A stretch of DNA of 47,871 nt from an uncultured Clostridia bacterium (GTDB lineage Bacteria > Bacillota > Peptococcia > Peptococcales > Peptococcaceae): NCBI GenBank assembly GCA_944391625.1, contig CALXUG010000019.1, forward strand, positions 1-47,871. The letters run 5' to 3'. The notes beneath the pieces are model-generated. The model saw nothing but the letters and a program-made list of their open reading frames with translations. It made no database searches and was not told the DNA's origin. Shown one piece after another: positions 1 to 47,871 of the stretch. The translations under genes were made by a program, and so were the position numbers. The number at the start of each line of letters is the position of its first letter. Positions within the stretch are counted from its first letter, which is position 1.

Positions 1-46
1 TGATTTTTTCAAAATCGCTGACGCCAATGGGCAATGCTTTTTTCAT
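1..46 (-). CDS. AAA-ATPase-like/PD-(D/E)XK protein, second copy, N-terminus only
   Basis: This is the first 15 codons of a gene that runs off the left edge. The start codon is at 46-44 on the minus strand and the peptide reads MKKALPIGVSDFEKI, identical to the start of the complete gene at 113-1735. The upstream ribosome binding site (GGAGG) is identical too. The gene is therefore a tandem paralogue directly downstream of the complete copy. Nothing can be said about whether the rest is intact. Confidence 0.75.
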   Translation of the reverse strand, partial: MKKALPIGVSDFEKI

Positions 47-77
47 ACATACACACCTCCTATCGCTTTTTACCGTT
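1..77. repeat. 77-bp direct repeat, left copy
   Basis: Positions 1-77 are identical base for base to 1690-1766. The repeat covers the ribosome binding site, start codon and first 15 codons of an AAA-like/PD-(D/E)XK gene plus about 30 bp upstream. The left edge of the repeat is set by the window, so the true identity may extend much further. The two copies diverge sharply at 78 and 1767. Confidence 0.95.
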
Positions 78-112
78 ACGTTTTATAACAATTCTATTTT
101 TCCTCTAAACAA

Positions 113-1735
113 CTATCTGACCTCACTGACAATTTCACACTGTTTCAGATTATGGGCAATCCCCAGCAGAATGGTTTCCCCGCTAAGCCCTGCATAATAC
201 TGCTTCTCATGAATCTGCTCCATGGCTTCCTTAGCCAGCCGTTCAACATCTTCTCCCTGCTTAAACTCAAATATATAGTTTGCTCTGCCCGGCCGCTTGA
301 CTTTCAGCACAATATCCGCCCTGCCATGGCCCCGTTCCACATTGGACTGAATCTCATAGCTGTTGCTCAAATAAACGCACATTCCCAAAAACAGCATATG
401 ATAGGCATTCTCTCCCGATCCATCATGGAAACTGGTACAGGTTAAGATGATTTGCTCATAGCTCCGCTTAAAACGTTCTATATCTTTACATTGCAGCGCA
501 TCAAACAATCTGCTTAAACTATCTGCCTGAAATCCGCCATATCGTTCTATTATTTTGCGAAAGCTAATCATCACTTCCTGATTGGGTATGCGTACTGCTT
601 GCAGTTCACCGGATTCCGAACTCATTTTTATGGTCAGATAGCCGCTGTTCAAAAATAATCCCCACAAGGTTGCCGCTTGTTCCAACTCAAAAAAGGAAGT
701 CTGCAAATCGACCGGCACCCTGGCATCCCCTTCTGAAAGCAGCAATTCAAAATCTTCTCTGACATCCTGATTTGCATGCAGCATGGCCTGCACCAAAAGT
801 TCATTGGAGGCTGTATTCACCCAATAAGGCTCCTTCTTCTTGTTTCTGGCATAGTTGAGAATAGACCAGGGATTATATATCTCCTGCCTGCCAAACCGAT
901 ACCCGTCATACATGGCCTGCACCGATTCATCCAACGGCAATTCATAGTATGCCAGCAAGGTTTCAGTTTCTTCCGGCATCAATCCAAAATATTGGCTGTA
1001 TTGATCATCCATCACCGTACACACATCTAAATTGTTCAACCCTGAAAAAATATTTTCTTTGGCTATGCGATGAATCCCGGTCAGCATGGCTCTCTCCAAA
1101 TAAGGATTGTCTTTTAAGGCGCTGCCGTAAAGGCTGCTGAAAAAATCATGGATCTCTTCATAATAACCCTGTTCATAGGCACTAATCATGGGGGTGTCGT
1201 ATTCATCTATCAGGATGATTACTTTTTTATGATAATGCTGATAAAGAAGCCGACTGATAGTATAAATGGCATCCTGCAACACAGCCCTTTGCCCAAAGTC
1301 AAAGCTTAACAATACATCTACCATTCGTTGCAAAACTTTTTCTTCTATCTCTGTGGCCTTATTGGTCAACACAGGTTCTAAGGCCCGCAGCAAAATTTTA
1401 TACATGCAGGCCATGACGCTTTCATAGCTTCCTTTGCAGTCTTTAAAGCTCAAAAAGATAACCGGTCGGCTGTTCAGTTCCTGCATATGGGCAGTTTGGC
1501 TAATCTTTAACCCCTCAAACAATTTCCCACTATCTTTTGTGATATCAAAAAACTCACGCAGCATGGTCATATTTAATGTCTTGCCAAAACGCCGCGGTCT
1601 GGTTATCAGTGTAACTTCTGCAAAAGAATTTAACCATTCTGCAATCATCAATGTTTTATCTACATAATAACAGCCTTTCTTTTCATCCATGATTTTTTCA
1701 AAATCGCTGACGCCAATGGGCAATGCTTTTTTCAT
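113..1735 (-). CDS. AAA-ATPase-like protein with C-terminal PD-(D/E)XK nuclease domain
   Basis: The 540-residue protein matches the family with an N-terminal AAA-ATPase-like domain (PF09820 type) and a C-terminal PD-(D/E)XK nuclease-like domain (DUF1703/PDDEXK_9 type). The N-terminus has the family signature (LPIGVSDFEKI, then YYVDKT) and a Walker-A-like RPRRFGKTLN near residue 47. LIDEYDTP near residue 178 is Walker-B-like. Near residue 480, GRADIVL followed by YIFEFKQG gives the D...ExK nuclease core. The start is set by GGAGG about 8 nt upstream. These genes are often multicopy in gut Firmicutes and Bacteroidetes, and their biological role is not established. A second copy follows immediately downstream. 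Confidence 0.85.
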   Translation of the reverse strand: MKKALPIGVSDFEKIMDEKKGCYYVDKTLMIAEWLNSFAEVTLITRPRRFGKTLNMTMLREFFDITKDSGKLFEGLKISQTAHMQELNSRPVIFLSFKDCKGSYESVMACMYKILLRALEPVLTNKATEIEEKVLQRMVDVLLSFDFGQRAVLQDAIYTISRLLYQHYHKKVIILIDEYDTPMISAYEQGYYEEIHDFFSSLYGSALKDNPYLERAMLTGIHRIAKENIFSGLNNLDVCTVMDDQYSQYFGLMPEETETLLAYYELPLDESVQAMYDGYRFGRQEIYNPWSILNYARNKKKEPYWVNTASNELLVQAMLHANQDVREDFELLLSEGDARVPVDLQTSFFELEQAATLWGLFLNSGYLTIKMSSESGELQAVRIPNQEVMISFRKIIERYGGFQADSLSRLFDALQCKDIERFKRSYEQIILTCTSFHDGSGENAYHMLFLGMCVYLSNSYEIQSNVERGHGRADIVLKVKRPGRANYIFEFKQGEDVERLAKEAMEQIHEKQYYAGLSGETILLGIAHNLKQCEIVSEVR

Positions 1736-1766
1736 ACATACACACCTCCTATCGCTTTTTACCGTT
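1690..1766. repeat. 77-bp direct repeat, right copy
   Basis: Identical to positions 1-77. It contains the start region and ribosome binding site of the complete AAA-like/PD-(D/E)XK gene. Downstream of 1767 the two promoters differ, so the tandem copies may be expressed separately. Confidence 0.95.
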
Positions 1767-1869
1767 GCTTTTTATTCATTGTATCATACTCCATTCCTAT
1801 TCTCAAATGACATCTTCTTCACAGATGGTATCAATTTACTGTGGGAAGGAAAAACAGACTATGTTTGTC

Positions 1870-2009
1870 GGGCAATATCTGTTGCAGCGTCCACACGCTG
1901 CTCTGGACATTTCTTAGCCTGTCCATCTTCGTCAGACTGCGTCTGCCGCGATTGGGACAGTCAGCAGAAATCTCCATCCAGAGGTGGACTTTCTGCAAAG
2001 AGATTGCCC
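1870..2009. repeat. 140-bp structured intergenic repeat, copy 1
   Basis: The element starts GGGCAATATCTGTTGCAG and ends CTGCAAAGAGATTGCCC, giving imperfect terminal inverted repeats of about 26 bp. Internal stems include GCAGCGT/ACGCTGC. Its ends match, in inverted orientation, the 140-bp element at 9881-10020 almost base for base (about 39/40 at one end), while the middles differ. Weaker inverted similarity extends outward on both sides to about 1830 and 2090. No convincing coding frame is present. It could be a MITE-like non-autonomous element or a structured RNA; the sequence alone does not decide. Confidence 0.7.
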
Positions 2010-2445
2010 TCCTGGTGATTTGAAGAAATACGATTATAAGTGAGCAAATGTATTTTTCTTTCCATGTAACCAATTTACCGTATCACAATTTTTACAAACG
2101 AATGCAGTATTTTTCTTTGGTCTCTGCTTTTCCGCTATAAAAACAATAAGCTCAAATAACAATATATTCAATTATTTGTATATTTAATCACATTTTGCAT
2201 TATTTTTTACCGATTGCTGTCCCTGCCGATTTTACTTTATCGATACGGCTATGGAGCAAATAGTTATCCTAAATTGCTGAGAAGCTGTATTTTTGTTTTT
2301 AAGCTATGGTTTTCTCCCCGATGGAACACTGATGCCTGAGAGTGGTATTTCTGCTCTTAAAACCAATTGTGCCGCTTCTCAGATGGATAACACTGCTGGC
2401 AGTATACACGTAAATCGGCAGATTTCTTTGCAAAACTTACAGAAC
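2010..2445. other. Non-coding stretch, nothing recognised
   Basis: AT-rich sequence without a believable gene, RNA or terminator. The first 80 bp may be the outer arm of the 140-bp repeat, because similarity to the flank of copy 2 continues to about 2035. Confidence 0.5.
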
Positions 2446-2640
2446 TCATTTTCCCAAAGCGTCTGTAACGTTGTCTGTCACAGGGTTTGCTGCCATTACA
2501 TCCACAGGATTGCTCTGTTTTTTCTTTTGCACTGCGTTGCTTTGTTGCGCCGTAGCTTCACTTTTTGCGTTTTCAGCCAATGAGTATGACAGATTAAAAT
2601 TTTTATTTTTAACGGCACTGCCGTTTTTCTTGTTTTCCAT
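2446..2640 (-). CDS. Possible small hydrophilic protein, doubtful
   Basis: A 64-codon frame starting ATG at 2640 encodes a lysine-, asparagine- and alanine-rich soluble peptide with no membrane segment. There is no clear ribosome binding site upstream and no recognisable domain. The composition is compatible with a real small protein but also with chance in AT-rich DNA. Confidence 0.25.
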   Translation of the reverse strand: MENKKNGSAVKNKNFNLSYSLAENAKSEATAQQSNAVQKKKQSNPVDVMAANPVTDNVTDALGK

Positions 2641-3405
2641 GTTTGTTATGTTTATTTATGTTTATGGATGTTTTATTTGTTTTTTGTTTTTTACGGTTTT
2701 GATGTTTTTCAGTGTTTGTATGTTTTAGCATGTTTTATGTTTTTACAGTAGTATATATATTATATAAGCGTTTGTGGAATGAAAATGATAACTGCTCCGG
2801 TTCTGACAAAACCAAGACAACCAATCTGCTTTCCCTGTTTGTTTTCCTGTCTGTGAATCACAGCAAATTCTGTTTTATCCGCTCTTTAGCAGTATTCTTT
2901 CAACAGCCATTAACCGATCTCCTGCTGCACAAAAAAATAGGTGCAGCCTACAGACTACACCCTTTCTCAATATCCTTGTACAAGGCTTTATATGGCGTTT
3001 TAACAGCCCAAAGCAGTTTCCCCACACTCCTGCCATTGATTCCAACTTCATGCCTTTTACGGCAAGATAACACCCTTTCCTTACACATCATCCCTTATCC
3101 ATTTTATCTCCTGTTATCCCTCTCTTTTACTCTCATTTTGAACTGCACAACGGACAAAAAAATGCCTGCCGTCCACAGGCTACACCTATTTTTTATTGCC
3201 CAAACCAAGTCCGTTTTTCAGAGGCAGATATTGAATAATTATTCATCATCATTCTCTAACACTTTTTGATAACCATGGATTGATTGCTATACCTACATTT
3301 CCGGCCAGCTGCATGTTACCACAAAGCAAAAAGAATCCTGCATCTCTGGCAAACAACAAAGATACAGAATTCTTTTATAATACTATGCAAAAACTAAAAT
3401 TTATC
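2641..3405. other. Long AT-rich intergenic region with hairpins
   Basis: No gene is supported. Visible structures are a hairpin around 2940-2961 (GGTG.AG/CT.CACC), a perfect palindrome CCTTGTACAAGG near 2973-2984, and a terminator-like hairpin at 3158-3194 (A-run, GCCTG/CAGGC, T-run). The A-run starts at 2931 and 3156 introduce about 33-bp imperfect direct repeats (roughly 24 of 33 identical), and 2932-2949 is also an 17/18 inverted match to 3177-3194. Confidence 0.5.
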
Positions 3406-4053
3406 TTAATCAGGCAGCCGACACTGATACAGTTTCTGATAAACATGATCCGGAGCTGTATCTGCCAATTTTTCGGCCTTATCTTCCTGACGTACTGTAA
3501 ATGAAACTGTAAGTGCCTCTATTTCGGGGCTGACCAATACAATGATGTGATTATCCTCGGCGGTTTGCCCTGGTTTGATTGGCGCAATCGGCAGCGGCCA
3601 CCGGGTAATGCGTTGTATCTCTTTTTTATGATTCAGCTCACCTTCTATGCCAATGCCAAAACAAAGCCCCTCTTTATATGGTTTCCCTCGTTCAAATCGA
3701 TCGGTATAGCCAGTGTAGTTGTGATTGGTGCAGGTAAAACCAATGTCATAAATGTGATAACCCGCTTCTCGCTGGGCTTGGTATACATCCTTCGCATTCT
3801 TTTCTGCCAAATATTGATCCAATCCGGCACTATCCCAATCAATTTTATTGATATCCGTTACAGTCAGCGAAAACAGTTCGTCCTGTTCCCAACACTCTCC
3901 CACCGTCAAAGGCTCTCCTACCTCATTTACAATAACCGCTTCTTTCGGTGTTATAAACAGGAAATATGCCAGAACCAAAAGAACCGGCAGCATGAAAATT
4001 ATAATCATCCACACAAACCACTGCCGTAAAGATTTCACATGTTCTCTTTCCAT
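3406..4053 (-). CDS. Membrane-anchored protein of unknown function
   Basis: The 215-residue protein begins MEREHVKSLRQWF, has one strong transmembrane helix at about residues 13-35, and then an outward-facing domain of about 180 residues. No signal cleavage site or lipobox is seen. I chose ATG at 4053, which has AGGGGC about 8 nt upstream, over a GTG at 4107 that lacks a ribosome binding site. It is the last of three unknown genes on the minus strand (5665-3406) that probably act together. The family is not recognised. Confidence 0.7.
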   Translation of the reverse strand: MEREHVKSLRQWFVWMIIIFMLPVLLVLAYFLFITPKEAVIVNEVGEPLTVGECWEQDELFSLTVTDINKIDWDSAGLDQYLAEKNAKDVYQAQREAGYHIYDIGFTCTNHNYTGYTDRFERGKPYKEGLCFGIGIEGELNHKKEIQRITRWPLPIAPIKPGQTAEDNHIIVLVSPEIEALTVSFTVRQEDKAEKLADTAPDHVYQKLYQCRLPD

Positions 4054-4140
4054 TGTATCAGCCCCTAAAAATTGATACGAAAAGCCCCCATAAATGGAGA
4101 GTTTCACGATTATATAAAGATTCTGACATCCGCTGGTTCC

Positions 4141-4434
4141 TTACCACCATAAAAGATCAAATGGCTCGCAGGTTTCTCCGGCAATCATTTTATAATCCTC
4201 TGTATCCAACTGAAAATAGTATGCAGTAAAGGAATAGCCTGCCTCTGCCAAAAGCTGCTGCAACCCATCCGCTTCTTCCTGCAAATTGGCTTTTTGCTCC
4301 TCCGGCACCTGATAAAAATATAATGCAATTTCTACCGGAACAGCATCTGCAGAGAAGGGCTTATCGGTCCAAATCCCATCGCCAAACGGCAGCTTATCAT
4401 CTGCAACGCCTGGTGTATTGTAGGTAATTACCAT
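4141..4434 (-). CDS. Small acidic protein of unknown function
   Basis: This 97-residue soluble protein is rich in acidic and aromatic residues and ends FDLLWW. It starts 13 nt after the stop of the preceding membrane protein and has no ribosome binding site of its own, so translational coupling is likely. No known domain is recognised. Position between two membrane-protein genes in the same direction supports a real gene. Confidence 0.55.
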   Translation of the reverse strand: MVITYNTPGVADDKLPFGDGIWTDKPFSADAVPVEIALYFYQVPEEQKANLQEEADGLQQLLAEAGYSFTAYYFQLDTEDYKMIAGETCEPFDLLWW

Positions 4435-4447
4435 GCAAATCTATTTT

Positions 4448-5665
4448 TTACTGATTATTTATTGTTACCGAATCAACCATAATATTGTGGGAACCACCAT
4501 TCTCGATAATAAGTTCCCCATCTCCAACAGGTAATACCGCCTCTAGTTGACCATGCTTATTTTCATTAACAATTTCTATATTTCCCAAAAATTTTTTATC
4601 ATACCCTTTGCTATCTTTTTTTACTACATAATATAATTCTAACTTAGAAACATTACCATAGGAACAGTTTATTTCAACCAATACAGGAACTTCTTCTTTA
4701 AAATAAAACATTTCCGAATAACGTAATCTATCAGCAGGTTTTAACTCTGTAGCACAAGCAAATGTAACAGGTAGTTCCGCAGTCTCATTTGCAACCTCAA
4801 TTTCGCTTTTATTCGCAGATATTGATGTATCTGAATATACATCCGGCGCAAATATATCATGCAGGACGGTTCCTGCCGAAGGCGTATTCAACAGGGAATT
4901 GTCAGCGGCTTGATAAAATAATACTACTTTGTTGTCATACCGCAGCAGCAAGTGTTCATCCAGCCAATAGGCATTCTGCGTTCCATAATCATATTGAACA
5001 TCTGCACGTGTCTGATAGGTTTTCTGCAGTTTTTCTTCTTGCCCATCCAATACATCTGTTTGATTACTTTCCCAAACCTCATACTGCAATGTAACAATAT
5101 TTTGCGGCGCATCAATATCATCTGCCTGGGATTCAATATAACTGCCATGGCTGCTGGAGATTCCTTCCGTTTCTTGCGCTGATACATACCGATAAGGCAG
5201 CTGCTCACTCTGTAGATCTGCCAGTGTAAGCGGCAGTGCCTCTGCCGAAGTTTCTTCTATGGGCGCATAATACCATTGGCCAATATTGGCTTTCGGATCT
5301 TCCTCAACAATATAGTTCACAGCAAGCATGGTGGTGGTGATTGTTAAAACCAAACCGCAGGCCAGCAAAGTGACCACCAGTGTCACTAAAACAGAACCAA
5401 TGGGTTTGTTTCTTTGCACATACACAACACACAGTAGGATGGTAAGTACATTATATGCCACCAAACCATAAAAAATAGTAACTGCCAGATTCCCCAACAA
5501 CTGACCGGACTGCACAAACATTACAGTCCGCACAATAGAAAACAGAAAGCTTGCGCCGGGCAAAAGCAGCCCCATCCATCGCTGCGGCTTACGCACCAAG
5601 TAAAATTGCGCTGCCAATACCATAATCGTAATGATTCCACTTAACCAACCGCTTTGATTTAACAT
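4448..5665 (-). CDS. Multi-pass membrane protein with large extracytoplasmic domain
   Basis: A 405-residue protein with about four transmembrane helices in the first 130 residues, followed by about 275 hydrophilic residues probably outside the membrane. I chose ATG at 5665 because AGAGGGATT lies just upstream. A longer in-frame start at 5761 would place a terminator-like hairpin inside the coding sequence. The family is not recognised. It heads a set of three unknown genes and lies downstream of an AgrC-type kinase, which hints at regulation by or cooperation with that kinase, without proof. Confidence 0.7.
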   Translation of the reverse strand: MLNQSGWLSGIITIMVLAAQFYLVRKPQRWMGLLLPGASFLFSIVRTVMFVQSGQLLGNLAVTIFYGLVAYNVLTILLCVVYVQRNKPIGSVLVTLVVTLLACGLVLTITTTMLAVNYIVEEDPKANIGQWYYAPIEETSAEALPLTLADLQSEQLPYRYVSAQETEGISSSHGSYIESQADDIDAPQNIVTLQYEVWESNQTDVLDGQEEKLQKTYQTRADVQYDYGTQNAYWLDEHLLLRYDNKVVLFYQAADNSLLNTPSAGTVLHDIFAPDVYSDTSISANKSEIEVANETAELPVTFACATELKPADRLRYSEMFYFKEEVPVLVEINCSYGNVSKLELYYVVKKDSKGYDKKFLGNIEIVNENKHGQLEAVLPVGDGELIIENGGSHNIMVDSVTINNQ

Positions 5666-5706
5666 AATAATCCCTCTTTTCAATGTAAATGAATTCCTAC
5701 ATGTAC

Positions 5707-5756
5707 AAAAAAATAAAAATACTACAAATATAAAATTTTTTATTTTACAGTAGTAT
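5707..5756 (-). terminator. Terminator-like hairpin
   Basis: Read on the minus strand, ATACTAC and an AAAAT arm pair with ATTTT and GTAGTAT, followed by TTTTATTTTTTT. It separates the kinase/AgrB-like fragment unit from the downstream membrane gene. The stem is AT-rich, so read-through is plausible. Confidence 0.55.
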
Positions 5757-5811
5757 ATCATACATTTGCCAAGATTGGTAGTAAAATCATACCTACTCTA
5801 TCCAACAGCTT

Positions 5812-5976
5812 CTACTTAGCAGAGATACGGTAAAATAAATACGCCTTGTGAACCTTTGCAAAAAACTTCCTATCACACACCGTTGCCCAAAGAGTATTGG
5901 TGAGTACAGCCATAGCAAATATGCTTCCCCATGATGCCACCGCTGACAGCAACACCTCAAAACAGTAGGCATACAT
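5812..5976 (-). pseudogene. AgrB-like N-terminal fragment (probable remnant)
   Basis: A 54-codon frame begins MYAYCFEVLLSAVASWGSIF. The motif YxxEVLLS followed by a hydrophobic helix is typical of the region just before and in the first transmembrane helix of AgrB peptide-processing proteases. The frame then loses the AgrB pattern: the catalytic GGYH-type histidine and the later catalytic cysteine are absent, and it stops at codon 55. It lies 11 nt after the AgrC-type kinase gene, where an agrB would be plausible. I infer a truncated relic. The alternative is a genuine small membrane protein or chance similarity. Confidence 0.45.
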
Positions 5977-5987
5977 ATGGTTAACCA

Positions 5988-7325
5988 CTATTGTGCAGTT
6001 TTAGCACGATCCTGCATGTAACTATGATATTTTAACATCAACTCTGTCGAAAATATCAAATCTTCACAGGTTAATAAAAGCTCTCCCTGATGCTGTTCAG
6101 TCAACCGTTTAATCTGTTGTAGGCCCAATCCATGCCGCAAATTGTCCTTTTTGCTGGTAGGTGGCAATGACTGTTTACCGAGCGATAGATTCTCTCCCAC
6201 ACTGTTTTGCATCTGCAAATAAAGATAGGTTTGGTCATTCCGTAAATGCAGCTTAATCCATCTCTGTTTCGGTTTGGACAGTTTAGCAGTTGCTTCCAGT
6301 CCGTTGTCCAAACAACTGGCCACAATCAAGGCAAAATCATTCATCAGCTCGTCTGTTAAATCCAGCCCTGCATCCAATTCTGTTTGAATGGTGCATCGTG
6401 TCTGCTGCTGGTCAGCCAATTGCTTTTTATAAAATAATACCGTATCTAGCAATAAATATCCGGTGTAGGTCACTTTATTCTGCGTCAGTAATTGAAGCTG
6501 TTGTTCCACATAACCTCTGGCTTTGACAACATTGTTCTGCGCCAATGCATCATACAAAATCAGTAAATGATTTTTCATATCATGATGCAGCTGCCGAATT
6601 TCCTGTTGATATACAGCCATATTTTTATGGAACTTCTGCTGCTCCTGCACCTTTTCTTTCTCATAAACCAGCTTTGCCTGCAGCCAACTTACCTGGTTAG
6701 CTTTTGAAAATAAGTAAAGAAACAAAATATTAAACAATAATAGCAACAACGTAATCACACTATAGCCTAAATAAATTTCTTTTGTATTCACCAGATACAC
6801 AAGGTTTTGTAAATAATAGAAAATAACAATGGAACTTAACGGGATTAGCAGCAACAACCCATATATATAAATAGGTGCTTTCTGTTCCTGAATATGAAAT
6901 AAAAAGGTACAAAGATAAATCAAAGCAAATGCAATGGTTTTAGACATAATGACGCCTAAAAAATAGTTATAGGAAAAATCAGCATAGTATAGTATAAAAT
7001 CACCACGGTATCCCAACAAAATTGCCTTAATCAAAAGCTCCGCTAAATTTTGTATAGAAAAATATACCGCTGCCAGCATCAATTTTCTTGAAATCTTATC
7101 TCCATACAGCAGCAACGGCAATGCAATAAAAAACACACAGCATAATATTCTCTGCGCTGGTAAATGCAAAAACGTTGAATAAGTAAAACAAAATAAAAAG
7201 TCAAGCAAATAACCCATAAATAGCACTTTACGCCCCACTTTAGGATTCTTTAGAAAATGCTGATACAGATAAAACAACATTAATATTTCCGCAGTGCAAC
7301 CCAATATATCAGCAAATAACTTCAT
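5988..7325 (-). CDS. AgrC-type sensor histidine kinase (GHKL family)
   Basis: The 445-residue protein has about six or seven transmembrane helices in the first 210 residues, a short coiled segment, the phosphoacceptor region LHHDMKNHL near residue 250, and a GHKL ATPase domain with the N-box SCLDNGLEA near 345 and GLGL near 405. This is the architecture of AgrC/ComD peptide-pheromone receptors. The start is set by GAGAGGGATGG before ATG. A promoter (TTGTAA, 16 bp, TATAAT) lies upstream. No LytTR response regulator, intact agrB or agrD is adjacent, so it is an orphan here. The ligand is unknown. Confidence 0.85.
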   Translation of the reverse strand: MKLFADILGCTAEILMLFYLYQHFLKNPKVGRKVLFMGYLLDFLFCFTYSTFLHLPAQRILCCVFFIALPLLLYGDKISRKLMLAAVYFSIQNLAELLIKAILLGYRGDFILYYADFSYNYFLGVIMSKTIAFALIYLCTFLFHIQEQKAPIYIYGLLLLIPLSSIVIFYYLQNLVYLVNTKEIYLGYSVITLLLLLFNILFLYLFSKANQVSWLQAKLVYEKEKVQEQQKFHKNMAVYQQEIRQLHHDMKNHLLILYDALAQNNVVKARGYVEQQLQLLTQNKVTYTGYLLLDTVLFYKKQLADQQQTRCTIQTELDAGLDLTDELMNDFALIVASCLDNGLEATAKLSKPKQRWIKLHLRNDQTYLYLQMQNSVGENLSLGKQSLPPTSKKDNLRHGLGLQQIKRLTEQHQGELLLTCEDLIFSTELMLKYHSYMQDRAKTAQ

Positions 7326-7424
7326 TATCCATCCCTCTCAATTTTAACAATTTCAAATAATCCTACCAAATTTTTTATTTCGTGTGATATGTTTTCACAA
7401 TTATAAACGATTAAATTTTATATC

Positions 7425-7452
7425 ATTATACCTTGTTATCACAAAATTACAA
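7425..7452 (-). promoter_or_regulatory. Sigma-A-type promoter for the AgrC-type kinase
   Basis: On the minus strand, -35 TTGTAA (7452-7447) and a consensus -10 TATAAT (7430-7425) are separated by 16 bp, about 100 bp before the kinase start codon. Confidence 0.6.
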
Positions 7453-7484
7453 CCAAAAAATTGCCTAAACCTATACAAAATAAG

Positions 7485-7537
7485 ACAAAAACAAACAGCC
7501 TGCTGCCATGGACACCATCATCCATAGCGGCAGGCTG
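7485..7537 (-). terminator. Intrinsic terminator after cysS
   Basis: Stem CAGCCTGC.GC / GC.GCAGGCTG with an extended lower arm (TCCAT/ATGGA), followed on the minus strand by TTTGTTTTTG. It lies 17 bp after the cysS stop codon and ends the cysE-cysS unit. Confidence 0.85.
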
Positions 7538-7553
7538 CGCTTATGCAGTTCTG

Positions 7554-8975
7554 TTATTTTCTTTTCCAGGCAGTACCTTGTTTGGTGTCTTCCAAAATGA
7601 CGCCAATCTCGTTCAGCCGATTGCGAATCTGATCGGCCATGGCATAGTTTTTGTCAGCTCTGGCCTGTTTGCGCAGGTCAATCAGCAGATTCATCAAATC
7701 GTCCACCAAGCCATCGTTGGCATTGTCGGCAGCGTTAAAGTCCAACCCCATGATATTTAACAGGGCGGTATAGGTGTCTGCTGCTTTTTGCAGCGCAGCT
7801 TTGTTCAGCCCATCCTGTTTTAAGTAGGTATTGATTTCCCGCGCTGCATCAAATAATGCGGCACTGGCCAATGCGGTGTTAAAGTCATCGTTCATGGCAT
7901 CCTGGAAGGCTTCTTCAACCGCTGCAATTTTTTGCAGCAACAGAGCATCCCCGTCAGTTTCTTCGGCAGCAGCTGCTTTCAAACCGTTCTGCATGGCTGC
8001 ATAGCAGTTTTTCAACCGTTCCAGACCTTTTTGCGCCACTTGCAGTTTTTCATCGTCAAAGTCCAGAGGGCTGCGGTACTGCACCGACAGCAGGTAAAAA
8101 CGCACGGTTTCCGGATCAAATTTATCTAAAATGTCACGCAGCAAGAAGAAGTTGCCCAGCGATTTGGACATTTTTTCTGAATTGATGGTGATAAATCCAT
8201 TGTGCAGCCAGTAGTTGGCCATAGGCTTACCGGTAACGCATTCGGTCTGTGCAATTTCGTTTTCGTGGTGTGGGAAAATCAAGTCCTGACCGCCGCCATG
8301 AATATCAAACTGCTCGCCCAGGTATTTGCAGCTCATGGCAGAGCATTCAATATGCCAGCCCGGACGGCCTTTGCCCCATGGGCTATCCCATGCAGGTTCA
8401 CCCGGTTTGGCACTTTTCCACAGGGCAAAATCCATTGGGTCCTGTTTGCGGCTGTCCACATCTACACGAGCGCCTGCCTGCATATCATCCAGATTGCGGC
8501 CGGACAGTTTGCCGTATTCTTTATATTTGCGCACAGAAAAATATACATCGCCGTCTATCACATAACCATAACCGGCATCAATTATTTTTTGCACAAAGTC
8601 GATAATTTCCTGCATATGCTCGCTTACTTTAGGATATTTGGTGGCAGGCAGCACATTCAGCGCTTTTACATCTTTAAAGAATTCGTCAATATAACGGGCA
8701 GCCAGCTTGATTGGATCGTCCTGTTCTTCGTTGGCCCGTTTGATAATTTTATCATCTACATCGGTAAAGTTCTGAATATAGGTCACTTCATAACCGCAAT
8801 ATGTCAGATAACGGCGAATGGTGTCAAATACCACGATGGGACGGGCGTTGCCCAAGTGAATGTAATTGTAAGTAGTTGGCCCGCATACATACATCTTTAC
8901 TTTGCCCGGTTCCAATGGTTTGAACTCCATTTTGGTATTATTTAAGGTGTTATGCACCATAATTGGCTTATTCAT
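7554..8975 (-). CDS. cysS: Cysteinyl-tRNA synthetase
   Basis: This 473-residue class I aminoacyl-tRNA synthetase attaches cysteine to tRNA-Cys in the cytoplasm. Seen in the sequence: [13 protein letters not shown] near residue 30, containing the HIGH-type motif and a zinc-ligand cysteine; the zinc-site WHIECS region near 210; and KMSKS near 270. A C-terminal DALR-like helical region follows. Length is normal for the family. Its start overlaps the end of cysE by 8 bp, so the two are translated together, and both lie under the Cys-specific T-box leader at 10101-10417. The terminator at 7485-7537 closes the unit. Confidence 0.97.
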
Positions 8976-9648
8976 GTTTGGTATCCTCCAAATGTTTCAT
9001 TTTTTCTTCTAAATGCATAATGCGTTCCCGCATACATTCCAGTGTGTCTTCCACCGGGTCCGGCAGTTTATCGTGATCCAAATCCGCCTGATGCTTGGCT
9101 TTTAACTCGGCATCGTGCTGCATACTCTGTCCGTCTTTGGCCACAACTTTTCCCGGAATCCCCACCACAGTGCAGTTATCCGGCACCGGTTTCAGCACCA
9201 CTGAACCAGCCCCAATCTTTACATTATTGCCAACTGTGAAAGAACCTAATACTTTGGCTCCTGCGCCCACCACCACATCGTTGCCGATGGTTGGATGACG
9301 TTTGCCGTTTTCTTTACCGGTGCCGCCCAGGGTAACACCCTGATACAGCGTTACATCATTGCCAATCTCCGCCGTTTCGCCAATCACCACACCAGCGCCA
9401 TGGTCAATAAACAGCCGCCGTCCCAGCTTGGCGCCGGGATGGATTTCCACCTGCGTAAAAAAACGGGCAATCTGAGAAATAAACCGCGCCAGCGCAAAAT
9501 GCTTTTTCTGATACAGCTTGTGAGTAATGCCCCGCTGAATCCAGATGGCATGCAAACCGGGATAGTTCAGCATGACTTCTATTTTTGTTTTGGCAGCAGG
9601 ATCTCGCTCAAACACCACCTGCACATCCTCTCTCATTTGTTCAAACAT
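8968..9648 (-). CDS. cysE: Serine O-acetyltransferase
   Basis: This enzyme transfers acetyl from acetyl-CoA to serine, giving O-acetylserine for cysteine synthesis. The 226-residue protein has the short EpsC/CysE N-terminal helical part and then left-handed beta-helix hexapeptide repeats from about residue 65 to 170. The catalytic region [16 protein letters not shown] and the GVTLGGTG loop are present. KHRHPTI-type spacing is conserved ([11 protein letters not shown]). The start is fixed by AAAGGAGG 6 nt before ATG. It overlaps cysS by 8 bp. The 450-bp gap to the T-box terminator is unusually long and holds a 140-bp repeat. Confidence 0.96.
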
Positions 9649-9880
9649 AAGCAGCCTCCTTTATCTTATTGTTTCATGTGTCACTTTATTCCAATATGAA
9701 CAATCACACTTCCTGCATTCTTGGCAAAAATATCTTTTCATCAGAAAAATCCTCATTCATAAGACAATCGTGTAACTTTCCTGTAAGAAAAAAGATAGCG
9801 CTATCCTAAAGATACAATCTGCTTCTACTGGCGCATACCTTTCATTCTATGTGTAATCGTATTTTTCAAAATCATCGGAA

Positions 9881-10020
9881 GGGCAATATCTTTGCAGAAA
9901 GTCCACCTCTGGATGGACTGTGGCAAACGTATTTTATGGAGCTGGACACAGTCCAGAGCGACAAAAATACGTGCAGCTACTGTCCAGAGCAGCGTGTGGA
10001 CGCTGCAACAGATATTGTCC
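9881..10020. repeat. 140-bp structured intergenic repeat, copy 2
   Basis: It starts GGGCAATATCTTTGCAG and ends CTGCAACAGATATTGTCC, so it is flanked by imperfect inverted repeats. It is the same length as the element at 1870-2009 and inverted relative to it, with near-identical ends but a different middle. Similarity continues outward on the left to about 9852. An inner hairpin CTGGAC-ACA-GTCCAG is present. It sits between the Cys T-box terminator and cysE, inside the likely 5' untranslated region. Confidence 0.7.
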
Positions 10021-10091
10021 GATAAGCCTTAAGGTACGCAAGGTGAAAAAGCGAAAAACAACGCAGCTATACGGAAAAAAGATAAGCCTTA
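10021..10091. repeat. Short direct repeat flanking 49 bp
   Basis: GATAAGCCTTA occurs at 10021-10031 and again at 10081-10091. One copy abuts the end of the 140-bp repeat and the other lies next to the T-box terminator. It may be a duplication linked to insertion, or a local slippage product. Confidence 0.5.
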
Positions 10092-10100
10092 GCCTTTCAG

Positions 10101-10155
10101 GAAAACAAAAAGCGGCTGAACGCTCTATCACATCGTATAGAGGCGTTCAACCGCG
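10101..10155 (-). terminator. T-box terminator
   Basis: Read on the minus strand, GCGGTTGAACGC(C)TCTAT pairs with ATAGAGCGTTCAGCCGC (10128-10112), loop ACGATGTG, followed by TTTTTGTTTTC. The 5' arm overlaps the T-box core, giving the mutually exclusive antiterminator expected of this riboswitch class. Confidence 0.9.
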
Positions 10156-10417
10156 GTTCCACTCTAATTCAATCACAGCCATATACCAATGGCCGGATTT
10201 TCTTTTGCAGCCGATAACGAGGCCAAACGGAATCATTTACTAAGCTGGTGCTGTTCCATGTTCAACTCCCGAGCGCACTTCTTTTTGCGTTTCGTCAGGT
10301 TTGCTTTCAGCCAATGACAAACCCTCTCTGTTACTTCCTGCAAAAATACTCTACCCGTTCCTGGTTTTTATCTGTTTTGTTTTTCTTCTATTATATATGC
10401 TGCTGTCCGCAACACCA
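10101..10417 (-). ncRNA. T-box leader, cysteine-specific
   Basis: On the minus strand the leader has the T-box landmarks in order: AGTA (10350-10347) in the 5' side of the specifier loop, the AGAGAGGGTTTG apical arm with GGCTGAAAGCAAACC, the specifier TGC (10277-10275) in the context GAAG-TGC-GCTCGGGAG, and the T-box core AGAGTGGAACCGCGG (10165-10151). TGC encodes Cys. The antiterminator bulge TGGA would pair with a tRNA ending UCCA, which matches the U73 discriminator of tRNA-Cys. The leader precedes cysE-cysS in the same direction. Uncharged tRNA-Cys should promote read-through of the terminator at 10101-10155. Confidence 0.92.
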
Positions 10418-10424
10418 TACCTGT

Positions 10425-10454
10425 ATTGTATGAAATCCTGCTGCTGTTTGTCAA
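10425..10454 (-). promoter_or_regulatory. Promoter of the Cys T-box/cysE-cysS unit
   Basis: On the minus strand, -35 TTGACA (10454-10449) and -10 TACAAT (10430-10425) are 18 bp apart. The -35 box overlaps the end of the GNAT gene. Transcription would start near 10417, just before the T-box leader. Confidence 0.8.
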
Positions 10455-10966
10455 GCAAAATCTTTTACATCACTGCGCCGTTCCAGCATGGCTACATTGC
10501 GCCATCGCTGCAAAACGGCATCATATCCCAATTTGGAACGCACGCCAAGATCTGTATAGCCGCATTTGCGAAACAACTCCAAACTGGGCAGATTATCGTC
10601 AAAAATCAGCGCTTCCAATGTCCAGATGCCATTGCGCTCGCTCTCGGCAGCAACCGCATCCAGCAGCAAACGCCCTACACCCTGATGCTGAAAATCATCA
10701 TGGATATAGATACTGACTTCCGCCACGCCGCTGTATACATCCCGTCCTGCACCAAAGCTGGGCGCAATAGCCACCCAACCGGCAATTTGTCCATCGGCAG
10801 TCTGCGCTACCAAACGGCTGTGCTTGTGATGCTCACTGTCCCATTCTTGATAGGACGGCGCTTGCTGCGCAAAGGTAGCTTTATGATGGGCAATGCCCTG
10901 TTCATAGATGGCAGCTACCAAAGGCCAGTCAGCCGGAGTCATAGCCCGCACCTGAAAAGATGGCAT
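10451..10966 (-). CDS. GNAT N-acetyltransferase, phosphinothricin/methionine-sulfoximine type
   Basis: The 171-residue protein transfers an acetyl group from acetyl-CoA to an amino group. The N-terminus (VRAMTPADWPLVAAIYEQGI), the segment AEVSIYIHDDFQHQGVGRLLL with the Q/R-x-x-G-x-G/A acetyl-CoA loop near residue 115, and the C-terminal LFRKCGYTDLG match the Pat/Bar/YncA subfamily. The real substrate in this organism is unknown. Its ATG overlaps the gltX stop codon (TAATG), so it is translationally coupled to gltX. It is an extra gene between gltX and cysE relative to the usual cluster. Confidence 0.9.
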   Translation of the reverse strand: MPSFQVRAMTPADWPLVAAIYEQGIAHHKATFAQQAPSYQEWDSEHHKHSRLVAQTADGQIAGWVAIAPSFGAGRDVYSGVAEVSIYIHDDFQHQGVGRLLLDAVAAESERNGIWTLEALIFDDNLPSLELFRKCGYTDLGVRSKLGYDAVLQRWRNVAMLERRSDVKDFA

Positions 10967-12423
10967 TACAGATTCACCGTTTTCTGCAAGCGTTTTTCCA
11001 CCAGTTCAGGCCCCAGTACCGGAATGATAAAATGCAGATCCGGCCCGTGCATCTGCCCGGTTAAGGCCACACGGATAGGCATAAATACTTTTTTGCCTTT
11101 TAAGCCGGTTTCTTTGCTGATGGCTTTGAAGATTTTCTTCACATCATCGGCATTCCATTCCGGCAGTTCAGCCAGTTTTGCTTTGAAGGCGTTGATAACC
11201 GTTGGCACATCAGGGTCAGCCAGCACTTCTTTGGCTTCGTCGTCTTCGATGGTGATATCTTCACCTACGAACAGCGGCATAAATTCACCAATATCGTTGA
11301 TGGTGTGGATTTTTTCCTGCAGCGCCTGCATAATCAGAGTTACCCACTGTTTGTCCGCTTCGGTTACTTGCTCCTGCAGATAGCCTTCGCTCTGTAAATA
11401 AGGGATAGCCAAGCCTACCAGACGTTCAATGGAACTTTGACGGATGTAATGACCGTTCAGCCATTTCAGTTTTTCCATATCAAATACGGCAGGGCTCTTA
11501 GATACAGCATCCAGAGAGAATTTTTCGATAATTTCTTCTTTGGTCATAATTTCATCTTCGCCGCCCGGGGACCAGCCTAATAACGCCAGGAAGTTGAACA
11601 CAGCCTCCGGCAGATAGCCCAGTTTTTCATACTGGGTTACAGAAGTGGCGCCATGCCGTTTGCTCATTTTTTTGCGGTCTTCACCCAGAATCAAAGAGAT
11701 ATGGGCAAATTTAGGCACGTCCCAGCCCAGCGCATGATAGACAGCAATTTGCCGCGGGGTATTGGATAAATGTTCTTCTGCGCGGATTACATGACTGATT
11801 TTCATCAGATAGTCATCCACTACCACTGCAAAGTTATAGGTTGGAATCCCATCAGATTTTACGATAACAAAGTCGCCTACACCGTCGGATTCAAAGGTAA
11901 CCACACCGCGCACTGCATCGTCTACCACCAGTTTTTCACCATGGGGTACATGCAGACGGATTACCGGCTTTTTGCCCTGCGCCAGCAGTTCCTGCTGCTG
12001 TTCGGGAGTCAGGTTGCGGCATTTGCCGCTATACATTGGCATTTCGCCTTTTTCCATGGCAGCCGCCCGTTCTGCTTCGATTTCTTCTTCGCTGCAGAAA
12101 CAATAGTAGGCTTTACCTTCTGCCAGCAGCTGATCGGCATATTTTTTGTAAATATCCAATCTTTCTGTCTGACGGTATGGGCCGTAATCGCCGCCATCCA
12201 TGATAGATTCATCGGCATCTAAGCCCAGCCATTTTAAGGATTCAAAAATATTTACTTCGGATTCTTTGCTGGAGCGTTCCAGGTCAGTATCTTCAATTCT
12301 TACTACAAATTGGCCGCCGCTTTTCCGAGCCAGCAAGTAGTTAAATAATGCAGAACGGGCGCCACCAATATGCAATGGGCCTGTTGGACTTGGCGCAAAG
12401 CGCACTCTATAAGTTTCCACCAT
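10966..12423 (-). CDS. gltX: Glutamyl-tRNA synthetase
   Basis: A 485-residue class I synthetase that charges tRNA-Glu. The HIGH-type motif PSPTGPLHIGGARS lies at residues 11-24 and KKMSKRHGA near 250. An anticodon-binding helical domain fills the C-terminal third. A clear ribosome binding site, TTGGAGGAATGA, precedes ATG. In Clostridia this enzyme is often non-discriminating and also glutamylates tRNA-Gln for GatCAB, but that cannot be read from the sequence here. It follows ispF in the conserved cluster and is coupled to the GNAT gene. Confidence 0.97.
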   Translation of the reverse strand: MVETYRVRFAPSPTGPLHIGGARSALFNYLLARKSGGQFVVRIEDTDLERSSKESEVNIFESLKWLGLDADESIMDGGDYGPYRQTERLDIYKKYADQLLAEGKAYYCFCSEEEIEAERAAAMEKGEMPMYSGKCRNLTPEQQQELLAQGKKPVIRLHVPHGEKLVVDDAVRGVVTFESDGVGDFVIVKSDGIPTYNFAVVVDDYLMKISHVIRAEEHLSNTPRQIAVYHALGWDVPKFAHISLILGEDRKKMSKRHGATSVTQYEKLGYLPEAVFNFLALLGWSPGGEDEIMTKEEIIEKFSLDAVSKSPAVFDMEKLKWLNGHYIRQSSIERLVGLAIPYLQSEGYLQEQVTEADKQWVTLIMQALQEKIHTINDIGEFMPLFVGEDITIEDDEAKEVLADPDVPTVINAFKAKLAELPEWNADDVKKIFKAISKETGLKGKKVFMPIRVALTGQMHGPDLHFIIPVLGPELVEKRLQKTVNL

Positions 12424-12517
12424 TCATTCCTCCAAATCATTTTTATCAACTGTCATTTTATCTTTTATGATGTTCGTTTGTTGCCGCAACAGCCAGTCAT
12501 TCTTTTTTCACCGACTT

Positions 12518-12991
12518 TTATTTCTTCCGAATGGAGCAGACCGCATAAGCGGAAATCCCCAATCCTTCGCCTTCAAAACCCAGCTTTTCTGTGGTTGTTG
12601 CTTTTACATTCACGTCATCAACGGTTATATGCAGCGTTTCTGCCAGATTTTGCTCCATCTGCGGGATAAACCCTGCCAGTTTTGGACGCTGCGCTACTAC
12701 TGTAACATCAATATTATTCACTATATATCCTGCTTCTGTCAACAGTTCTGTTACCTTTTGCAGTAAAATCATGCTGGAAATGCCTTTGTATTGGTCATCG
12801 TTGTCAGGAAAATGACGGCCAATGTCGCCCAAACCGGCAGCGCCCAGCATGGCATCCATCAGCGCATGCACCAGCACATCCGCATCGGAGTGGCCCAGCA
12901 ATCCTTTTTCGTAGGGAATCTCCACACCGCCCAGAATCAGTTTTCGTTCTTCTACCAAACGATGCACATCATATCCAAATCCAATTCTCAT
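12518..12991 (-). CDS. ispF: 2-C-methyl-D-erythritol 2,4-cyclodiphosphate synthase
   Basis: This MEP-pathway enzyme cyclises CDP-methylerythritol phosphate with loss of CMP. The 157-residue length is typical. Metal ligands are seen in GYDVHRL (Asp8, His10) and [17 protein letters not shown] (His42), and the [12 protein letters not shown] signature lies near residue 132. Its start overlaps the ispD stop by 4 bp (ATGA), so the two consecutive pathway enzymes are co-translated. Confidence 0.97.
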
Positions 12992-13704
12992 TTGTCCTCG
13001 CCGCCTCTCTCGCTGTTCTGTATCCGCTGTAAAAACAACTCTGCCACAGCCAAATCCTCCGGTGTGGTCAATTTTATATTTTCGTAATAGCCCTGTACAA
13101 TTTGGACAGATACACCATACCGTTCTGCCAAAGATGCATCATCAGTGCCGTAATAGCCTTCCTGCTGCGCCTGCTGATGGCAGCGGCGAATGGTATCTGT
13201 ATAAAAACACTGGGGCGTTTGGATATTCCACAGCTGGCTGCGTTCCAGTGTTTCCACTACCATACCGTCTTTGTCCACTCGTTTTATGGTATCCTTAGCT
13301 GGCACACCGGCAGCTGTTCCGCACGAAGGCGACAACGGCTGCAGCAGCCGCAAAATTAAATCCTGTGTCACCATAGGACGGGCGCCGTCATGAATCAGCA
13401 CACGATCATAGGCTTTCGGCAAAGCCTGCAGCCCGCAGTATACCGAATCCTGCCGTTCCCTGCCGCCGCCGGTATAGCCAATAATTTTAGGATACACTTT
13501 TTGCGGCACCATCTGCTGCACCTGCGCCAGTTCTGCTTCTCTGGCCACAATGACAATGCCATCAATGGCATCGCTGTCCTGAAAAACCTGCACTGTATGT
13601 TCCAGAACAGTTTTTTCCTGTATTGTCAAAAACATTTTATTACAACCGGCCTGCATCCGTTTGCCCAAACCGGCAGCCAAAATAATCACTGCAGTTTTCA
13701 TCAT
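12988..13704 (-). CDS. ispD: 2-C-methyl-D-erythritol 4-phosphate cytidylyltransferase
   Basis: This enzyme makes CDP-methylerythritol from MEP and CTP. The 238-residue protein has the nucleotidyltransferase start [13 protein letters not shown], the [11 protein letters not shown] motif and a typical C-terminal TTPEDL. I chose ATG at 13704 (a second ATG follows directly) because GAGAGG lies about 9 nt upstream and because homologues start just before the AVI..AAG motif. A longer frame from 13809 adds 35 unlikely residues. It overlaps ispF by 4 bp. Confidence 0.96.
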
Positions 13705-13815
13705 ACTACAACCTCTCAGACACACCGAAAGGAGCTGCTGCAAGCGGCAGACAAAGCCAATGCATTTCTGCATCAGATTGCACCCATACAGCACCTCCCT
13801 GGAAAGCATACTATT

Positions 13816-14922
13816 TTATTTATTTTCGGTTGGACGGCCGAAGATCATCCGTCCGGCATTGGTCTGGATTACGCTGGTTACTTCCACTTCAATGGTTTCA
13901 CCAATGAAACGCCGACCGTTTTCTACAACGATCATGGTGCCGTCATCCAGATAAGCCACGCCTTGATTGTGTTCTTTACCATCTTTTACAACGGTAACGA
14001 TCATTTTTTCACCCGGCAGCACAACTGGTTTAATGGCATTCGCCAATTCATTAATATTTAATACGACAACACCCTGCAGCGTTGCTACTTTATTTAAATT
14101 GTAATCATTGGTTACCACACAGCCGTACAGCTCCTGCGCCAGACGAACCAGCTTATCATCTACTTCGGCAATATCATCGTAATCACGGTTGGATATTTCT
14201 ACTTCAATATCCAGCTCCTTGCGGATAATATTCAGCATATCCAGACCGCGACGGCCTTTTGCCCGCTTTAATGCGTCAGAAGAATCAGCAATATGCCGCA
14301 ATTCTTCCAGCACAAAGTTAGGGATGATGATAGGACCTTCTACAAATCCGGTTTTGCAGATATCCGCAATTCTTCCGTCAATAATTACACTTGTGTCTAA
14401 TACTTTGGGCATATTACAATACCCTGCAGCCCTTGTTTTTCCTTTTACACGGAACCGATTATTTTCTTTGCCCAATCCGGAAACAAACGTAACCAGATCT
14501 TCCCGTTTTCTAATACCCACACTCACTCCCAGGTATCCAAAAACAAGACACATGATAACCGGCATATACGGCCCGATAATCGGCAGGAACGACAAGGCAT
14601 AGCCAATAAAAAATGCTACTATAAGTCCAATAATCAAACCAATAGCGCCACTCACCAAATCCTGAGTGGACATTTTCTGTAATTTTCCTTCGATCCATTT
14701 TGTCAATGCAACAATTTTATTCAACACCGGCACCGCAATCAGCCAACAAAACAGCGCTACCACCGCAGCCAAAACAATCTGCAAAAGCAAAACACTCTGG
14801 GCTGACCAATGAAACTGCATCCTTAGCGGCACTGCCAAAAGGGGTGCTATATAAAATACTGCTATAACACCGGATAACGTAAGAAAAATTTGTGCAATTC
14901 TTTTTAATACATTATGCTTCAA
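13816..14922 (-). CDS. yacL: PIN-TRAM membrane protein (YacL family)
   Basis: The 368-residue protein has about four transmembrane helices in the first 130 residues, a PIN nuclease-like domain (KVLDTSVIIDGRIADI near residue 180, then conserved acidic residues around DYDDIAEVDDKLV and VTNDYNL) and a C-terminal TRAM domain. YacL proteins sit between disA and ispD in many Firmicutes, and their RNA target is not settled. Translation starts at a TTG (14922-14920): AAAGGAGG lies 9 nt upstream and the next ATG is out of frame. Confidence 0.93.
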   Translation of the reverse strand: MKHNVLKRIAQIFLTLSGVIAVFYIAPLLAVPLRMQFHWSAQSVLLLQIVLAAVVALFCWLIAVPVLNKIVALTKWIEGKLQKMSTQDLVSGAIGLIIGLIVAFFIGYALSFLPIIGPYMPVIMCLVFGYLGVSVGIRKREDLVTFVSGLGKENNRFRVKGKTRAAGYCNMPKVLDTSVIIDGRIADICKTGFVEGPIIIPNFVLEELRHIADSSDALKRAKGRRGLDMLNIIRKELDIEVEISNRDYDDIAEVDDKLVRLAQELYGCVVTNDYNLNKVATLQGVVVLNINELANAIKPVVLPGEKMIVTVVKDGKEHNQGVAYLDDGTMIVVENGRRFIGETIEVEVTSVIQTNAGRMIFGRPTENK

Positions 14923-15030
14923 TTACTGTCACCTCCTTTCAAATTTTACAACGACCGTTTCTTTACACAGGTCTTATTTTATTTTACACAATGAACTTCA
15001 AGATTTGATAACAAAAACATTGACCTTTTG

Positions 15031-16110
15031 TTAAATATAGTGAAATTCTGAATAAATTTGGTCGCGCATCCGCTTTAATCCATCTTTAATTATCTTCGCT
15101 CTTGTTTCCCCAATTCCTTCTACTTCGTCTAATTCTTCCACGGTTGCCTGCTGAATCCTGCTAAAAGAACCAAAGTAATGAATCATATTCTGGATAACGC
15201 CAAACGGCAGTCTGGGAATCCGGTTCAAAAGCCGGTATCCGCGGGTAATCAGGATGCTGTCCTGATCCTTGCCGATTTCATAACCCAGTTCACGGGCAAA
15301 AATATCCAAATGGAGCAAGTCCTCTGCTTTCAAATTCCGCAGACGTTTTAAAATTTCATCCACGCTTTTTTGTCCGCCCCAATTTTCATAATCCATCACG
15401 GTGCGTTCTTCATCTCTGTCCACGTTGGCAATCAGTTCTTCCACCTGCATCTGAATCAGTCGGCCTTCCGAGCCCAGTTCACTGATATATTTGCTCAGTT
15501 CTTCTTCCACTCTGGCAAACATTTCGGCTCGCTGCAGCACCTTGGCTACATCTGTAATGGAAACCATTCCGTCGTATTCCAACACACTGAGATTATTTAA
15601 CGCCTTGTCCAGAATCGTTTTGTATTTATCCAATGTTTGCACAGCCTGATTGGCCATACCAACCAATACATTGCTTTCTTTTACATAGTATTTGATATCG
15701 CCTTTAAATAAAGTAATTACATTACGGCGCTGTGAGATACATACCACCAGCACATCCAGCTGACGCGCCACTTTTTCGGCAGTACGATGTCGTATCCCTG
15801 TTTCAAAGGACGGCACGCTTGGATCCGGATTCAGATGGGCATTGGCCCGCAAAATCTTGGTGGCATCTTTATTTAAAATAATGGCACCGTCCATTTTGGC
15901 CAGCTCATATAAGCTTGCCGGTGAATAGGGACAATCTATTACAAAGCCGCCTGTCACCAAATCGTTGATGGCCGCATCGTCAGTCAACACAATCAGTCCG
16001 CCGGTTTTTGCCCGCAGCACGTTATCCAGCCCTTCACGCAGCGGTGTTCCCGGCGCTGTCTTTTTCAGCAAATTAATCAGTTCACTTTTCTTACCAGAGA
16101 TTCGTTCCAT
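15031..16110 (-). CDS. disA: DNA integrity scanning protein, diadenylate cyclase
   Basis: DisA makes cyclic di-AMP from two ATP and scans DNA for branched structures. The 359-residue protein has the diadenylate cyclase core with MDGA (Asp74-Gly75-Ala76) and TGIRHRT (Arg107-His108-Arg109), a central helical spine, and a C-terminal helix-hairpin-helix DNA-binding region (ELDEVEGIGETRAKIIKDGL). The start codon is directly adjacent to the radA stop codon. The radA-disA pairing is conserved and links DNA repair to c-di-AMP signalling. Confidence 0.97.
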   Translation of the reverse strand: MERISGKKSELINLLKKTAPGTPLREGLDNVLRAKTGGLIVLTDDAAINDLVTGGFVIDCPYSPASLYELAKMDGAIILNKDATKILRANAHLNPDPSVPSFETGIRHRTAEKVARQLDVLVVCISQRRNVITLFKGDIKYYVKESNVLVGMANQAVQTLDKYKTILDKALNNLSVLEYDGMVSITDVAKVLQRAEMFARVEEELSKYISELGSEGRLIQMQVEELIANVDRDEERTVMDYENWGGQKSVDEILKRLRNLKAEDLLHLDIFARELGYEIGKDQDSILITRGYRLLNRIPRLPFGVIQNMIHYFGSFSRIQQATVEELDEVEGIGETRAKIIKDGLKRMRDQIYSEFHYI

Positions 16111-17478
16111 TTACGCTCCCCCCAAAATCAATTGCAATGCTTCCGATACATTACGCACGCCCTGTACGTTTAACGGATACTGCTGTTCCCGTTTTAAATT
16201 TCCCTTGGGCACAATGGCTGTCTGAAAGCCCATTTTTTCTGCCTCAATCAATCGCTTTTCTAAAAAACTAATGGTGCGCACTTCGCCGGTTAAGCCAACT
16301 TCGCCCAATATAATCACATCGTCTTTAATCTGACGGTTTTGCATACTGGATACCAGCGCCACAATAATGCCCAAATCAATTGCCGGTTCATCTATTTTTA
16401 AGCCGCCCACCACATTGAGAAAAATATCCTGATTGCCCAAAGGCAGCCGCATTTTCTTTTCTAATACTGCCAAAAGCATAGCAGTACGGTTAAAGTCGGC
16501 TCCATTGGTCATCCTGCGTGGCTGCCCGTAAGGGCTGGCTGCCACCAGGGCCTGCAGCTCCACTAAAACCGGCCTGCTGCCTTCCATGCAGGGAACCACT
16601 ACCGAACCCACAGAACCCTGCGGACGTTCTGACAAAAATATTTCTGATGGATTGCTGATCTCCTGCAGTCCATGTTCCTGCATTTCAAAAACGCCAATTT
16701 CATTGGTAGAACCAAATCTGTTTTTTAATGCCCGCAAAATCCGAAAATGATTGTGCCGTTCTCCTTCAAAAAACAATACGGTATCCACCATATGTTCCAG
16801 CACTCTGGGGCCAGCTACAGAGCCATCTTTTGTCACATGCCCCACTACAACAATGGAAATCTCCAGCCCCTTTGCCCATTGCAAAATCCGCCCTGTACAT
16901 TCCCGCAGCTGGCTGACACTGCCCGGCGCTGACGATATTTCCGGCATATAAACTGTCTGAATGGAATCCAGAATCAATAATTTAGGCTTCAATTTCTGGA
17001 TTTGTTTTTCAATCACAGATAAATTGTTTTCCGTTAAAATAAACAGCTGAGAATTCTTTACAGACAAACGCTGCGCCCGCATTTTTAATTGCTGGCTGGA
17101 TTCTTCGCCGGATACATAAAGAATGGTTCCATCCAGATGAATGGTTCCGGCAAGCTGCATGGTCAATGTGGATTTGCCAATGCCGGGATCACCGGCCAGC
17201 AGCATCAAAGCGCCCGGCACCATACCGCCGCCCAAAACACGGTTGAATTCCTCAATTCCTGTATCAATCCGCAATAAATCATCATGGGAAATATGCTCCA
17301 GAGAAATCGGCTCGCTGGAAGGCAACAACCGCACTGTTTCGTTTTTCTGTTTGCTTACAGTTTCTTCCACAAAAGTGTTCCAGTTTCCGCATCCCGGACA
17401 TTTGCCCAACCATTTGGCGCTTTCATACCCGCACTCCTGACAGAAAAAAACACTTTTCTCCTTGCCCTTCGCCACCAT
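16111..17478 (-). CDS. radA: DNA repair protein RadA
   Basis: RadA is a RecA-like ATPase and branch-migration helicase for recombination intermediates. The 455-residue protein has the N-terminal zinc finger (Cys13, Cys16, Cys27, Cys30), Walker A GDPGIGKS at 96-103, the RadA-specific KNRFG motif near 253, and a C-terminal Lon-protease-like domain. Ribosome binding site AAGGAG precedes ATG. It heads the minus-strand cluster here. The mcsA/mcsB/clpC genes that often precede radA are not present; parS and a lipoprotein gene lie upstream instead. Confidence 0.97.
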   Translation of the reverse strand: MVAKGKEKSVFFCQECGYESAKWLGKCPGCGNWNTFVEETVSKQKNETVRLLPSSEPISLEHISHDDLLRIDTGIEEFNRVLGGGMVPGALMLLAGDPGIGKSTLTMQLAGTIHLDGTILYVSGEESSQQLKMRAQRLSVKNSQLFILTENNLSVIEKQIQKLKPKLLILDSIQTVYMPEISSAPGSVSQLRECTGRILQWAKGLEISIVVVGHVTKDGSVAGPRVLEHMVDTVLFFEGERHNHFRILRALKNRFGSTNEIGVFEMQEHGLQEISNPSEIFLSERPQGSVGSVVVPCMEGSRPVLVELQALVAASPYGQPRRMTNGADFNRTAMLLAVLEKKMRLPLGNQDIFLNVVGGLKIDEPAIDLGIIVALVSSMQNRQIKDDVIILGEVGLTGEVRTISFLEKRLIEAEKMGFQTAIVPKGNLKREQQYPLNVQGVRNVSEALQLILGGA

Positions 17479-17602
17479 ACGTTTCTCCTTTTCCTTTTAC
17501 TTTCCCAAATTCTACTGTTATTATAACGAATTTTATTAACAGAAACAAACTTTTTCCTGTAAGATTTTTCTATATTCGCATAAAATTTTTATATGCTTAT
17601 TT

Positions 17603-17645
17603 TAATAAAAATGGCCTCCTCAGCTTTTGAAACTGAAGAAGCCAT
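17603..17645 (-). terminator. Intrinsic terminator upstream of radA
   Basis: On the minus strand, ATGGC.TC.TTCAG pairs with CTGA.GA.GCCAT, followed by TTTTTATT. It would end transcripts coming from the lipoprotein gene and the structured region to the right, isolating them from radA. Confidence 0.75.
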
Positions 17646-17732
17646 CTTTACATTTTTTATATTTTGTCTGTCATGAACAGCAAACGATACCGGCACTGAT
17701 TGTTGATAGATTACCTGCTGGAATTTTCAAAT

Positions 17733-17748
17733 TGTTTCACGTGAAACA
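17733..17748. other. parS chromosome-partition site
   Basis: TGTTTCACGTGAAACA is a perfect 16-bp palindrome identical to the consensus bacterial parS bound by ParB/Spo0J. It lies in a non-coding gap. parS sites cluster around oriC, so this suggests an origin-proximal location. Confidence 0.88.
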
Positions 17749-17868
17749 CTCATATTAACCAAATTTCGGCTAATTCAACTTGGAATAAACGAATGTTAGG
17801 CGTCCTTTCGCACTAATTTTGTTGCAATGCTCCATTATCGGGAGACTGTTTGTTGCCTGCCCTCCTAC

Positions 17869-18157
17869 CCGACCAGAAAGGCGTCGGGCACAAACATCTA
17901 CTTGTCAGTCTGCTTCACTTTGGACTGCGTCCAGTTCAGCAAGACAGACTGCGCATCTGTCCGCTTCAATGTCGACAACGGCAACAAAACATCTCCCTGG
18001 TTCGCGCATATAAGGCTGGCCTATCCTTTGCCAAAATTCCGAATTGGGATGGATTATCGCGTGAAATGTCTGAACCGAAGTGGACGCAGTCCAAACTGAG
18101 GCAGACATTTCAGCGATTGTCCAGCGCCACTGAGGGATGGGCAAAGATAGGACAAGC
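17869..18157. other. Dense stem-loop region, candidate structured RNA or repeat
   Basis: No gene is convincing. Several nested stems can be read: CCCGAC/GTCGGG (about 17869-17887); CAGTCTG/CAGACTG enclosing TGGAC-TGC-GTCCA (about 17906-17950); GAAATGTCTG/CAGACATTTC (18063-18072/18103-18112) enclosing TGGAC-GCA-GTCCA; and an outer stem CCTATC.TTTGCC/GGCAAAGATAGG (about 18021-18032/18138-18150). The two inner modules look alike and are oppositely oriented. On the minus strand the region lies between the lipoprotein gene and the terminator at 17603-17645. Confidence 0.55.
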
Positions 18158-18311
18158 CGACCGCACACTCCTTGAACGAGCCTACAAATAAAAGCCATTT
18201 GTTTTCGTCTGTGACAGAAAGAGAGGGTCTGGCTTGTTGAGAACAGCCCAACCCCTTACACAAACTGGAATTTTCTGTTCTCTACGAAATCAGAATTGTT
18301 CCCCGTTAGAT

Positions 18312-18929
18312 TTATCTGATTCTTTCAGCATCCAATTCTGATACGGATTTTTGGCTGAAACGGACAGTAATCGCATATACATACTCATATTCTTCTAAAG
18401 TGTTTGGCTCAAAAAACTGTTCTATCGGTTGATTTCTAATCCCATTTTTGGTAGTCATTATTTGCAGAACTACAGGAATCTCTTCATCAAAACTTATTTT
18501 TGTTCGATTATTTAACTTCGTTGTGCCAATCGTTATCTTAGAAAAGTCTTCATCTATTGTTGGTATATAAGAAGTTGCACCATTTTCGTTATCAGATTGA
18601 ATAGCAACTCTTACTCCTTCAGCAATTTTGTCATATCCCAAAGCAATCCGCCCTGTTGTATCTTCAAATGCTTGTCCACCGCCGGAAATCATATCCCATT
18701 CCCCGTCAATCAATATATATGTATTCACTTCCATTGTCTGTACACCATCTTCTAAAGTGAAATCATATATAATATGGTCTGTATCCAAACCAAGAAGTTT
18801 TCCTATATTTTCTTCTTCTTTTGATAATTGTGCAGGTTCGATATACATTTTATTGTCATTTGTTTTTCCACAACCAACCACTCCTAACAGGCAAGTTAGT
18901 ACCAAAATAATTGCTATTATTTTTTTCAT
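18312..18929 (-). CDS. Lipoprotein of unknown function
   Basis: A 205-residue protein with a lipoprotein signal peptide: MKKIIAIILVLTCLLG then lipobox VVGC, so Cys20 would be lipidated and the protein anchored outside the membrane. The remainder is hydrophilic and beta-rich with no recognised domain. TTGGAGGTGTGAT precedes ATG. A TATAAT box lies about 45 bp upstream. The gene is flanked on both sides by structured non-coding segments and shows no functional link to neighbours. Confidence 0.85.
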   Translation of the reverse strand: MKKIIAIILVLTCLLGVVGCGKTNDNKMYIEPAQLSKEEENIGKLLGLDTDHIIYDFTLEDGVQTMEVNTYILIDGEWDMISGGGQAFEDTTGRIALGYDKIAEGVRVAIQSDNENGATSYIPTIDEDFSKITIGTTKLNNRTKISFDEEIPVVLQIMTTKNGIRNQPIEQFFEPNTLEEYEYVYAITVRFSQKSVSELDAERIR

Positions 18930-19043
18930 ATCACACCTCCAAATTCTAATTTGTTAATTTGTCTGCTTAAATTATAGCATCCATATATAAATTTTTCTAT
19001 CCTAACTTTTCGTTTGCATAAAGTAGCAGAGCCAGTCGTCCTA

Positions 19044-19146
19044 GTCAACGGTCAAGATGAACGAGCTTTGCCCACCGTTGACAAGTGCGTCTGTCCCTGC
19101 TTATATGGCAGACAAGAGGGCGAAAGCAACAAGCACTTTCGCCCTC
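19044..19146. other. Three consecutive hairpins in non-coding DNA
   Basis: GTCAACGGT/ACCGTTGAC (19044-19052/19074-19082), GTCTGTCC/GGCAGAC (19089-19096/19107-19113) and GAGGGCGAAAG/CTTTCGCCCTC (19116-19126/19136-19146). The last stem is a perfect 11 bp but has no T-run on either strand, so it is not an ordinary terminator. Confidence 0.55.
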
Positions 19147-19229
19147 ACATAGTATGGTATTCCTTTATATCAGTTCATATTGTTTTATATTCCCTTATTA
19201 AGTTAAAACGGCAAAAAACATCAAAATGC

Positions 19230-20366
19230 TTATTTTTTATAAATCTCCTGCTGGAATACTTTTTTTAACGATGCCTGTAATGGATAGCCCAAATCGGCAA
19301 AGGTGTTGTCCAAGGCATCCAGCATCAATGTCACATCGGAGATATTGGCATTTTCGCCCATGTGGCCCAGACGAATCACTTTACCTGCCAGAATATCAAA
19401 ACAACCGGCAATCATCACACCATATTTTTCATCCATCAGCTTTAACAGCTGTGCCGAATCCACACCCTCCGGCACCTCTACCACTGTAACGGTAGCGCAG
19501 TAGCCATCGGATAAATATAACTGCAAACCGGCAGCTGCAACAGCCGTTCTGACAGCATGGGCAATCACCGCATGACGCTGATAAATGTCTTGATCTGCCT
19601 TTACATTTTCTAAGGCTGTCCGCAAACCATAAATGTCGCTAATCGGCATGGTATACGGGAACCATTTATTTTTATAGTAATCCCGGAAGTTTAAGATATT
19701 GGCATAAAAGGAAGCAATCGGCGTTTTCCGCTGTTCCATAGCCCGCAGTGCTTCATCGCTGACACAAAGCAATGTCAACCCAACCGGCGCAGACAATGCC
19801 TTCTGCGACCCGCCGCAGATAATATCGGCCTGGCAGGCATCGGCATCAATCTCTACCCCAAACATGCTGGACACCGCATCTACTACAGAAAGAATCCCAT
19901 ACCGTTTTAACAACGGGCAGATTTCTTCAATTTTGTTTTTTACGCCTGTAGGCGTATCGCAATGCACCACGGCTGCATATTTAAAATCATGGTTCTGTTC
20001 TAACCAAGCAGCCAAAGCAGCTACATCAAAATCACGATGATAGTCGGCGCTGTATATCACCGGCTCTCCGCCATAAATTTTTACAAAATCGGCAAAGCCC
20101 TTGCCAAAGATACCATTATCCAGCACCAAAACTCTGTCGCCCGGCTCGGTCAGAGAAGCGCAGGCTGCCTCTAATCCCAATATGCCTTCTCCGCTCATAA
20201 TATAACAGGTGTTTTTGGTATGCAGCAGCTCGCTGAGCATCTGGCAAGTATCTTTATAATATTCATAAAAATCCGGATCCAAATCTGGATTGGTTGTCAC
20301 CATACTTCTGGCCATTCTTACATTTTCACGAACCTGAGTCGGTCCCGGTGTCATAATCTTTTTCAT
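19230..20366 (-). CDS. Class V aminotransferase (alanine-glyoxylate/pyridoxamine-pyruvate type)
   Basis: The 378-residue PLP enzyme begins MKKIMTPGPTQV, the typical start of serine/alanine-glyoxylate aminotransferases. The PLP lysine is in GGSQKALSAPVG near residue 200 and the preceding aspartate in SVVDAVSS. I chose ATG at 20366, which overlaps the stop of the ECF gene (ATGA) and has GGGAGG upstream. The coupled ECF S component and divergent MocR/PdxR-like regulator point to vitamin B6. Pyridoxamine-pyruvate aminotransferase belongs to the same subfamily, so it may convert pyridoxamine to pyridoxal. That is inference; alanine-glyoxylate or serine-pyruvate transamination is equally possible. 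Confidence 0.85.
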   Translation of the reverse strand: MKKIMTPGPTQVRENVRMARSMVTTNPDLDPDFYEYYKDTCQMLSELLHTKNTCYIMSGEGILGLEAACASLTEPGDRVLVLDNGIFGKGFADFVKIYGGEPVIYSADYHRDFDVAALAAWLEQNHDFKYAAVVHCDTPTGVKNKIEEICPLLKRYGILSVVDAVSSMFGVEIDADACQADIICGGSQKALSAPVGLTLLCVSDEALRAMEQRKTPIASFYANILNFRDYYKNKWFPYTMPISDIYGLRTALENVKADQDIYQRHAVIAHAVRTAVAAAGLQLYLSDGYCATVTVVEVPEGVDSAQLLKLMDEKYGVMIAGCFDILAGKVIRLGHMGENANISDVTLMLDALDNTFADLGYPLQASLKKVFQQEIYKK

Positions 20367-20890
20367 CTTACAAATCCAACCTCCCGTTTTAATGCCTTTT
20401 TCAATACGCCTATCACAGGCAGTACAATCACTGTAGCCACGCCAATCTGCAATAAGTTGCCGGGCACAGATAAAATCGGCTGCATCCAGTTGCCATAAAT
20501 CAATGCTTCTGCAATATAATAGCCTATGATCTTGATGGAACATGCTGCCAAAATAGCCAGCACATACCCCGTCATATCATCCTTATGCTCGGCAATCCAG
20601 CCCACGATATAACCCATCAGGCCCACAATGACAAAGGTAGCCGGCGCCCATGGCGTCCAACCGCCCATCAAATCAAACAGTCCCATGCCAAAGGCACCCG
20701 CCAGCGCACCTATTTTCTTGCCAAAAAGAATGGCTATCAAAAACAATGGCACGTTGCCTAAATGAATCAAACCGCCTTGTCCAATGGGTAACCGAATGTT
20801 AATAAAACACGTCGCTACAAAAACCAAGGCAATGGATAATCCTGTAATCACCAGTTCTTTTGTTGTATTCTGTCTTGCTGCATTCTGCAT
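20363..20890 (-). CDS. ECF transporter S component, possibly for a B6 vitamer
   Basis: The 175-residue protein has about six hydrophobic helices and the general layout of ECF-family substrate-binding S components: an N-terminal RxxT-like cytoplasmic segment, then helix 1 (ELVITGLSIALVFVATCFI) and PIGQGGLIHLGN. It would pair with the shared EcfAAT module, not in this window. I chose ATG at 20890 over 20944 because AAGGT lies just upstream. It is translationally coupled to the aminotransferase. Substrate assignment (pyridoxine-like, PdxU type) rests on the neighbours and is inference. Confidence 0.8.
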   Translation of the reverse strand: MQNAARQNTTKELVITGLSIALVFVATCFINIRLPIGQGGLIHLGNVPLFLIAILFGKKIGALAGAFGMGLFDLMGGWTPWAPATFVIVGLMGYIVGWIAEHKDDMTGYVLAILAACSIKIIGYYIAEALIYGNWMQPILSVPGNLLQIGVATVIVLPVIGVLKKALKREVGFVR

Positions 20891-20893
20891 AGT

Positions 20894-21010
20894 CTGATAC
20901 CTTCTTTTTGTTTTATTTTTTATTTCTTGACTGACCCAGTGCATATGATTATAATAATGGTATTCTGGACTTATTAAAAGTATCAGTTTTGAAAAAAATT
21001 ATGGTATCAG
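20894..21010. promoter_or_regulatory. Divergent control region with GGTATCAG-type repeats
   Basis: Between the ECF gene and the MocR-type gene, GTATCAG occurs as CTGATACC (20894-20901), AGTATCAG (20979-20986) and GGTATCAG (21003-21010), with a partial copy GGTATTCTG near 20959. A TATAAT box for the ECF side lies at 20952-20947. Directly repeated sites are usual for MocR/PdxR regulators, so these are probable operators for the adjacent regulator. Confidence 0.6.
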
Positions 21011-21022
21011 TAGGTGATGATC

Positions 21023-22411
21023 ATGCTCCATCTCACGTTGACCGAAAACAGGGAACCGCTCTATGTACAGATTTACACACAAATTAAACAGCAGATCCGC
21101 ACAGGACAACTGCACGAAAACTTTCAGCTGCCGTCTAAGCGACAGCTGGCCGGCCAGCTGGGCATCAGTGTTAATACGGTAAATGCCGCTTACAGTCAGC
21201 TGGTTTCGGAAGGCTTTTTACAAGCATTGCCCCAGCGCGGCTTCTTTGTCTGCCATTTAGATGAACTGATTTTAAATGAAATCACAGAAGAAAAACAACT
21301 GCCGCCACAAAAGGCTGAGCCCATTCTGATTGATTTCTCCATCAATGACGTGGCCCGCGACAAATTTCCATTTCAAACCTGGCGCAAAACCATGAACAAA
21401 TGCTTTAATGAATATGACCCCGACCTGCTGACCAGCACACCGCCGCAAGGAGACTACCGACTGCGGCAGGCCATTGCCAATTATCTTTATCAGGCCCGCA
21501 GTGTAAACTGTACAGCAGAGCAGGTGATCATCGGCGCCGGTAACGACAATCTGCTGCAAATGCTCAGTTATATTCTGGATAACAACTGCACCATCGGTAT
21601 GGAGAATCCGGTATACCACAAAGCGCTGCATTTTTTTAAACGTATGGGACATCCGGTGTGTTCTTTTCCGCTGGATCAATACGGCATGCAGGTAGAACCT
21701 TTGGAGCCTTATGATAATATTGCTGTTTACGTAACACCGTCGCATCAGTTTCCGCTGGGCATTACCATGCCTGTCAACCGCAGGATTCAGCTGTTAAACT
21801 GGACCCAGGAGGGCAAACAGCGCTATATCATTGAGGACGATTACGACAGTGAATTTCGCTACAACTCCCGCCCTATTCCGGCGCTGCAAAGTCTGGACCA
21901 GAATGGAAAGGTTATTTATCTGGGCACGTTCTCCAAGTCTATTGCGCCGTCGCTGCGCATTAGTTATATGGTACTGCCCCGTCCGCTGCTCAATGTTTAC
22001 TTAAATCAGTACCTGTCCTTTCAATCTGCGGTTTCCCGCTTTGAACAGGCTGTGCTGCACGAATTTATTTTATCCGGCCATTTTGAAACCCATTTGAATA
22101 AAATGCGCAAATTGTATCGCACCCGTTGTCAGGATTTAACGCAGGCTTTGTCTGTATTTGGACAGCAGCTGCAAATATCCGGCGAAGGCGCCGGACTCTA
22201 TCTGGTGGTGCAGCTAAAAAACGGACTGACCGAAGCCCAAATGTGTCAGCGAGCCTTAGCCAAAGGGGTAAAAGTATATCCCATCTCGCCTTATTTTTCC
22301 GGCGCAGTACCCCAAGAACACCAAAGTAAAGTATTGTTGGGGTTTGGCGCATTGGATACCCGGCAGCTGCAGCAGGGTGTGGCGCTATTGCAACAAGCCT
22401 GGTTGGAGTGA
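21023..22411 (+). CDS. MocR/PdxR-type transcriptional regulator
   Basis: The 462-residue protein joins an N-terminal GntR winged helix (residues about 10-75: EPLYVQIYTQIKQQIRTG, LPSKRQLAGQLGISVNTV) to a fold-type-I aminotransferase-like domain. The PLP lysine is in LGTFSKSIAPSLR near residue 300 and the PLP aspartate in YIIEDDYDSEF near 275. MocR proteins sense PLP or amino acids through this domain. I chose ATG at 21023 because AGGTGATG precedes it. It is transcribed divergently from the ECF/aminotransferase pair, whose control it probably exerts. Confidence 0.92.
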   Translation: MLHLTLTENREPLYVQIYTQIKQQIRTGQLHENFQLPSKRQLAGQLGISVNTVNAAYSQLVSEGFLQALPQRGFFVCHLDELILNEITEEKQLPPQKAEPILIDFSINDVARDKFPFQTWRKTMNKCFNEYDPDLLTSTPPQGDYRLRQAIANYLYQARSVNCTAEQVIIGAGNDNLLQMLSYILDNNCTIGMENPVYHKALHFFKRMGHPVCSFPLDQYGMQVEPLEPYDNIAVYVTPSHQFPLGITMPVNRRIQLLNWTQEGKQRYIIEDDYDSEFRYNSRPIPALQSLDQNGKVIYLGTFSKSIAPSLRISYMVLPRPLLNVYLNQYLSFQSAVSRFEQAVLHEFILSGHFETHLNKMRKLYRTRCQDLTQALSVFGQQLQISGEGAGLYLVVQLKNGLTEAQMCQRALAKGVKVYPISPYFSGAVPQEHQSKVLLGFGALDTRQLQQGVALLQQAWLE

Positions 22412-22433
22412 GCAACTCCGGCCGGGTATTTTT
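22398..22433 (+). terminator. Terminator overlapping the end of the MocR-type gene
   Basis: CCTGGTTGGAGT pairs with ACTCCGGCCGGG (loop GAGCA, three G-T pairs), followed by TATTTTT. The stop codon lies in the loop. Confidence 0.7.
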
Positions 22434-22564
22434 ACGATTTTTATGAAAGCCCCACCCTCCCCACAATAAGCACAACCACCACAATCATTCTCCCCTTGCT
22501 GTATGCAGTTTACGCCATAGCTTCTCCTGCCGCCATACGCATTTCTGCAAAAATGTAAAAAATA

Positions 22565-22606
22565 TTTGACATTTTTCTATTCCCCTTCTATAATAAAAGT
22601 GTCAAA
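22565..22606 (+). promoter_or_regulatory. Consensus promoter with flanking operator half-sites
   Basis: TTGACA (22566-22571), 17 bp, TATAAT (22589-22594) is a perfect sigma-A promoter. TTTGACATTTTT (22565-22576) and AAAAGTGTCAAA (22595-22606) form an 11/12 inverted repeat covering the -35 box and the start region. The XRE regulator encoded downstream is the likely autorepressor. Confidence 0.85.
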
Positions 22607-22652
22607 AACTTTTTACATTTTTCAAAACTTTTTTCTGGAAAGGAGCTTTTTT

Positions 22653-22946
22653 ATGACAGATTCTATCATCATTGCAGCATTTCTTTTCTTTGTGGTATTC
22701 CTGATTGTTTTGGATATCGCTATGATCGTTTCACTGATTGTACCGGGAGATGAACGAAAACAGATGGTTGTGTGGAAGGCCAGCACTTACACATTAATTG
22801 GCACTGTCGGCAGCCTGGCAATCAGCATTGCCGAAAAAATGATTTCGCAGCAGGCACTGCTGATCAATCCATTTACCCAGTTGGGGGCCACTGCCCTCAT
22901 CTACTTTGTATTTCTGTTATACTACAAAAGACGGTACAGTGGCTGA
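22653..22946 (+). CDS. Small membrane protein partnered with an XRE regulator
   Basis: The 97-residue protein has about three transmembrane helices: residues 3-27, a middle one near 45-60, and a C-terminal one ending YYKRRYSG. GAAAGGAGC lies 7 nt before the ATG. The gene is 2 nt from the XRE gene and shares its promoter. Such membrane-protein/short-XRE pairs are common in Firmicutes, where the membrane protein may modulate the regulator. No specific family is claimed. Confidence 0.8.
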   Translation: MTDSIIIAAFLFFVVFLIVLDIAMIVSLIVPGDERKQMVVWKASTYTLIGTVGSLAISIAEKMISQQALLINPFTQLGATALIYFVFLLYYKRRYSG

Positions 22947-22948
22947 TC

Positions 22949-23143
22949 ATGAAAAATATCATCAGAGTAAAACGGAAAGAATGCGGGCTGTCGCAGGAAG
23001 ATCTGGCAAAAAAATGCGGCGTTTCCCGACAAACCATTAATGCCATCGAAAATGATAAATATGATCCCACCCTGGCCCTGGCTTTTCGGCTGGCGCAGGA
23101 ATTAGCTGTTACTGTAGATGAATTGTTCCGGCCCACACCATAA
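22949..23143 (+). CDS. Short XRE-family (YgzD-like) transcriptional regulator
   Basis: The 64-residue protein is almost only a helix-turn-helix: RVKRKECGLSQEDLAKKCGVSRQTINAIENDKYDPTL, then a short tail with DELFRP. This matches the single-domain Cro/CI-like regulators. It starts 2 nt after the membrane-protein stop codon, so translation is coupled. The inverted repeat at the operon promoter is the probable binding site. Confidence 0.92.
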   Translation: MKNIIRVKRKECGLSQEDLAKKCGVSRQTINAIENDKYDPTLALAFRLAQELAVTVDELFRPTP

Positions 23144-23178
23144 ATAATCCCTTACTATCCAAACACAAAATAACAAAA

Positions 23179-23226
23179 GGTCAGCTGACAGCATCTTTTC
23201 TCGATGTTATCAGCTGACCGTTTTAT
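23179..23226. terminator. Bidirectional terminator
   Basis: GGTCAGCTGACAGCATC pairs with GATGTTATCAGCTGACC with one or two mismatches, followed by TTTTATT on the plus strand and preceded by an A-run that gives CTTTTGTTATTTTG on the minus strand. It separates the convergent XRE and HD genes. Confidence 0.85.
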
Positions 23227-23262
23227 TGAATAGAATACCCTGCCCCATAACGGCCAACATAC

Positions 23263-23853
23263 CTATTCATTTTTAATCCGTCCTTTTTCTACATTAGGCA
23301 GAATAAAATTCTGCAAGGCATACTCCCACAAATCAGGAGCGTTTTGTCCGGTGAATTGATTGCGGCTTAAAATCTGACTTAATTGCACCCGATGCTCCTG
23401 CCAGGCTCTGCCATCGGTAGCCGCATTCAGCATAATAGGCTGTATTTTATCCATTACTTTGGCAAAGCGAGCCTCTGTCGTTTGGCCCTGCTCAAACTCC
23501 TGCCACAGTTGCAGCATACGCTGCGCCTGTTCCTCCGGCAGCAGACCAAAAATGCGCCGGGCAGCCTTCTGTTCCCGCTCTGCCTGGGTGGCAACGGCGG
23601 CATCATCATAGGCATAGGTATCCCCTGCGTCAATTTCGACAATATCATGAATCAACAGCATGGTAACCGTTTTCAACACATCAACCTGCTCCTGGGCATA
23701 CTCGCTGAGCAAAATGGTCATCAGCGCCGCATGCCAGGCATGTTCTGCGTCATTCTCTTTGCGCAGCCCACCGGATAAATAGGTTTGCCGTTCAATGTTT
23801 TTTTCTTTATCAATCTCCAATATAAATTCAAACTGCTGCTCCAACCGTTCCAT
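23263..23853 (-). CDS. HD-domain hydrolase (YfbR-like)
   Basis: The 196-residue protein has the HD metal-binding pattern: H in AEHAWHA near residue 40, HD in LLIHDIVEIDAGD near 70, and a later D in VMDKIQP. This layout resembles the YfbR/HD_3 family of 5'-deoxynucleotidases. I chose the second ATG (23853), 9 nt after AAGGAG; the ATG at 23859 would leave only 3 nt. It follows the radical SAM gene by 25 bp on the same strand. Substrate is unknown. Confidence 0.85.
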   Translation of the reverse strand: MERLEQQFEFILEIDKEKNIERQTYLSGGLRKENDAEHAWHAALMTILLSEYAQEQVDVLKTVTMLLIHDIVEIDAGDTYAYDDAAVATQAEREQKAARRIFGLLPEEQAQRMLQLWQEFEQGQTTEARFAKVMDKIQPIMLNAATDGRAWQEHRVQLSQILSRNQFTGQNAPDLWEYALQNFILPNVEKGRIKNE

Positions 23854-23878
23854 TGCCATCTACTCCTTATTTTTTTAG

Positions 23879-25222
23879 TTACAGCCGATACGACAACCAC
23901 TCCGCCAACCGCCCAATGCGTTCATAGCCAATCCACTGACACAATCCATCTGTCACTTTACCAAACTTACGATATAACAAATTGAATAACAGATATGGTA
24001 TCCGCTGCTCCGGCGTATCCGGCATGCGCTTGAAGATATTTTTCAGGCTGTAAATATCTTTATAAATTTGAATATAACCATCATAAAGCTGCTGTGCTGT
24101 CATATTTGCAGGTTCAAATACCACATGGGCCGTATTATACAGGGAATAATCAAAGGTGGTAATCCGTCCTTGCTGCACCAATTGGTCATACACCTGTGTA
24201 CCCGGATAGGGCGTTAAGATGTGAGAAGTCACCGTTTCAATTTTATGGGCTACAATCCAATCTAATGTGCGGGCAAAGGTAGTTTCGTCATCGCCGTCCA
24301 AACCAAACACAAAGCTGGCATGAATCATAATGCCCCGCTTATGAAGCTGCTCCACCAAATCATCAAACTGATTCACCTGATTCTGCACCTTATGCACATC
24401 AGACACCGATGCTGCGTTGATACTTTCAAACCCGATAAATAAACTCTGACAGCCTGACTCCCTCATGGCATCCAGCAATTCCGGCATTTGGGCAATATTG
24501 GCTGAAACTGCCGCATTCCATTTGATATGCAGCGGCTTCAGCGCTTGCACAAACTCCATGGTCCACGCCGGATTACCGATAAAGTTATCATCAATAAACA
24601 TAATGTGCTTTTTATTGATACGCTGAATTTCCTCCAGCACATCATCAATATTTCGATTGACGTACACATTCCGATAGGCAGCGCAGCTATTGTAGCAAAA
24701 ATCACATCGAAAAGGACAGCCGCGGCTGGTGCTGACAATATTGCTGTACAAATATTTGCGTTTGTCGATCAGGTGATATGCCGGCGATACAATATCCTGC
24801 GGCTGCACACCATCCTGACAGGAATACACTTTTTTCAGCTGTCCTTGCTGAAAATCTTGCACAATAGCAGGCCATGTTTTTTCTGCAATGCCAACACAGG
24901 TCACATCAAAATATTGCTGCGCCTGTTCGGGAAAAGCGGTAATATGGATACCACCGGCTACTACAGGAATCCCTCTGGCCTGAAACCGCCGGGCAATGGC
25001 AATGGCACGATTCATTCCATCTACAGTTACCGTAATCCCCACCAAATCTGCAGGCCCGTCATAATCAATTTCTTCTACATTTTCATTTTCCAGAACAATG
25101 GTATGCTCCTGTTCTAAAAGTGTCGCAATGGTCAGCAACCCCAACGATGGCGCCATACGGATTTTCAGCCCGGTATCCATAGGACGCATCTGCATTTTTG
25201 GTTGTATCAACTTTATAATCAT
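23879..25222 (-). CDS. B12-binding-type radical SAM protein
   Basis: The 447-residue protein has an N-terminal Rossmann-like cobalamin-binding-type domain (residues about 1-130), then a radical SAM core with RGCPFRCDFCYN near residue 165, supplying the three cysteines of the [4Fe-4S] cluster. No DxHxxG cobalamin-ligand motif is obvious, so B12 may be bound base-off or not at all. The family includes methylases, cyclases and hopanoid enzymes; no specific substrate is visible. I chose ATG at 25222, preceded by GGGGGTGG. It is close upstream of the HD gene and may share a transcript. Confidence 0.85.
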   Translation of the reverse strand: MIIKLIQPKMQMRPMDTGLKIRMAPSLGLLTIATLLEQEHTIVLENENVEEIDYDGPADLVGITVTVDGMNRAIAIARRFQARGIPVVAGGIHITAFPEQAQQYFDVTCVGIAEKTWPAIVQDFQQGQLKKVYSCQDGVQPQDIVSPAYHLIDKRKYLYSNIVSTSRGCPFRCDFCYNSCAAYRNVYVNRNIDDVLEEIQRINKKHIMFIDDNFIGNPAWTMEFVQALKPLHIKWNAAVSANIAQMPELLDAMRESGCQSLFIGFESINAASVSDVHKVQNQVNQFDDLVEQLHKRGIMIHASFVFGLDGDDETTFARTLDWIVAHKIETVTSHILTPYPGTQVYDQLVQQGRITTFDYSLYNTAHVVFEPANMTAQQLYDGYIQIYKDIYSLKNIFKRMPDTPEQRIPYLLFNLLYRKFGKVTDGLCQWIGYERIGRLAEWLSYRL

Positions 25223-25396
25223 GCTGCCACCCCCTGGCGTCATTATAGCACAACTTTCATTTTCCGACTATAAAATTTACCAAACAAACTTCTGACCAAA
25301 CAGAACGGCGCTAACTACCAATAAAAAACAAACACTCACCGATGATTTCTAAAAAATGATTATAGCAAACCATATTGCACAGACCAGCAATTTCTA

Positions 25397-25425
25397 TTGA
25401 CATTTTCCCAGCAAAACAGTATGCT
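25397..25425 (+). promoter_or_regulatory. Promoter of the MOSC gene
   Basis: TTGACA (25397-25402), 17 bp, TATGCT (25420-25425), about 60 bp before the MOSC start codon. Confidence 0.65.
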
Positions 25426-25487
25426 TAATGCACAAATTATAGTATTGTACTATGAATAGAAATAGCTATAACGAAAGGAGCATGTTT

Positions 25488-25925
25488 ATGGCAAAAATCA
25501 TTGCAACCTGTATCAGTGAGGCCAAAGGTCTGCAAAAGCATCCGGTGGAACAGGTGGAACTGCAAGCTGATTGGGGAATCGTGGGCGATGCCCACGCCGG
25601 TGACTGGCATCGGCAGGTATCATTACTGGGGCAGGAAAGCGTGGACAAACTGCAAAATACCATCGCCATGCAATTAAAACCGGGAGACTTTGCGGAAAAT
25701 ATCCTGGTGGAAGGAATCGTTCTGTATGAACTGCCAGTTGGCACACAGCTGCGTATCGGCACTGCGCTGGGCCAGGTAACACAAATCGGCAAAGAATGCC
25801 ACGCCCACTGCGCTATCCGCCAGGCTGCCGGTGATTGTGTAATGCCTCGAGAAGGTATCTTTGTTAAAATTCTGGAATCAGGCACAGCCAAACCGGGCGA
25901 TGCCGTAACCATTGTGCAGCCCTGA
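25488..25925 (+). CDS. MOSC domain protein
   Basis: The 145-residue protein is a stand-alone MOSC domain, named after the C-terminal domain of molybdenum cofactor sulfurase. Typical elements are GIVGDAHAG near residue 30, LKPGDFAENILVEG near 65, GKECHAHC near 100, and the conserved cysteine in AAGDCVMPREGIF. MOSC proteins bind sulfur or metal-sulfur groups; single-domain members often occur with molybdenum cofactor genes, none of which is present here. ATG at 25488 is 7 nt from AAAGGAGC; the ATG at 25482 is too close. Confidence 0.92.
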   Translation: MAKIIATCISEAKGLQKHPVEQVELQADWGIVGDAHAGDWHRQVSLLGQESVDKLQNTIAMQLKPGDFAENILVEGIVLYELPVGTQLRIGTALGQVTQIGKECHAHCAIRQAAGDCVMPREGIFVKILESGTAKPGDAVTIVQP

Positions 25926-25978
25926 CCGCACCCTTTTTTCGCCGCAGTCATATACTGCAAACAAAGGATGTGAGACCG

Positions 25979-26320
25979 ATGCTGCAAACCTATATTGTGA
26001 TAGAATTAGAAGCGCACACACTGTCGCTTTACCAAAACGGTCACTTACAGCAAACCTTTCCTGTGGCACTGGGAAAACAAAACACACCCACACCAGCAGG
26101 AAACTGGCACATTATCAACAAAAAAATTTTAACCGATTCCGGCCCTTTCGGCAGTCGCTGGATGGGTCTGAATCATCATGATTATGGTATTCACGGCACC
26201 AACAATCCGGCTGCCATCGGCGGCAATGTATCCCTGGGCTGTATTCGTATGCATAACGCCCATGTTGAACAATTGTTTGACGCTGTTTCCATCGGCACAC
26301 CGGTAATTATTACACCATAA
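25979..26320 (+). CDS. Short YkuD-type L,D-transpeptidase domain protein
   Basis: The 113-residue protein is a bare YkuD domain. The catalytic motif is complete: His72 in GIHGTN and Cys88-x-Arg90 in SLGCIRMHN. Such enzymes form 3-3 cross-links in peptidoglycan or attach proteins to it, outside the membrane. No signal peptide, lipobox, LysM or transmembrane segment is seen, which is unusual. I chose ATG at 25979 with AAAGGAT 9 nt upstream; a GTG at 25970 adds only three residues. A strong terminator follows. Confidence 0.88.
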   Translation: MLQTYIVIELEAHTLSLYQNGHLQQTFPVALGKQNTPTPAGNWHIINKKILTDSGPFGSRWMGLNHHDYGIHGTNNPAAIGGNVSLGCIRMHNAHVEQLFDAVSIGTPVIITP

Positions 26321-26328
26321 TCATTTGT

Positions 26329-26382
26329 CAATCCGGCAGCAGATGCATTCCCCCTGCAATCTGCTGCCGGATTGTTTTGTTT
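26329..26382 (+). terminator. Intrinsic terminator after the YkuD gene
   Basis: CAATCCGGCAGCAGAT (26329-26344) pairs perfectly with ATCTGCTGCCGGATTG (26359-26374), followed by TTTTGTTT. Confidence 0.92.
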
Positions 26383-26478
26383 ACAGCCGTCTGTTTGATT
26401 TTTACCAATCACCATACTATAATGAATTTATGATTTTACCGGTTTTGATTTGCCATTCTGAACAGAAAGGATTTTATC

Positions 26479-27177
26479 ATGAATATTTTATTAGTAGAAG
26501 ATGAGCGGGAAATTGCCCAAATGCTTCAGGATTTTTTACAGTCAGAAAATTTTGCGGTGCAAACTGCCGCCGATGGCGTGCAGGCGCTTCATATCTTTCA
26601 GCAAACTGCCTTCGATCTCATTCTTTTAGATTTGATGATTCCCAATATCAACGGTATAAAAGTTTTGCAGGCCATTCGTCAACAAAGTACCGTTCCTGTT
26701 ATCATTCTCTCTGCCAAAGATACCGACTCAGATATCACATTGGGTTTGGGACTGGGCGCTGACGATTACATCACCAAACCATTTTCGGTTACACAGGTGC
26801 TGGCCCGTATCAAAGCTAATTTGCGCAGAGCACAGCAATACAATACCGCGGCGCAGCCTGCCGCCCAGTCGGACATGCTGCATCACGGCGACTTAACACT
26901 GGATTTGAATGGATATACCGTTTTCAAAGGAGAGCAGGAAATTGAACTGACTGCCAAAGAATTCAGCATTTTAAAGCTGTTTATGCAAAATCCCAAAAAA
27001 GCCTACAGCAAAGAACAAATCTACTCTATCATCTGGGAAGATGCTTATTTGGGCGATGAAAACGCTGTGAATGTACATATCAGCCGCCTGCGCAATAAAA
27101 TTGAAACAGACCCGCGCAATCCCCGCTATATTATCACCATATGGGGTATCGGTTATAAATTGGGAGATCCATCATGA
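26479..27177 (+). CDS. OmpR-family response regulator
   Basis: The 232-residue protein has a receiver domain (acidic VEDE at 7-10, phosphoacceptor Asp51 in ILLDLM, Lys100 in YITKPF) and a C-terminal OmpR-type winged helix with VNVHISRLRNKIE. Its last codons overlap the kinase start (ATGA, 4 bp), so the two are co-translated. Direct repeats CGTAAG-N5-CGTAAG upstream of the ABC exporter genes are its probable binding site. ATG follows AGAAAGGAT. Confidence 0.95.
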   Translation: MNILLVEDEREIAQMLQDFLQSENFAVQTAADGVQALHIFQQTAFDLILLDLMIPNINGIKVLQAIRQQSTVPVIILSAKDTDSDITLGLGLGADDYITKPFSVTQVLARIKANLRRAQQYNTAAQPAAQSDMLHHGDLTLDLNGYTVFKGEQEIELTAKEFSILKLFMQNPKKAYSKEQIYSIIWEDAYLGDENAVNVHISRLRNKIETDPRNPRYIITIWGIGYKLGDPS

Positions 27178-28112
27178 ATCAGACGTTGATTATTTTTTTC
27201 TGCATTATTGGCATCTTTGCCTTATTGGCAATCATTGTTTATCAGCAAATTACTTTTCGCATCGGTCTGCAAAAAGATTTATTAAATGCGGCAGACCAGC
27301 TGCAAGCCATACTGGATAACGACAGTGATGAAAAGGTTATGGTTTTTACCGCAATCCCTGCTGTTACCGCATTGCTGGCTCAAATCAACCGGCTTTTGGA
27401 TGCCCGGCAACAGATAAGCGCCGATTACCGCCATACTGCTCTGGCTTCCAAAAAGCTATTGTCAAACATTTCCCACGACATCAAAACACCGATCACCGTC
27501 ATTCTTGGCTATCTGGAAATTTTGCAATTACAGCAGGCCGACCACACAGGTATGCTGCGCAAAGTAGAACAACAGGCCGTTAAAGTAGCAGACCTGGTAA
27601 ATCAATTTTTTTCTCTGGCCAAATTAGAAGCCGGTGATGCACCATTGCTCCTTTCCTGCACAGACCTTGCCGCCTGCTGTCGGGAATCGGTGCTGGAATT
27701 TTATGCGCTGCTGACAGAAAACCAGTTTGACGTTGTATTGCACATTCCGGAAAAACCTGTTTTTGTATTGGGTAATTATCATGGACTGCAGCGCATTTTT
27801 TCCAACTTGATTTCCAATGCCATCCGCTATGGTTCTGCCGGAAACTATCTAGAAGTCGCCATCCACTCTGAAGAAAACGCTGTTTTTGTTGATATTATCG
27901 ACAAAGGAAAGGGCATTGAACCTCAATTTACGCAAGCGGTTTTCGACCGGCTGTTTACCCTGGAAGATTCCAGAAACCGAAACATGCAGGGCAACGGTTT
28001 AGGACTTGCCATCGCCAGAAATCTGGCCAGACAAATGGAAGGGGATATTCTGTTAACCAGTCAGCCCGGAATCCGTACCACATTCCGTGTAAAATTGAAA
28101 CCATTTTTATGA
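27174..28112 (+). CDS. Sensor histidine kinase
   Basis: The 312-residue kinase has one N-terminal transmembrane helix (residues about 5-28), a short linker, the H-box NISHDIKTPI with His101, an N-box NLISNAIRYG near 220, G1 DKGKGIEP near 250 and G2 GNGLGLAIA near 285. It has no evident extracellular sensor domain, as in kinases that detect cell-envelope antibiotics through a partner transporter. It forms a pair with the response regulator and precedes a BcrAB-like exporter; it probably regulates it. Confidence 0.93.
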   Translation: MNQTLIIFFCIIGIFALLAIIVYQQITFRIGLQKDLLNAADQLQAILDNDSDEKVMVFTAIPAVTALLAQINRLLDARQQISADYRHTALASKKLLSNISHDIKTPITVILGYLEILQLQQADHTGMLRKVEQQAVKVADLVNQFFSLAKLEAGDAPLLLSCTDLAACCRESVLEFYALLTENQFDVVLHIPEKPVFVLGNYHGLQRIFSNLISNAIRYGSAGNYLEVAIHSEENAVFVDIIDKGKGIEPQFTQAVFDRLFTLEDSRNRNMQGNGLGLAIARNLARQMEGDILLTSQPGIRTTFRVKLKPFL

Positions 28113-28135
28113 AATCTTACCGCTCCCTGATAAAA

Positions 28136-28200
28136 CGTAAGAAATTCGTAAGATTTTATCAATAGTTTTGCAAACTGACTCCGCTATACTGAACATATAG
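28136..28200 (+). promoter_or_regulatory. Response-regulator site and promoter of the ABC exporter
   Basis: CGTAAG occurs at 28136-28141 and 28147-28152, an 11-bp period typical of OmpR-family dimers. A -10 TATACT is at 28195-28200 without a good -35, as expected for an activated promoter. In the following leader, GCCATTTT (about 28229) can pair with AAAATGGC next to the ribosome binding site. Confidence 0.6.
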
Positions 28201-28296
28201 GAAATTGTAAAAGTCGAAGTAATAAAATGCCATTTTTAGGGCGATACCAGCACTGATTGCAAATTTATGCTGAAAATGGCGGGGGAGGAATGAATC

Positions 28297-29229
28297 ATGT
28301 CTTACATTGTACAAACCGATGGACTGACCAAAACCATACAGGGCAAAGACCTGGTGCAGGACATCAATATCCATGTTAAAAAGGGAGAAATCTACGGTTT
28401 TCTTGGGCCAAACGGCGCCGGAAAAACCACTGTGATGAAGTTAATCACCAATCTTTGGAAACCATCTAAAGGAACCATTACATTATTTGGCCGGCCGCTT
28501 ACGGCCAAGTCCTATGATGTATACAAACGAATGGGCAGCATTATCGAATTTCCCACTTTTTATGAAAATCTGAGCAGCAGAGAAAATCTAAAGCTGCACT
28601 GCGCTTATATGGGCTATCACCACCCTAGCGGCATCACATCTGTACTGGAACTGCTGCATATTGCCGATGCTGCCGATAAGCCTGTCCGCAACTATTCGTT
28701 GGGTATGAAACAGCGGTTGGGCATCGCCAGAGCCATTTTATGCAAACCGGAATTATTAATTTTAGATGAACCCATTAACGGCTTAGACCCTGCCGGCATC
28801 AAACAGATACGCAATTTATTAAAAACCCTTTGTACTGAATATGGCACCACTATGATTGTATCCAGCCATATTCTTTCCGAAGTGGAATCCATCGCCGACA
28901 CCATCGGCATTATTGCCGGCGGTAAATTGCTGCAGGAAATTCCCATGCAGGAAATTATCGAAATGAATGCTGCCTACATTGAATTAAAAACGTCCAATCT
29001 CAATTACACAGCCTGTTTGCTTGCAGACAAGCTGCAATTAACAAACTTTAAAGTCATGGATGATGCTGCCATCCGCATTTATGATAAAAATTGTTCTCCA
29101 CAGCAAATTTCTGACTTGCTGGCGCAGCATCAGATTGCAATCCACACCATCTATACAAAAGCCGACACCTTGGAGGACTATTTTTTGAAACTGACAACGG
29201 AGGGAATGCCCTATGCTGACTTTAATTAA
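28297..29229 (+). CDS. ABC transporter ATP-binding protein (BcrA-like)
   Basis: The 310-residue ATPase has Walker A GPNGAGKT near residue 40, signature NYSLGMKQRLGIARA near 130, Walker B LLILDEPINGLDPAG near 150 and the switch His in IVSSHILSE near 190. Sequence in between (RMGSIIEFPTFYENLSSRENL) resembles BcrA of bacitracin exporters and lantibiotic self-protection ATPases. GGGGGAGGAA precedes ATG. It overlaps the permease gene by 17 bp. The role is probably resistance to a peptide antibiotic; the substrate is not shown. Confidence 0.93.
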   Translation: MSYIVQTDGLTKTIQGKDLVQDINIHVKKGEIYGFLGPNGAGKTTVMKLITNLWKPSKGTITLFGRPLTAKSYDVYKRMGSIIEFPTFYENLSSRENLKLHCAYMGYHHPSGITSVLELLHIADAADKPVRNYSLGMKQRLGIARAILCKPELLILDEPINGLDPAGIKQIRNLLKTLCTEYGTTMIVSSHILSEVESIADTIGIIAGGKLLQEIPMQEIIEMNAAYIELKTSNLNYTACLLADKLQLTNFKVMDDAAIRIYDKNCSPQQISDLLAQHQIAIHTIYTKADTLEDYFLKLTTEGMPYADFN

Positions 29230-29920
29230 ACTGGAATGGCAAAAACACCGCATTGTGACTTACATGCGCAATGCGTTTATTCTGGCAGCGCTGCTCTGCT
29301 TATTTATTTTTGCCATGGATTTTTTAGGCATCGCCAATGATCCGGATACCGGTGTGCCTGATACAGCACCGGGCATGAATCATATTTCTGCCACCATTGA
29401 GTTATTTGCTAACATGTCCTTTTTGGTGTTTACCGGCGTGATGCTGTCTACATTTCTTATTTCACCCTATCGGAACGGCACCATCCACTTGATGTTTTCT
29501 TATCCCATCAAACGGCAGAAAATTTTGGCTGCGCAGATGTTGGCTGTATGGATCTTTAATTTGGCTGCTTTAGTAATAACCAAACTGTTATTGTACAGCT
29601 GTGTGCAGTTAGGCAGCCAGTTTATGGTTCCCGCCTTTGTTTCTGATTTTGACATGACCAGCTACCGGTTTTATCTGCAATTAATTCTGAAATCTGCTGT
29701 TTTGGTCAGCATGGGGTTTATTGCTTTATATGCCGGTATGGCTACGCTGTCTTCCAAAGTTACTATTGTCACCTCATTTTTGCTGATTTTTTTGACGCAG
29801 GCCAATATCGGCGACATAACACTCAGCAACTATGCAGCTGTTCCACTGCTTTTAACTGTCATATCCGTTCTATTCGCCTTTTTATCTTTGTACCGCGCAG
29901 AAACAAAAGATTTACCTTAA
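29213..29920 (+). CDS. ABC transporter permease (BcrB/ABC-2 type)
   Basis: The 235-residue protein has about six transmembrane helices with an N-terminal cytoplasmic LIKLEWQKHRI segment, as in ABC-2 permeases of the BcrB or lantibiotic-immunity type. It overlaps the ATPase gene by 17 bp, so one exporter complex is encoded. It ends the two-component/exporter locus. Confidence 0.9.
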   Translation: MLTLIKLEWQKHRIVTYMRNAFILAALLCLFIFAMDFLGIANDPDTGVPDTAPGMNHISATIELFANMSFLVFTGVMLSTFLISPYRNGTIHLMFSYPIKRQKILAAQMLAVWIFNLAALVITKLLLYSCVQLGSQFMVPAFVSDFDMTSYRFYLQLILKSAVLVSMGFIALYAGMATLSSKVTIVTSFLLIFLTQANIGDITLSNYAAVPLLLTVISVLFAFLSLYRAETKDLP

Positions 29921-29990
29921 TCATCTGCCGCAAACTGCTGCCGCTGCACCTGTTGATTTTGCATAACGGTTTCATTTTGTAATCTTTCCG

Positions 29991-30020
29991 GCATATTCTC
30001 CGCGCTTTTCACGCATACTA
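29991..30020 (+). promoter_or_regulatory. Predicted sigma-G (forespore) promoter of sleB
   Basis: GCATAT (29991-29996), 17 bp, CATACTA (30014-30020). CATACTA is the consensus -10 of sigma-G promoters, which transcribe sleB-ypeB in known spore formers. The start codon is 23 bp downstream and no sigma-A promoter is evident. Confidence 0.75.
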
Positions 30021-30043
30021 TCCAAAAACAGGAGGGATTTGCA

Positions 30044-30514
30044 ATGTATCCTTTTTTGCAAAAAAAATTACGCAAACTAACTGCCGCTATACTCTGTACT
30101 GCTGTAGCGCTGGCAATTCCGACGCCTGTCCATCAAGCGCAGGCCGGCAGCGGCACCTATGGCAAGAATGATGTGATGGTACTGGCTAAGATGATTCACG
30201 GAGAGGCCCGCGGTGAATCTTATGTGGGGAAGGTGGCTGTGGGGGCGGTAATCCTTAATCGGGTGGAGGATAAAAAGTTTCCGGACAGTGTATACAGTGT
30301 CTGCTTTCAACCCGGCGCATTTGACGCAGTGCGGGACGGCCAATATTATCTGGAACCTAACCAGGATTCTATCAATGCTGCCAAAGCGGCTATCAACGGT
30401 TGGGACCCCACTTATGGCTGCTTGTATTACTGGAATCCTTCCACTGCTACCAGCAAGTGGATTTGGTCCCGCCGCATTGTAACCCAAATTGGCAAGCATG
30501 TGTTTGGAGTGTGA
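30044..30514 (+). CDS. sleB: Spore cortex-lytic enzyme SleB-type hydrolase
   Basis: SleB is a lytic transglycosylase that degrades spore cortex peptidoglycan during germination. The 156-residue protein has a signal peptide (charged start, hydrophobic core 13-27, probable cleavage near residue 34) and a Hydrolase_2 domain with catalytic Glu54 in MIHGEARGE, then AVGAVILNRV and the C-terminal NPSTATSKWIWSR. The N-terminal peptidoglycan-binding repeat of classical SleB is missing, so this is a short form. AGGAGGG precedes ATG. It is followed 4 nt later by ypeB. Confidence 0.92.
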   Translation: MYPFLQKKLRKLTAAILCTAVALAIPTPVHQAQAGSGTYGKNDVMVLAKMIHGEARGESYVGKVAVGAVILNRVEDKKFPDSVYSVCFQPGAFDAVRDGQYYLEPNQDSINAAKAAINGWDPTYGCLYYWNPSTATSKWIWSRRIVTQIGKHVFGV

Positions 30515-30518
30515 AGCT

Positions 30519-31847
30519 ATGAAACGAGAAAATCATCTGTTAATCGGTATCATTGTTGTCTTGCTGTTGCTGTTGTTGGGCGGCATCTGGTGGGGTAATC
30601 AAAAAATAGAACAACTGGAAGCCAGGCACCAAACTGCGCTTTATCAGGCAGAGGGCCAATATCAGCGCAGCTTCTGGGAATTGTCCGATTCCATCGAAAA
30701 TATGAACGGACAGCTGGCTCAACTGCTGGTAACCACCAGCCAGGAACAGCTGCTGCTGGGTTTATCCAGTCTGTGGCGTGAAGTGTACAGCGCAGTCAAC
30801 AACTTGAGCGGTCTGCCTGTAGCCATGCAAGAGTTGGAAAGTACCGACCTTTTGCTAAGTGATGTAGCGGAATACAGCTATTATTTACTGCGCAAAAATG
30901 TATTGCAGCAGAAGCCTCTGTCCCAGGAGGACTGGAACCAGCTGGAAGAATTTTATCGCCGCTCCCGTGTGGTGCAAAACGAGCTGACCAATCTGGAAGC
31001 AAAAATTATTGGGGAAGACTTGCGTCTGTCCCAATTATCGCTGGACGATGAAGAAAATGCGGTGGCATCGGCCTTCCGCAGTATTGAATCACAGGTTTAC
31101 GCCTTTCCTGAACTTAAATTTGAAGAAGGGGTTCGCAAAATTGAGCCGGAACCCCGCACCATTGCCGGAGAACAAATTACCCAAATTGAGGCAGTCGCTT
31201 CTGCTGACCGATTTTTAGATGCGCTGCACATTGCCCATGATCAGGGAAAGGTGGAATTCACCTCACAAGATACCAAAATACCGGTTTATGGGATTCGTTA
31301 CAAAAATCAGTCCGAGGACACCATTCTTTATGTAGAGGTCAGCCAAAAAGGCGGACAGGTACTGCAGTTTTATCAAACCAGAGAGATGGGCGCCGCCCAA
31401 TACACCGCCGAACAGGCTATAGAACAGGCGCAGCAATTTTTACAGGAACTCAGCTTTGCCGATATGGCCTGCATTGACAGTGTGGCTGACCAGCAAATTG
31501 CTGATTTAACCTTTGTGCCTAAAATGAATGGCATTTATATTTATTCTGATATGGTCAAAATTCAAATCGCCTTAGATAACAACTCCATCTTAAATTACGA
31601 CCAGACCAGCTATGCCACCCGCCATTATCAGCGGCAGCTTCCTGTGCCTGTCATCAGCAAGGAGCAGATTTTGCAAAATATGAATCCTAATTTTCATGTG
31701 GAGGATGTGCGCTTGGCTCTGATAACTGATGAATACAGCGTCAACGAAATCCTTACCTACGAAGTGCGGGGCACAGTGGTAGACGAGCGTTTTTCTATCT
31801 TTGTAGATGCGGCCACAGGGCAGGAAACCCGCATTGTGCGGTTGTAA
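30519..31847 (+). CDS. ypeB: Germination protein YpeB
   Basis: YpeB is needed for SleB localisation and stability in the spore. The 442-residue protein has an N-terminal transmembrane helix (residues 6-23), a long helical region with coiled-coil character to about 190, and C-terminal PepSY-type repeats (three modules between about 230 and 440, the last ending VDAATGQETRIVRL). I chose ATG at 30519, 4 nt after the sleB stop. The sleB-ypeB pairing is conserved in spore formers and strongly implies endospore formation. Confidence 0.92.
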   Translation: MKRENHLLIGIIVVLLLLLLGGIWWGNQKIEQLEARHQTALYQAEGQYQRSFWELSDSIENMNGQLAQLLVTTSQEQLLLGLSSLWREVYSAVNNLSGLPVAMQELESTDLLLSDVAEYSYYLLRKNVLQQKPLSQEDWNQLEEFYRRSRVVQNELTNLEAKIIGEDLRLSQLSLDDEENAVASAFRSIESQVYAFPELKFEEGVRKIEPEPRTIAGEQITQIEAVASADRFLDALHIAHDQGKVEFTSQDTKIPVYGIRYKNQSEDTILYVEVSQKGGQVLQFYQTREMGAAQYTAEQAIEQAQQFLQELSFADMACIDSVADQQIADLTFVPKMNGIYIYSDMVKIQIALDNNSILNYDQTSYATRHYQRQLPVPVISKEQILQNMNPNFHVEDVRLALITDEYSVNEILTYEVRGTVVDERFSIFVDAATGQETRIVRL

Positions 31848-32003
31848 TCAACCAATTCATACCAAATTTATTGATACGCATTAATTTTTTCTATATGCTT
31901 AAAACAAATCATCTCTTATGTTTTGATAAAATTTATATTATAATAGATATGGACATATTTTATTATTCCGTACACAAAAACAGTGATAACCCAATTGGTT
32001 TTG

Positions 32004-32041
32004 CAGCGTAATATGCTCTTTTGTATATTGCGCTGTTTTTT
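32004..32041 (+). terminator. Intrinsic terminator upstream of the CarD gene
   Basis: CAGCG.AATAT pairs with ATATT.CGCTG, followed by TTTTTTAG. It lies about 105 bp before the CarD start codon and 157 bp after ypeB. It could end ypeB transcripts or a short leader RNA. Confidence 0.7.
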
Positions 32042-32146
32042 AGTATAAATTCCTCTATAATTTCTTTTCGTATCCATTGTGTAATCATAAAAATTTTCAA
32101 AATTTTATTTTTTAATTTACTTTTTTCAGAAAGGAGGGCTTTTTTC

Positions 32147-32653
32147 ATGTTTCAAAAAGGCGATTATATCGTATACCGCAGCACTGGTGTCTGCCGTATT
32201 GATGATATCGGCGCACGGGAAAATTTTCTGACTGACGGAGCAGAGCAGCTCTATTATCATCTGGTGCCTATACACGGCGCAGGTACCATTTATATTCCTG
32301 TAGATTCATCGGTTTTTATGCGGCCCGTTATCAGCAAAGAACAGGCGCAGCAGCTGATTGCTTCGATTCCATCCATTGAGGAACATCCCAATTACAGCAA
32401 AAATCAAAAAGTTCTGATAGAAGAATACCGCACTTTGCTGCAAACCCATGACTGCACTGCTCTGATTCAAATTATCCGCAATGTACACAAAAAAGAACAG
32501 GTATTAAACGCCCAGGGAAAAACCGCCGGCAAAACAGATTTGCAGTATATGAAACAAGCACAAACTTTGCTGCACGAAGAATTATCCATCGCGCTGGATA
32601 TTCCCTACGAAGATGTTGCTGACTATATTCGGCAGCAAATAAAGCTGGCTTGA
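32147..32653 (+). CDS. CarD-family transcriptional regulator
   Basis: CarD/CdnL proteins bind the RNA polymerase beta subunit and stabilise open promoter complexes. The 168-residue protein has the N-terminal Tudor-like domain (FQKGDYIVYRSTGVCRIDDI, then IYIPVD) and a helical C-terminal DNA-binding part. I chose ATG at 32147, with AAGGAGGG 8 nt upstream; upstream in-frame starts lack this. Length matches the family. It is a stand-alone gene with a terminator on each side. Confidence 0.93.
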   Translation: MFQKGDYIVYRSTGVCRIDDIGARENFLTDGAEQLYYHLVPIHGAGTIYIPVDSSVFMRPVISKEQAQQLIASIPSIEEHPNYSKNQKVLIEEYRTLLQTHDCTALIQIIRNVHKKEQVLNAQGKTAGKTDLQYMKQAQTLLHEELSIALDIPYEDVADYIRQQIKLA

Positions 32654-32667
32654 ATATAATGCACAGC

Positions 32668-32740
32668 AAAAGAGGCATGAAAAAACACCCACTGCTTCCT
32701 TTTAGGAATCGCTTGTTTTTTCTGCCTCTTTTTATTTTTT
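32668..32740 (+). terminator. Terminator after the CarD gene
   Basis: AAAAGAGGCA.GAAAAAACA pairs with TTGTTTTTTCTGCCTCTTTT, followed by TTATTTTTTT. It also separates the convergent MerR gene. Confidence 0.85.
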
Positions 32741-32764
32741 TGCTAATCGCTCATTAATTTTTTA

Positions 32765-33538
32765 CTATTCTTGCGTTGTCCAATAGCGTATTGCCTGCTC
32801 TAAGAATGATGCGCATCCTGTTTGGTTGCGGTCATAATACTGTTGAAACCGTTCATCGGCAATATAGGTTTGCGCCAAAGCCCGATGAGCCTCTGCCGTG
32901 TACTGTTTCCACGTCATCCCCAGCCATTCTTTGTGCAGCATCACAATTGATCGTGCAGCCTCGCCATCGGCAGACTGACCGGAATATACTGCTGCTTCCA
33001 GCTGGCGTTGAATTTCTGCGCCCAAATTCTGAAATCGTTCATAATCCGCTTCTGTCATCTGCAGCAACTTACGCTGGGAAGCATCCACTTCATCATCCCC
33101 ATAATTCTGCCGCAGCTCGGCACCATACAATGCCTCATGCTGCTGTACCAAATTTTGCTTGAATGCTGCAAATTTTTCTTCATCCTGCATTTCACATTCT
33201 CCTTTCATTGCGGCAATGGTTTTTTCCACTGTGGCAATCAGCTCTTTGATCTGCTGCTGCCGTTTTTTCAGTTCCAGAAGATGATCCTCCAACGCAGCCA
33301 AAATATCAAACTGTCCATCATATAATACAGCGGCAATCTGCTGTAATGGCAGCCCTCTCTCCCGATAAAACAAAATCTGCTGCAGCAGATTTAATTGCAT
33401 CTCACCGTAAAAACGATATCCGGCCTCATTCACATACAATGGCTTTAGCAATCCAATTTCATCATAATAACGCAGGGTGCGCGCGCTCACCCCGGCCAAC
33501 TGCGCCAGCTGCTTAATGCTGTATTCCGTTGGTTTCAC
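32765..33538 (-). CDS. MerR-family regulator with TipAS domain
   Basis: The 257-residue protein has a MerR winged helix (YSIKQLAQLAGVSARTLRYYDEIGLLKP), a long dimerisation helix to about residue 115, and a C-terminal TipAS domain (EALYGAELRQNYGDDEV, HKEWLGMTW), which in homologues binds thiopeptide or other drugs. GTG at 33538 is the only plausible start, yet the best ribosome binding sequence (AGGAGG) overlaps it, so initiation is uncertain and may be nearly leaderless. Its promoter has the 19-bp spacer and dyad typical of MerR autoregulation. No target gene is adjacent. Confidence 0.93.
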   Translation of the reverse strand: MKPTEYSIKQLAQLAGVSARTLRYYDEIGLLKPLYVNEAGYRFYGEMQLNLLQQILFYRERGLPLQQIAAVLYDGQFDILAALEDHLLELKKRQQQIKELIATVEKTIAAMKGECEMQDEEKFAAFKQNLVQQHEALYGAELRQNYGDDEVDASQRKLLQMTEADYERFQNLGAEIQRQLEAAVYSGQSADGEAARSIVMLHKEWLGMTWKQYTAEAHRALAQTYIADERFQQYYDRNQTGCASFLEQAIRYWTTQE

Positions 33539-33551
33539 CTCCTGTACCGTT

Positions 33552-33582
33552 AGTTTAACCCTTGCCGCAACGGCAAAGTCAA
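33552..33582 (-). promoter_or_regulatory. MerR-type promoter with 19-bp spacer and dyad
   Basis: On the minus strand, -35 TTGACT (33582-33577), 19-bp spacer, -10 TAAACT (33557-33552). The spacer contains the perfect dyad TTGCCG-TTG-CGGCAA (33576-33562). This is the classical geometry in which a MerR protein realigns the promoter elements, so the adjacent gene is autoregulated. Confidence 0.85.
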
Positions 33583-33708
33583 CTGTTTTTTTGCAGTTTC
33601 TTCTGTACCATAATTTTATATTGAAAATGCCGCTTCATTCAGCAAAACCAAAATTGAACGTTTTTTATTACCATATAGCTTCCCGCAACCAAGTATCATT
33701 TCAAACTT

Positions 33709-33741
33709 ATCTCCATCATTTCACCGTCAAATGATGGAGAT
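33709..33741. repeat. Inverted repeat downstream of the Fic gene
   Basis: ATCTCCATCATTT and AAATGATGGAGAT form a perfect 13-bp stem with a 7-nt centre. On the plus side it is followed by ATTTTGTT. It is closely similar in length and sequence to the repeat at 34821-34853 on the other side of the gene. It may serve as the gene's terminator or as a regulator site. Confidence 0.8.
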
Positions 33742-33747
33742 ATTTTG

Positions 33748-34794
33748 TTAAATACGGACATAAGCAGTAGATGGGCCTGCTCCAACTTTGGCAATATACC
33801 CGCTCTTAACAAGATCTGTAAGCGTTCTTTCTATAGTAACCTTACTTATATCTGGACAGAGTTCCATAATTTCTTTCTTTGTTATCTTCCCGACCTTCTT
33901 ATCAATTACATTTTTAACTCTTTCAGGCTTAGAAAACGTCCTATGTTTCAAATGTTCTACCCTACTTTCAAATTCGTTATAAGCCTTCAAAGTAATACCA
34001 AGGTAATATTTTATAAATGGTTCATACGTATTCTTTTCCTCATGCCATCCAGTAGAACTTGCCTGCAATACCTCATAATATGTTTCTTTTGTTTTTTCAA
34101 TCAGCATTTCCATACTAACATATTTACCAACAATATAGCCAGCTTTATAGAATAGAAGCAAAGTTAATAATCGACTCATCCGACCATTACCATCATTAAA
34201 AGGGTGAATACAAAGGAAATCAAGAATAAACATAGGGATAAGCACCAATTTGTCGATTCGGTCTGATTCCCAAGCTTCTAAAAATCTAGCACACAATATT
34301 TCCATTGCTTCAGCAGTCTGAAAAGCATGAATTGGAATAAATCTTACTTTCTGATGACCTTCCGCGTCTGTTTCAGCAATCACATTATCAGAATTCTTAT
34401 AACTACCGCCAGTAGAACTTTGGGAATAAGAATACAGATCCCGATGTAGTTGCAAAATAATATTAGGCTTTGGAATGATATATTCATAACTTTCGTGAAT
34501 TGTCGAAAGCACTTCTCGATAACCGGAAATTTCTTGCTCTGATCGATTTTGCGGCTCTACCTTCTGACTTACTAATTCTTCTAAACGTTTATCGCTTGTA
34601 AAAATACCCTCAATTCTATTGGATGCCCCTGTACTTTGAATCAAGGCTACTTCTAATAATGTTTTTAATTCATCTATATTCGCTTCGATAAATAACTCTT
34701 GTTTTCCCTTATGTTCGTGAATACTTGCTATCATCTGAACAATTTCTGGGGTTAAAAACTTTTCAGGTTCTTTTGTATAATCAAATTTTCTCAT
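33748..34794 (-). CDS. Fic family protein (class II) with winged helix
   Basis: Fic proteins transfer AMP, or sometimes other groups, onto hydroxyl side chains. The 348-residue protein has the complete catalytic motif HPFNDGNGRMSR beginning at His197, and an upstream inhibitory helix with S-x-x-x-E-G (Ser58, Glu62, Gly63), which makes it a self-inhibited class II Fic. The C-terminal 70 residues look like a winged helix (KITKKEIMELCPDISKVTIERTL). AAGGAGATATTAGA precedes ATG. The gene is more AT-rich than its neighbours, suggesting horizontal transfer. The target is unknown. Confidence 0.93.
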   Translation of the reverse strand: MRKFDYTKEPEKFLTPEIVQMIASIHEHKGKQELFIEANIDELKTLLEVALIQSTGASNRIEGIFTSDKRLEELVSQKVEPQNRSEQEISGYREVLSTIHESYEYIIPKPNIILQLHRDLYSYSQSSTGGSYKNSDNVIAETDAEGHQKVRFIPIHAFQTAEAMEILCARFLEAWESDRIDKLVLIPMFILDFLCIHPFNDGNGRMSRLLTLLLFYKAGYIVGKYVSMEMLIEKTKETYYEVLQASSTGWHEEKNTYEPFIKYYLGITLKAYNEFESRVEHLKHRTFSKPERVKNVIDKKVGKITKKEIMELCPDISKVTIERTLTDLVKSGYIAKVGAGPSTAYVRI

Positions 34795-34800
34795 TCTAAT

Positions 34801-34853
34801 ATCTCCTTCATTTCAGATCTATCTCCTTCATCTTATCAGTAAATGACGGAGAT
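34801..34853. repeat. Repeats upstream of the Fic gene
   Basis: ATCTCCTTCAT occurs at 34801-34811 and 34821-34831, and its inverse ATGACGGAGAT at 34843-34853. 34821-34853 is a 33-bp imperfect palindrome matching that at 33709-33741. The copy at 34801 supplies the ribosome binding site (AAGGAGAT). Confidence 0.75.
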
Positions 34854-34985
34854 TTCAATAAACATGATGGAAATAGCTTCTCCACTCTGTAACAATATAT
34901 TCCTCAAAATATCTACATTACTATATACAAGCGGATTTTTATCAGAGAATTAAAACAGAACGAGAACAAATAAAACGATTGCACG

Positions 34986-35028
34986 CAAAAAAGCAGAGCG
35001 GCATAGCCTCCCAGCGATACCGCCCTGC
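34986..35028 (-). terminator. Terminator of the folate operon
   Basis: On the minus strand, GCAGGGCGG pairs with CCGCTCTGC, followed by TTTTTTGCG. It lies about 60 bp after the folBK stop codon. Confidence 0.8.
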
Positions 35029-35084
35029 AAGATACAATTTTTCCTCATGGGCATTCTATTTTACACAGCAGCCTTCTAAATTTT

Positions 35085-35918
35085 TCATGGTTCCTCTTTT
35101 AATTGACTCTCCAGCTGCATGCACAACTGATGAATGGTCTGCTGCAGCAAGGGATGGCGCACAAATCCAGCAATTTCATCCAACGGCTTTAACACAAACA
35201 AACGATTCGGCATATCAATATGGGGTATAATCAAATTCTCCGTATTGATGACTGCATCATCATACAACAGGATGTCCAAATCGATGGTGCGCGGCCCCCA
35301 GTGAACAGTGCGCTCTCTGCCCAAATGCTGCTCAATGGCGTGCAGTGTATCCAAAAATTCTTCCGGGCTTTGCAGTGTCCGCACCTGCAAACAGCCATTG
35401 ATAAATTCAGGCTGATCGGTATATCCATAAGGCGCTGTCACAAACCAGTTGGATGCCTTCATCAGCTGACAATCCCGCTGCTCGTCCAGCAACTGCATGG
35501 CTGTGCGGATGTACAGCTCCCGGTTGCCCATATTGCTGCCCACACCCACATAAACGGTATGCCACTGCCGTTCTATTGCCACAGACACATAGGAAAATGG
35601 CAGCATAATGGGCGCATTGGGCTTCTTCAATTCCAGCACCACACGCTGCACCAATGGAAATTTCAACAAAATTTCCTGCGCTAAAAAATCGGCTGCTGTT
35701 TCAATTAAACGAAAGGTGTGCTGCTCCATCAGTTCTTTTAAATAGTAACAAACCTCGCCGTAATTGACAGACAGCTGCAAATCATCTTGCCGCGCTGCTT
35801 TTCTTGCATCTACAAATAACTGGGCGCAAATTAAAAATTTTTGTCCCAGTTTATTTTCTTCTGGATATACACCATGGCGGGCATAAATTTCCAAATCTTC
35901 AATACAAATTTTATCCAA
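35085..35918 (-). CDS. folBK: Bifunctional dihydroneopterin aldolase / HPPK
   Basis: This fusion covers two consecutive steps of folate synthesis: FolB cleaves dihydroneopterin and FolK pyrophosphorylates 6-hydroxymethyl-dihydropterin. Residues 1-118 are FolB-like (EIYARHGVYPEENKLGQ and the LIETAADFLA active-site region). FolK follows from VYVGVGSNMGNRELYI, with the signature GPRTIDLDILLYDD. A TTG at 35918 is the likely start: AGGAGGAATT lies just upstream and homologues start near LDKI. A longer GTG start at 35936 would include the ribosome binding site. FolB-FolK fusions are common in Clostridia. Confidence 0.94.
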   Translation of the reverse strand: MDKICIEDLEIYARHGVYPEENKLGQKFLICAQLFVDARKAARQDDLQLSVNYGEVCYYLKELMEQHTFRLIETAADFLAQEILLKFPLVQRVVLELKKPNAPIMLPFSYVSVAIERQWHTVYVGVGSNMGNRELYIRTAMQLLDEQRDCQLMKASNWFVTAPYGYTDQPEFINGCLQVRTLQSPEEFLDTLHAIEQHLGRERTVHWGPRTIDLDILLYDDAVINTENLIIPHIDMPNRLFVLKPLDEIAGFVRHPLLQQTIHQLCMQLESQLKEEP

Positions 35919-35932
35919 GCCAATTCCTCCTA

Positions 35933-36757
35933 TCACAGCTTACTATCCCGAATAGCTTCTGCCATCTTGATGGTTCGATAGTTTTCTTTGATATCATGTA
36001 CCCGCACAAAATTCCAACCAGCCTGTACAGCCAGCACAGTGGTGACCAAGGTGCCTTCTACCCGCTGGTCGGCAGGCAGATCCAACGTAAGTCCAATCAT
36101 GGATTTGCGGGATGTGCCTAACAACATGGGATACCCTAATAAATGAAACTGTTCCAGCTGTCCCATCAGCGCCAGATTCTGCGCGCAGGTTTTTCCAAAA
36201 CCAATACCGGGATCCAGCATAATATGTTCTTTGGGTACACCGGCCTGCTCCGCCTTTTTAGCGCTCTGCCGCAAGGTTTCCAAGCATTCCAGCAGCAAAT
36301 TATCGTACTGGGTGCCCTGCTGATTGTGCATCAAACAGCAGGCTGCGCCAGCCTGGGCAATTACGTCGGCCATGGCAGGGTCATGCTGCAGACCCCAAAT
36401 ATCGTTGACCATATGAGCGCCGCTCTGCAAGGCAGCTTTGGCTACCGCTGATTTATAGGTATCAATAGAAACAGGCACATCAAACCGCTTGGTAATGGCC
36501 TCTATCACCGGCGTTACCCGCTGAATTTCTTCCTCATCGCCAATAACTGCATGGCCGGGGCGAGTGGATTCGCCTCCCACATCAATCACATCGGCACCCT
36601 CTGCCAGCATCTGCTCCACCCGATACAGGGCATCGTCCAAAGTGGCATAGCTGCCACCGTCAGAAAAAGAGTCCGGCGTCATGTTCAAAATTGCCATAAT
36701 ATAGGTGTGATGGGTTAAATCAAATACTCGGTTGCCAATCTTCATGTTCTGCTGCAT
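35933..36757 (-). CDS. folP: Dihydropteroate synthase
   Basis: FolP joins p-aminobenzoate to the dihydropterin pyrophosphate. The 274-residue TIM-barrel has both signatures: ILNMTPDSFSDGG near residue 22 and VIDVGGESTRPG near 60. KSMIGLTL and a final RVHDIKE motif complete it. The start ATG at 36757 has only a weak ribosome binding site (GTGTGAAGAA). The next gene, folBK, starts 14 bp downstream. Confidence 0.96.
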   Translation of the reverse strand: MQQNMKIGNRVFDLTHHTYIMAILNMTPDSFSDGGSYATLDDALYRVEQMLAEGADVIDVGGESTRPGHAVIGDEEEIQRVTPVIEAITKRFDVPVSIDTYKSAVAKAALQSGAHMVNDIWGLQHDPAMADVIAQAGAACCLMHNQQGTQYDNLLLECLETLRQSAKKAEQAGVPKEHIMLDPGIGFGKTCAQNLALMGQLEQFHLLGYPMLLGTSRKSMIGLTLDLPADQRVEGTLVTTVLAVQAGWNFVRVHDIKENYRTIKMAEAIRDSKL

Positions 36758-36867
36758 GATTCTTCACACTCATTTCTTTTAGAATTTATAAATTGATATA
36801 AAATTGATATAAAAATATCTTTTTACTTTCCAATTATCCTGTTTTCAAACGATCGCTTCGTAACCAG

Positions 36868-37350
36868 CTAACAATAAATGGTTCTGTTGCGCTTTTCCTC
36901 CGGCCACTTGCAATCTGCCTGCGCTTTGCACTGAAAGCAGTTTCTGCTCAGCTTATCCGCCTGGTACAACACATCGGCCAACAGCTGTTGTTCCTCCTGC
37001 TGGCAGGAACTATGCCGGAGAATGGCAGCGGTTATCATGGCCGTCTCCTCTAACGAATACCCTGCATCCGGCAAGATTTCCAAAGCCAACGCCGCGCTGG
37101 CCTCATGATGGGGAATCTGCTGTTCATACTGCTGATAGCGCCCCAAATCATGCAGCAGCGCCGCACCGTAAACAATATCTTTCTCCAGCGGCAAATGCTG
37201 CTCCAATGTCATAATCCAGGCAATGCGCGCCACATCCAGCAAATGTTCCAAACCATGACAGCAAAAAATCCGCTGCTGTTCCAGCTTTGTAATCTGCTGC
37301 ATTCCATACTGAAACCGCTCATCCTGTAAAATTGCTTCAATTCGTTTCAT
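36868..37350 (-). CDS. HD-domain phosphohydrolase in the folate operon
   Basis: The 160-residue protein has the HD pattern: H in CCHGLEHLLDVAR near residue 31-35, HD in ALLHDLGRYQQ near 67-68, and HHEASA near 81. A cysteine-rich tail (CFQCKAQADC) follows. Its start overlaps the end of folC by 14 bp. HD-domain genes recur in clostridial folate operons, so it may dephosphorylate dihydroneopterin triphosphate, a step with no other candidate gene here. That function is inference. Confidence 0.88.
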   Translation of the reverse strand: MKRIEAILQDERFQYGMQQITKLEQQRIFCCHGLEHLLDVARIAWIMTLEQHLPLEKDIVYGAALLHDLGRYQQYEQQIPHHEASAALALEILPDAGYSLEETAMITAAILRHSSCQQEEQQLLADVLYQADKLSRNCFQCKAQADCKWPEEKRNRTIYC

Positions 37351-38638
37351 GCGGCACCTCCCGGTTGGTCAGTGCATCCCGCACTGCTTTAATGATAGAC
37401 AGCGATCCAAAAGATACAATCACGTCATCCGCTTTGGCCTGACTCATAGCCTGCTGCACCGCTTGCTCTGCCGTGTGAACATCCATCGCAACAGAAAAAT
37501 ACGGCGCCATGGCAGCAGCCAATACGTCCGAAGCCAAACCCCGTTGGTGATCAGGCTGAAAACAGAATACACAATCGCTGCAGCCGCTCATAATCTCACC
37601 AATCTGCCTGTAATCCTTATCAGCAAACACACCCATCAACAGCCAGATACGACGGCCGGAAAAATGCTGCTGCAGCGTATGAGCCAAAGCCTGCGCCCCT
37701 GCCGGATTATGGGCTCCGTCCACAATAAACAGCGGCTTAGTTCCAATCATTTCAAACCGACCCGACCAACGAGCCAGTTTGAGTCCCTGCCGGATATGGT
37801 CATCGGTCAGCGCCACGCCCTGCTGCTGCAAAACTTGCAGCGTTTCCAGCGCAATGGCGGCATTCAGCCGCTGATAATCGCCCAGCAAACCAATCACCAC
37901 ATGCTCCCAACGGCCATAAGAAAAACATTGCCCTTGTTCACTCCACTGTTCTGTTTTCAGTTTATCCGCTTCCACCAGCACAGGCGTTACCTGACAGCGT
38001 GCGCATTGCGCCTGTAAAACCGACAGCGCTTCCGTTGGCTGCACGCCCAGCACCACGGGACACCCCGCTTTGATAATGCCGCCTTTTTCTTCCGCAATGG
38101 CAGCCAGAGTTGTACCCAGCATACGGGTATGATCCAAACTAATGCTGGTAATCACCGATAATACCGGTTTAGCAATTACGTTGGTAGAATCCAGCCTGCC
38201 GCCCATGCCCACTTCCAGCAGCACATAATCGCACTGCATTTGCTGAAAATACAAAAACGCCAACGCCGTTTCCACTTCAAATACGGTAGGACGCTCCTGC
38301 CCCTGCTGCTCTAACTGCTGACAGGCTTGCTTGATGGTGGTCAACAGCTGCGCCAACGCATCCGGCGCAATATATACGCCGTTTACCTGTATCCGTTCCC
38401 GATAATCATACAGCGTCGGCGAAATATAGCGTCCCACCCGCAATCCGGCCTGCTGCAGCGCACTGTCCAAAAAGGCGCACACAGACCCCTTGCCATTGGT
38501 ACCGGCCACATGAATACAACGCAGCGATTGCTCCGGATGGCCCAACAGCTCCAGAAGCTGCCAAATCCGCTCCAGTCCCAGCGAAACCCCTTTTTCATTT
38601 AACTGATGAATATATTCCAATGCTTCCTCGTAATTCAT
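37337..38638 (-). CDS. folC: Dihydrofolate/folylpolyglutamate synthase
   Basis: FolC adds glutamate to dihydropteroate and to folates using ATP. The 433-residue Mur-ligase-like protein has the P-loop HVAGTNGKGSV near residue 45, the DYVLLEVGMGGRLDSTNV motif near 140, ITSISLDHTRMLG near 170, and DGAHNPAGAQAL near 310. Length is typical. It heads the folC-HD-folP-folBK operon, and its ribosome binding site (AAGGAATG) is weak. folE and folA are not in this window. Confidence 0.96.
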   Translation of the reverse strand: MNYEEALEYIHQLNEKGVSLGLERIWQLLELLGHPEQSLRCIHVAGTNGKGSVCAFLDSALQQAGLRVGRYISPTLYDYRERIQVNGVYIAPDALAQLLTTIKQACQQLEQQGQERPTVFEVETALAFLYFQQMQCDYVLLEVGMGGRLDSTNVIAKPVLSVITSISLDHTRMLGTTLAAIAEEKGGIIKAGCPVVLGVQPTEALSVLQAQCARCQVTPVLVEADKLKTEQWSEQGQCFSYGRWEHVVIGLLGDYQRLNAAIALETLQVLQQQGVALTDDHIRQGLKLARWSGRFEMIGTKPLFIVDGAHNPAGAQALAHTLQQHFSGRRIWLLMGVFADKDYRQIGEIMSGCSDCVFCFQPDHQRGLASDVLAAAMAPYFSVAMDVHTAEQAVQQAMSQAKADDVIVSFGSLSIIKAVRDALTNREVPHETN

Positions 38639-38639
38639 T

Positions 38640-38973
38640 ACGTCACATTCCTTATCTCTGCATAAATCTGCTCTGAAAAATCTGTAACCTATATTTTATC
38701 ACGCTCCCTTTTTCCTGTATACCCTTATGTCATATTCAGAAAATTTTTATGTATCTGCACTTGTTCAAACAAATCCTGCACCCATCTCTCTGACCACCGG
38801 CACCGCCCTTTCAAGCCCTTGCTGAAAGGATTGCATCTTTATCACCATCTATTTTACTGCCAATTCTCACCGCCATACAACAACCTCTAAAACCGCCGCA
38901 GAATGCGGGGAACTTTTTCCATGCAGATTCGTCTAAAAATTAACAAATTTATAAAAGTCATGGAGGAATGATT
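38640..38973. other. Intergenic region between divergent genes
   Basis: This 330-bp gap separates folC (minus) from the lipoprotein gene (plus). A short hairpin CCGC/GCGG lies near 38893-38910, and AT-rich DNA at 38937-38960 could hold the lipoprotein promoter. I see no small gene, riboswitch or repeat. Confidence 0.5.
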
Positions 38974-39810
38974 ATGAAAAAAATCTGGCTGCCCCTTATG
39001 CTATGTCTGTTGCTGCTGTCAGGCTGCGGAGCATCGGCAAACTCCCCACAAGCAAATGCATCTGCCGATCAAACCATCTCGCTGCGCATTGTAGATGGTG
39101 CTGACACCGGCCATTTGGTACTGGCAGGAGAAAGCGCTGCGGAAGTTTATACCCTGTCAACTGCTGAACTCCCCGTTTATCTGGATGGCGCATTAGCCGA
39201 CGCCTCTGTTTTAGAAGATGGTATGCAGGCGCAGATTTCCTACAACGGAATCACGCTGGAAACCTATCCGCTGCAATTAGATAAAGTCTCTTCTATCGCG
39301 GTCAATGCACATGGCACACAGCAAAACCCTTACGGAACCTTTTATGATTTATGCGGATTATATCTGCAAGTGCTAAATGATTTATGGGAAAAAGACAGTG
39401 GTCTGAATGATGGCGTTGCTTACGTCAGTGTGGATTTATCCCGCGCCCCCGGTGATTTAACCGCCGGAGAACAATCGGCTATCGCCTGGATTTTTGCCAA
39501 TACTCATCAAGTGGAAGGGCTTTCCCTATCCCATGAACAGCTGCTGGAACAAGGCTATCTCACTCCTGTGCCGGGCATGACTGATACCGAAAAAGGTCCT
39601 GCGCCCACCCACTGGGAGGACGGCGTTCTGTTTGGCATTACCCCATCCTCTCAAACGCAAACAGAACAATCTTCGTTGCCGATATTACAGTTCGACGCAC
39701 AAAAATGGCGTTCCCCATTGGGCGCTTACTTCTTCAGCAACTGCACTGCCACTTGGTCCCAGCAGGGCGCATGGGAGTCATACACTGTTGAAGCCGAAAT
39801 GATTTCCTAA
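38974..39810 (+). CDS. Lipoprotein of unknown function
   Basis: The 278-residue protein has a lipoprotein signal (KKIWLPLMLCLLLLSGC) with lipobox LSGC, so Cys18 is the likely lipidation site. The rest, about 255 residues, is hydrophilic with a moderately conserved-looking alpha/beta pattern but no domain I can name. ATG at 38974 follows TGGAGGAA by 7 nt; an in-frame ATG at 38968 is too close to it. Confidence 0.85.
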   Translation: MKKIWLPLMLCLLLLSGCGASANSPQANASADQTISLRIVDGADTGHLVLAGESAAEVYTLSTAELPVYLDGALADASVLEDGMQAQISYNGITLETYPLQLDKVSSIAVNAHGTQQNPYGTFYDLCGLYLQVLNDLWEKDSGLNDGVAYVSVDLSRAPGDLTAGEQSAIAWIFANTHQVEGLSLSHEQLLEQGYLTPVPGMTDTEKGPAPTHWEDGVLFGITPSSQTQTEQSSLPILQFDAQKWRSPLGAYFFSNCTATWSQQGAWESYTVEAEMIS

Positions 39811-39829
39811 TAAAAATACAAAAAAATAC

Positions 39830-39860
39830 TTGACGCTCCAACCACTGCCGGGGTTATACT
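39830..39860 (+). promoter_or_regulatory. Promoter of the DUF554 gene, 19-bp spacer
   Basis: TTGACG (39830-39835), 19 bp, TATACT (39855-39860). The spacer is longer than usual and includes AACC/GGTT arms. GACGCTCC at 39832-39839 is repeated inversely as GGAGCGTC at the ribosome binding site. Confidence 0.55.
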
Positions 39861-39894
39861 GAATAACAGAACTTACAGTGAAGGAGCGTCTATT

Positions 39895-40578
39895 ATGTTT
39901 GGCACAATCGTCAATACCATCGCCATTGTCACCGGCAGCCTAATCGGCAGTGTGGTGCAAAAAGGAATCAAAGAAGAATATCAGAACGGATTGTTTACTG
40001 CCATGGGGCTGGCTGCCACTGCGTTGGGCATTAATGCTGTTGTCAGCAATATGCCCGACAGCCAGTATCCGGTGTTGTTTATCATCAGCCTGGCCGCAGG
40101 CAGCTTGCTGGGCACCATCTTAAACTTAGACGGCCGCTTTCAAGCCTTAACCGGACGATTTGGCACATCCCATCTGGGCCAGGGATTGTCCACCGCCGTA
40201 CTGCTATTCTGTATCGGCACCTTATCCATTCTGGGACCGATTCAAAGCGCCTTATACGGCGATGACACCTATCTGCTTACCAACGCTACCCTGGACTTTG
40301 TCACTGCTATGGTGCTGGCTTCCACCTACGGCATTGGTATTGCTCTGGCTGCTGTCATTTTATTTTTCTGGCAGGGCAGCATCTACCTGGGCGCAGGTTT
40401 TTTGTCTGCCTTTTTATCGCCGCAACTGCTAACGGAAATCTCCATTATCGGCGGCATTCTCATTGCCAGTTCAGGCATCGGCATTTTGGGGCTGAAGGAC
40501 TGCAAAACATTAAACATGCTGCCTTCTTTACTGATTCCGGCCATTTGGTTTGCCATAAAAGGATTTATCGGTCTGTAA
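39895..40578 (+). CDS. DUF554 (YdfK/YqgA-like) membrane protein
   Basis: The 227-residue protein begins MFGTIVNTIAIVTGSLIGSVVQKG and has about six to seven transmembrane helices with repeated glycine-rich segments, as in DUF554 proteins. It also carries the family-typical GLAATALGINAVV and ILLFCIGTLSILGPI-like motifs. The function of the family is unknown. GAAGGAGCG precedes ATG. It ends at a strong hairpin shared with the oppositely oriented small gene. Confidence 0.9.
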   Translation: MFGTIVNTIAIVTGSLIGSVVQKGIKEEYQNGLFTAMGLAATALGINAVVSNMPDSQYPVLFIISLAAGSLLGTILNLDGRFQALTGRFGTSHLGQGLSTAVLLFCIGTLSILGPIQSALYGDDTYLLTNATLDFVTAMVLASTYGIGIALAAVILFFWQGSIYLGAGFLSAFLSPQLLTEISIIGGILIASSGIGILGLKDCKTLNMLPSLLIPAIWFAIKGFIGL

Positions 40579-40590
40579 CAAACAAAACAG

Positions 40591-40639
40591 CGGCAAACAG
40601 GGACTGAACACAACATTTGCATTCAGTCCCTGTTTGCCG
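40591..40639. terminator. Long stem terminator between convergent genes
   Basis: CGGCAAACAGGGACTGAA (40591-40608) pairs perfectly with TTCAGTCCCTGTTTGCCG (40622-40639). The minus strand continues TGTTTTGTTTG, so it terminates the small gene on that strand; the plus strand lacks a clear T-run. Confidence 0.85.
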
Positions 40640-40648
40640 CACTGCCTT

Positions 40649-40819
40649 TCAAAACCATGCCTCGCCTTCACAGCTGCGATACAACTCATCCAGCCGGTTC
40701 TCTAAATCTTCCACCTGCCGAAACAATTCCACCACCAAATCCACCAGCACTTTGCGCTGCTCTTGTAAATCCCTGATTTTCCCTTCCACAATCTCATATC
40801 TGTCACTGTATGAATCCAT
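40649..40819 (-). CDS. 56-residue coiled-coil protein
   Basis: ATG at 40819 is preceded by GAGGAGGGAGC. The 56-codon frame encodes an almost continuous amphipathic helix (residues about 8-50) rich in Glu, Gln, Leu, Val and Arg with heptad spacing, ending CEGEAWF. No membrane segment. A terminator follows 10 bp after the stop. It resembles short SlyX-like or structural coiled-coil proteins only in general form; no family is claimed. Confidence 0.7.
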   Translation of the reverse strand: MDSYSDRYEIVEGKIRDLQEQRKVLVDLVVELFRQVEDLENRLDELYRSCEGEAWF

Positions 40820-40996
40820 GCCGCTCCCTCCTCATCTTGATAGTGTATGGCGCAATACACACAAAGGTGAATGATTTCGTTTTTCCAGTCCGCTGGCCTT
40901 TATGACTCACTGGATTGCATCCTGAATACAATACGCATAAATTTGCACAAATCAGCAAAGTTATGCAAAAATTTTCAAAAAATTCATCAAATTGAA

Positions 40997-41025
40997 TTGA
41001 CAATCAATTTCTCCTGTGCTAACAT
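40997..41025 (+). promoter_or_regulatory. Promoter of the Phe T-box/TRAP operon
   Basis: TTGACA (40997-41002), 17 bp, TAACAT (41020-41025). Transcription would start near 41032, just before the T-box leader. Confidence 0.75.
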
Positions 41026-41070
41026 ATTATTCACTATAAAGCACATCGGTTTTATAGGTTTATATGCACA

Positions 41071-41310
41071 TACAGCAATGATGGGATTCCCAGTAGCGCA
41101 GTCCGGTTACAATGCAGAGAGCAGGTTGGTTGGTGAAAAACCTGCAGCACAGACTGAACGCCAAGTTCACTCCCGGAGCTTCTGTTTTCAACAGCGGTTT
41201 GCTGACCGTTACAGCAGCACAGAGGCATTGGCGGCTTTTTGTCTATCAATGTAAATAAAGGTGGTACCACGGTCATTCGTCCTTTTTGGGATGGATGGCC
41301 GTTTTTTTAT
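41071..41310 (+). ncRNA. T-box leader, phenylalanine-specific by specifier TTC
   Basis: Landmarks in order: K-turn-like ATGATGGGA (41079-41086) pairing with TCCCGGAGC (41171-41179); AGTA (41092-41095); apical arm AGAGAGCAGGTTGG with GAAAAACCTGC; specifier TTC (41166-41168) in CAAG-TTC-ACTCCCGGAG, a context like that of ACC-ACUCCUGAG in B. subtilis thrS; T-box core AAGGTGGTACCACGG (41258-41272); terminator ACGGTCATTCGTCC/GGATGGATGGCCGT (41269-41282/41289-41302) with TTTTTTTAT. The bulge TGGT would pair with a tRNA ending ACCA, which fits the A73 of tRNA-Phe. It controls the TRAP transporter gene starting at 41345. Confidence 0.9.
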
Positions 41311-41344
41311 CTATATCTTATTTTTTTTAGGAGGGGTTGCCAAT

Positions 41345-43312
41345 ATGCCCACTGACCAAAGCGCCAGTTCTAACCAGGAATTTGACATTGAAAAAAAGGC
41401 GCAGGAACTTTTAGAGGAGACCGACTCGGACAGCAGAATCCGGATTTTTGACAGTAAATTTGCCAAACTTCTTGCTGTAGGTCTGATTATATGGTCGTTG
41501 TTTCAGCTTTATTACAATACCATCGGTGTCATATCCACCATTCATTTTCGAGCCTGGCATATTTTATTTTTGCTCTGCTTTACCTTTGTTTATTATCCGG
41601 CGTTTAAAAAGGAAAAACGGAAACGAAAGCTTCCTCCTGTTTTTGACCTGGCTTTAATTGCTTTAACCATCTATGTATACACCTATGTGGTCATCAACTA
41701 TGATGCCATTGCCCAACGGGGCGGCAACTTAAACGGCGCAGACCTGCTGGTTGCCATACTGGGCATTTTGCTCATTTTTGAAGCAGCTCGCCGCGCCAGT
41801 CCCAGCTTGGCTGTGTTAGGACTTATCTTTATGGCCTATAACTTCTTAGGGCCTTACATCCCCGGTGTATTCGGGCATACCGGCTTTAGCTTAAAGCGGA
41901 TTCTCAGCCTGATGTTCTGGGGCAGTCAGGGCGTGTTCGGTGTCGGTATCGGCGTCAGCACCACCTATATCTTTTTATTTGTACTCTTTGGGGCTTTCCT
42001 CAAATACAGCGGCTTCAGCCAGTTTATCAATGACATTTCGCTGACTCTGGTGGGACAAACACCGGGCGGCCCTGCCAAAGTAGCTGTATTGGCCAGCGCA
42101 CTGATGGGCATGATCAACGGCAGCGCCATTGCCAATGTGGCCACCACTGGCACCATCACCATTCCATTGATGAAAAAAACCGGCTACAAACCGGAATTTG
42201 CCGCTGCAGTAGAAGCAGTGGCTTCCACCGGCGGTCAGTTTTGCCCGCCTATTATGGGGGCAGTGGGCTTTGTCATGGCGGAATTTTTGGGCATCAGCTA
42301 CACCAAGGTAATGCTGGCCGCCTGCATTCCCGCTTTTCTGTATTACCTAACACTGCTGTTTGCCGTACATTTTGAAGCAAAAAAATTGGGCCTGACCGGC
42401 CTGTCCAAAGAAAATATCCCGGATGCACTGCAAGTATTAAAAAGCCGCGGCCATTTGCTGCTGCCGCTGATTGTGCTGCTGGTGCTGATGTTTGCCGGCT
42501 ACACACCATTGTTTGCCGCTGTAGTTTCCATCTTTGCCACTGTAGCTGCATCCTGGCTCAGAAAAGAAACCAGAATGACACCAAAAATTATTATGGAAGC
42601 CACCTGCGAAGGAGCAAGAGGCGCTATCAGCGTTGGGGTTTCCTGCGCCATCATCGGCGTTATCATCGGCACTGTTTCTTTAACCGGTCTGGGCTTAACC
42701 TTCGGCAACCTGGTTCTGAAAGTTGTCGGCGAAAACCAGCTGTTCCTGGGCGGCTTTATGGTTATGGTGCTGAGCATCATCCTGGGCATGGGCGTTCCCG
42801 GTGTGGCTGCTTATGTTATCGTGGCTTCGGTGGCTGTGCCTGTACTGATTGAAATCGGCGCATCTCCGCTGGCAGCCCATATGTTCTGTCTGATTTATGC
42901 CTGCCTGTCCAACATTACACCGCCGGTTGCCATGAGCTCTTATGTAGCTGCCGGAATTGCCGGATCCAACCAGACCAAAACATCGCTCATTGCAGTACGG
43001 CTGGGATTAACCGGATTTATTATCCCTTTCTTTTTCCTGGATAATCCGCTGCTGCTTTACGGCACTGTGGAAGGCATCTCCTGGATTACCACACTGACTG
43101 CCTTTATCACCGCCTGCATCGGCGTTATCTGCCTATCTGCCGGATTAGAAGGCTGGCTGCTGAAAAAATGCAGTCCTGTGATACGAATTTTGTTGATTAT
43201 CGTGGGCTTTCTCAGCATTGACCCCAGCACCATCACTGATATTCTGGGCATCGGTCTGCTGGCAGCCATTATAATTTATCAGAAGCGTTTTCAACCATCG
43301 GCAGCTGCGTAA
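41345..43312 (+). CDS. Fused TRAP transporter permease (TAXI type)
   Basis: The 655-residue membrane protein joins the small (DctQ-like, 4 TM) and large (DctM-like, 12 TM) TRAP permease parts in one chain, as in TAXI-type TRAP systems. Residues about 240-300 hold the large-subunit signature GMINGSAIANVATTGTIT and FAAAVEAVASTGGQFCPP. TRAP systems import organic acids with an ion gradient. ATG at 41345 is chosen because AGGAGGG lies 8 nt upstream; a frame opening at 41261 lies inside the T-box. The binding protein follows 66 bp downstream. Substrate is inferred from the Phe T-box. Confidence 0.94.
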   Translation: MPTDQSASSNQEFDIEKKAQELLEETDSDSRIRIFDSKFAKLLAVGLIIWSLFQLYYNTIGVISTIHFRAWHILFLLCFTFVYYPAFKKEKRKRKLPPVFDLALIALTIYVYTYVVINYDAIAQRGGNLNGADLLVAILGILLIFEAARRASPSLAVLGLIFMAYNFLGPYIPGVFGHTGFSLKRILSLMFWGSQGVFGVGIGVSTTYIFLFVLFGAFLKYSGFSQFINDISLTLVGQTPGGPAKVAVLASALMGMINGSAIANVATTGTITIPLMKKTGYKPEFAAAVEAVASTGGQFCPPIMGAVGFVMAEFLGISYTKVMLAACIPAFLYYLTLLFAVHFEAKKLGLTGLSKENIPDALQVLKSRGHLLLPLIVLLVLMFAGYTPLFAAVVSIFATVAASWLRKETRMTPKIIMEATCEGARGAISVGVSCAIIGVIIGTVSLTGLGLTFGNLVLKVVGENQLFLGGFMVMVLSIILGMGVPGVAAYVIVASVAVPVLIEIGASPLAAHMFCLIYACLSNITPPVAMSSYVAAGIAGSNQTKTSLIAVRLGLTGFIIPFFFLDNPLLLYGTVEGISWITTLTAFITACIGVICLSAGLEGWLLKKCSPVIRILLIIVGFLSIDPSTITDILGIGLLAAIIIYQKRFQPSAAA

Positions 43313-43378
43313 ACAGATACGCACTGCTGAGCAAAATTCAGCTATATTTATTTTAATAAAAGAAAAGAGGGCATATCT

Positions 43379-44389
43379 ATGAAAAAACGTAAGCTTGTAT
43401 CACTAACCTTATGCGCTGCTATGCTGGCCACTGCACTAACCGGCTGCGGCAGCGGCGGCGACAGCCAAAACAATGCACAAACCCAAAGCGACGGCAAAGA
43501 GCCGGTTTCCATCAGCTTTATGACAGCAGCCACCACCGGCACCGTATATCCGCTGGGCTCTGCCATCGCCACACTGTGGAACGATGAACTGGATTATGTA
43601 ACCGCCAGCGCCACTGCATCCAACGGCGGTGTAGAAAATTTAAACTGCATTCGGGACGGCGAAGCCCAAATCGGTGTAGCAGTTACCAGCATCATGTACG
43701 AATCCATGAACGGCACAGGCGTTTTTGAAGGCAACGCAGACCCAAATCTGCGCGTGCTGGCCGGCTTGTACTACAACCCCAACCAGGTAGTGGTATCCGC
43801 TGAATCCGGCATTGAAACACTGAACGACTTAAAAGGCAAACGGTTTGCACCGGGCTCTCCGGGCGGCACCTCCGAAGTAGAAACCAACTATCATTTAACT
43901 GCACTAGGCATGAACTATCCCGATGACATTGACGCTCAATATGTAGGCTTTACCGAAGCCAGCGACCTGCTGCGCAACAAACAGCTGGACGGTGCCTGGA
44001 TTATGGCCGGTGTGCCTACCGCAGCTGTTACTGAAATCACCGCCACTGCCGGCGGCAAACTGGTGCCAATGGACGAAGCACTGATTGAAAAACTGCAAGC
44101 AACCTACCCATGGTATGCCAAATATACCATTCCGGCAGGCACCTACAGCGGTCAGGACCAAGACGTGCTGACATCAGCAGTTAAAATTACACTGTGTACC
44201 TCCGCCGACGTACCGGAAGATGTTATTTATGACCTGACCAAAACCTTCTGGGAAAATATCGACACCTTATCCCAATCCCAGAGCATTCTTAAATCCTGCT
44301 CTGTAGAAGAAGCCGTTACCGACCTGGCCGGCTTGCCAATCCATGACGGCGCTGCCAAATACTATAAAGAAATTGGCGTTTTGGAATAG
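43379..44389 (+). CDS. TAXI-family TRAP solute-binding lipoprotein
   Basis: The 336-residue protein has a lipoprotein signal with lipobox LTGC (Cys22) and the TAXI-family fold: SISFMTAATTGTVYPLGSAIATLWN, ASNGGVENLNCIRDGEAQIG, and RFAPGSPGGTSEVETNYHLTALG. It would bind the substrate outside the cell and deliver it to the fused permease encoded just upstream. AGAGGGC precedes the ATG. The substrate cannot be read from the sequence; an aromatic carboxylate is suggested by the Phe T-box. A terminator follows at 44451. Confidence 0.93.
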   Translation: MKKRKLVSLTLCAAMLATALTGCGSGGDSQNNAQTQSDGKEPVSISFMTAATTGTVYPLGSAIATLWNDELDYVTASATASNGGVENLNCIRDGEAQIGVAVTSIMYESMNGTGVFEGNADPNLRVLAGLYYNPNQVVVSAESGIETLNDLKGKRFAPGSPGGTSEVETNYHLTALGMNYPDDIDAQYVGFTEASDLLRNKQLDGAWIMAGVPTAAVTEITATAGGKLVPMDEALIEKLQATYPWYAKYTIPAGTYSGQDQDVLTSAVKITLCTSADVPEDVIYDLTKTFWENIDTLSQSQSILKSCSVEEAVTDLAGLPIHDGAAKYYKEIGVLE

Positions 44390-44450
44390 TGTTTTAGAAC
44401 AGCTGTTAGAACAATTTTTAGAAGAACTTTTAAAATAAAATTGTGCTGAG

Positions 44451-44481
44451 CCCTCGCCGGTCACAAACCGGTGAGGGTTTT
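44451..44481 (+). terminator. Intrinsic terminator after the TAXI gene
   Basis: CCCTCGCCGGT (44451-44461) pairs with ACCGGTGAGGG (44467-44477), one G-T pair, followed by TTTT. It separates the transporter genes from the dehydrogenase, at least partly. Confidence 0.85.
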
Positions 44482-44600
44482 CCATAGCAATAACCAAACA
44501 CGCAGCAGTGCGCTGCATATTTATCCATAAAACAGCTTGTGCCTAAATAACAAGCACACGCAAACAACCATTATAAAATTTGAATCAGGAGTGACAATCC

Positions 44601-45581
44601 ATGAAAAAAATCGGTTTAACCGGCATTTACTTTCCCGGCGCATTAGAAGCCCTGCGGGCAAATGTACCGGAAGGCTTTGAACTGGTAGAAGGCATCGAGC
44701 CGCAGGATTTTCCCAAATTAAAAGATTGCGATTATCTCATCACCCGTTTGAAAGTCGATGACTCTTTAATCCACAACACCCCCAACCTGAAACTGATTCA
44801 GCGCTGGGGCGCAGGCTACAACGATATGGACCTGCAAGCATGGGGACAGCGGGATATTCCCATCTCCACCTGCCCCGGCGTCAACAGCGGCATCGCTGCC
44901 GAGCTGACCATTATGCTGATGCTGGCCGTATACCGCAATCTGCTGCCCATCAACCGCAAAATCCTGAACAACGTATGGCCCAAAACCGAATACTTCGGCC
45001 GTTCCTACATGATAAACGGCAAAACAGTGGGCATCATCGGGCTGGGCAACATCGGCAGCAAGGTCGCCAAACTGGTAACCGCATTTGGCGCAACCGTACA
45101 ATATTACGATATCGAACGCAAATACCAACTGGAAGAACAATACGGCTATCAATTTGTGTCCCAGGATGAACTGCTGCACACCTCCGACATTGTAACCCTG
45201 CACACACCGCTGACCGATTTAACCCGCGGCATGATCGATGCCGACGCACTGGCTAAAATGAAACCGCTGTCTGTAATTATCAACGCTGCCCGCGGTCCCA
45301 TCATCGATGAAGATGCGTTGGTGGCTGCGCTGGAAAGCGGCCATCTGCTGGGCGCCGGACTGGACACCTATGCCAACGAACCACTGGCGCCGGATAACAA
45401 ATTAGTGCGGCTGGACAACGTAGTGGCTTCCGCCCACGCCGGCGGCAACACCAAAGACAACGATATCAACATGGTAAACTATTGCTACTCCAATATTGTC
45501 AACTTTGACCGGGGCCTGCCCTTCAACTCCAAACGGGATGTGGTCAACAAAGAATATCTGCGCACCCCGGTAATCGATTAA
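44601..45581 (+). CDS. D-2-hydroxyacid dehydrogenase
   Basis: The 326-residue NAD-dependent enzyme interconverts a 2-oxo acid and a D-2-hydroxy acid. It has GLGNIG at 147-152 and an acidic residue at the end of beta-2 (Asp170), favouring NADH. The catalytic triad is Arg231 in NAARGP, Glu260 in YANEPL and His279 in SAHAGG. CAGGAGTGAC precedes ATG. The next upstream gene is the TAXI protein, 211 bp away across a terminator. The family covers D-lactate, phosphoglycerate, hydroxyisocaproate and phenyllactate enzymes; phenylpyruvate is only suggested by context. Confidence 0.93.
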   Translation: MKKIGLTGIYFPGALEALRANVPEGFELVEGIEPQDFPKLKDCDYLITRLKVDDSLIHNTPNLKLIQRWGAGYNDMDLQAWGQRDIPISTCPGVNSGIAAELTIMLMLAVYRNLLPINRKILNNVWPKTEYFGRSYMINGKTVGIIGLGNIGSKVAKLVTAFGATVQYYDIERKYQLEEQYGYQFVSQDELLHTSDIVTLHTPLTDLTRGMIDADALAKMKPLSVIINAARGPIIDEDALVAALESGHLLGAGLDTYANEPLAPDNKLVRLDNVVASAHAGGNTKDNDINMVNYCYSNIVNFDRGLPFNSKRDVVNKEYLRTPVID

Positions 45582-45607
45582 CCACCTGACAGCCATTCAT
45601 AAAAAAG

Positions 45608-45684
45608 ACAGCACCGTTTTACCCATTTATCAGGTAAAACAGCGCTGTTTGCATTTAAAAGGCCGGACGAAATTTCGCCCGGCC
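45608..45684. terminator. Two adjacent terminator hairpins between convergent genes
   Basis: 45608-45649: ACAGC.C.GTTTTACC with GGTAAAAC.G.GCTGT; on the minus strand it is followed by CTTTTTTAT. 45661-45684: GGCCGG.CGAAATTTCG.CCGGCC; on the minus strand it is followed by TTTTAAATG. They separate the dehydrogenase (plus) from the wall-anchored protein (minus). Confidence 0.85.
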
Positions 45685-45747
45685 CTTACTGTGTTTGCAT
45701 CCCTCAGCAATCATAGTACCTATTGCCTTGCAGTGCGCAAACTATTC

Positions 45748-47871
45748 TTAATTGAATTTTCTTCTGGTTACCACCAGTCCGCAAGCTGCTGCCAGCATCA
45801 ATACCACAAATGGAATTGTGTTGCTGTTATCGCCTGTTTGCGGTGCATCACCCAATGGAACTTCCGGTTCATCAATCTCTACTTCTTCACCAGGTACATC
45901 TATCAATGGTACATCTGGATCTTCGATTTCAATAACCGGTTCTTCCGGATCTGTCAGTGGTACATCCGGATCTTCGATTTCGATGTCAGGATCGGTTGGA
46001 TCGTCTGGTTTCCCCGGATCTACAGGATCTACAGGAGTATTGCCTTCAAAGGTGTTTACAAATACATACTGTAAGCTAGAGCCTGATGTTACTTCACCAG
46101 AGATACCGTCTATCGTGTATACCCCATTATTTACAGTTGTGCTGTCTGCACCACCATTGCCTGTTTCTTTCAGTACAAAACTAATTGCACTGCCAGAAGC
46201 AACTTGTACGTCAAAGCTCATCCAACCGGATTGTGTTGCAGATGCATTAATAGTAAATTTGAAAATATATTGACCGCTTGCTGCATCATAGTAACAATTC
46301 TGGTCAGCAGAATCTTCATTCAATACAAATTCCTGTGTAGTATCATCCTGATGCTTAGCAACCAATGTTACTTCAGCAGGTTTTGTAATTTTTGTGCTGC
46401 TCAAGAATGCCTGACGGTCTGCTACTACAGTATTGTATTCTTCTTCAGCAACTGTTGCTGCTGATACTTTAGCAAACATATCCTGCGCTGCTTCAGCATT
46501 AAAGAGTAAAGTAACTCCTTCTACTTTTTCACCAAAGGCCTCTGCTACCGCAGCAAACAAATCTGTTACATCGTTTACTACCTCAGCAGTTAAACCATCA
46601 ATGAAGTCTGCAATTTCACCCATCAGTGTTGCATCGGCAGTTTTAACACTTTCAAAGTCATACAACAACGCAGATGGAGATGTTACATCGCTGTCAAACA
46701 AACCATACACAGTACCATCTTCATCCACTCTGGCAAATTTCACCATAGAATCTGTGGTAACTGTTACGCCAGTTCCGATGAACGACTTTCTCGCTGTATT
46801 TTTTGCTGCAAGCGCTTCGTTCCAATCTGTTTCTTTGGCACTAACCTTGCCATTCCAGATTGCAAGTTGGTTCGCTTCTTCTGTTGTTAAGTCACGATCA
46901 CCTTTTACCTGTTCTGGAGTCAACTCTAAAGTAAATTCGTAATCCTGCGCTGTGTTGTTACCCACAACTTGTTTGGTTACATTAATGTTGCCTTCATCTT
47001 TTGGTGTTACCATACCTGTTGCATACAGATACAATGTATGGAAAGCATCTTTAAATAAATCTACTTTGTCACTTACACTATCATCCTCAAAGTTCCAAGT
47101 ATAGGCACTGCCTGTAGTAACCCAATCGCCATCAAATGTGGCATTTGGTTTCAGAATATGATTGTTTTTCTGATAGATATAACCGCTGCTTTCCAGCTCT
47201 TTATATTCAGATTCTTCAGAATCTCTGTAGAAATAAACAACCTGATATCCTAAATCAAAGTAAACTTTCAAAGTAGTACTTCCATCACCATTGATTTTCT
47301 GACTATCTACTGTTTTTTCAGCATTCCAACTATACGCACTGCTGGTTGTGATATTTACTTTTTTATCATCACCTAACAATGTTGCTGTTGTATCCGTTAC
47401 ACCAGCACGTTCTGTTGAGCCTTCCAGTTTATAATCATTTTCACCAGTAGGCTGCTGATAATAGTATTCTACTGTATATTTGATGCCATCCACAGCAACA
47501 TAGTACACTTTGATGACACCCTTATCTGCAATACTACTCGGAATTGTCCCTGGCTCTGTCTTTTCAAACTTATAACCAACATATTTGTTTGTTACATTGA
47601 TTTTTGTCTGATCTACAGTCAGTGTATCTGGAGCATTTACCCATACTTCTGCTGTTTCAGTCTGAGTATCTCCTGCTACTTTCACACCATCTTTATAGTA
47701 TTCTACTGTGTAACTCAGTTCTTTCTTTACGGTATCATCCTTCACGTAGTAGATTTTGATGACTGTTCCGCTATCCACCAACGCATCCTTTGCTGGTACT
47801 GTTGTTGGATTTGTGCTGCCCAGTTTGTAACCTGCATACTTGTTATTTGCTGTATCGATAGTTTCCTGAAT
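45748..47871 (-). CDS. Sortase-anchored surface protein, C-terminal part
   Basis: The frame stays open to the right edge, so the N-terminus is missing; 707 residues are visible. Order: about four MucBP-like repeats of 60-75 residues beginning YTVEYYKDG or similar (residues 1-265); a pilin/isopeptide-type region starting GNINVTKQVVGNN (about 270-590); an acidic proline-rich stalk; then APQTG, a hydrophobic helix and RRKFN. APQTG is a variant of LPxTG, so a sortase should fix the protein to peptidoglycan. Such proteins often bind mucin or other bacteria. Sortase is not in the window. Confidence 0.9.
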   Translation of the reverse strand: MQETIDTANNKYAGYKLGSTNPTTVPAKDALVDSGTVIKIYYVKDDTVKKELSYTVEYYKDGVKVAGDTQTETAEVWVNAPDTLTVDQTKINVTNKYVGYKFEKTEPGTIPSSIADKGVIKVYYVAVDGIKYTVEYYYQQPTGENDYKLEGSTERAGVTDTTATLLGDDKKVNITTSSAYSWNAEKTVDSQKINGDGSTTLKVYFDLGYQVVYFYRDSEESEYKELESSGYIYQKNNHILKPNATFDGDWVTTGSAYTWNFEDDSVSDKVDLFKDAFHTLYLYATGMVTPKDEGNINVTKQVVGNNTAQDYEFTLELTPEQVKGDRDLTTEEANQLAIWNGKVSAKETDWNEALAAKNTARKSFIGTGVTVTTDSMVKFARVDEDGTVYGLFDSDVTSPSALLYDFESVKTADATLMGEIADFIDGLTAEVVNDVTDLFAAVAEAFGEKVEGVTLLFNAEAAQDMFAKVSAATVAEEEYNTVVADRQAFLSSTKITKPAEVTLVAKHQDDTTQEFVLNEDSADQNCYYDAASGQYIFKFTINASATQSGWMSFDVQVASGSAISFVLKETGNGGADSTTVNNGVYTIDGISGEVTSGSSLQYVFVNTFEGNTPVDPVDPGKPDDPTDPDIEIEDPDVPLTDPEEPVIEIEDPDVPLIDVPGEEVEIDEPEVPLGDAPQTGDNSNTIPFVVLMLAAACGLVVTRRKFN
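45847..45984 (-). repeat. Acidic proline-rich stalk repeats
   Basis: Inside the surface-protein gene, two 17-residue units begin IEIEDPDVPL, followed by a degenerate EIDEPEVPLGD unit. The repeat spaces the anchor from the body of the protein and may vary in copy number. Confidence 0.85.

Follow-up and report, generated by a model that had tools for sequence, protein, structure and literature searches.

Which compound is imported by a TRAP-TAXI transporter whose genes stand behind a tRNA-responsive leader, and for what is it used? The question is raised by a locus in the window, the whole 47,871-nt stretch of DNA that was analysed, which comes from an uncultured Clostridia bacterium. A tRNA-specific switch before a TRAP-TAXI transporter offers something rare, a prediction of the substrate of an entire subfamily that can be tested. 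The initial annotation read a complete T-box with a phenylalanine specifier and proposed that phenylpyruvate or phenyllactate is imported when phenylalanine is short. The features upstream of the transporter genes are the following.

40997-41025, + strand: candidate promoter TTGACA-17-TAACAT with TG ahead of the second hexamer (a consensus match only, 10/12)
41069-41287, + strand: T-box leader RNA (RF00230, 79.3 bits, E 1.4e-17, model positions 1-219, the full length)
41166-41168, + strand: specifier TTC (Phe), placed by the Rfam alignment and kept as UUC in orthologous leaders
41258-41271, + strand: T-box core AAGGTGGTACCACG, read from the sequence
41262-41265, + strand: bulge TGGT, complementary to tRNA ACCA-3' and read from the sequence; the discriminator of tRNA-Phe is A73
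41269-41302, + strand: intrinsic terminator, a 15-bp stem of -23.3 kcal/mol followed by seven T

The RF00230 covariance model is matched from end to end on the forward strand, bearing out the complete T-box, and it places the specifier at TTC and not at GCC, in the context CCAA-G-TTC-A-CTCCCGGAGC. The leader also has the AGUA side of the specifier loop and the apical GGUUGGUGAAA loop. The bulge for ACCA-ending tRNAs and the overlap of terminator and core were likewise found as described; as the terminator takes up the 3' part of the core, it is exclusive with the antiterminator. The leader scores below the Rfam gathering score of 93 bits, which is a curation threshold and no structural feature, and at least four T-boxes of the same genome that precede tRNA ligase or biosynthesis genes do so too (thrS, 90.3; glyQ, 91.6; cysE-cysS, 89.2; serC, 85.1 bits).

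The frame of the specifier deserves closer consideration. Above the 4-bp stem GGGA/UCCC beneath the specifier loop, five bases rather than four lead from the 3' neighbour of the codon to GGAG, whereas in the genome's other T-boxes four bases, by a reading made by eye, lie between the base after the codon and the GGAG-type strand. Because of this spacing, a shifted specifier reading UCA (Ser) had to be considered. However, UUC is invariant in five distinct leaders of orthologous operons and is followed by A in two of them, by G in two and by C in one, so that a serine frame would have to alternate between UCA, UCG and UCC. UUC is also the codon used by 99% of phenylalanine T-boxes (PMC7778990). 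In those T-boxes of the source genome that bear a GAA motif, it lies 0 or 1 nt from the codon; in the leader before the TRAP-TAXI genes this distance is 1 nt in the phenylalanine frame and 2 nt in the serine frame. Furthermore, the A73 discriminator of tRNA-Phe fits the UGGU bulge, whereas G73 is found in the tRNA-Ser examined and UGGC in the T-box of serC. Two Trp T-boxes of the source genome show a G:U wobble at the bulge/discriminator position and, given these cases, the match to tRNA-Phe is strong but not absolute evidence for the phenylalanine frame. A tRNA-Phe(GAA) is encoded in the genome, so the specifier has a matching tRNA, and pheS is itself behind a UUC T-box. Specifier and target agree in the T-boxes of leuA, leuC, a trpX-like gene, valS, tyrS, pheS, thrS, cysS and serC, and by eye in those of a metG-like gene and glyQ; for one Trp T-box the target is unclear.

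Orthologues were sought by using the binding protein or the permease as query against other genomes. A Phe T-box precedes the orthologous TRAP-TAXI pair in six genomes: the window's own (G000), G005 (UBA7185, of the same genus; 85.0 bits), G408 and G409 (uncultured Clostridia with near-identical leaders; 75.9 bits), G407 (Chakrabartyella piscis; 73.5 bits) and G450 (81.2 bits). The search for other TRAP-TAXI genes behind Phe T-boxes, which had been suggested as a check, thus returned five more genomes, with UUC in each. In a tree of permease and binding protein the six loci form one clade with a bootstrap of 100, the deeper branches being poorly resolved. A 14-nt T-box regular expression missed G450 and a further relative, G313, whose cores are altered; covariance and nucleotide-profile searches found both. 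The negatives of the regular expression were re-examined with the nucleotide profile which, built from 18 leaders, revealed no additional T-box beside the other TRAP-TAXI loci examined. At the TRAP-TAXI loci of G493, G514 and G483 a T-box was not found; in G484 the contig stops within the permease gene and the leader lies outside the available sequence. Conserved control of this TRAP-TAXI operon by a Phe T-box is well supported by these comparisons.

A different aromatic amino acid is specified in G313, a member of the order to which the window's genome belongs. Here a T-box of 91.9 bits, with specifier UAC in GAA-UAC-A-UCUC, stands directly before a TRAP-TAXI transporter (62% identity in the permease, 51% in the binding protein), with a prephenate dehydratase gene immediately upstream and a gene for a DUF362 protein downstream. 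Since G313 falls outside the Phe clade in the tree of permease and binding protein, this transporter family seems to have gained aromatic T-boxes on two or more occasions. The Tyr T-box is the strongest argument tying the substrate to aromatic amino acids and, with the conservation of the Phe leaders, it strengthens the earlier proposal of regulation by phenylalanine shortage. Together with the invariant UUC, the GAA spacing and the match of bulge and discriminator, it also favours the phenylalanine frame of the specifier.

The genes behind the leader and the element between them are as follows.

41345-43312, + strand: fused TRAP permease, 655 aa (TIGR02123, 663 bits against a cutoff of 321; PF06808)
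43379-44389, + strand: TAXI solute-binding lipoprotein, 336 aa (TIGR02122, 299 bits against a cutoff of 84)
44448-44480, + strand: strong hairpin with a TTTT tail, a possible partial terminator (about -25 kcal/mol, z -6)
44601-45581, + strand: D-2-hydroxyacid dehydrogenase, 326 aa (PF02826/PF00389, 2-Hacid_dh), whose gene adjoins the pair in relatives

Permease and binding protein both exceed the curated cutoffs, confirming a TRAP-TAXI transporter behind the T-box. In the TAXI protein VcGluP the amino group of glutamate is held by Y45, Q93 and E125 and its alpha-carboxylate by S75, and the mutants Y45A and Q93A show affinities reduced 213- and 990-fold (PMC11574862). On alignment, Y45, S75, Q93 and E125 are replaced by V, G, V and N in the window's protein, a pattern common to the whole Phe clade; the genome's second TAXI protein retains Y, S, Q and E at all four positions. 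Judged by this alignment, the window's TAXI protein is no glutamate-type receptor. Greater hydrophobicity at its aligned ligand positions and the loss of the known contacts to the amino group would favour, as predicted ligand, an aromatic acid devoid of an amino group over L-phenylalanine, but much of this pattern also occurs in the aligned relatives that have no T-box.

A dehydrogenase of this one subfamily is found at all six Phe-T-box loci and at none of four related TRAP-TAXI loci (G493, G514, G483 and G484), and hence belongs to the Phe-T-box TRAP-TAXI unit; in G409 the dehydrogenase is on L014 and the T-box on another contig, L016. Of 398 sampled genomes of the phylum, the 397 besides the window's gave no relative of it at E<=1e-85. 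Its gene begins 211 nt after that of the binding protein, with the hairpin in the gap, though 25 nt separate pair and dehydrogenase in the relatives' loci L014 and L015. The length of this gap and the strength of the hairpin make co-transcription of the dehydrogenase in the window uncertain, and T-box control of it could be partial here. The protein scores 227 bits against the SerA equivalog TIGR01327 (cutoff 454) and is assigned only to the general D-2-hydroxyacid dehydrogenase family; naming it from the best solved structure was dropped, as 164 matches were generic. Of the initial suggestion that a nearby dehydrogenase handles the hydroxy acid, the linkage stood, at six of six loci, and the substrate stays putative given the generic families. 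Near the operon lie a LarA family gene in L014 and L015 and an FAD-oxidase gene with EtfBA in L017. LarA was not found in the window's genome and was rejected as a general component of the system. The dehydrogenase, LarA in those two loci and the FAD-oxidase with EtfBA in the third may nevertheless be taken to point to 2-hydroxy acids.

The source genome encodes prephenate dehydratase and chorismate synthase, and prephenate dehydratase is present in four of four relatives tested. Phenylalanine auxotrophy was rejected on these grounds as a reason for import, and the source cell is probably no phenylalanine auxotroph. Phenylpyruvate is accordingly expected as the last intermediate before phenylalanine, and imported phenylpyruvate, or phenyllactate once oxidized, would be usable in one or two steps.

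From these observations we infer the substrate, the reaction of the enzyme and its direction as follows. The leader would act as a transcription-attenuating T-box read by tRNA-Phe. With tRNA-Phe charged, the terminator at 41269-41302 would fold and the operon would be off. When phenylalanine is short, uncharged tRNA-Phe would pair with the UUC specifier through its GAA anticodon and with the UGGU bulge through its ACCA end, steadying the antiterminator, and TRAP-TAXI permease and binding protein would be produced, in relatives at least along with the dehydrogenase. The transporter would most likely bring in the carbon skeleton of phenylalanine, as phenylpyruvate and/or D-phenyllactate; the dehydrogenase would form phenylpyruvate by oxidizing the D-hydroxy acid, and the last enzyme of normal phenylalanine synthesis, an aminotransferase, would convert this to phenylalanine. 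The order hydroxy acid, oxo acid, amino acid makes sense as a direction under phenylalanine starvation. We put the probability of this reading, import of phenylpyruvate or D-phenyllactate under phenylalanine starvation with the dehydrogenase oxidizing the hydroxy acid, at roughly 0.6; more generally, cells with a Phe T-box before TRAP-TAXI genes probably take up the phenylalanine carbon skeleton once phenylalanine runs out.

Characterized T-box transporters usually carry the amino acid that is sensed, which counts against import of a carbon skeleton. The main rival accepts the Phe T-box and supposes that L-phenylalanine itself is imported, the dehydrogenase having a side job such as the recycling of phenyllactate or phenylpyruvate. 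T-box specifiers have served to predict amino-acid permeases (PMC2494555), and known TAXI proteins can bind amino acids such as glutamate (PMC11574862). However, the Phe clade no longer has the residues with which VcGluP contacts the amino group, and import of L-phenylalanine does not need a 2-hydroxyacid dehydrogenase, yet this enzyme is linked in six of six genomes. Import of L-phenylalanine is thus unlikely, though it is a standing rival to the phenylpyruvate or phenyllactate substrate first proposed, a proposal in keeping with the loss of the side chains that bind glutamate and with the 2-hydroxyacid genes nearby. Less likely again is import of another aromatic precursor or acid, for instance shikimate or an aryl acetate or acrylate, with the dehydrogenase acting on a different 2-hydroxy acid: a shared precursor would also predict both Phe and Tyr T-boxes in the family, and o-phthalate is the substrate of a known TAXI transporter, as cited in PMC11574862, but with a shared shikimate-type precursor it is unexplained that a D-2-hydroxyacid dehydrogenase goes with the Phe clade alone. 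Very improbable, and rejected, is a serine specifier (UCA) one base further on, in an operon for serine supply with a PGDH-like enzyme acting on glycerate or hydroxypyruvate: the 4-nt spacing of the genome's other T-boxes would yield UCN in this leader and PGDH is the best general match of the dehydrogenase, but the base after UUC varies, the GAA spacing would be 2, UGGU fits the A73 of tRNA-Phe while tRNA-Ser has G73, and a Tyr T-box precedes the related transporter.

All parts of the phenylalanine-responsive system are of known kinds. T-boxes are described before amino-acid transporter genes such as trpX and those of the NSS, NhaC and LIVCS families (PMC2494555, PMC9382623), and one T-box of the source genome precedes a trpX gene. 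The window's leader resembles such transporter leaders (RF00230) in its architecture and expected mechanism and differs in that it precedes TRAP-TAXI genes accompanied by a 2-hydroxyacid dehydrogenase gene; the T-box transporter families that the excerpted text of the 2008 survey (PMC2494555) presents do not include TRAP. An earlier report of a T-box combined with a TRAP transporter was not found in the literature searched; older T-box surveys may mention TRAP targets. If the proposed import is true, T-box control reaches beyond amino-acid permeases and also covers transporters for the carbon skeletons of amino acids, and cross-feeding on phenyllactate, which is made by many Lactobacillus species (PMC7583248), is suggested. 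At roughly even odds, these transporters would constitute a TRAP-TAXI subfamily for aromatic 2-oxo and 2-hydroxy acids that uncharged tRNA-Phe, or uncharged tRNA-Tyr in a second lineage, turns on and with which anaerobic Bacillota salvage phenylpyruvate or phenyllactate from their neighbours and rebuild the amino acid under the direct control of tRNA charging.

Further likenesses concern substrates and folds. In the lactate racemase superfamily some hydrophobic 2-hydroxyacid racemases act on 3-phenyllactate (PMC7583248, PMC11770544); the LarA homologue that neighbours the operon at L014 and L015 may be comparable, in contrast to the window's genome, from which LarA is missing. The o-phthalate TAXI system of Azoarcus sp. 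CIB, likened by description only as cited in PMC11574862, is similar in having an aromatic acid as substrate and dissimilar in being catabolic, with no T-box reported in that description. The glutamate transporters of Vibrio cholerae (VcGluP) and Thermus (TtGluBP), described in PMC11574862, likewise pair a TAXI protein with a fused TRAP permease and have about the same fold, by sequence, as the window's TAXI protein (phmmer E 3.5e-51), whereas the window's system has V, G, V and N at the ligand positions and is regulated by a T-box.

Directly 3′ of the TRAP-TAXI and dehydrogenase genes in the relatives' loci L014 and L015 lie genes for a GntR regulator, a class III aminotransferase and a LarA-family protein. 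Downstream of the TRAP-TAXI pair in G313, a same-order relative, and in G484, which has a related locus, lies a gene for a DUF362 protein.

L014 3262-6906: GntR regulator, class III aminotransferase, LarA-family protein
L015 8303-11629: the same three genes
L119 3553-4704 (-) and L145 4392-5552 (-): DUF362 protein genes of G313 and G484

As LarA-family proteins give weak matches to DUF362, this protein may be another 2-hydroxyacid enzyme.

In the same-genus genome UBA7185, the reading frame of the binding-protein gene (L023 6001-7266) is enlarged by an internal N run, which is an assembly gap and no insertion. Immediately behind the window's operon, the opposite strand encodes a large putative surface protein (45748-47781, -), whose repeats are acidic and rich in proline and whose C terminus bears a sortase-like PQTGD anchor.

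The window's second T-box (10136-10371, -) scores 89.2 bits; its specifier is TGC (Cys), its bulge is TGGA, and it precedes a cysE-like gene and cysS, an ordinary case. Elsewhere in the window's genome, a Trp-specifier T-box (L006, G000:C4:146057-146303, -) lies upstream of a glycerol-dehydrogenase-like family gene, which is uncommon as a target of T-boxes with this specificity.
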